Assembly: GCA_027028245.1 (NCBI GenBank)
Contig: JALVJO010000106.1
Location: 1-34,114 of the forward strand
Reading direction: 5' to 3'
From: Deltaproteobacteria bacterium
GTDB lineage: Bacteria; Desulfobacterota; Dissulfuribacteria; Dissulfuribacterales; QOAL01
DNA length: 34,114 nt
Part shown: positions 1 through 34,114 of the stretch, in pieces
How positions within the stretch are numbered: position 1 is the stretch's first letter
Layout of the letters: every line of letters starts with the position of its first letter
Position numbers and translations under genes: made by a program
Notes under the pieces: model-generated
Told to the model about the DNA's origin: nothing
What the model saw: only the letters and a program-made list of their open reading frames with translations
The model's database searches: none

Positions 1-105
1 AGCGGCTTGACTGCGGCTGAAGTTGGCTTCCTTGTGGTGAAACCTTTCAAGAAACACCCCTTCCTTGCCAGTGACACAAAAGGCTGACAAACCGGGAATA
101 CTCCC
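1..105. repeat. Edge copy of a dispersed inverted repeat
   Basis: The first 60 bases are the reverse complement of about 13017-13076 with a single mismatch (AAACC against AAGCC at about position 41). Weaker similarity continues to about 105, including a shared GACAAACCGGGAAT block. The copy touches the window edge, so its true left end is unknown. Both copies keep an open frame reading SGLTAAEVGFLVVKPF and so on, but there is no start codon or ribosome site here, so I treat it as a non-coding repeat. The rest of the stretch to 279 shows nothing I recognise. Confidence 0.85.
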
Positions 106-279
106 TCCGGGTCATGTTAAGAGACCAGGGCAGAAAAAGAAAGCCTGGTGACCCGATATAGGCTTTCCGGCATGATTTCTGGTTTTTGTCCATTTCCGGC
201 CAGTGGATACCCAGGACCAGGACTGTGCTGGATCAGTGATGATTAAGGATAATCAGAAGGGATATTGAAAAGTACCCTA

Positions 280-789
280 TTATGCCGCCCGGAGGGCAGA
301 TATTGGAACAGTGGTCTTCACTTGTTTTTTAAGCATGTCGAGCAGGATGATGGCCCTGTCCCTGCCGTCAAGGGCCTTTAAAACACCCTCAATAATGGTA
401 TCATTTGGGCCCTTGACGCGTACCCGGTCACCCGGCTCAAATCCGAATTTTTCCTTAGTACCAACTGAGATTATTCCGTTTTCATCAGCCCTGTCCCTGA
501 GCCCGTCTATGAACCAGTCCGGCACCGGGGGATAGTAGTCCCCGAACCTGACCGGGCCCACCGCCCCCCTGGTACTGAACACAGCCACCCAGTTCTCCTG
601 GCGATGGGGCAGGCGCAGAAAAAGATATCCTGGAAACAAGGGGGATAAGACCTCCTTGACCTTTCGAGCATGTCGTGCAATTCGGATGGTTACAGGCAGA
701 AAGACCTCCATGGACTGGTTTTCATAGTTGGTCTTAGCGTAAAATTCCTTCCTCGGGTGAGTCTTGACTGCATACCACTTCTCTGCCAT
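280..789 (-). CDS. NusG-like transcription elongation regulator (RfaH/LoaP-type paralogue)
   Basis: A 169-residue protein with an N-terminal NGN domain (about 1-105; it opens WYAVKTHPRKE and has the FPGYLFLRL strand typical of NusG/RfaH) and a C-terminal KOW domain (about 115-165, with FEPGDRVRVKGP). Proteins of this family bind RNA polymerase, suppress pausing and, through KOW, contact the ribosome or Rho. Housekeeping nusG normally sits with secE and rplK. This gene follows lon and has no such neighbours, so a specialised paralogue that antiterminates particular long operons (often polysaccharide loci) is more likely; that is inference. I start at the ATG at 789 because a purine-rich GGGGAAAGG lies six bases upstream; a TTG two codons earlier is the alternative. 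Its target operon may lie left of the window. Confidence 0.85.
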   Translation of the reverse strand: MAEKWYAVKTHPRKEFYAKTNYENQSMEVFLPVTIRIARHARKVKEVLSPLFPGYLFLRLPHRQENWVAVFSTRGAVGPVRFGDYYPPVPDWFIDGLRDRADENGIISVGTKEKFGFEPGDRVRVKGPNDTIIEGVLKALDGRDRAIILLDMLKKQVKTTVPISALRAA

Positions 790-915
790 CTCCAACCTTT
801 CCCCTTTATTGCTCTCTACTGAAACTGCTCATAAAAGAGCTTCTGCCTTTGGTATGTTTATCAGCCAGACAGAATTTTCCATTACCACCGAAGATGCCTG
901 CCGGTTTTTGGCGTT

Positions 916-3336
916 CTAGTGAGGTGCCGGAAGTTCTTCGGGTATATCCGGCCTTGAGAACCAGTCAGGGGCCTCAGCTGATTTAAGAGCGGCAAATATC
1001 TGCCCCCTGTCTCCAGCCTCAAGGGCGGCTTCAAGGACATCATCCATGTGCTCCACCAGCTTGATATCAAGGGATTTTAATATCTTATGTGGTATCTCTT
1101 TCAGATCCTTCTCGTTTTCTGCCGGTATCAGGCAGGTTGCCATGTCCATTCGTCTTGCTGCCAGCAGCTTTTCCTTGAGCCCTCCAATGGGCAGCACCCT
1201 GCCCCTCAGGGTGATTTCACCAGTCATGGCAACCTCATGTCTTACCGGTATCTTGAGGAGTGCCGAGACCAGGGCAGTTGCAATGGTGATACCAGCAGAA
1301 GGCCCGTCCTTTGGGATGGCCCCTTCCGGGACATGAACATGCAGATCAACCTTCTGATAGAAGTCCCAGGGCAGTCCAAGCTGATGGGCCCTGGACCTTA
1401 CATAGCTCATGGCTGCATGCACAGACTCCTGCATGACGTCCCCAAGGGTCCCGGTTATGGTCAGCTTCCCCTTGCCCGGCATGACGGCTACTTCAATCTG
1501 AAGCAGGGTTCCTCCGGTTTCTGTCCAGGCCAGGCCTGTGGCAACCCCTACAAGATCCTTTTCCTCTGCATGGGAATGACGATAGCGGGGAACGCCCAGA
1601 AACTTGTTGAGAGACGACCTGGTTATCCTAACTGTCTTGTTCTTGTCAGCTGAACCGGCAATTGACCGGGCCGCCTTTCGGCAAAGGGCAGCTATGGATC
1701 TTTCTAGATTTCTCACACCGGCCTCCCTGGTATAAAGATGAATCATGTCCTGCAGGGCACCGGTGCTTATCTCAAGCTGGGCAGGGGTCAGCCCGTGGGC
1801 ATCGAGCTGTCTGGGAATAAGATGGCGCTTTGCTATCTCTATTTTTTCTTCTTCGGTATAACCGGCAAGCTCAATTATTTCCATCCTGTCCTGAAGTGGG
1901 AAAGGAATGGTGAACAGGGCATTTGCCGTGGTTATAAAAAGCACTTCTGAAAGATCGTAATCCAGGTCAAGGTAGTGGTCATTGAAGGCAAAATTCTGCT
2001 CAGGGTCCAGTACTTCCAGCAGTGCTGAGGCTGGATCACCCCTGAAATCAGAACTCATCTTGTCCACTTCGTCCAGACAGAATACCGGGTTGTTGGAACC
2101 AGCCTTTTTCAGTGACTGAATGATCTTGCCGGGAAGCGCGCCGATGTAGGTCCTCCTGTGACCTCTTATTTCTGCCTCGTCTTTGACACCCCCCAGGGAA
2201 AGGCGCACAAAATTGCGGTCCAGGGCCCTGGCCACCGACCTTGCCAGGGAGGTCTTGCCGACCCCAGGAGGTCCTACAAGGCAGAGTATGGGCCCTTTTA
2301 TCTTCCTGGCAAGGCTTTTCACAGCCAGGAATTCTAAGATTCGTTCCTTGGGTTTTTCCAGGCCATAGTGGTCCTCATCCAGGATCTTTTCAGCCTTTAC
2401 AATGTCATGGTTGTCCTTGGTCTTGTCGTACCAGGGAAGGCACAAAATCCAGTCTATGTAATTTCTTACCACAGTGGCCTCGGCAGACATTGGGGCCATG
2501 AGCTTGAGCTTCTTGAGCTCCCGCCTGACCTTTGCAGCAGCTTCCTTTGGCAGCCGCTTTTTCTTGATCTTTTTTTCCAGCTCCTGTATTTCACTTTGGG
2601 TCTCGTCCTTGTGACCCATCTCCTTCTGAATGGCCCGGATCTGCTCGTTGAGATAATAATCCTTCTGGTTTTTCTCCATCTGTTTCTTGACCCGTTCCTT
2701 GATCCGCTGTTCCATCTTGGCGATCTGGGTCTCAGATGACATGAAGGTATAAAGCCGTTCCAATCTCTTGACAGGATCCAGGGCTTCGAGAACGGCCTGC
2801 TTGTCAGCCACCTTCAGGGAAATGTGAGAGGCAATGGAATCTGCCAGCCTTCCCGGCTCTGAAAGAGAAGAAATGGATACCGCAACTTCAGGAGGAACCT
2901 TGTTATTGAGTTTGCAGTATTCATCAAAGGCGCTTACTGTCAGGCGCTTTAAGGCATCCGCCTTGGCACCGGACACCTTTTTTTCCGCAAGGGGTTCTAC
3001 CTCTACAATGAAATATTTTTCCTCTGGAAGAAAATTCTTGATCTCCGCTCTTCTCTTGCCTTCAATAAGGGCCTTGACAGTGCCGTCCGGCAGCCTCAGG
3101 AGCTGAAGGATGGTTCCTATGGTACCCACCCTGTAGATATCCTTTCTGCCGGGTTCATCAAGCTTTGCATCTTTCTGGGCAGAAAGAAATATCTCCTGAT
3201 TTTCTCCCATGGCCTTCTTGATGGCCTCGACGGATCTTTCCCTGCCTATAAAAAGCGGTGCCACCATGTGGGGAAAGAGCACCATGTCTCTCAAGGGCAG
3301 TAGGGGAAGCGTCAAGAATTTTTCCATGTTATCCAT
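916..3336 (-). CDS. lon: Lon ATP-dependent serine protease
   Basis: A cytoplasmic AAA+ protease that degrades misfolded and short-lived regulatory proteins; 806 residues, normal for LonA. In order: the N-terminal substrate-binding domain (about 1-200, [15 protein letters not shown]), a coiled-coil helical part (about 205-280), the AAA+ module with Walker A GPPGVGKT (about 355-362) and Walker B FCLDEVDK (about 419-426), and the C-terminal protease domain with catalytic Ser680 in KDGPSAG and Lys723 in GGLKEK, giving the expected Ser-Lys dyad. I prefer the ATG at 3336, five bases after GTGAGG; a GTG two codons earlier is also open. It lies 43 bp after clpX in the same direction, so co-transcription with tig-clpP-clpX is likely. 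Nothing is degenerate. Confidence 0.98.
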
Positions 3337-3379
3337 AAACACCTCACGAACTCTTTAAGACATTCGGGCTTGCGGCATT

Positions 3380-4645
3380 TTAAGAAGCCTCTGCCTGTTT
3401 ACTTTCATAAATAAGTATAGGTTCAGCCCTGCGCAAGATAACTTCTTCACTAATTACGCATTCCTTTACATTTTCCCTGGAAGGCAGATCGTACATGACC
3501 TCCAGCATGGCCTTTTCCAGGATGGCCCTGAGCCCTCTGGCGCCGGTCTTTCTCTTTATGGCCTCCTCGGCTACAGCCTTTATTGCACCGTCTGTAAAGT
3601 GAAGATCAATATTGTCCATGGCAAAAAGCTTTTTGAACTGCTTCACAAGTGCGTTCTTGGGTTCCTGGAGGATCTTGATCAGGTCTTCTCTGGCAAGCTC
3701 TTCAAGGGTTGCTGCCACTGGAATCCGGCCCACCAGTTCAGGAATAAGGCCATATTTGATGAGATCCTCTGGTTCAAGATGTTTCAGGATGTCACTGAAA
3801 CTCAGATCCCTGGCCCCTTCCACATTGGCACCGAAACCAATGGAATATTTGCCAAGCCTTGTCTTTATGATGGAATCCAGCCCTACAAATGCACCTCCAA
3901 CTATAAAGAGGATATTGGTGGTATCTATCTTTACGAATTCCTGCTGGGGGTGTTTTCTGCCTCCCTTAGGAGGAACATTGGCAAGGGTGCCCTCGATAAT
4001 CTTCAAGAGGGCCTGCTGTACGCCTTCTCCGGAAACATCCCTGGTAATGGAAGGGCTGTCGGACTTCCTGGCTATCTTATCTATTTCATCGATATAGACG
4101 ATACCACGACCGGCAAGCTCCACGTCGTAATCTGCCGCCTGGAGGAGATTGAGGATGATGTTTTCCACATCCTCTCCAACATATCCTGCTTCTGTAAGTG
4201 TGGTGGCATCTGCAATGGTAAAAGGCACGTTCAGTATCTTGGCCAGGGTCTGGGCGAGAAGGGTCTTGCCGCTCCCGGTGGGACCGATGAGCATGATATT
4301 GCTCTTCTGCAGCTCTACCTCGTCCATTGCCACGTTGGATTCAATACGCTTGTAATGATTATGGACAGCCACTGACAATATCTTCTTGGCCTGTTCCTGC
4401 CCGACCACATATTGATCCAGGAGGGCCTTTATTTCTGCCGGTTTCAGGATGGAAGCCCGGCTGGAACCGGTTTCATCGCTTCCTTCATAGTCTTCAGCTA
4501 TGATGTCATTGCACAGATCTATGCATTCATCGCAGATATAAACATTGGGTCCTGCAATGAGTTTTCGTACTTCGCCCTGGCCTTTTCCGCAAAAGGAACA
4601 ACAGAGATCTCCAGTGCCTTCAAAATCATCCTTTTTTCTTGCCAT
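3380..4645 (-). CDS. clpX: ClpX, ATPase subunit of ClpXP
   Basis: The AAA+ unfoldase that selects substrates and threads them into ClpP; 421 residues, the usual size. The N-terminal zinc-binding domain has Cys16, Cys19, Cys38 and Cys41. Walker A GPTGSGKT is at 121-128, the pore loop GYVG at 154-157 and Walker B IVYIDEID at about 182-189. The sensor and C-terminal small domain ([14 protein letters not shown]) are intact. The start ATG lies two bases beyond the clpP stop, and its AGGAGG lies inside the clpP 3' end, so translation is probably coupled to clpP. Confidence 0.98.
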
Positions 4646-4647
4646 AG

Positions 4648-5253
4648 TTACTCATCCTCCTTGGAGGCCGTTTCTCTGTTTTCAATAATTTCGTCTACGA
4701 GACCGTAATCAAGGGCCTCCTGGCTGCCCATGAAGTAATCCCGCTCGGTGTCGGTCTGGATCTTTTCCAGTGACTGCCCTGTGTGTTTTGCCAGGATCTC
4801 GTTGAGCCTCTGCCTGAGCTTCAGGATCTCCCTGGCGTGTATGTCTATGTCTGTTGCCTGCCCCTGGAATCCGCCCATGGGCTGATGAATGAGGATCCTT
4901 GAATTGGGTAGTGTGAACCTCTTGCCCGGAGCACCTGCAGCCAGCAAGAGCGCCCCCATGCTGGCAGCCTGGCCGAGACAAAGGGTGCTCACGTCGGCCT
5001 TTATGTACTGAATGGTATCATAAATGGCCAGGCCTGCGGTTACTATACCGCCGGGTGAATTTATATACAGGGTGATGTCCCTGTTAGGGTCTTCTGCTTC
5101 AAGAAAAAGAAGCTGTGCTATGATCAGGTTGGCAACCTCGTCGTTCACTGCGCCGCCGAGAAAGATAATTCTCTCCTTAAGCAGCCGGGAATAAATATCA
5201 AATGCCCGCTCGCCCCGCGGACTCTGTTCAATTACTATAGGTACTAACGGCAT
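4648..5253 (-). CDS. clpP: ClpP, proteolytic subunit
   Basis: A self-compartmentalised serine peptidase that forms the double heptamer docked by ClpX. At 201 residues it is full length. The catalytic triad is visible: Ser98 in GQAASMG, His123 in [10 protein letters not shown] and Asp172 in TERDYF. The INSPGG motif (about 65-70) marks the substrate-binding strand. A short pro-region ([10 protein letters not shown]) precedes the first helix. It sits 44 bp after tig and directly before clpX, the classical order. Confidence 0.98.
4656..4667 (-). promoter_or_regulatory. Hairpin overlapping the clpX Shine-Dalgarno
   Basis: On the minus strand CCTCCAAGGAGG lies at the 3' end of clpP; the GGAGG that serves clpX can pair with the CCTCC just upstream. 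A ribosome finishing clpP would open it, which would couple clpX to clpP translation. The potential pairing is visible; its function is inference. Confidence 0.35.
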
Positions 5254-5297
5254 ACTTTCAACCTCATGGCATCATCGGTTTAATATCAACTGGAAAT

Positions 5298-6620
5298 TCA
5301 GTCTTGGTCCTGGGTTTCCAGGCCTTTTTCATCCTCTTCCTTGATGGCTACATTTTTTAGTATGAAATCCATTGTCTGCTTGGCCCGAATCTTGGGTAGA
5401 ACCGAGTCAAAAACTGCAGAATGGAACTGCTCCCTGCTGACGTTCATTTCCTGGTAATGTTCATCGACATAATCCGAGTATCGTTTCAATTCTTCAGTGG
5501 GAATTTCCACCTTTTCCATTTCGGCTATCTTGTCCAGGATAAGCTCAGTTTTGACCTGCTTTACTGCATCTTCCCGCATCTTTTCCCTGAGCTTCGCCTC
5601 GTCCACGCCTGCCTGTTCGAGGTTTACGCCCCTTTCCTGCATATGACTGACCACGTTATCGATCATCTGGTCCAGTTTTTTCTCCACCAGTCTTTCGGGT
5701 ACGGGAAAATCCGCTGCTTCCAGGAGCTTGTCGAAAAGCTGCTGTCTGACCACTCCCTCTGCAGCCTTCTCCTTGTCTTCAAGGATCTGCCTTCTCATCC
5801 TTTCCCGGAGATCATCCACTGTTTTAAGTCCAATTCCTATCCTTTGGGCAAATTCATCGTCGAGTTCCGGCATATTCCTGATCTGGATATTCTTGAGGAC
5901 CACCTTATACAGGACCTTCTTGCCGGCCAATCTGGTGTTCAGGGCATCATCCGGATAGGTTACCTCTATTTCGCGTTCCTCACCCTTTTTCATGCCCACA
6001 ATGCCCTTTTCCAGGGTTTCGTTCAGGTTGCCCTGCCCTACTTCCACATAGTAGTCACGTGTGGCAAGGTCTTCTGCTTCCTGTCCATCTATGAATACGG
6101 TGTAATCAATAATGGCAAGATCCCCCTCCTCAACAGCACGGGGCTCATCCACTGTTTCTACGGTTCCGAAGTGTCTTCTAAGGGCTTGGAGTTGTTCCTG
6201 GACCTCTTCTTCACTCACTTCCACCTTGGGTCTTGTTAGTTCAAACTTCCTGAAATCCGGGATCTCAAATTCCGGCTCGATATCCATAAGCACCGAATAC
6301 TTAAAGGGTTCATCCGGTTTTATCTCGGAAGACTTGTCCAGCTGAGGCTCGAGAAGCATGGTCACCTGACTCTGCCTTATGGCGTCCCCCAGGGTCTCTT
6401 CAATCAGCTTATGCATTACTTCCGTCTGGATATGGTGGGCATAATCCCTTTCTATAATCCGCCTGGGCACTTTGCCCTTCCTGAAACCCGGAAGTGATAC
6501 GGTTTTTCTAAGATAATTAACTGCCTTTTCCAGCTGATCCTTAACCTTTTCCGAGGGAATCTCAACTGACAGGCGCTTCTGTACCGGGCTTACATCTTCA
6601 ACACTGACCTTCATTTCCAT
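5298..6620 (-). CDS. tig: Trigger factor, ribosome-associated chaperone and PPIase
   Basis: Binds ribosomal protein L23 at the exit tunnel and folds nascent chains; 440 residues, the family size. The N-terminal ribosome-binding domain includes the signature LPGFRKGKVPRRIIE (about 43-57, containing the GFRKGK-type loop). The FKBP-type PPIase domain spans about 150-245, from EGDLAIIDYTVFIDG to ITYPDD-like text, and a long helical C-terminal chaperone region ends in an acidic tail. The ATG at 6620 is preceded by AGGAAAGG. An ATG two codons later is possible. It heads the tig-clpP-clpX-lon series. Confidence 0.97.
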   Translation of the reverse strand: MEMKVSVEDVSPVQKRLSVEIPSEKVKDQLEKAVNYLRKTVSLPGFRKGKVPRRIIERDYAHHIQTEVMHKLIEETLGDAIRQSQVTMLLEPQLDKSSEIKPDEPFKYSVLMDIEPEFEIPDFRKFELTRPKVEVSEEEVQEQLQALRRHFGTVETVDEPRAVEEGDLAIIDYTVFIDGQEAEDLATRDYYVEVGQGNLNETLEKGIVGMKKGEEREIEVTYPDDALNTRLAGKKVLYKVVLKNIQIRNMPELDDEFAQRIGIGLKTVDDLRERMRRQILEDKEKAAEGVVRQQLFDKLLEAADFPVPERLVEKKLDQMIDNVVSHMQERGVNLEQAGVDEAKLREKMREDAVKQVKTELILDKIAEMEKVEIPTEELKRYSDYVDEHYQEMNVSREQFHSAVFDSVLPKIRAKQTMDFILKNVAIKEEDEKGLETQDQD

Positions 6621-6651
6621 GTTTTAAAAAACCTTTCCTGATTTTTTTGTT

Positions 6652-6678
6652 AAAAAAGCCTGGCTGACAGGATCTTTT
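6652..6678 (-). terminator. Possible intrinsic terminator between tRNA-Leu and tig
   Basis: On the minus strand an imperfect hairpin (AAAAG, a two-base AT bulge, CCTG, loop TCAGC, CAGG, CTTTT) is followed by a run of T. It lies about 30 bp before tig, so it could end the tRNA transcript or attenuate read-through into tig. The stem is short and the call is weak. Confidence 0.4.
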
Positions 6679-6804
6679 AAGAATGGCTGTCTCGAACACT
6701 TGAAAATACTACAACAAAGCTGGCCAAAAACATCTTATCGACCAGTATAAACAAATCCGCCCCGGGACTGTTATACAGGTTAGGGCTGGCAGGCATCAAA
6801 AAAA

Positions 6805-6890
6805 TGGTGCGAGAGGGGAGAGTCGAACTCCCACGGCGCAGGGCCGCTGGATCCTAAATCCAGTGCGTCTACCAGTTCCGCCACTCTCGC
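6805..6890 (-). tRNA. tRNA-Leu (anticodon UAG)
   Basis: Read on the minus strand it starts GCGAGAGTGGCGGAACTGG and ends CTCTCGCACCA. The seven-base acceptor arms GCGAGAG/CTCTCGC pair perfectly. The D loop has GGTAGACGC, the anticodon stem is CTGGA/TCCAG with loop TTTAGGA (anticodon TAG, reading CUA), the variable arm is long as in class II tRNAs, and the T arm is GGGAG/CTCCC with TTCGACT. CCA is encoded. At 86 nt including CCA it is complete. A tRNA-Leu upstream of tig is a common arrangement. Confidence 0.98.
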
Positions 6891-6900
6891 CTGAAATTCT

Positions 6901-6920
6901 ATAATTCAAGATAATTCAAG
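6901..6920. repeat. Tandem 10-bp repeat in the tRNA-Leu leader
   Basis: ATAATTCAAG occurs twice in direct succession, between the predicted start of transcription and the 5' end of the tRNA. It would lie in the 5' leader removed by RNase P. Confidence 0.9.
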
Positions 6921-6931
6921 CGCGTCTTGCA

Positions 6932-6960
6932 AATTTAATAGAGCCCAAAAATGAAGTCAA
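6932..6960 (-). promoter_or_regulatory. Sigma70-type promoter for tRNA-Leu
   Basis: On the minus strand TTGACT (6955-6960) and TAAATT (6932-6937) are 17 bases apart, followed by a GC-rich stretch GACGCGC of the kind found at stringently controlled stable-RNA promoters. The expected start is near 6925, about 35 bases before the tRNA. Match scores are by eye. Confidence 0.55.
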
Positions 6961-7240
6961 GAAATCTTGTCCCTCTTTATACCTGTGCTGCGGCCGAATA
7001 TTGCTGTTAAAACGCATAATTGAAACAGGGTTGATATCCTGTGATCATAGGCATGTTGGCAGTAGCTGTCAGTGGCCTGATTTGCTCAACATCCCAATTA
7101 CTTACCTTTTCCGTGAAAACTGCCAGACTGGAGCCACTGGGAGCGGAACTGGATTTACATGACACCAGCACGAGCTTGTGGTAGTTAATGAGGTTTATTG
7201 AAATTTAAACCTTTTAACACAATATATACAGGAGGTAAAA
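6961..7240. other. Intergenic gap between tRNA-Leu and ndk
   Basis: This divergent gap must hold the ndk promoter, but I could not pick a convincing -35/-10 pair at a sensible distance from the start codon. AT-rich sequence at about 7195-7230 is the best candidate zone. A 60-odd-codon open stretch on the minus strand has no usable start or ribosome site and I do not call it. I see no RNA gene or repeat here. Confidence 0.5.
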
Positions 7241-7657
7241 ATGGAAAAGACCCTTTCGATTATAAAGCCTGACGGCGTCAGGCGGGGGCTTATAGGCGAG
7301 GTCATAAGGCGTCTTGAAAAGGCGGAAATAGAGATAGCCGCCATGAAAATGCTTCACATGACCAAGAAAGAAGCAGAAGGATTTTATGCAGTTCACAGGG
7401 AAAAGCCTTTTTTTGGCAGCCTTACGGATTTTATGTCTTCCGGGCCCATTGTTGTAATGGTCCTCAAGGGGGAGGGAGTCATTGCCAAATACCGCAAGCT
7501 CATGGGAGCCACCAATTACAAGGAAGCTGACCCGGGAACCATAAGGGCGGATTTTGCAACAGACATAGAAAAAAACGTGGTTCACGGTTCTGACGCCCCT
7601 GAAACTGCTGCAGAAGAGATTAAATACTTCTTCAGTGAACTGGAAATAGTAAAGTAA
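7241..7657 (+). CDS. ndk: Nucleoside diphosphate kinase
   Basis: Transfers the gamma-phosphate of ATP to nucleoside diphosphates through a phosphohistidine. At 138 residues it is full length. The catalytic His115 lies in [10 protein letters not shown], the exact family signature, and the N-terminal [12 protein letters not shown] nucleotide-binding strand is intact. AGGAGG sits five bases before the ATG. It is the first gene of a plus-strand series, but a hairpin follows it, so thiL onwards may be partly independent. Confidence 0.98.
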
Positions 7658-7673
7658 TAAATAAGTAATAAAT
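7652..7673. repeat. Tandem 11-bp repeat across the ndk stop codon
   Basis: AAGTAATAAAT is present twice in tandem, followed by a third AAG. The first copy carries the last lysine codon and stop of ndk, so the duplication adds a run of extra in-frame stops after the gene. Confidence 0.9.
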
Positions 7674-7682
7674 AAGCTTTCA

Positions 7683-7711
7683 GGCTGGATGATCCTTTGG
7701 GTCATCCAGCC
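7683..7711 (+). terminator. Strong hairpin after ndk, without a T run
   Basis: GGCTGGATGA pairs perfectly with TCATCCAGCC around a nine-base loop, 26 bases after the ndk stop. No T run follows on the plus strand, so it is more likely a pause site, processing site or mRNA 3' stabiliser than an efficient intrinsic terminator. It also argues that thiL does not begin upstream at 7689. Confidence 0.4.
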
Positions 7712-7742
7712 CAGAATTTCTGGAACCCGCAACCAGGGCCCC

Positions 7743-8777
7743 ATGGAACTTGAGTTAATCCGGAAGATAAAGGAGCTTGCTGCACATCCGGCAGGAGAAA
7801 TCAGCTCCAATCAGGTCTGTAAAACTATCGGGGATGACTGCGCCGAGCTCGTTCCTTCTCCTGGGAAAAACCTCCTGGTAACCACGGACACGCTGTGTGA
7901 GAATGTTCATTTCAGGCTTTCCTACTTTCGCCCCCTGCAGCTCGGCAAAAAACTGGCCTCAGTCAATCTGAGCGACATAGCTGCCATGGGGGGTCGCCCC
8001 ATGTGGGCTGTCTTCAATGCCGAAGTACCGGGTAAACTTGCTGATGCATCCCTGCCTTTCTGGAAAGAGTTTCTTAGCGGCCTGACCGGGCAGCTCAGCA
8101 GCTTCAACGCCGTACTGGTTGGAGGGGACACTGTGAAATCTCCCTCGGATTATCTGTCCCTTACCCTGACTCTCATTGGCGAGGTAGATTCCAAAGGGGC
8201 AGTTTACCGTTCAGGAGCCCGGGAGGGGGACCTGATTTATTGCTCAGGATGCACCGGGGAGGCTGCATGCGGCCTTGACATCCTTAGAGATCCAGATATG
8301 GCTGCCCGCCTTCCAGGGCCGGTGAAAAAAAAACTTGCAGGCAGGCATCTTGACCCTCATCCCAGGATAGCTCTTGGAAAGGCCCTGGCCGCCATAGGCA
8401 TAAACAGTCTTATTGATACTTCCGACGGCATTGCCTCGGATCTTGCCCACATAGCTGAAGAAAGCGGACTCAAGGCCGTGGTATTTCAGAAACTCATGCC
8501 TGTGTCCAGGGCGTTGAAGGTGTTTTGTCGTACTGCTGGATATTCAGAAGGAAGAGAGCTGTCGGGCTGTCTCATGAAATATGTCCTTTTCGGCGGAGAA
8601 GACTTCGAGCTCATCTGGACTGTCAGCGCTGAAAACAGCAGGGCCTCAGAGAAGGCTGCTGCACAGGTACTCGGCTCAGTGCCCTATCGGATTGGACACA
8701 TGGAAAGGGGGCATGGCTGCTTTCTTGATACCGGCGCCCGGAGAGTTGATATTTCCTTCATGGGCTATGAACATTGA
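7743..8777 (+). CDS. thiL: Thiamine-monophosphate kinase
   Basis: Phosphorylates thiamine monophosphate to the cofactor thiamine diphosphate, the last step of thiamine synthesis. As called it has 344 residues, normal for ThiL. It carries the PurM-like signatures: IGDDCAEL (about 29-36), LVTTDTLCENVHF (about 45-57), the SVNLSDIAAMGGRP loop and GGDTVKSP for ATP/Mg binding, then DTSDGIASDL and FGGEDFEL near the C-terminus. The reading frame opens upstream at 7689, but that stretch overlaps the hairpin and has no family-like sequence, so I use the ATG at 7743 (MELELIRKIK). The ribosome site is weak. The 3' end overlaps the next gene by 11 bases. Confidence 0.93.
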   Translation: MELELIRKIKELAAHPAGEISSNQVCKTIGDDCAELVPSPGKNLLVTTDTLCENVHFRLSYFRPLQLGKKLASVNLSDIAAMGGRPMWAVFNAEVPGKLADASLPFWKEFLSGLTGQLSSFNAVLVGGDTVKSPSDYLSLTLTLIGEVDSKGAVYRSGAREGDLIYCSGCTGEAACGLDILRDPDMAARLPGPVKKKLAGRHLDPHPRIALGKALAAIGINSLIDTSDGIASDLAHIAEESGLKAVVFQKLMPVSRALKVFCRTAGYSEGRELSGCLMKYVLFGGEDFELIWTVSAENSRASEKAAAQVLGSVPYRIGHMERGHGCFLDTGARRVDISFMGYEH

Positions 8778-9264
8778 TGGACCTTCAGGCCTGGATTCCG
8801 TCAGGATTGAACCGCTGTACATTGAGGCTGCTCCAATCTGGGTGACATTGAAATTTCAGCATGGTGCACTCACCAGTGTAAAACTGAGCCTCAGAAGGCC
8901 TGAAGGCCGGGTGAATAAACCGCTGGTTGTTCATGTGTTAAAGAAGATCCTTCTTGGTGAGATACCCCCTGGAACAGGACTCAGCTTTCAAGTCAGCGGA
9001 ACTGCCTTCCAGCAAAGGGTATGGGTTGAAACCTGCAGGATACCCTCCGGCAAAGTAATATCATACGGGACCCTGGCCCGCAGAGTCGGATGCGGTTCGG
9101 CCAGGGCAGTAGGACAGGCACTTAAGGCCAATCCCCTGCCCATTATCATTCCCTGCCACCGGGTGGTAGGTGCCACCGGGAGGCTTACAGGCTTTTCAAG
9201 TGGCCTGAAAATCAAGAAAATGCTTCTCGAATTTGAATCAGAACACAAGGAGGCAGCAAAATGA
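8767..9264 (+). CDS. ogt: Methylated-DNA-[protein]-cysteine S-methyltransferase
   Basis: A suicide DNA-repair protein that moves the alkyl group from O6-alkylguanine to its own cysteine. Acceptor Cys130 lies in the diagnostic IPCHRVVG; the helix-turn-helix segment SYGTLARRVG with SARAVGQALKANP (about 99-123) is also typical. At 165 residues it fits Ogt-type proteins with a degenerate N-terminal ribonuclease-like domain. The open frame reaches 8581, but that part lies inside thiL, so I start at the ATG at 8767, overlapping thiL by 11 bases. It overlaps the next gene by the ATGA arrangement. Confidence 0.93.
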   Translation: MNIDGPSGLDSVRIEPLYIEAAPIWVTLKFQHGALTSVKLSLRRPEGRVNKPLVVHVLKKILLGEIPPGTGLSFQVSGTAFQQRVWVETCRIPSGKVISYGTLARRVGCGSARAVGQALKANPLPIIIPCHRVVGATGRLTGFSSGLKIKKMLLEFESEHKEAAK

Positions 9265-9758
9265 AGATAGCAGTTTTCAGCGACAGCCACGATCACGTGT
9301 GGAACCTGAGACGTGCAGTAGAACAGGCACAGGAGGCAGAAGCCGAGGAGATCATACACTGCGGTGATCTTGTCTCTCCCTTTCTCATGGAGGAATTCGA
9401 CTCGTTCTCCGGCAAGGTGCACCTTATCTACGGCAACAATATGGGAGATCCTGAACTCCTGAACATGAGAATCCAGGAAAGGAAGGACCGGGTGTCCTTC
9501 CACGGATGGATCGGGGAGCTGACATACGAAAGGATCCGTATATCTTTTATCCATGACCCCAGAATTGCCAAAAGGCTTGCCAGATCAGGCGACTATGACC
9601 TTGTATGTTTTGGTCACACGCACCTTTGGCACCTTGAAAAAACAAGCAGTTCCCTGCTTCTCAATCCCGGTTCAATTCTCGGCAACAAGGAGCCGGCCGG
9701 ATGGGCACTGGTGGATACGAAGACACTTGATATAGAGCATGTCCTCCTGGGTCAATAA
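9261..9758 (+). CDS. YfcE/MJ0936-type metallophosphoesterase
   Basis: A 165-residue calcineurin-like phosphodiesterase of the small stand-alone type. The dimetal-site residues are all visible: Asp8 and His10 in FSDSHDH, Asp36 in HCGDLV, Asn59 in YGNNMGD, His98 in FIHD, and His119/His121 in FGHTHLW. Proteins of this type hydrolyse phosphodiesters in vitro; the natural substrate is mostly unknown, and I cannot name it here. ATG overlaps the ogt stop (ATGA), so translation is coupled. The 3' end overlaps the start of the hydantoinase gene by 20 bases. Confidence 0.92.
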   Translation: MKIAVFSDSHDHVWNLRRAVEQAQEAEAEEIIHCGDLVSPFLMEEFDSFSGKVHLIYGNNMGDPELLNMRIQERKDRVSFHGWIGELTYERIRISFIHDPRIAKRLARSGDYDLVCFGHTHLWHLEKTSSSLLLNPGSILGNKEPAGWALVDTKTLDIEHVLLGQ

Positions 9759-11787
9759 CAAGCCTTCAGCAGATACTGCAGGCAGCCATTCAGCTGCTGC
9801 AGCTATACTTGGCATCGATACCGGCGGGACCTTTACTGACCTGGTCTTTATGGATCCGTCAGGCAGGTGCCGGAGGTGGAAGGTGCTTTCCACCCCAAAG
9901 GATCCTTCCAGGGCTATAGTACAGGGACTAAAGGAGCTTTTAGGGGATTTCAGGCCGCAAGACCTGGAGATAGTACATGGGACCACGGTCGGGACCAATG
10001 CCTTTCTGGAAAGAAAGGGGGCAAGGACCTGTCTCATTACAACCAGGGGCTTTGAAGACATATTGCTAATTGGGCGCCAGAACCGGCCTGCCCTTTACGA
10101 TTTCATGGTGAGGCGGCCGAAGCCTGTAATAGAAGGCCGGGACATAATAGGTATAGACGAACGCACCCTTTTTGACGGCACCATTCTTTCTGAGCCCTCC
10201 CTGGAAGAGCTGAAAGAGGCATACGCCCTCTGCAGGAATCGGGGGATTGAAAGCATTGCAGTGTGCCTGCTTCATTCTTATGCAAACCCGGAAAATGAAA
10301 AAATGATCGCCTCTTTCTTCAGGAAGCAGGGCATGATCACCTGCCCTTCACACGAGATTATGCCGGAATTCAGGGAATACGAGCGCACCAGCACCACTGT
10401 GCTGAACGCGTATCTTGGCCCTGTCATAGGAAGATACGTGCGGCGCCTGGAGGATTCTCTCCCAGGATCAACAATCCTAATACAGCAATCCAACGGGGGA
10501 TGCAGACCGTCAGGGGATATAGGAAACTTTGCTGTTACGACCCTTCTTTCAGGACCTGCAGGCGGGGTGGCGGCCTCTTTGGAACTTGGACGGGCACTGG
10601 GCTGCACAAACATCATAACCTTTGACATGGGCGGGACCTCCACGGATGTATCCCTTTGTTCTGGAGATTTTACATATACCAGGGAATACAATATAGAAGG
10701 TTATCCCGTGGGGCTTCCCATGATAGACATTCACACCGTGGGTGCAGGCGGCGGCTCCATTGCCTGGATAGATCGAGGCGGGCTGATGAAGGTGGGGCCG
10801 GAGAGTGCCGGCGCAGATCCTGGGCCAGTATGCTACGGCAGGGGTGATAAGATTACCGTAACCGATGCAAACCTGTTTTTAGGAAGGCTGAGGGCCCGGG
10901 ATTTTCTTGGCGGACGGATGAGGCTCCGGAAAAGGCGTGTCAATAGATTCATGGAAAGTCTTGCCGGAAAACTCGGCCTGAGCCCTGAAGAAACTGCCCT
11001 GGGCATCATCCAGCTTGTCAATATAAACATGGTACAGGCCATAAGGGCCGTATCCCTGGAAAGGGGTTTTGATCCCAGGGAATTTGTTCTGGTCAGTTTC
11101 GGCGGTGCGGCAGGTCTTCACTGCATGGAAATAGCAGGGGAACTGGGCATTCAAAGGATAATTATTCCCGAAATGGCAGGAGTCTTCTCTGCCCAGGGGA
11201 TGGCTGCAGCTGATCTTGTGTTCGAAGGCTCGGCAGCTGTTTTTCTCACCAGCCGTGGTAACATAAGGCCTCAGCTGGAGAAGGTCTTTGACAAATTGAT
11301 CAGAAAACTGAAAAATTCCATGAACCGCAGCCCAGGGGGTGATGACCTTGATGTCCGCAGGTTCCTTGATGTCCGATACAAGGGACAGTCCTTTGAAATT
11401 ACCATCCCATTTAATTCAAAATGGGAGCAGGAATTTCATTTATGCCACAAAAGACTCTATGGTTACGACTTGCCTGAAACCTCCCTGGAGGTAACAGCCG
11501 TAAGGTGCCGGCTGAAAATACAAAGAAACTGCGGACAAGGAGTCTCTGCACGACTAGAGGAAGAAAGCCGCCACAGTTCCCATCGCGGTGAAAAAAATGT
11601 CCGGACAACCCGGATTGTCTTTGAAAATGGCATAAGGAAGGTGCCGGTGATTAACAAAGGGGAGCTGTCCCTGGAAGACGGGTTTTCAGGTCCCCTTTTG
11701 ATGGTGGATGAGTTCACCACAGTGCTGGTCCCTGAAGGATGGTCAATTAAAGAGCACTCAGGTCATATACTGGCTGAAAGGTTATGA
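9739..11787 (+). CDS. Hydantoinase/oxoprolinase A-family protein (HyuA-like)
   Basis: A 682-residue member of the HyuA/5-oxoprolinase A family, ATPases of the ASKHA fold that act on cyclic amides such as hydantoins or 5-oxoproline, or as acetone carboxylase beta subunits. N-terminal Hydant_A_N begins with the phosphate loop ILGIDTGGTFTDLV (about 23-36) and includes EIVHGTTVGTNAFLERKGA. The catalytic core has TLLSGPAGGV, ITFDMGGTSTDVSL and IHTVGAGGGSIAWID, followed by GPESAGADPGPVCYGRGD. A C-terminal domain follows from about 510. The partner HyuB-type subunit is not adjacent, which is unusual for hydantoinases, so the substrate is open. The start is inside the preceding gene and has a weak ribosome site. 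The 3' end overlaps the kinase gene (ATGA). Confidence 0.9.
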   Translation: MSSWVNNKPSADTAGSHSAAAAILGIDTGGTFTDLVFMDPSGRCRRWKVLSTPKDPSRAIVQGLKELLGDFRPQDLEIVHGTTVGTNAFLERKGARTCLITTRGFEDILLIGRQNRPALYDFMVRRPKPVIEGRDIIGIDERTLFDGTILSEPSLEELKEAYALCRNRGIESIAVCLLHSYANPENEKMIASFFRKQGMITCPSHEIMPEFREYERTSTTVLNAYLGPVIGRYVRRLEDSLPGSTILIQQSNGGCRPSGDIGNFAVTTLLSGPAGGVAASLELGRALGCTNIITFDMGGTSTDVSLCSGDFTYTREYNIEGYPVGLPMIDIHTVGAGGGSIAWIDRGGLMKVGPESAGADPGPVCYGRGDKITVTDANLFLGRLRARDFLGGRMRLRKRRVNRFMESLAGKLGLSPEETALGIIQLVNINMVQAIRAVSLERGFDPREFVLVSFGGAAGLHCMEIAGELGIQRIIIPEMAGVFSAQGMAAADLVFEGSAAVFLTSRGNIRPQLEKVFDKLIRKLKNSMNRSPGGDDLDVRRFLDVRYKGQSFEITIPFNSKWEQEFHLCHKRLYGYDLPETSLEVTAVRCRLKIQRNCGQGVSARLEEESRHSSHRGEKNVRTTRIVFENGIRKVPVINKGELSLEDGFSGPLLMVDEFTTVLVPEGWSIKEHSGHILAERL

Positions 11788-12911
11788 ATTCAATAGAGGG
11801 GTTTAAGGCTGTCAGGCTGCTTCAGGAACCCGGCGACAGGGAAACATTGAACACTATACTGGACGCTGTAAACAGCGGCATAATAATCCTGGATAAGTTG
11901 GAAAACATGGTGTTTTTTAACTCCAAGGCCCAATGGCTCCTTGGTACTGAAGGAGGTGAGCTCAAGGGCCGGCATGTATCCAGGATCTTCATGGCTGATG
12001 ACAGAAGATTTCTTGTGCCGAACATTCTCAAGACTTCGCGCATCAAAGGGGAATTCGAAGGAGAATGTCTCCTTTGCAGGCTGCCGTCTGGTTCCTTCAT
12101 GGCTTTTTTTTCATGCCACTACTGGAAGCGGAACAGTGATGAGGTCTACATTATCACCTTCAACGACATTTCTGCACTGAAGGACATGGAAAAGATGCTG
12201 CAACAGTCTGAGCGCATGGTTTATCTGGGCAGGATGCTTGATGACATCAGTCACCAGATCAGAAATCCTGTCCTGGCCATAGGCGGTTTTACAAGACGAC
12301 TTCTGAAATCAAGGCTTGAGAAACCAGAATATGCAAAGATAATCCTTGAAGAATCCAGCAGGCTTGAGATGCTCCTGGATGTCCTTACCGAATTTATTCA
12401 GCTTCCAAGACCCAGATTCACCAAGGAATCAGCCGGCTCCATACGGGAACTGTCATGCAGGGCAGCAACTGACATAACAGGACAGTTTGACGCAGAACTA
12501 CGCATAGAAGACAGGCAGAAAGAGGCTGATTGTCTGGTGATAACTGACAGGAGCCTCTTCATGAAGGCATTGGAGCCCGTGCTCATTAATGCATGCGAGG
12601 CATTTCTGGAATCTGAAAGAAAACCAGTTGTGGTACTTGAATTTTCAGCTCCCTTGAGCCAGGCAGGAGGCATTGGAATCGCAGTATCTGATTCCGGGCC
12701 GGGAATCAGGCCTCCGCTTCTACCCAGGATATTTCATCCCTTCTTCAGTACAAAGACCGGGCATCTCGGCATGGGGCTCACGTTTACCAGGCACATCATA
12801 GAAGAGCTGGGAGGCGGCATAGAAATAGATTCAAGGGTGAATCAGGGCACCAGCCTCAAGTTGACACTGCCGGGTGACAGAAGACGTCCAATCCGCACAA
12901 GACCCCTGTAA
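11784..12911 (+). CDS. PAS-domain sensor histidine kinase
   Basis: A 375-residue soluble two-component kinase with no membrane segment. A PAS sensor domain (about 20-130, DAVNSGIIILDKLENMVFFN) is followed by the dimerisation/phosphoacceptor helix with His157 in DDISHQIRNPVLAIGGF, and by an ATPase domain with N box LINACEAF, G1 DSGPGI, F box PFFSTKTGH and G2 GMGLTFTRHIIEELGG. All catalytic boxes are present. There is no response regulator within the window, so it is an orphan here. The ATG overlaps the hydantoinase stop by four bases, so the two are translationally coupled, suggesting a functional link that the sequence does not define. Confidence 0.94.
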   Translation: MNSIEGFKAVRLLQEPGDRETLNTILDAVNSGIIILDKLENMVFFNSKAQWLLGTEGGELKGRHVSRIFMADDRRFLVPNILKTSRIKGEFEGECLLCRLPSGSFMAFFSCHYWKRNSDEVYIITFNDISALKDMEKMLQQSERMVYLGRMLDDISHQIRNPVLAIGGFTRRLLKSRLEKPEYAKIILEESSRLEMLLDVLTEFIQLPRPRFTKESAGSIRELSCRAATDITGQFDAELRIEDRQKEADCLVITDRSLFMKALEPVLINACEAFLESERKPVVVLEFSAPLSQAGGIGIAVSDSGPGIRPPLLPRIFHPFFSTKTGHLGMGLTFTRHIIEELGGGIEIDSRVNQGTSLKLTLPGDRRRPIRTRPL

Positions 12912-12969
12912 GAAATATCCGACCAGCCTCAAAACGAAAAACACCCTGTTCAAGGCTGTTCCCTTCCGC

Positions 12970-13076
12970 AGCAGGAGCATTCCCGGTTTGTCCCTGGACA
13001 AGGAAGGGCAAGGAAGGGGGTGTTTCTTGAAAGGCTTCACCACAAGGAAGCCAACTTCAGCCGCAGTCAAGCCGCT
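12970..13076. repeat. Internal copy of the dispersed inverted repeat
   Basis: The reverse complement of window bases 1 to about 105: about 60 bases nearly identical (one mismatch), then a diverged part that still shares GACAAACCGGGAAT. The two copies are inverted and bracket about 12.9 kb that carries tRNA-Leu, the Clp/Lon cluster and the ndk-to-kinase series. This copy lies in the 255-bp gap between the convergent kinase gene and mrp. I see no clear terminator in the rest of this gap. Confidence 0.85.
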
Positions 13077-13166
13077 GAGATTGGTGATGTCTGTATCCGG
13101 GAAAAATTTGAAATCTGCACAGCGGCTTGGTGAACCTTGAAAGAAATACGCCGATCCTTGCCCGCC

Positions 13167-14009
13167 TCAAAGCCTTTCTACTATCTCATTAAGGGCCTTT
13201 CTCACCGGATGATCCGGAGAAAGTGCAGTAAGGGCCTTTCCGGCATCTCCTGACTGGGCGATTTCCCTGTCCAGGGGTATTGCACCCAGGTATTTAATGC
13301 CGGTTTCCCTGGCAAGGTTTTGCCCGTTTCCACTGCCGAATATGTCTACCGTGTCTCCGCAGGTGGGACAGACAAAACCGCTCATGTTTTCAATGATCCC
13401 TGCCACGGGGTTGCCCACCTTTTCACAGAACGTGATGGAACGCCTGACATCATCTATGGATACAGCCTGGGGGGTTGTAACGATTACTGCCCTGGCGTCG
13501 TTTCCAAGTATCTGAAGGACAGAAAGAGGTTCATCCCCGGTACCAGGCGGACAGTCCACCACCAGGTAGTCCAGGTTTCCCCATGCCACCTCTTCGATGA
13601 ACTGTTTTATAAGGCTTCCCTTTACAGGCCCCCTCCAGATAACCGCCTCGTTGTCATCGGGCAGGAGAAAGCCAAGGGAGATAACCTTAAGGTTGTCAGT
13701 CCATTTCACAGGCATCAGCCAGGGCTCCTTGATCTTTGCCCTTTTCCCCTTTAGGCCCATGATTCGGGGAATGCTCGGTCCGTGAACATCCACGTCCAGC
13801 AGCCCTACGCTCTTTCCCTTTTCCGCCAGGGCTATTGCAAGGTTGGCAGCAACTGTGCTCTTTCCAACACCTCCCTTTCCCGAGAGTATGACAAGCTTGT
13901 TCTTGATATGATCCAGGCAGGCCTTGTCGCCGGAACCCCTGGATTTACAATCTGATATGGTGCAGCTGCTGCATTTATTTTCCTTCTTGTTTTCCTTATT
14001 GTCAGCCAT
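13167..14009 (-). CDS. mrp: Mrp/ApbC-family iron-sulfur carrier P-loop ATPase
   Basis: Cytosolic ATPase thought to carry and transfer [4Fe-4S] clusters to apoproteins. Residues 43-52 are the deviant Walker A SGKGGVGKST, followed by LLDVDVHGPSIPRIMG and the switch LVVDCPPGTGDEPLS. The bridging cluster motif C214-P-T-C217 is present. The N-terminus carries four more cysteines (13, 16, 21, 31) in a short polar extension, which could bind a second cluster; the spacing is not the classical NBP35 one. At 280 residues it lacks the N-terminal MIP18 domain of longer Mrp proteins. AGGAGAG precedes the ATG, and a good promoter and a palindrome lie upstream. Confidence 0.94.
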   Translation of the reverse strand: MADNKENKKENKCSSCTISDCKSRGSGDKACLDHIKNKLVILSGKGGVGKSTVAANLAIALAEKGKSVGLLDVDVHGPSIPRIMGLKGKRAKIKEPWLMPVKWTDNLKVISLGFLLPDDNEAVIWRGPVKGSLIKQFIEEVAWGNLDYLVVDCPPGTGDEPLSVLQILGNDARAVIVTTPQAVSIDDVRRSITFCEKVGNPVAGIIENMSGFVCPTCGDTVDIFGSGNGQNLARETGIKYLGAIPLDREIAQSGDAGKALTALSPDHPVRKALNEIVERL

Positions 14010-14043
14010 CTTTTCTCTCCTGAAAAATTAACATTTGGGCTTA

Positions 14044-14059
14044 CTTCCCTGCAGGGAAG
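14044..14059. promoter_or_regulatory. Perfect 16-bp palindrome, operator candidate for mrp
   Basis: CTTCCCTGCAGGGAAG is its own reverse complement. It sits 35 bp before mrp and just downstream of its predicted transcription start, a position where a bound dimeric repressor would block transcription. It may instead form a 5' hairpin in the mRNA. Symmetry is seen; a binding protein is not known. Confidence 0.45.
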
Positions 14060-14071
14060 AATTTGCTGGTG

Positions 14072-14102
14072 AATATAGAGTGCCAAATGCTCAAAATGTC
14101 AA
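14072..14102 (-). promoter_or_regulatory. Promoter for mrp
   Basis: On the minus strand a perfect TTGACA (14097-14102) is followed after 19 bases by TATATT (14072-14077). The spacer is slightly long. Transcription would start near 14065, at the edge of the palindrome. Confidence 0.5.
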
Positions 14103-14127
14103 GAAAAGAAAATCAGCTCCTCGAATC

Positions 14128-14156
14128 TTTACCTTTGTCATTCATGGGGATAAATT
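14128..14156 (+). promoter_or_regulatory. Weak promoter candidate for acs
   Basis: TTTACC and TAAATT lie 17 bases apart, with the expected start about 35 bases before the acs GTG. Each box matches only four of six consensus positions. Confidence 0.3.
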
Positions 14157-14196
14157 GCCTTTTCAAATCAAGACAAACGAGAGGAGGCAAATCCAG

Positions 14197-16098
14197 GTGG
14201 CATCTAACTTCGATTCTCAGATACAGGCCCTGACCCAGATAAAGGACAAGATAGAACCGCCCCAGAGGGTGAAGGATCAGGCATTTATAAAGGACTATGA
14301 ATCCGTATATGCATATTCCATCCGTGATCCAGAGGGTTTTTGGGGACAGATAGCCCAGGAACTCGAGTGGTTCACTCCATGGACCAGGGTCAGGCAGATA
14401 AATCTTCCCAACCACAGTTGGTTCGTGGACGGCAAGACCAATATCACCATGAATGCACTGGACCGCCATGCCGACTCATGGCGCAGGAACAAGGTGGCCT
14501 TCATATGGCTTTCCGAGGAGGGTAAAGAGCTTACCGCCACTTACGGACAGCTTCGGGACAGGGTCAACCAGTTTGCCAACGGGCTCAAATCAAAGGGAAT
14601 AAAAAAGGGAGACCGTGTCATCATCTATATGCCCCTTACCATCGAGGGTGCCATTGCCATGCTTGCCTGTGCACGGATAGGGGCCATTCATTCTGTGGTA
14701 TATGCAGGCATGGGTTCCGGCGCCCTCAGGTCAAGGATTGAGGATTCCAGGGCCAAGGCTGTCATATGTGCAGACGTGGGTTACAGGAGGGGCAAGGTGG
14801 TCCGCCTCAAGGCAGTGGTTGATGATGCCCTCCATGATCTGGACTATGTGGACAGCGTGATAGTACTTCGGCGCCAGGAACCCAAGATAGAGCTGAATGA
14901 ATGGGAAGACGATTACTGGGAGCTCCTGAATTCCCAGAGCCACCGCTGCGCCCCGGAGGTCATGGACTCTGAGGACCCTCTTTTCATACTCTACACGTCC
15001 GGCACCACGGGGAAACCCAAGGGAGTGGTGCATGTGCACGGGGGGTTCATGGTGGGTACCTATTATTTGACCAAGGCATTTTTTGACGTTAAGGACAAGG
15101 ATGTCTACTGGTCCACGTCGGACATAGGCTGGATAGTCGGACATTCTTATATTGTCTACGGTCCCCTGGTGGCAGGGGCCACAGTACTCATGAGAGAAGG
15201 GGCTCCGGATTACCCGCATCCCGGGGTGATCTGGGAAAAGGTGCAGAAATACGGTGTCTCCACCATGTTCACCGCCCCTACTGCCCTTCGCATGTTCATG
15301 AGGTTCGGCAAGGAACACATTGAAAAATACGACCGCTCCACCCTGAGAATCATTGCATGTGCCGGTGAACCCCTGAACCCAGAGGCCTGGCATTTTGCCC
15401 AGGAGGTAATCCTTGAGAACAACGGCCACTGCATAGATAATTTCTGGCAGACTGAAGTAGCTTCTCCCATACTCGGGACCATGCCTGCCATGGCCAACAA
15501 GCCTGGCAGGTGCGGAAAACCCATGCCCGGAGTTGTGGCAGATGTGGTGGATGAAAAGGGCAATCCTGTTGAAGCCGGCAAGGGGGGCAACCTGGTACTC
15601 AGGCAGCCCCTGCCCTACATGATGAAGACCATCTACGGTGATCCCAAAAGGTATGAGGAGGTGTGGAACGTCATACCCGGCTGTTACTTTACAGGAGATG
15701 TGGCCGTATGCGATGAGGACGGCTATTTTTCCGTCCTGGGCCGTTCTGATGATGTACTCAACATTGCAGGTCACAGGATAGGCACGGCAGATGTGGAAAA
15801 CGCACTGGTGAGCCATTCATCTGTTGCAGAGGCCGCGGCCATCGGGCTGCCCGACCCCATCAAGGGTGAAAACATAAAGGTCTTCGTGGTGCTCAGGGCT
15901 GGAAAGGAGCCTTCCGAAGGGCTCAGAAAGGCCATTGTGCGCCACGTTCGCCATGAACTGGGCCCCATTGCCACGCCAAAAGAGGTAGAATTCACCGAAA
16001 AGCTTCCAAAAACCAGGTCTGGAAAAATCATGAGAAGACTTCTCAAGGCCCAGGAGCTGGGACTTGACGTGGGAGATACTTCCACCCTGGAAGACTGA
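14197..16098 (+). CDS. acs: Acetyl-CoA synthetase (AMP-forming)
   Basis: Activates acetate with ATP and CoA to acetyl-CoA. As called it has 633 residues, typical of Acs. The ATP-binding loop YTSGTTGKPKG is at about 266-276, the STSDIGWIVGHSYIVYGPL block is characteristic of acetyl- and propionyl-CoA synthetases, and the C-terminal PKTRSGKIMRR places the catalytic, acetylation-controlled lysine at 610. The frame is open from 14035, but those 54 codons contain the promoter region and nothing family-like; GAGGAGG nine bases before a GTG at 14197 decides the start. galU follows after 14 bp. In a sulfate-reducer-like host this gene would serve acetate use or salvage; that is inference. Confidence 0.95.
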   Translation: MASNFDSQIQALTQIKDKIEPPQRVKDQAFIKDYESVYAYSIRDPEGFWGQIAQELEWFTPWTRVRQINLPNHSWFVDGKTNITMNALDRHADSWRRNKVAFIWLSEEGKELTATYGQLRDRVNQFANGLKSKGIKKGDRVIIYMPLTIEGAIAMLACARIGAIHSVVYAGMGSGALRSRIEDSRAKAVICADVGYRRGKVVRLKAVVDDALHDLDYVDSVIVLRRQEPKIELNEWEDDYWELLNSQSHRCAPEVMDSEDPLFILYTSGTTGKPKGVVHVHGGFMVGTYYLTKAFFDVKDKDVYWSTSDIGWIVGHSYIVYGPLVAGATVLMREGAPDYPHPGVIWEKVQKYGVSTMFTAPTALRMFMRFGKEHIEKYDRSTLRIIACAGEPLNPEAWHFAQEVILENNGHCIDNFWQTEVASPILGTMPAMANKPGRCGKPMPGVVADVVDEKGNPVEAGKGGNLVLRQPLPYMMKTIYGDPKRYEEVWNVIPGCYFTGDVAVCDEDGYFSVLGRSDDVLNIAGHRIGTADVENALVSHSSVAEAAAIGLPDPIKGENIKVFVVLRAGKEPSEGLRKAIVRHVRHELGPIATPKEVEFTEKLPKTRSGKIMRRLLKAQELGLDVGDTSTLED

Positions 16099-16112
16099 GG
16101 AGGAGAAAATAC

Positions 16113-16982
16113 ATGCTGCCTACAAAAGCGGTCATACCGGTTGCAGGTCTCGGCACCAGGTTCTTGCCGGCCACCAAGGTGATTCCAAAGGAGATGCTAA
16201 CGGTTGTGGACAGGCCTACCATCCAGTACATCGTGGAAGAGGTTGTGGCCTCGGGCATTAAGGAGGTGGTCCTGGTTACGGCCTCCGGCAAGTCTGCCAT
16301 CGAGGATCACTTCGACTATTCCTTTGAGCTTGAAACGTTTCTGGCCCAAAAGGGAAAGCTGGACCTGCTGAACGAAGTCCGCCACATTTCAAGACTCATT
16401 GAAGTGGTATCTGTGAGGCAGAAGGAACCACTTGGCCTGGGACATGCAGTCCAGGTAACCGAGCAGGTCATCGGAGACCAGCCGTTTGTTGTGTGCCTTG
16501 GAGACGACCTGGTGGAATCGGAAGAGCCTTGCGTCTATCAGATGCTCAGGGTCTTTGAAAAATACCAGGAAGCAGTGGTTGCCGTGCAGGAGGTACCTGA
16601 AGCAGACGTCCACCGGTACGGAATAGCAGAAGGCGAAGAGGTGGAACCAGGTGTCTTCAGGGTGGACAGGATCATCGAAAAGCCGGAGCCGGGTGTTACT
16701 GAATCCAGGCTAGCAGTAATAGGAAGATATATACTCAGGCCTGAGATATATGACTGTCTTTCCCGGACACTTCCCGGTATAGGAGGCGAGATCCAGCTTA
16801 CCGATGCCCTTGATACCCTGAGAAAGGAAAGAGCTCTTTATGCGTATCGGTTCCAGGGCAGGCGCTTTGATGCAGGGGATAAACTCGGTTATCTCCGGGC
16901 CACTGTACACCTTGCCCTGGATCACCCGGAGCTTGGTCCCGCCTTCAGAAAATACATAAAGGAAACGGCAGAAGGCCTCTGA
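16113..16982 (+). CDS. galU: UTP-glucose-1-phosphate uridylyltransferase
   Basis: Makes UDP-glucose from UTP and glucose-1-phosphate, a precursor for cell-surface glycans and trehalose-type sugars. The 289-residue protein begins with the nucleotidyltransferase motif AVIPVAGLGTRFLPATKVIPKEM (Lys26 in PKEM contacts phosphate). It also has the VVCLGDDLV metal and sugar-binding strand, RIIEKPEPG and a C-terminal GRRFDAGDKLGYL motif, all typical of bacterial GalU. GAGGAGG precedes the ATG. It lies between acs and priA with short gaps, probably one transcript. Confidence 0.96.
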   Translation: MLPTKAVIPVAGLGTRFLPATKVIPKEMLTVVDRPTIQYIVEEVVASGIKEVVLVTASGKSAIEDHFDYSFELETFLAQKGKLDLLNEVRHISRLIEVVSVRQKEPLGLGHAVQVTEQVIGDQPFVVCLGDDLVESEEPCVYQMLRVFEKYQEAVVAVQEVPEADVHRYGIAEGEEVEPGVFRVDRIIEKPEPGVTESRLAVIGRYILRPEIYDCLSRTLPGIGGEIQLTDALDTLRKERALYAYRFQGRRFDAGDKLGYLRATVHLALDHPELGPAFRKYIKETAEGL

Positions 16983-16988
16983 GAATAC

Positions 16989-19127
16989 ATGGCTGATTCC
17001 AATGGTCCTGAAAGAACTCGTCAGTGCCCTACCCTTTTGAACTGCATCGTACCCATTCACCTCAAGGGCCCTCTTACTTACAGATGGCCCTTTGATGTGC
17101 CTGTACCAAAAAGAGGAACAAGGCTTCTCCTGCCCCTTGGCCCAAGGCGCATAACAGGTATCATGTGGGGCCTTGAGAAGGAATTTCCTGATGAAAAAAG
17201 ACTGAAGGACGTCATTGAAGTCATGGACCAAAGGCCCCTCATCCCAGAGGGGCTTTTGGATTTTATTGGCTGGGCATCTTCCTACTACTATTATCCCCTG
17301 GGACCTGCCATTTCAGAGGCGCTTCCTGCAGGTTTTCTTTCTGCCACCGCCAGTGGCCTGGAACAGACCCTGGCCAAGGGAATAGGTCCGGGAAAATCCA
17401 GGATGAATATCCCAGACTGGGAGAGTCTGCATATCAAAAGCCTCAGTCCGGAACAGGAGGAGGCCCTTTGCCGAATTTCCACAGCCCTCAGTGCAGCCAC
17501 CTTCAGCCCGATACTCCTTTTCGGCATCACGGGAAGCGGCAAGACCGAGGTCTACCTCAGGGCAGTTCAAAGGTGCCTGGAAATGAACAAGAGCGCCCTT
17601 ATTCTCGTACCTGAAATATCCATGACAGGACAGATCGCAGGGTGGTTCAGGGCCAGATTCGGGGATGGCTTAAGTCTTCTTCACAGCGGCCTTACCAGGC
17701 AACAGAAAAGGGACCAGTGGTGGAAGATAAGGACAGGGGAATCAAGGATAGTGGTGGGGGCACGCTCTGCCATCTTTGCCCCCCTGTCTGACATAGGGCT
17801 AATCATAGTGGATGAAGAACACGACAGTTCATACAAACAGGAAGAAAAGTTCAGATATAATGCCAGGGACCTTGCCCTGGTTCGCGGGAGAATGGAAGGA
17901 GCAACTGTCATCCTCGGCTCCGGCACCCCTTCGGTTGCCAGCTACCATAATGCCCTGATCGGTAAGTATCAGCTCATAGAGATGAAAAACCGGGTGGGTG
18001 AGGGCCGGCTGCCCCTTGTGGACATAGTGGACCGCCGAAAAGGAGCAGGAGGACAAAAAAGCAGGAAAAAGGCCCCCAGGGCACAGGAAGTGGAATGGCT
18101 GTCCGAGCCGCTTCGAAAGGCCATAAAGGATACCCTGGACAGGGGCCGTCAAGTGCTCCTTTTTCTGAATAGAAGGGGGTTTGCAACCTATGTGTTCTGT
18201 CCCGAGTGCGGACACGTCTTTAAATGCAGCTCTTGCGACGTAGTGCTTGCATGGCACAGGAAAAATAAGGCCCTCATCAGGAAAGAAGACCTGGAAAAGT
18301 TCAAGAGCCCCGGGCTGCTCTGCTGTCATTACTGCGGTCAGACCTACCCTGCCCTGCCTGCCTGTGAAAAGTGCGGCGGCCAGGCAGTAAAGGCCTCGGG
18401 TTTTGGAACGGAAAAGGTGGCCCAGGAATTCCTGGACTACTTCCCAGGCACAACCGTTGCCCGGATCGACAGGGATACGGTAAGCAAGAGAAAAAAACTG
18501 GAAGGGCTCCTCAAGGCCTTCAGGAAGGGAGAAATAGATTGTCTGGTTGGGACACAGATGATTACAAAGGGCCACGATTTTCCAAATCTTTCCCTTGTGG
18601 GAGTACTCTGGCCTGATCTTGCCCTGAACGTGCCGGAATACTTTTCGGCTGAACGGACATTTCAGCTTGTATCACAGGTGGCAGGCCGGGCTGGAAGAAG
18701 CTCCGTACCGGGCAGGGTGGTAATACAGACATTCATGCCTGATCACTACAGCATGCTGTTTGCAACAAGGCACGATTTTCCTGGATTTTTCAAGACAGAA
18801 ACCCTGCTGAGAAAAAGACTGGGCTATCCCCCCTTCGGCAGGATCATCAACATCAGGTTTTCCGGGACGAAAAAGGCAGCTGTTGAACAGGCCAGCCGGC
18901 AAGTCTACTCCTTTGCAGCAAAAAGGAAAGACAGGGAAACAGAAATCCTCGGGCCTGTACAGAGCCCCAAGGCCCGCATCAAGTCCAGATACAGGTACCA
19001 GCTCCTGCTGAAGGGCAGCATGAACGCTGTCAGGAGGCTTTGTTCCGAGATTGACAGGACATTGGAAACTCTGGTACCCAGTAACGTCAGGGTGGAGATG
19101 GACGTGGACCCGTTAAATTTCATGTAG
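16989..19127 (+). CDS. priA: PriA, primosomal replication-restart helicase
   Basis: Recognises stalled forks and reloads the replisome; a superfamily-2 3'-5' DNA helicase. Its 712 residues comprise an N-terminal 3'-BD DNA-binding domain (about 18-110), a helicase core with Walker A GITGSGKTEVY (179-189), DEEH box (275-278) and GSGTPSVAS (motif III), and a zinc-binding insertion with cysteines at 404, 407, 413, 416, 446, 449, 459 and 462. A linker of about 30 residues separates the two groups of cysteines. Motifs V and VI (GTQMITKGHDFPN; QVAGRAGR) are intact. The ATG lies six bases after galU. Confidence 0.97.
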   Translation: MADSNGPERTRQCPTLLNCIVPIHLKGPLTYRWPFDVPVPKRGTRLLLPLGPRRITGIMWGLEKEFPDEKRLKDVIEVMDQRPLIPEGLLDFIGWASSYYYYPLGPAISEALPAGFLSATASGLEQTLAKGIGPGKSRMNIPDWESLHIKSLSPEQEEALCRISTALSAATFSPILLFGITGSGKTEVYLRAVQRCLEMNKSALILVPEISMTGQIAGWFRARFGDGLSLLHSGLTRQQKRDQWWKIRTGESRIVVGARSAIFAPLSDIGLIIVDEEHDSSYKQEEKFRYNARDLALVRGRMEGATVILGSGTPSVASYHNALIGKYQLIEMKNRVGEGRLPLVDIVDRRKGAGGQKSRKKAPRAQEVEWLSEPLRKAIKDTLDRGRQVLLFLNRRGFATYVFCPECGHVFKCSSCDVVLAWHRKNKALIRKEDLEKFKSPGLLCCHYCGQTYPALPACEKCGGQAVKASGFGTEKVAQEFLDYFPGTTVARIDRDTVSKRKKLEGLLKAFRKGEIDCLVGTQMITKGHDFPNLSLVGVLWPDLALNVPEYFSAERTFQLVSQVAGRAGRSSVPGRVVIQTFMPDHYSMLFATRHDFPGFFKTETLLRKRLGYPPFGRIINIRFSGTKKAAVEQASRQVYSFAAKRKDRETEILGPVQSPKARIKSRYRYQLLLKGSMNAVRRLCSEIDRTLETLVPSNVRVEMDVDPLNFM

Positions 19128-19146
19128 AAAGAACCGGTGAACCGAC

Positions 19147-19518
19147 GTGGAAAAAGATAAGAAAAGACAGCAGCCAGAAGAAATAACAGGCAAGGAAGAC
19201 GAGAAAAGGGCCGGGTTTACCTGGGAAGACAAGAAGTTTGTTGCAGCCATGACGGTTGCAGCCATTGGTTTCAGCCTTCGGGGCGGGGATTTTCCTGGAT
19301 GCATACTGGCTTCCCTCAGGCAGATACTTTCTTCCTTTGTATACGGTTTCGGCATAGTATTCCTGTTTATAGGCATGACCAAAAAGACCTTCAAGTACAA
19401 CCCAACAAAGGTGCAGATTGTCAGGTGGGCAGTGGCACTGGCTGCAATCTTTGCCTTCAGCGAAATACTCCACGAAGCTTTCCTGGTGTTTACAGGCCAA
19501 ATGCCCCCTCCTAAATAA
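19147..19518 (+). CDS. Small membrane protein of unknown function
   Basis: A 123-residue protein that I do not recognise. A charged N-terminus (about 1-28) is followed by hydrophobic segments at about 31-44 (weak), 60-77 and 92-114, consistent with two or three membrane spans, and a short positive linker KKTFKYNPTKVQ between the last two. It starts with GTG and lies 19 bp after priA, so it is probably the last gene of the acs-galU-priA transcript. The coding call rests on position, operon fit and the membrane pattern. Confidence 0.65.
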   Translation: MEKDKKRQQPEEITGKEDEKRAGFTWEDKKFVAAMTVAAIGFSLRGGDFPGCILASLRQILSSFVYGFGIVFLFIGMTKKTFKYNPTKVQIVRWAVALAAIFAFSEILHEAFLVFTGQMPPPK

Positions 19519-19550
19519 AAAAGGCAGGGTTGAACCCCGCCCTTTCGGCA
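19519..19550 (-). terminator. Intrinsic terminator of the small exported-protein gene
   Basis: On the minus strand AAAGGGCGGGG pairs, with one mismatch and one bulge, with CCCTGCCTTT around a TTCA-centred loop, followed by six T. It lies about 20 bp after the gene ending at 19571. From the plus side it also lies directly after the membrane-protein gene and may work in both directions, though no T run follows there. Confidence 0.65.
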
Positions 19551-19570
19551 ATCCGTATTGGATACTTTTC

Positions 19571-19936
19571 TTATTTGCCTGCAGCCTCGTGGGCAGCACT
19601 CTCACCGGCTTCCTTAACTGATTCTGCAGCCTTTTTGTGCTTTTCAATATCGCCCTTTAATTCTTCCACTTCGTGTGTTGCCTTTTCCTTTGTTTCCACG
19701 GCCTTGTCAACTGCCTTGGTGTCAGGCGCCGTGGTGTTGCCGGCAAGCTCATCGATCTTCTTGTTGGCTGTATCTCCTGCCTTCTGAACCCCTTGGTTGA
19801 CCATGCCCTTCGCATGCTCCTTTGCAATGGATTTCATGCCTGACATCATGTCGATATCCGTTGCAAAAACAGGCGAGGAAAGAGCAAATCCCATGGCCAA
19901 AAATGCTGAAACTACGATTAATGCAATCTTTTTCAT
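19571..19936 (-). CDS. Small exported helical protein, unknown function
   Basis: A 121-residue protein with a clear signal peptide (MKKIALIVVSAFLAMGFA, cleavage after about PVFA) and a mature part of about 95 residues rich in Ala, Lys, Glu and lacking Cys and aromatics. The mature chain is built of amphipathic or coiled-coil helical stretches (KSIAKEHAKGMV, KAVDKAVETKEKATHEVEEL, KHKKAAESVKEAGESAA), like LEA-type or periplasmic apolipoprotein-like proteins. AAGGAG six bases before the ATG at 19936 decides the start. It is a monocistronic gene with its own strong promoter and terminator, suggesting an abundant periplasmic product. I do not recognise a named family. Confidence 0.82.
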   Translation of the reverse strand: MKKIALIVVSAFLAMGFALSSPVFATDIDMMSGMKSIAKEHAKGMVNQGVQKAGDTANKKIDELAGNTTAPDTKAVDKAVETKEKATHEVEELKGDIEKHKKAAESVKEAGESAAHEAAGK

Positions 19937-19971
19937 CTTCTTCTCCTTTTCCATAAAATCAAAGTGGATAA

Positions 19972-20000
19972 AATATATATGAATAATTAAATCTGGTCAA
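19972..20000 (-). promoter_or_regulatory. Promoter of the small exported-protein gene
   Basis: On the minus strand TTGACC (19995-20000) and TATATT (19972-19977) are exactly 17 bases apart, each matching five of six consensus positions, in a very AT-rich stretch. Transcription would start near 19965. Confidence 0.6.
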
Positions 20001-20040
20001 TTAAATATTCTTTCACAATCCCTTTCTGCTCAGGCGGCCT

Positions 20041-20730
20041 TCAACCCCCATGATTTTCTGCAATAGGCACCAGTTCCTTGATGGTTTCAACCACCTGATC
20101 AGGATCGTCCAGCACGTGAAAAAGCTCCAGGTCTTCGGCAGAGATCATGCCATTTGGAAGAACACTTTCCTCCAGCCATTTTATGAAATTTTTCCAGTAA
20201 TGACTTCCCACCAGGATTACCGGGAAGGGCTTGATCTTTTTGGTCTGAATGAGAGTGATTGCCTCGGAAAACTCGTCCAATGTTCCATACCCCCCTGGCA
20301 GACATACGAAGGCAACCGCGTATTTGACAAGCATTACCTTTCTTACAAAGAAGTACCTGAAATCGAGGCTTATGTTTGCATAGGGGTTTGGATGCTGTTC
20401 ATGCGGGAGTTTTATGTTTAGACCTGCGGAAATGGCCCCCTGTTCCCATGCGCCCTTGTTTGCCGCCTCCATGACACCGGGCCCGCCTCCGGTAATAATG
20501 GAATAACCCTCCCTGGCAAGCCTGGATGCTATGGTCTCAGCCAGCTGATAGTACGTGTCGTCGGGCTTCACCCTTGCCGAGCCGAATACGGCAATACCGG
20601 GAAATGTCTTTGCCATTTCCTCGAAACCGTCCACGAATTCTGCCAGTATCCTGAAGAGCCTCCAGCTCTCCTGAACATTAAGCTGGTCGACGACAAATCG
20701 GCCCTCCAGCTCCCCGTTTTTGTTTATCAT
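20041..20730 (-). CDS. LOG-family protein (TIGR00730 type)
   Basis: A Rossmann-like protein of the 'lysine decarboxylase-like' LOG family, whose characterised members cleave ribose 5-phosphate from nucleoside monophosphates, releasing the base. It has GGGPGVMEAANKGA (about 80-93) and the diagnostic PGGYGTLDEFSEAITLIQT (about 145-163), with the catalytic Arg/Glu pair expected in these two motifs. At 229 residues it is of the longer subgroup with an extra N-terminal helix. GGAGG lies five bases before the ATG, which overlaps the recO stop (ATGA). Older 'lysine decarboxylase' labels are misleading. Confidence 0.9.
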   Translation of the reverse strand: MINKNGELEGRFVVDQLNVQESWRLFRILAEFVDGFEEMAKTFPGIAVFGSARVKPDDTYYQLAETIASRLAREGYSIITGGGPGVMEAANKGAWEQGAISAGLNIKLPHEQHPNPYANISLDFRYFFVRKVMLVKYAVAFVCLPGGYGTLDEFSEAITLIQTKKIKPFPVILVGSHYWKNFIKWLEESVLPNGMISAEDLELFHVLDDPDQVVETIKELVPIAENHGG

Positions 20731-21500
20731 TTATACCTCCCTATGTACATATTATGTGGTATAAGCCTATAAGAAGCAGGCTGCCTCTGCAGATGGCGGC
20801 AATGAAGCAGCTTCATGTATTCCCATGCCTCTGTCACCTGATCGGGCCTGGGTTTGAGTAGCTGGACCCGGTCCAGGCTGCTGTTTACCATGAATTCAAT
20901 GCATCTGGCAGTTCCAAGGCTTATTTCAGCGACAGAAGCTGCATTTTTCCCGCAACTGCTGCAGAATATCTCGCCTGTTCGCCGGTCAAAGGATACCGGT
21001 CCCCTGTCAGGGATGCACCCGCAGACCCGGCATTCCTTAATGCCGGGCATGAGTCCTGCACTCTTCAGCAGCCTTGCCTTAAAAACAAGGCTGACCTGTA
21101 TGGGGAGACTGTCCCCTGAAAGCCTGGACAGATACCACTTCAAGAGAGTGAAAACTTCGGGTTCCTCCGCCCCTTCCTTCTGCCAAAGCTCCAGAAGTTC
21201 AAGACAGAGGCAGCCGTAAAGAAAACGGCTGTAGTCCTGCCTGATGGATACATGGCTCCTTTTTATGACCACAGAATCCAGGCGCCACAGGCCGGAGGAT
21301 CTGCTCCTTGCAAGGTTTGCATCAATCTCAGTAAAGGGTTCAAGGGCATTCATAAATCTTTTTTTGCTTTTCTTGGCACCCTTTGCCACAGCCTTGATCT
21401 TGCCTGATTCAAGAGTAAAGAGGCTGATCAAGAGATCGGATTCTCCAAGGGAGCGGGTGGAAATTACTACTGCAGGTGTGGAAAGAAGGACAGGGGCCAT
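20727..21500 (-). CDS. recO: RecO, recombination mediator
   Basis: Loads RecA on SSB-coated DNA with RecR in the RecFOR pathway. The 257-residue protein has an N-terminal OB fold (about 8-80, AVVISTRSLGESDLLISLFT) and a helical C-terminal domain with the zinc-binding cysteines CRVCGC and FCSSCG (about 160-195). AAAGGA precedes the ATG at 21500. It is followed by, and overlaps, the LOG gene. Gene order mfd-surA-rodZ-like-recO keeps DNA-repair genes together. Confidence 0.93.
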   Translation of the reverse strand: MAPVLLSTPAVVISTRSLGESDLLISLFTLESGKIKAVAKGAKKSKKRFMNALEPFTEIDANLARSRSSGLWRLDSVVIKRSHVSIRQDYSRFLYGCLCLELLELWQKEGAEEPEVFTLLKWYLSRLSGDSLPIQVSLVFKARLLKSAGLMPGIKECRVCGCIPDRGPVSFDRRTGEIFCSSCGKNAASVAEISLGTARCIEFMVNSSLDRVQLLKPRPDQVTEAWEYMKLLHCRHLQRQPASYRLIPHNMYIGRYK

Positions 21501-21561
21501 GAAAATCCTTTTTGTGCCCTGGATAAAGTTTCAGTGCCTGGCAAGCATAGCCAAATGAAGC

Positions 21562-22140
21562 TCAGGGATGTGATCTTACAGAGTCAGGTTCAAGGGCAGC
21601 CTTGCCGGCCTCAATGCCTTTGGATGTGGTATTTTCTGATTCCTGTTCAAGAAGTATCTGAGGCCCGGGCACTGCAGCTGATTCTCCGGCTGCTGAGGAA
21701 GAGTTCTGGCCTGATCCTGACTGCCAAGTCAACTCCGGAAGGCTTGGAATCTTAAATTCATGGCTTTGAAAAAAGAAGAACCATATCCCTGCGAGAATAA
21801 GGAGGGCTGCAGCAACAGCAGCTGCGAATAAGAGAGGGGGCCTGGATTTTTCTGTACTCCCGGGAGATAATACTCTGACGTTTTTTATTTCCAGCTCTTC
21901 CTGGGGCAGATTCTCCTCCAGACGGAGGATTGCATCTTCCGGATCAATGCCTATGTATTCTGCATAGGATCTTATAAAACCCCTGACAAAGACTTCTGCA
22001 GGCAGATCGTGAAACTGATCCGATTCAATGGATCTGAGTCGTCTTATGGAAATCTTGGTCCCCTCCGCCACCTCTCGAAGGGTGATCTGCCTCAGCTCCC
22101 TTTCCCTCTTAAGAAATTCACCTATGGATTCTTTTGTCAT
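21562..22140 (-). CDS. Short RodZ-like protein (helix-turn-helix plus one membrane segment)
   Basis: A 192-residue protein. The N-terminal Xre-type helix-turn-helix of the HTH_25/RodZ class spans about 1-75 (GEFLKRERELRQITLREVAEGTKIS, then LPAEVFVRGFIRSYAEYIGIDP). A membrane helix lies at about 103-122 (LLFAAAVAAALLILAGIW), and a low-complexity periplasmic tail of about 65 residues follows. RodZ links MreB to the membrane for rod shape. The usual C-terminal beta domain (DUF4115) is missing, so it is a shortened form; the stop is not associated with any obvious downstream remnant. It lies 61 bp before recO and 33 bp after the surA-like gene. Confidence 0.85.
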   Translation of the reverse strand: MTKESIGEFLKRERELRQITLREVAEGTKISIRRLRSIESDQFHDLPAEVFVRGFIRSYAEYIGIDPEDAILRLEENLPQEELEIKNVRVLSPGSTEKSRPPLLFAAAVAAALLILAGIWFFFFQSHEFKIPSLPELTWQSGSGQNSSSAAGESAAVPGPQILLEQESENTTSKGIEAGKAALEPDSVRSHP

Positions 22141-22173
22141 GTGATAGCCATCTTTTCAGTCCAAGAGCGGGTT

Positions 22174-23187
22174 CTACAACAGTATCCTTATGGCAGACTT
22201 TGATCTCAGCTCATTGAGCCAATCCTGAAATCGTTGGTTTATCTCCTGGTTATAAAGCTTGTGTCTGGTTTCTTCCATGAGGGCAGGATCTATATTCTCT
22301 TCCTTGGAACTTGAAATTCCCACGAGCTTTAGTATCTGAAAGCCCATTGGGGTTTCAATAACCCCGGAAAACGAGCCGGGCTTCAGGTCTTCAACGGCCT
22401 TCTTTATGGATGGTGACATTTCATCCAGGCTGAAAACACCAAGTCTGAGCTCAGAAGCAATGGGAACAGGGCTGGAATACCTTTTGGCAACCTCGGCGAA
22501 ATCTTCCCCATCTTCCAGTGCCTTAAGGGCCTCTTCTGCCTTTTGTTCCGCCGCAGCCTTTGCAGAAGGGGCATCGGATTCGGGTACAACACAGATGTGA
22601 TCCAGGATGTAATAGGGGCCGCCGTATTCAGAAGATGAATTTTCACCCCTTAGATACGCCCTAACCTGCTCGTCGGTTATAACTATCTTGGACTGCACCT
22701 GCGAATTTATAAGTCTGGCCCGTTCGATCTGGGTTGCCACCTGCTTCCGGTATTCTTCCATGCTGGTACCGTCCTGCTTGAGTTTTTCCTCAAGCTCCTG
22801 CACGGTAATCCCGTTATTCCTGCACACATTTTCAATGGCATGATCCACTTCCTGATCAGAAACCGAAATCCCCAACCTCTCTATTTCCTGTTCTACTAGA
22901 TAATCGTCTATCATCTGGGGCAGGATCTTGGAATAAATAGTCTGCTTGACCTGGGCCTTCTCTTCCGGACTCATGTCCTCGCTCAAATATTCCCTGAGAT
23001 AAGGCCTTGCCCTTTTCTCCAGCTGGGAAAGGGTTATCACATGGCTGTTTACAATGGCTACAATCCTGTCAACTATAACTGCCTGGGCAGCTCCTGCAGC
23101 CAGGAGACATAAAAAAACACCTGAAATACAGTAACTTATTCCCCTGAAAACTTGGCTTTTTACCGTTTTCTCTATGTATCTATTCAT
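22174..23187 (-). CDS. SurA-like periplasmic chaperone / peptidyl-prolyl isomerase
   Basis: A 337-residue exported protein with a signal peptide or anchor (about 17-36), a SurA-type N-terminal chaperone domain (AVIVDRIVAIVNSHVITLSQLEKR from about 36; helices to about 180) and one parvulin domain (about 195-285, including AEVAKRYSSP and LRLGVFSLDEMSPSI, ending GFQILKLVGI). E. coli SurA has two parvulin domains; a single one is common outside gammaproteobacteria. The expected role is folding of outer-membrane proteins. It starts 22 bp after mfd, with a rather distant AAAGGT. Confidence 0.9.
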   Translation of the reverse strand: MNRYIEKTVKSQVFRGISYCISGVFLCLLAAGAAQAVIVDRIVAIVNSHVITLSQLEKRARPYLREYLSEDMSPEEKAQVKQTIYSKILPQMIDDYLVEQEIERLGISVSDQEVDHAIENVCRNNGITVQELEEKLKQDGTSMEEYRKQVATQIERARLINSQVQSKIVITDEQVRAYLRGENSSSEYGGPYYILDHICVVPESDAPSAKAAAEQKAEEALKALEDGEDFAEVAKRYSSPVPIASELRLGVFSLDEMSPSIKKAVEDLKPGSFSGVIETPMGFQILKLVGISSSKEENIDPALMEETRHKLYNQEINQRFQDWLNELRSKSAIRILL

Positions 23188-23209
23188 TAGAATTTAATTT
23201 TTTTACCTT

Positions 23210-26200
23210 TTAATCTTTATTAAGTGTCAGAATATGGTGCAATGTTTTTAAGGTCATGTCGAGAATTCCCATGTGATCTTCCGGCCGGCCCTTCAGGGTT
23301 ACTGCCAGCCTTTCTCCACTGAGCATGGAAAAGCGGCGGTTGTTTTTTAATTCATTAAGCAAGGCGTCCGGATCGGAAGGCCCTGATGGACTGAAAGTCA
23401 ATATTAACATGGATTTGCCTGAAAAGGTACCATCCAGCCTGACACAGCCAAGCTTTCTGCAGATTTCCTTGATTCTCATTATCTTAAGGAGATTCAGCAC
23501 CTCCTCAGGCAGGGGACCAAAGCGATCCAGCATGTCCCCGGCATGAAATTCCTCGTCGGTTTCGTCTTCTATGGTACCAAGCCGCCTGTAAAGCTCCAGT
23601 CTTTCATGCACATCCGATACATAATCTTCCGGGATGAAGGCAGGAACCGGCAGGTTAATTTCGGGCTCTATGCGCTCTTTCGGGGAACTGCCGCGTATTT
23701 CGTCCACGGCCTCCTTGAGAAGATCAAGATACAAGTCATAGCCCACCTCTGCTATCTGTCCCGCCTGGGCTACGCCCAGGATATTTCCTGCACCGCGGAT
23801 CTTGAGATCATGCATAGCAAGACTCATTCCTGAACCAAGCCTGCTGGTTTCCATTATGGCCCTGAGGCGGGATGCTGCGTCCTTGGCCAGATAGTCCAGG
23901 CCTGGAACCAGGAGATATGCGTAGGCCTGCTGGCTGCTGCGGCCTATCCTGCCCCTGAGCTGATAGAGATCGGCAATTCCAAGTCGGTCTGCCCTGTTTA
24001 CAAGGAGAGTATTGGCCGAAGGTATGTCCAGGCCAGACTCGATTATTGTAGTACATACCAGACAGTTGATCTCACCCCTTACAAACCTGACCATAATATC
24101 TTCCAGCTCCGAAGCCGCCATCTGGCCGTGGGCAACATCTACTTTTGCCTCTGGAACAATCCTCTGAAGATGTTCTGCAACCCGCTGTATCCCCTTGACT
24201 CGGTTGTGCACGAAAAATACCTGTCCCATCCTGTCAATTTCCCTCTTGACGGCTTCCCTGACAACAGCATCGTCGTACTCTGCCAGAAAAGTCCGTACGG
24301 ACTGCCTGCCGGAAGGCGGTGTCTCCAGGGTTGAAAGATCCCTGATTCCCAGCAGGGAGAGCTGCAGGGTGCGGGGAATGGGAGTTGCGGTGAGAGTAAG
24401 ACAATTTACATTTCGTGAAAGAAGCTTGAGTCGTTCCTTGTGACGGACGCCGAACCTGTGTTCCTCGTCAATGATCACAAGGCCCAGGCGCTTGAATACA
24501 ATGTCTTTCTGAAGGATCCTGTGGGTGCCAATGAGGATATCCAGGGTGCCGGCCCTCAGAGCTTCCACTGCCTGCCTCTGTTCTTGCCTGGTCTTAAATC
24601 TGCTGATTGATTCGATAGTTACAGGAAATCTATTAAATCTTCGTTTAAAGGTTCTTTCGTGCTGTTCAGCAAGGAGGGTGGTGGGTACCAGGACTGCAAC
24701 CTGGTAACCGTCCTGCACTGTCCTAAAGGCAGCCCTCATGGCAACTTCTGTCTTTCCGAAACCCACGTCCCCGCAGAGGAGCCTGTCCATGGGATATTCT
24801 GCAGCAAGATCAGCCAGTATGTCACTTACGGCATCCAGCTGATCTCGTGTTTCCTGAAAGGGAAAGGCTGCCTCAAACTGCCTATACATCTCGTCCGGAG
24901 CAGAGAGGGATATGCCGCGGCGTACCTTTCGTGCAGCGTAAAGTTCAACAAGCTCATGGGCTATTTCCCTTATTGCCTTCTTGATCCTGCGCTTTCGGGA
25001 CGTCCAGGCACCTGTACCCAGTTTGTCGAGTTTCGGCTCCCGCCCCTCCACGCCCACATAACGCTGGAGAAGACCCAGGCGGTCTACCGGCAGGTAGAGC
25101 TTGTCTCCACCGCGGTACTCGAGGTTAATGAATTCCCCTGGTATACCGGTGGCTGTCATTGCAGAAAGGCCGAGATAGCGTCCGATCCCGTGGTCCCTGT
25201 GAACAACCAGATCTCCTTCCCTGATATCTGAAATGGATACCGGGGAGGCTTTTGTCTTCTTTTTTCCACGCCTTGCCGGCCTGAATGAGAACAGTTCGTG
25301 GTCGGGGACCAAAGCAAGGCCCTGGTCAGGCATCTCAAATCCCCCGGCGACAAAGCCGGCAACCAGATACACACCAGGGCTAAATCCCGCGTTGTCCATG
25401 ACTGCAATGAACCCCCTGCCGGGAAAGCTTTGATCCAGCCTGGTGCAGGGGATACCATAGTGCTCAAGGAGTCCGGTCATCCTTTTCATGCTGGATTCTG
25501 CCTGGCAGCATATCACCACTCTGGTTCCCTGTTCCTTCCAGCGGATGATCCTTTCGGCAAATGGCGAAAAGACTGCTGCGCCCTTTTTAAAAGAAAGGGC
25601 TCCCCGGGCCAGGGGGGCCTTTTTTATGCAGGCAATTTCTATTGCCGTATCCGGTACTGGCATAAGCCCCGGAGAGGACAAAGAATTCCTGCTCAGCAGG
25701 TTCCCGGGATTCAGGATAACTTTCTTTTTATTGGAAAGCCTGCTGGAGATTTCTTGAGCATTACTGTAATACTGGTGCAATTCTGCCGTGAGTCTGCCCT
25801 TTCCATGCTGGCTGCCATGGGATTCCGATACCCTCTTTAGAAAATCCTCCAGGTTTTTCTGGCACAGCAGGCCGTCTTCAATGATGACCAGGGCATCCTC
25901 TGGCGCATAGGAAAGGACATCATCCAAGGTGTCATATATAAAGGGCATTATGGATAGGCTGTTTTCCGTCTCCCTCTTCTGTTCCAGGTTCTGGATTATG
26001 GAATTCACCTCGGATGCGGAGATATCCAGGGCCCTGGCATGACCGATAACCCTTTCCACAGCGGAGGAGACATTTTCCTCTGAATGGACTATCTCCCTGG
26101 CGGGCAGCAGGATTACTTCGTCCAGAAAACCGGCGGTACGCTGGGTATCCGGATCAAAGGTCCTTATTTCCTCTACCAGATCGTCAAAAAAGACCAGGCG

Positions 26201-26752
26201 GACAGGCCTGATGCAGCCAGGCGGGAAACAATCTACTATCTCTCCCCTGACAGAAAACTCCCCCACCCTTTCCACTCTTGTCATGGGTTCATAACCGGCA
26301 CTTACCAGTCGGTTTAGGAGTTCCTCCCTGTCGGTCTCCTCCTTGGCCATGACAAGCTCGGCATTTTTAGAAAGCTGCTTCCGGGGAATCACCCTTTCTG
26401 CCAGTGCAGAGGCCTGCATTACCACTACGGAAGACCTGTTCTCCAACAGGTCATAAAGGGCGGCAATTCTGCCGGCTGAATTTTCAGGCGACGGGATAAG
26501 TGGCAGGAAGACGGCATGCTCGTAGGACGGAAATTCACGGACACGTCCATCAAGAAAGAACTTTAGTTCCCTGGCCCTTGTGGAAGCAGTTTTCCTGTCA
26601 GGACATATCCAAATTACAGGTCTTGATTTGGAATTAATGACCCTGGAGAGGGCATAGCCAGCACAGGAAACAGACTGCGTTTTGAGTCCAATTACCCGGC
26701 GCCCCTTTTCCAGGGCGTTTTCCAGCAAAGAAAATGCCTTTTGGAATGTCAT
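23210..26752 (-). CDS. mfd: Mfd, transcription-repair coupling factor
   Basis: Displaces RNA polymerase stalled at DNA lesions and recruits UvrA. The 1180 residues contain the UvrB-like N-terminal module (about 1-330), the RNA-polymerase-interacting CarD-like RID (about 495-575, IREGDLVVHRDHGIGRYLGL), the superfamily-2 translocase with GDVGFGKTEVAMRA (about 657-670), DEEHRFG (about 760), LTATPIPRTL and QLRGRIGR, and the C-terminal TRCF domain (about 1010-1110). Everything expected is present. The gene begins 16 bp after an unknown gene, with only a weak ribosome site. Confidence 0.97.
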   Translation of the reverse strand: MTFQKAFSLLENALEKGRRVIGLKTQSVSCAGYALSRVINSKSRPVIWICPDRKTASTRARELKFFLDGRVREFPSYEHAVFLPLIPSPENSAGRIAALYDLLENRSSVVVMQASALAERVIPRKQLSKNAELVMAKEETDREELLNRLVSAGYEPMTRVERVGEFSVRGEIVDCFPPGCIRPVRLVFFDDLVEEIRTFDPDTQRTAGFLDEVILLPAREIVHSEENVSSAVERVIGHARALDISASEVNSIIQNLEQKRETENSLSIMPFIYDTLDDVLSYAPEDALVIIEDGLLCQKNLEDFLKRVSESHGSQHGKGRLTAELHQYYSNAQEISSRLSNKKKVILNPGNLLSRNSLSSPGLMPVPDTAIEIACIKKAPLARGALSFKKGAAVFSPFAERIIRWKEQGTRVVICCQAESSMKRMTGLLEHYGIPCTRLDQSFPGRGFIAVMDNAGFSPGVYLVAGFVAGGFEMPDQGLALVPDHELFSFRPARRGKKKTKASPVSISDIREGDLVVHRDHGIGRYLGLSAMTATGIPGEFINLEYRGGDKLYLPVDRLGLLQRYVGVEGREPKLDKLGTGAWTSRKRRIKKAIREIAHELVELYAARKVRRGISLSAPDEMYRQFEAAFPFQETRDQLDAVSDILADLAAEYPMDRLLCGDVGFGKTEVAMRAAFRTVQDGYQVAVLVPTTLLAEQHERTFKRRFNRFPVTIESISRFKTRQEQRQAVEALRAGTLDILIGTHRILQKDIVFKRLGLVIIDEEHRFGVRHKERLKLLSRNVNCLTLTATPIPRTLQLSLLGIRDLSTLETPPSGRQSVRTFLAEYDDAVVREAVKREIDRMGQVFFVHNRVKGIQRVAEHLQRIVPEAKVDVAHGQMAASELEDIMVRFVRGEINCLVCTTIIESGLDIPSANTLLVNRADRLGIADLYQLRGRIGRSSQQAYAYLLVPGLDYLAKDAASRLRAIMETSRLGSGMSLAMHDLKIRGAGNILGVAQAGQIAEVGYDLYLDLLKEAVDEIRGSSPKERIEPEINLPVPAFIPEDYVSDVHERLELYRRLGTIEDETDEEFHAGDMLDRFGPLPEEVLNLLKIMRIKEICRKLGCVRLDGTFSGKSMLILTFSPSGPSDPDALLNELKNNRRFSMLSGERLAVTLKGRPEDHMGILDMTLKTLHHILTLNKD

Positions 26753-26768
26753 CAGATCTTTTTTGTTA

Positions 26769-27374
26769 TTAGAAGGAGAGAACTACCCTGGAGATTTTCA
26801 GGAAGGCCTGTTTTTCGACAAACTCGGAAATAAGGTCTCTTGCCCTGCTGTCTTTTTTTAATTCATTGGATTGCAGGGCAGCTGAATCCATTAATGCATC
26901 TATTGTCCGTGAAGTATATTCTACAGGAGGCAGAGAAAGCATGCCTCCTTCTTCCATTTCCCTGAAAAACGACAGATAGTCCTGGGCAAAGACCATCTTA
27001 AAATATTCATAGGAACCCGGCCGGTCCTGCCCGGAAAAGAATTCGTGGTAAAAGCAGTCACTGAAAAGTGCCAGGAGCCTGGGTACTATCCGTTCCGTAT
27101 ATGGTCTGGTCAAGACCAGGGAAAAATGGTGAGCATATCCTATGGTGTGGAAGACAAGATCCTGAACCAGCCTGAGACAATCCTCTTCCGGCTCATTGGA
27201 AGATGACTTCCGAGGTGAATTGCCGGCACCTGTTATTTCTGCAGCCAGTCCAGCTGCATCCCGCGTTATTTCAGCTGCTGCAGCCTGGAGCTGTCTGTCA
27301 AGTTCGTCAGGAATAACGGCCGAATCCGCTTTTTGGTTGGTTGTCTCCAGGTCCTTTCGCTTGTAAGAAGGCAT
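26769..27374 (-). CDS. Conserved-looking protein of unknown function
   Basis: A 201-residue soluble protein that I do not recognise. The N-terminal 65 residues are polar and probably disordered (Lys/Glu/Asn/Ser rich), and the remaining 135 form predicted helices: LVQDLVFHTIGYAHHFSLVL, ERIVPRLLALFSDCFYHEFF, MVFAQDYLSFFREMEEGG, and a C-terminal ISEFVEKQAFLKISRVVLSF. No signal peptide, membrane segment or catalytic motif is evident. It directly precedes mfd (16 bp) and probably opens the mfd transcript; no good ribosome site precedes its ATG, so the start may lie a little further in. Confidence 0.7.
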   Translation of the reverse strand: MPSYKRKDLETTNQKADSAVIPDELDRQLQAAAAEITRDAAGLAAEITGAGNSPRKSSSNEPEEDCLRLVQDLVFHTIGYAHHFSLVLTRPYTERIVPRLLALFSDCFYHEFFSGQDRPGSYEYFKMVFAQDYLSFFREMEEGGMLSLPPVEYTSRTIDALMDSAALQSNELKKDSRARDLISEFVEKQAFLKISRVVLSF

Positions 27375-27411
27375 AAATTACTGTTAAAAATAATTATAAT
27401 ATTTTTAAGAA

Positions 27412-27439
27412 ATTAAGCTTGTTGTAAACAAAAAGTCAA
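27412..27439 (-). promoter_or_regulatory. Promoter candidate for the unknown gene-mfd-surA series
   Basis: On the minus strand TTGACT (27434-27439) and CTTAAT (27412-27417) are 16 bases apart. The spacer contains the small inverted repeat TTGTTTACAACAA. Transcription would begin about 30 bases before the ATG. An alternative TATAAT at 27393-27398 would give an almost leaderless message. Confidence 0.4.
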
Positions 27440-27499
27440 GTTTTAACTTTTCTGCCAGGTTCCTGAGCTTTATGCAGATATGCCAATCTGATTTGCAGC

Positions 27500-28639
27500 T
27501 CAGGCGCCCAGGGCAGCTTCGAGTTCTTTGCCAGTTACGTCGTCCACTATGACGGTCTCTCCAATTCCGTGTGCCAGGACAAAGTGAACCTTTCCATCCC
27601 TGACCTTCTTATCCCTTTTCATGAGCTGGACAATAGCCTGCCTGTCCAGACTTTCAGGTATCTCCACAGGCAGCCTGAACTGTTCCAGGAGGCTCCGCAG
27701 CCTGTCCAGCTCATCCCTTGTCATTATGCCCCGGGCAAGGGATATGCGCGAAACAGCTACCATACCCATGGAAACTGCTTCGCCGTGGGGTATAACATAA
27801 CCAGACAGGGCCTCCACAGCATGACCAATGGTATGCCCGAAATTCAAGATCCTCCTGAGCCCTCCTTCCTTTTCATCCCTTGATACTACCTCTGCCTTGA
27901 TTTCGCAGGCCCTTCTTACAATAAAACTTGTGGTTTCAGGTTCAAGGTTTATCACATCCCACCATTTTTCCTCGAGAAATTTAAAAAGATCTTTGTCTTT
28001 GATAACCCCGTATTTGACTACCTCTGCCAGGCCGTTTCTAAGTTCAGGGGCTGGAAGCGTGGTCAGCACTCCGATGTCGGCAAATACCCCGGCCGGCTGT
28101 GCAAAGGTGCCTATGAGATTTTTTCCCTCCGGCAGATCCACCCCTGTTTTTCCACCTACCGAGCTGTCAACCTGGGCCAGAAGGCTTGTAGGAAGCTGGA
28201 TAAACGAAATGCCACGCATGTAAATAGAGGCCAGGAACCCGCATATGTCCCCTGTCACTCCTCCCCCCAAAGCAAGGAGGAGGCTTTGTCTGTCGGCACC
28301 GAGCTGAACCAGTCTGCTGGCAAGCATCAGGACTGTATCCATGTTCTTTGATTCCTCTCCTGCAGGAAAGCTTAAAAGATCTGCTTTAAAACCTTCTGCT
28401 TCCAGAAGGGCCAGCAGGTCATGGCCCAGGAGATCCTCTACATTTGAATCGGTTACAATAAAAAGTCTTCCTGAAATCCCGGCCTCTTTCAGCCTTGACG
28501 GGACCTCGGTGAGAAGGCCCGGCCCAATAAGTATTTCATAAGAACGGCTGCCCAGGGGGACCTTGACCTTTTCCCAAACGTGGGTAATGTCTTCCGGACT
28601 GCATTTCATGCCGGCACCAAAACTTATGTTGTCCGTCAT
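27500..28639 (-). CDS. aroB: 3-Dehydroquinate synthase
   Basis: Second enzyme of the shikimate pathway: converts DAHP to 3-dehydroquinate using NAD and a divalent metal. The 379-residue protein has the NAD-binding GGGVTGDICGFLASIYMRGI (about 125-144), the TSLLAQVDSSVGGKTGVD loop, and metal ligands in NGLAEVVKYG (Glu) and FGHTIGHAVE (His), all intact. It has a short extra N-terminus (about 24 residues before the first strand). I start at the ATG at 28639, eight bases after AAAGGG; a GTG three codons earlier is also open. Confidence 0.96.
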   Translation of the reverse strand: MTDNISFGAGMKCSPEDITHVWEKVKVPLGSRSYEILIGPGLLTEVPSRLKEAGISGRLFIVTDSNVEDLLGHDLLALLEAEGFKADLLSFPAGEESKNMDTVLMLASRLVQLGADRQSLLLALGGGVTGDICGFLASIYMRGISFIQLPTSLLAQVDSSVGGKTGVDLPEGKNLIGTFAQPAGVFADIGVLTTLPAPELRNGLAEVVKYGVIKDKDLFKFLEEKWWDVINLEPETTSFIVRRACEIKAEVVSRDEKEGGLRRILNFGHTIGHAVEALSGYVIPHGEAVSMGMVAVSRISLARGIMTRDELDRLRSLLEQFRLPVEIPESLDRQAIVQLMKRDKKVRDGKVHFVLAHGIGETVIVDDVTGKELEAALGA

Positions 28640-28794
28640 TAATAACACCCTTTCTGCATCTTTTATTGAGATACCGCGCCTGCAGATTCTCTACCATACA
28701 TGGCGGGAAACAATCATGAAACCCCTTTTACATACCTTGCCTACCTTGGGTGGCGGCTTCTTGAAGAAGGGATTTCTGCTCTGTAACTTCGGGA

Positions 28795-29232
28795 TCAGAT
28801 AATTGTCTCAAGCTTTTGTATTATCTGCTGGGCAGGCACTGCTCCAACCAGGGTGTCCACAAGTTGTCCATTTTTGAAAAACAACAGGGTGGGAATACTC
28901 CTAATCTGATATCTCTGTGCGGTAACAGGGTTTTCATCCACGTTCAGTTTGCCGATCAGTGCCCTTCCGGCATACTTTGCTGCCAATTCTTCCACAACAG
29001 GTCCAATAACCCTGCACGGCCCGCACCATGGAGCCCAGCAGTCCACGAGCGCTGCCTTAGAGGAACTGACGAGACTTTCAAAATCGGCATCAGTGAATTT
29101 TACAGGCTCTCCGCCGGCTGATGATAGCGGCACGCCGCACCTGCCGCACTTGGGCCTGTCATTGACCCGGTTCAGGGGGATGCGGTTTTTTATCCCGCAT
29201 CCTGGACACTTTATCAGTATGTTCTCGTTCAT
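28795..29232 (-). CDS. trxC: Thioredoxin 2-type protein with N-terminal zinc ribbon
   Basis: A 145-residue cytoplasmic disulfide reductase. The N-terminal zinc site uses Cys9, Cys12, Cys29 and Cys32 (CPGC, CGRC), as in TrxC, and the thioredoxin fold carries the classical WCGPC at 69-73 with the cis-proline loop RSIPTLLFF. An additional Cys65 lies just before the active site. GGAGG is 11 bases before the ATG. It is divergent from a lipoprotein gene and followed, after a 146-bp gap with nothing else recognisable, by aroB. Confidence 0.93.
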   Translation of the reverse strand: MNENILIKCPGCGIKNRIPLNRVNDRPKCGRCGVPLSSAGGEPVKFTDADFESLVSSSKAALVDCWAPWCGPCRVIGPVVEELAAKYAGRALIGKLNVDENPVTAQRYQIRSIPTLLFFKNGQLVDTLVGAVPAQQIIQKLETII

Positions 29233-29332
29233 TGGTCACTTGCCCTCCTTGGTTTAGGGGATTAAAAAGCTTCTCAAGCTGTCACAATTTAAATTAAGAA
29301 CCATCAGCAGGATTTCCAGGGGCAGTTGAAAT

Positions 29333-30130
29333 ATGCTTGAAACCTTCACGCAGGTCTTCTCCAGGCTGAGATACGCAGCAGTTCTCCTGATGCTGCCCCT
29401 GTTTTTCATGCAGCTTTGCGGATGCAGCCTTTTCCGTGGTCCCTCCGGCCCCATAATCGGCCCTGTCCCCAAAAAAACCGGGGATCTCAGGGGTGATCTC
29501 CTTGCCAGGGCAGAGAGTATCAAGGGACTCGATATTCGGGGCCGCCTCTGCATGACAAACCGCGGCAGAAAATTGCCCTCATTCAATGTCCATATATGGT
29601 TTTTCAGCCAGGGTCAGGATCTCCATCTCAGGATCAGGGGTTCAGGCCCGCTTGGCATAACTGTCTTTGATCTCCTTGCCGACAGGAACGAAGCATGGAT
29701 ATATCTCCCCTCCAAGGGCAGGATATTCAAGGGCAACACCTTCTTTACAAGCTATGGGAACATAGACGTGGAAACCGCCATAAGACTCATGGAAATATGC
29801 CTCAATCCCTGGGTCCCGGCAGGTTACTGTAGGTTTCCAGGTACTTTGGAACCACTGGAGAAAGGCAAAAACCTTGTGAAGCTGAACTGCCGGTTCCTGG
29901 CCAGAAATATTGTTGCAAGTTACCAGCAGACCTCGCTCATGCCGGTAAATTTCCGGAGCAGCCTGGCAGATATTACCTTTGAAAGCAAGGCCTCGAACAG
30001 CTACCCTGAAAAGATCTCCTTTAATCTTAAAAGAGACGGTATAAAGGGAACACTTATTGTAAAAGACGTAAAATTCAATACCCTTTCAACCAACAGCCCG
30101 GTCTTCAACAGGTCGATCTTTCTTAAATAA
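29333..30130 (+). CDS. Outer-membrane lipoprotein, LolB/DUF4292-like
   Basis: A 265-residue exported lipoprotein: a hydrophobic signal (about 14-28) ends in the lipobox LCGC with Cys31 the probable lipidated residue. The body resembles LolA/LolB-fold proteins of the DUF4292 type: ESIKGLDIRGRLCM at the start, alternating beta strands (DLHLRIRGSGPLGITVFDLL, EAWIYLPSKGRIFKGN) and the C-terminal sheet (EKISFNLKRDGIKGTLIVKDVKFN). By family it would handle lipid-modified cargo or sit in the outer-membrane inner leaflet; I cannot say which. It is a lone plus-strand gene between trxC (divergent) and the selenoprotein gene (convergent). Confidence 0.75.
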   Translation: MLETFTQVFSRLRYAAVLLMLPLFFMQLCGCSLFRGPSGPIIGPVPKKTGDLRGDLLARAESIKGLDIRGRLCMTNRGRKLPSFNVHIWFFSQGQDLHLRIRGSGPLGITVFDLLADRNEAWIYLPSKGRIFKGNTFFTSYGNIDVETAIRLMEICLNPWVPAGYCRFPGTLEPLEKGKNLVKLNCRFLARNIVASYQQTSLMPVNFRSSLADITFESKASNSYPEKISFNLKRDGIKGTLIVKDVKFNTLSTNSPVFNRSIFLK

Positions 30131-30208
30131 TTTGTTGCCTTCCACGGACCTGTTGCAAGGCCCGCCGGGCAGAATCAAACGGGAATGTAAGCACTGTTCC
30201 CCATGGGT

Positions 30209-31087
30209 TTACCTGCCCTTTTCCAGCACAAAGAGCTTGTTTTCGTATCGGGCAATGGAATAATTCGTGCGGTCTTTTTTAATAAAAAGCCTTATGAGTC
30301 CGACTGATTTACCCCTTGGGTGGCTGCTTACAATGAGGCTGTCATGCCACTTAACAGGTACCCATGTGGGAAAAGTCCTCCCACTTGATATGATAAGTGA
30401 AACTGCCGGGTATTTTCTTATGAAGGCCATTTCCTCCTTTGGAGACAGGGACGAAAGCACAACGATCAGATTTGCGTTCTGCCTTATTTTTTCCATATAC
30501 CTTTCCAGGGCTGGATTGGAACAATCCAGGGCAGTTTCATTGCCGCCTGGAATATGGACCGGCAAGGTGCCCCCAGACAGTCCTATTACAGCTATCTTGA
30601 TGCCCCTGATCTCAAAGATGCGAAAGGGTGAAAATGCGGGCCTCTTGCTGCAATACAGGCATGCAGAGGCAAGAAGGCTTCCTTCCGGATCCAGCTTCTT
30701 TAAAAAGCTGCATCCTGCCGAAAGGTCATCCACCCCGATTCCGGCAAGGTCGTAACCCATCTTTTTATAGGCCTGGAATATTTTCTCTGCCTGTTTCTTT
30801 CTGGACTCGGTGACCAGGCGGCCTGACTGAAAAAGAAATCTGCCGCCATCCAGTAAAAGGTCTACTTTTTTCTGCGCCTTCAGTTTGCGGATCAAACTGA
30901 TCCTGCGGGAAATCCCTCCGATTTCCCTTCCCCCTCAGGAATGGACAGGCTGTGTGTACCCCCAGGTATTGGTTGTATAGGCAATGGCCACTGAAGCAGA
31001 CGCCGTGCCTTCATCCGCAGAGGCAGTGTGCGGCAACATCATGCACAAAAAACCTATCAGCATAAAAAACAGGTTATCCTTTCTCAT
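30209..31087 (-). CDS. UshA/5'-nucleotidase-like exported selenoprotein (Sec51 encoded by TGA)
   Basis: Two ORFs in the same frame are joined by a TGA at 30935-30937. Read through, they give a 292-residue protein: a signal peptide (1-24, cut after TASA), then AYTTNTWGYTQPVHS, Sec51, GGREIGGISRR and a metallophosphatase-like body with LDGGRFLF, AYKKMGYDLAGIGVDDLSAG, FEIRGIKIAVIGLSGG and IVVLSSLSP. The piece after the TGA (GGISRRISLIRKLKAQ) has the family's conserved arrangement but lies before the first possible start (TTG at 30895), so the second ORF cannot be a separate whole gene. Relatives carry Cys around this position as I recall the family. A SECIS-like hairpin follows the TGA. Several metal ligands are replaced (N40, W42, R in DGGR), so phosphatase activity is doubtful; a redox role is inference. 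AGGAGG lies six bases before the ATG, which overlaps the HD gene. A nonsense mutation is the alternative. Confidence 0.8.
30907..30927 (-). promoter_or_regulatory. Bacterial SECIS-like hairpin
   Basis: On the minus strand GGGAAATC pairs perfectly with GATTTCCC around the loop GGAGG. The loop begins 15 bases after the TGA and its first two bases are G, which fits the published bacterial SECIS pattern (small loop with an early G, a stem of 4-16 bp, close to the UGA). Because it lies in coding sequence, the stem must also encode REIGGISR, which it does. Confidence 0.75.
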
Positions 31088-31682
31088 CTTCATCCTCCTT
31101 TTTTGCCCCATTGTCATCGAATGACTCCATCCACCAGCCTGCCCAGTGCGATTCAATTATTGCCTTGGCCAGGTTTTTAGCCTGGGGCGTAACAAGTCTT
31201 TTTTCCACAAACGGCATCCACTTGGCTGCACTGGGATTGCCGCAGTCCAGCTGTTCCTTGAGAGAAACGAGCATATCGATCTGGTCAGCATCCCTGGCAA
31301 GTCTTGATTCCAGGCTCGCACCTGCTTCATATTCCCTGTAAAGTCCAAGAAGGTCCTGACCAAAGGGCAGGCCGCAGACAGCATCTTCGAAGGCCCGCTG
31401 TTCATCCCTATGGACATAAAACTTGTGAACTGCATTGGCATCTCCTGTCCTTGCTTCAGGAAGGTCATGGATGAGGGCCATCATTACCAGCCTGTTTAGA
31501 TCCGCATCCGGTACCATTTTCCCCAGGAGCATTGCTATGAAGGCAGTGGAAAAACTATGGGCAGCAGAGCTTTCCCTTCCGGTTCCCAGAAAGGCATAGC
31601 CGGTCCTCATTGTCCGCTTCAGCATGGATGCCTCAAATATCAAGTTGACCAGCCGTGTGGTTATGTCCTTGTCTTGTCCCAC
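31074..31682 (-). CDS. HD-domain phosphohydrolase (YfbR-like)
   Basis: A 202-residue cytoplasmic HD-superfamily protein. The metal-binding residues are visible: His42 in SSAAHSF, His72-Asp73 in ALIHDLPEARTGD and Asp131 in ARDADQIDML. The closest family I can name is the YfbR/HD_3 group of 5'-deoxynucleotidases, which dephosphorylate dNMPs. It starts with GTG, 15 bp after holA, with no clear ribosome site. Its charged C-terminus (KKEDEDEKG) overlaps the start of the selenoprotein gene by 14 bases, so the two are probably translated in a coupled way. Both resemble nucleotide-hydrolysing families, though the partner's active site is degenerate. Confidence 0.88.
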   Translation of the reverse strand: MGQDKDITTRLVNLIFEASMLKRTMRTGYAFLGTGRESSAAHSFSTAFIAMLLGKMVPDADLNRLVMMALIHDLPEARTGDANAVHKFYVHRDEQRAFEDAVCGLPFGQDLLGLYREYEAGASLESRLARDADQIDMLVSLKEQLDCGNPSAAKWMPFVEKRLVTPQAKNLAKAIIESHWAGWWMESFDDNGAKKEDEDEKG

Positions 31683-31697
31683 GATAAAAATACCAGT

Positions 31698-33020
31698 TCA
31701 AAAATTCCTTAAGAAGAATGACTCCATCACCAGCTCCGGCGGGATCTTTCCCCCCTTTAATGAAAAATCAAGTTCCATCATCTCTTCCAGCATGTCCAGG
31801 AGTTCTCCCTGGGAAAACCTGTCAAGGGCAGCAAGGTTCAGGTAAGCTGAATAAGGATGGAGGCCTTCCAAGGGATTTTCATCGTACTGTTCAAAAACTG
31901 CCTTGAATCTTTTCCAGTGGCTATTCTTGAATGCCTGGTAACTCATCCTTTCCCGGACCAAATCCGGACCTGTGCACATGACTGCCGTCTGCAGGGCCAA
32001 GATCTTTACCAGGAGATTCCTGACAGCAGAAAGCACTGCCAGGGGATGGACTCCCTGGTCGAGAAGAGAGCGGAAACTTGTCAGGGTCCTGTGAAGGTTG
32101 CGAGACCTGATGGCATCAGTCACCTGGAAAATTTCTTCCTCGCGATGACTGACTACAAGTCCCCTGGCATCTTCAAGGGTGATGGTTTTTCTCCGGCCGG
32201 AAAGACTGGCCAGTTTTTCCGCCTCGTTTTTAAGGGCTGAAAGGGAATCTTCCCCTACCTTTTCCACGAAAAACTTAAGGGCCTGCGGTTCTATGTTTTT
32301 CCCTAGCTCCGACAGCCAGGCCTTCACCTGGGCCTGGAGTGAGGCGGTCCGCCTGCCGTATCTTTCACCCTTTCCGCTCAAGTCCGTGACAGGACATGTC
32401 TCCATGAACTGCTTCAAGAGACTGTTTCTCCTGTCGGGCTGCTCCAGGTGGACAGCAAGAAATACCTGAGCTGCCTTGTTTCCCTTTGCCGTCTTTCTGA
32501 CCCATTCCAGGATGCGTTCTCCAGTTGATTTCTCGGGCTCACTGAGCAATTCCTGGATCTTTCCGGAAAATTCCCGTGCGATTTCAATGACTTGTGCATT
32601 GTCTATGCCGGCGGGAAGGGCCAGCTTTCCCAAAACCTCCTTGGAGGCGCTTTCAAGGTCTGCCAAAGACAGCCTTTTTTCCCTCATAACCGCAGCAAGT
32701 ATCCTTGCTGCCCTGTCTCTTTTGCCCTCATCAAGGGCCTTTTGAAGCCTGGCATTCAGTTCTCTCTTTCTGCCCCTGGGCTGCAGAAAATCAGGCTCCT
32801 GGTAGACCACCGCCTTTCTGGAGACAAAAAGGTCCCTGGTCTTGAGTCTTTCCAGCACTGCAGACTCACTGGCCTCATCCCCGTGGACTATTATTATCTC
32901 TTTTTCAGACAGCCCTGGAAACCGGGATTCAAGGACCTTCAGGCACGCTGGCCTTACCGCCTGCCATTCTCCAAAAAACAGATGACAGCAGGCAGGTCTT
33001 TTCTCCTCTTTCTCTTTCAT
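31698..33020 (-). CDS. holA: DNA polymerase III delta subunit
   Basis: Clamp-loader subunit that opens the sliding clamp. At 440 residues it is about 100 longer than typical HolA (about 340). The N-terminal CCHLFFGEWQAVRP corresponds to the LYLLYGED-type start, and the C-terminal half carries the HolA pattern: FFVEKVGEDSLSALKNEAEKLASLS, DAIRSRNLHRTLTSFRSLLDQGVHPLAVLSAVRNLLVKIL and HPYSAYLNLAALDRFSQGELLDMLEEMMELDFSLKGG. The extra length is an insertion at about 95-165 (charged, helical, EGKRDRAARILAAVMREKR). It lies between proC and the HD gene with gaps of 15-18 bp. Assignment rests on the C-terminal half. Confidence 0.85.
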   Translation of the reverse strand: MKEKEEKRPACCHLFFGEWQAVRPACLKVLESRFPGLSEKEIIIVHGDEASESAVLERLKTRDLFVSRKAVVYQEPDFLQPRGRKRELNARLQKALDEGKRDRAARILAAVMREKRLSLADLESASKEVLGKLALPAGIDNAQVIEIAREFSGKIQELLSEPEKSTGERILEWVRKTAKGNKAAQVFLAVHLEQPDRRNSLLKQFMETCPVTDLSGKGERYGRRTASLQAQVKAWLSELGKNIEPQALKFFVEKVGEDSLSALKNEAEKLASLSGRRKTITLEDARGLVVSHREEEIFQVTDAIRSRNLHRTLTSFRSLLDQGVHPLAVLSAVRNLLVKILALQTAVMCTGPDLVRERMSYQAFKNSHWKRFKAVFEQYDENPLEGLHPYSAYLNLAALDRFSQGELLDMLEEMMELDFSLKGGKIPPELVMESFFLRNF

Positions 33021-33038
33021 GCCCTGGAAAATGTCCGG

Positions 33039-33863
33039 CTATTTGCCGCCAAGCTCCCTGGATCTTTCTGCTGCAGCCCTGACAGCATCCATGACGGCTG
33101 CCAATAGCCCTTGTTTTTCAAGGTGATAGATGCCATGGATAGTTGTGCCGCCGGGGCTGGTAACCATGGAAACCAGCTCCTGGGGATGTCTTCTGGTCTC
33201 CTGGCACATCCTGGCAGAACCTATCACGGTCTGAATGGCCAGCTCTGCAGCTGTGGTCCTGGGAAGCCCCTCCCTTATGCCGGCCTGTATCAGGGCTTCG
33301 ATGAACAGGAAACAGTAAGCCGGACCACTGCCGCTGAGACCGGTTACCGCATCCATAAGCGACTCGGAAACTTCTACTGCCTTTCCCACAGCCCCGAAGA
33401 GCCTGAGGGCCCTTTCCATGTCATGCGCAAGGGCATGGGTTCCCCGGCAGAGGGCTGCAGCCCCTTCCTGGACCAGGGCCGGGGTATTAGGCATGACGCG
33501 GATGACCCTTGTTCCCTTTTCAAGGCCTGCCTCAAGCTGAAAAACGGTTACGCCTGCTGCGATGGAAATTACCAGCTTGTCCCGGGTCACAACAGGCTTC
33601 AGATCTGCCAGCACTACATCCATGACTTGGGGTTTGACAGCCAGGAGAATAACCTCTGCCAGGGCAGCTGCCTCCTGGTTGTCTGAAAAGGTCTTTATGC
33701 CGTAAGTTTTTTCCAGGTATCTTCTTCTTTCATCAAGGGGCTCTGAACAAAATATGTCGCTGGGAGGAATAACGCCCTTTACAGCAACGGCCTTTATCAG
33801 GGCCTCAGCCATCTGGCCGCCGCCTATGAAACAAATATTTTGAAAATCTGTTGAAGCGGGCAT
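33039..33863 (-). CDS. proC: Pyrroline-5-carboxylate reductase
   Basis: Last step of proline biosynthesis: reduces pyrroline-5-carboxylate with NAD(P)H. The 274-residue protein has the Rossmann motif CFIGGGQMAEALI (about 10-22), VILLAVKPQVMDVVL, RVMPNTPALVQEGA and the C-terminal signature GLSGSGPAYCFLFIEALIQAG with VTSPGGTTIHGI. All expected residues are in place. AAGGAGT lies seven bases before the ATG. It probably opens the proC-holA-HD-selenoprotein series. Confidence 0.97.
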   Translation of the reverse strand: MPASTDFQNICFIGGGQMAEALIKAVAVKGVIPPSDIFCSEPLDERRRYLEKTYGIKTFSDNQEAAALAEVILLAVKPQVMDVVLADLKPVVTRDKLVISIAAGVTVFQLEAGLEKGTRVIRVMPNTPALVQEGAAALCRGTHALAHDMERALRLFGAVGKAVEVSESLMDAVTGLSGSGPAYCFLFIEALIQAGIREGLPRTTAAELAIQTVIGSARMCQETRRHPQELVSMVTSPGGTTIHGIYHLEKQGLLAAVMDAVRAAAERSRELGGK

Positions 33864-33951
33864 ATCAAGACTCCTTCGTCTTAAAATTTCAGGGAAGAAA
33901 GGTGCACCTGAAAGCTTCCGGCTGCTTAAAAGGGGATATCTTCAAGCTGTG

Positions 33952-33984
33952 AAAAACATCCCGCACAACAAAATTCCTGCGGAT
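33952..33984 (-). terminator. Intrinsic terminator after the FeoA-domain gene
   Basis: On the minus strand ATCCGCA and TGCGGGAT pair with one bulged base around a 12-base loop, followed by GTTTTT. It lies 14 bp after the stop of the gene at the window edge. Confidence 0.5.
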
Positions 33985-33997
33985 CTAAGGGATAAAT

Positions 33998-34114
33998 TTA
34001 CCTGGCAACAGGGCTTACAATGACCTTCTGGGCAAGCCCCTTTCCCAAGGCCACCCTGGAGCCTTTGACGCTGACTATGAGCGGGCCTCCCTTATTGAGC
34101 ACTTCAACTTCCTG
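33998..34114 (-). CDS. FeoA-domain protein, C-terminal end only
   Basis: The last 38 residues of a gene that runs off the window. The text VEVLNKGGPLIVSVKGSRVALGKG, split here by the window, matches the C-terminal strands of FeoA (SH3-like) proteins, in particular GGP(L/I)IV.V.GSR.A.G. FeoA domains assist FeoB in ferrous iron uptake, or form the C-terminus of DtxR-type regulators. Which one applies cannot be told from this fragment. Confidence 0.7.
   Translation of the reverse strand, partial: QEVEVLNKGGPLIVSVKGSRVALGKGLAQKVIVSPVAR

Follow-up and report, generated by a model that had tools for sequence, protein, structure and literature searches.

The window analysed here is a stretch of 34,114 nucleotides, and the gene of interest lies on its minus strand. 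When the sole in-frame TGA (30935..30937) is read as U, the frame at 31087-30209 codes for 292 residues with the TGA at residue 51, and ends with TAA. On the basis of homologues, an AF2 model and Foldseek, the product of the read-through ORF (30209..31087) is predicted to be an exported selenoprotein with an UshA/SoxB fold. A Shine-Dalgarno sequence, AGGAGG (31094..31099, minus strand), is located 6 nt upstream of the ATG. Residues 1-24 (31016..31087), MRKDNLFFMLIGFLCMMLPHTASA, resemble a signal peptide (TASA|D) when judged by eye, and homologues have hydrophobic N-termini as well. The earliest possible start 3' of the TGA is a TTG at 30895; the 13 codons that separate the two encode GGREIGGISRRIS. 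The first-pass annotation had described a signal-peptide ORF that ends in TGA and continues in the same frame, with 13 codons before the next possible start. Both statements were borne out, and its coordinates for the ORF proved right wherever we checked them.

Upstream on the same strand, a gene for an HD-domain hydrolase (YfbR-like, 31074..31682) overlaps the start of the selenoprotein gene, with 14 nt shared between its stop and the ATG. It is preceded by a gene for a HolA-type DNA polymerase III delta subunit (31698..33020) and by a ProC-like gene (33039..33863), the latter named by eye from its sequence. The first two are conserved neighbours, the ProC-like gene is a neighbour in many loci, and the order proC-holA-HD-selenoprotein is likewise kept in many loci. 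This arrangement looks like a housekeeping location that has been passed on vertically, not a functional operon. On the other side, a Zn-ribbon thioredoxin gene and a lipoprotein-like gene (28795-29232, 29333-30130) follow the selenoprotein gene in all four species of the host's genus; the lipoprotein-like gene has no Pfam match and lies on the opposite strand. In other genera of the order (L053:7133-8930 and 13 further loci), a gene for a CCG/4Fe-4S protein (GlcF/HdrD-like) directly follows the selenoprotein gene, usually with an FtsJ methyltransferase gene next to it. The CCG/4Fe-4S gene is absent from the equivalent place in the host's genus.

Reading the TGA as selenocysteine (Sec) calls for the corresponding machinery, which the first-pass annotation had proposed to look for. 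All of it was found in the host genome: a tRNA-Sec with the anticodon TCA (G000:C116, 74.9 bits, ARAGORN), SelA (614 bits), SelB (score above the cut-off) and SelD (369 bits). The SelD gene (L152, G000:C120:23164-24087) has an in-frame TGA of its own, and SelD is probably a selenoprotein, too.

The decisive evidence for Sec51 is comparative, namely the presence of TGA in every homologue aligned from the host's order and of Cys in most homologues without TGA. Of 60 near genomes, 47 contain a homologue, and nearly all of these homologues have a single internal TGA. All 19 genomes examined from the host's GTDB family carried the gene with the TGA, and some relative was detected in 200 of the 345 genomes sampled from the phylum. 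In the alignment drawn from the host's order, the TGA was invariant at the site of residue 51 (29/29 homologues). There it precedes GG(K/R)xxGG(I/L)xRR or a close variant, and the frame is open on both sides at identities of 24-58%. Across 121 aligned loci the site was occupied by TGA in 97, by Cys in 19 and by another residue in five, a tally that does not give frequencies, since some loci were counted more than once and the loci without TGA were chosen deliberately. The Cys homologues have one unbroken ORF across the site. Such an exchange of Sec and Cys at the TGA is the classical Cys/Sec pair, and it is what the first-pass annotation had named as support for its reading. Based on these comparisons, we conclude that the gene at 31087-30209 is a real selenoprotein gene, whose UGA51 is predicted to be read as Sec by the host's own SelA/B/C/D.

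The TTG at 30895 could in principle start a separate cytoplasmic C-terminal protein, leaving an exported peptide of 50 residues in front of it. We consider these two products very improbable and rejected them, because the 13 intervening codons show conservation at the protein level, with Gly53, Gly57, Gly58 and Arg62 invariant, and because the Cys homologues run continuously through the site. A nonsense mutation that truncates an ordinary UshA-like gene in one strain would account for a single internal stop and for the split gene that standard annotation would give, but we rejected this explanation as hardly credible: the same TGA recurs in all aligned family members and in many genera, in a frame that has stayed open and similar on both sides. 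A general reassignment of the codon, to Trp or another residue, would equally explain an in-frame TGA that is read; it was given next to no probability and rejected, as TGA serves as the ordinary stop in 12 genes of the window (27 were checked), the genome encodes the Sec machinery, and the non-TGA homologues that were read have mostly Cys and never Trp at the site.

The first-pass annotation had also pointed to a perfect hairpin at SECIS distance. A SECIS-type hairpin starts 8 nt after the TGA (30907..30927, minus strand), and its arms (30927-30920 and 30914-30907) form a perfect 8-bp stem around a 5-nt loop, GGAGG. The stem is thus real, but it is weak evidence when taken alone. Its minimum free energy is modestly unusual compared with dinucleotide shuffles (z = -1.6), and 81 of 400 synonymous recodings fold as well as the hairpin region; a perfect stem of at least 8 bp arose in only 1.3% of synonymous recodings. 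For the 42 nt after the codon, the contrast between groups of relatives is clear. In 52 Sec genes this region folds more strongly than synonymous recodings (mean z -1.35), compared with a mean z of 0.03 in 23 relatives without Sec (p=1.4e-4, Mann-Whitney), in a comparison of related sequences with one codon-usage table, that of the window, applied to all. RNAalifold on the whole set returned only two pairs, with no compensatory changes and no covarying stem, and the claim of a conserved SECIS secondary structure was therefore dropped.

To describe the protein itself, we used an AF2 model (mean pLDDT 85.8; about 62-65 in the Sec loop). Foldseek matched it to 5'-nucleotidases (3ive, 1ush and 2z1a, E about 1e-18) and to SoxB (2wdc, E 8.5e-16), indicating the fold of the UshA/5'-nucleotidase N-terminal domain. 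With E. coli UshA and CD73 the protein shares this domain (E about 1e-17, TMq about 0.67-0.72) at 15-21% identity, but it has neither their metal ligands nor their C-terminal substrate-binding domain (292 aa compared with about 500-550). The C-termini of some relatives (L022, L026, L032, L035 and L037) bear a low-complexity tail with repeated NPF(L/I)xxIEKAKK, which is absent from the shorter protein of the window.

Which positions hold the di-metal ligands (D/H, D, N, H, H, H), along with the catalytic His, is established knowledge of the 5'-nucleotidase family. In a profile alignment to 2z1a, the ligand positions are all replaced in the window's protein: N40 and W42 stand for the D and H of TNDxH, R83 for GD, V119/D120 for GNHE, S213 for H, and G236 and T238 for HxH. 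D120 occupies the position of the catalytic His. SoxB thiosulfohydrolase is a di-metal hydrolase; the metallophosphatase fold is common to both proteins, whereas the di-metal ligands are absent here. The protein has an UshA/SoxB-like fold, but since all these ligands are replaced, its hydrolase site looks dead from the residues and it is probably not a phosphatase. Of the earlier description as metallophosphatase-like, the fold therefore stands and the active site does not.

We also considered that the selenoprotein might still act as a phosphoesterase or nucleotidase, with Sec tuning the metal site, for example as a ligand, and having no redox role. The UshA/5'-nucleotidase fold is clear, and a few more distant relatives retain ND-x-H(G), such as L083 with YTNDVHGETEPCGU. 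Nevertheless, the substitutions at every ligand position and at the catalytic His, together with the missing substrate-binding domain, make this explanation unlikely.

UshA-like selenoproteins (COG0737, CxU) have been on record since 2008 (PMC2398784); they appeared again in 2022 (PMC9312934) and in 2026 as the two families CxU (NF041198) and CxxU (NF049981) (PMC13188914). In the literature searched, we found no functional study of them. The first-pass reading of the gene is supported, with the qualification that the family it belongs to is already known.

With the window's protein, no Pfam family scored above its cut-off. NF041198 (UshA_like_PCGU) gave 160.7 bits against a curated cut-off of 275, and NF049981 (UshA_like_Sel_2) 82.8 bits against 140. 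Six order-level relatives scanned singly also remained below these values (133-179 and 54-106 bits, respectively), while the CxU positive control L083 reached 600 bits with NF041198. The SoxB model TIGR04486 scored 35.7 bits (E = 3e-9) against a cut-off of 550. Because the branch falls well below both NCBIfam cut-offs, annotation would split the gene.

Like NF041198, the window's protein covers the same fold region (profile positions 6-272), has Sec at the equivalent site, a putative signal peptide and Cys/Sec interchange, and occurs in deltaproteobacteria. Unlike NF041198, it has no C-terminal tetraheme cytochrome part and no CXXCH, its ligand loop reads TTNTWG instead of TNDVHG, and the motif of its branch is CxxU, not the CxU of PCGU, with no partner Cys at all in the host's genus. 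With NF049981 it shares the single-domain length, and sister genera share the CxxU spacing; however, the host's genus has VHSU or LHAU in place of CxxU. Hence, the family of UshA-like selenoproteins is already known, and what is new is a branch below both curated cut-offs. Judged from its sequences, this branch is also new in its predicted dead metal site, in having no cytochrome, and in one genus that keeps Sec minus the vicinal Cys.

Most relatives carry PCxxU, with a partner Cys as in PCPSU. In the window's protein, that position is taken by Val48 (30944..30946), within VHSU. In the host's genus, the four species show VHSU or LHAU, and L023, from a second genus, is Cys-less as well, with SKSU. 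In the tree, the Cys-less sequences nest among CxxU sequences, and L023 is sister to the host's genus together with its CPSU sister genus. By this placement, the vicinal Cys disappeared from sequences that retained Sec, either by two losses or by one loss plus a later regain. Two other cysteines, Cys126 (30710..30712) and Cys146 (30650..30652), are present in 4/4 members of the genus and in 0/25 other aligned members, a pattern that amounts to a single coincidence and not to a statistical test, as the four species are one lineage. We propose tentatively, as a possibility that we would not favour over its negation, that the branch is a third UshA-like subfamily outside both curated models, with a metal-free metallophosphatase fold in which the Sec-resolving role has been relocated to Cys126/Cys146. 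If true, this would be a natural move of the selenenylsulfide partner, with the cysteines arising in the same lineage.

The relatives with CxU differ in architecture. All seven aligned PCGU relatives (L083 at 1477-3024, L090, L091, L081, L082, L085 and L063) carry four CXXCH motifs C-terminal to the UshA-like part, compared with none in the aligned CxxU or Cys-less members. In L083, the four motifs fall within a cytochrome c554 domain. One CxU member, L088 with PCAU, has no hemes and is the one exception. The spacing of the Sec motif thus appears to track domain architecture, and the link is strong, not absolute. Given the tetraheme fusion, electron transfer would be the most parsimonious function to assign to the Sec domain.

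Taken as a whole, we consider it likely that the gene encodes a periplasmic selenoprotein with an UshA/SoxB fold, a dead metal site and Sec as its redox or sulfur-handling centre. We infer such a periplasmic selenol function from the Sec residue, the export signal and the fusion of relatives to a cytochrome; no cytochrome domain is present in the window's own protein. Sec51 would sit in the loop that holds the DxH metal motif of true 5'-nucleotidases and would form the reactive centre of the protein, which would carry out thiol/selenol redox reactions or handle sulfur, by electron or sulfur transfer and not by the hydrolysis of phosphate esters. In most relatives, Sec may pair with the vicinal Cys as a CxxU or CxU selenenylsulfide. 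In the host's genus, it would have to use a distant Cys instead, with Cys126 and Cys146 as candidates, or else depend on an external thiol for its resolution. Sec without a vicinal Cys, as seen in this genus, would fit equally well with a selenolate that coordinates a soft metal or a metalloid in periplasmic binding or sensing. We regard this role as rather improbable, because no supporting gene neighbourhood was found and the tetraheme fusion in the CxU relatives favours electron transfer.

These results add to the selenoproteins a branch that has good support and that current models overlook. In all 19 genomes of the host's family, the gene would bear a split or truncated "nucleotidase" annotation. 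Whether the CxxU pair is required can be tested directly in the genus that has Sec and no vicinal Cys. For a family first recorded in 2008, the findings shift attention towards periplasmic redox or sulfur chemistry and away from nucleotide hydrolysis, and the dead metal site of this branch together with the tetraheme fusion in CxU relatives makes that chemistry the function to test.
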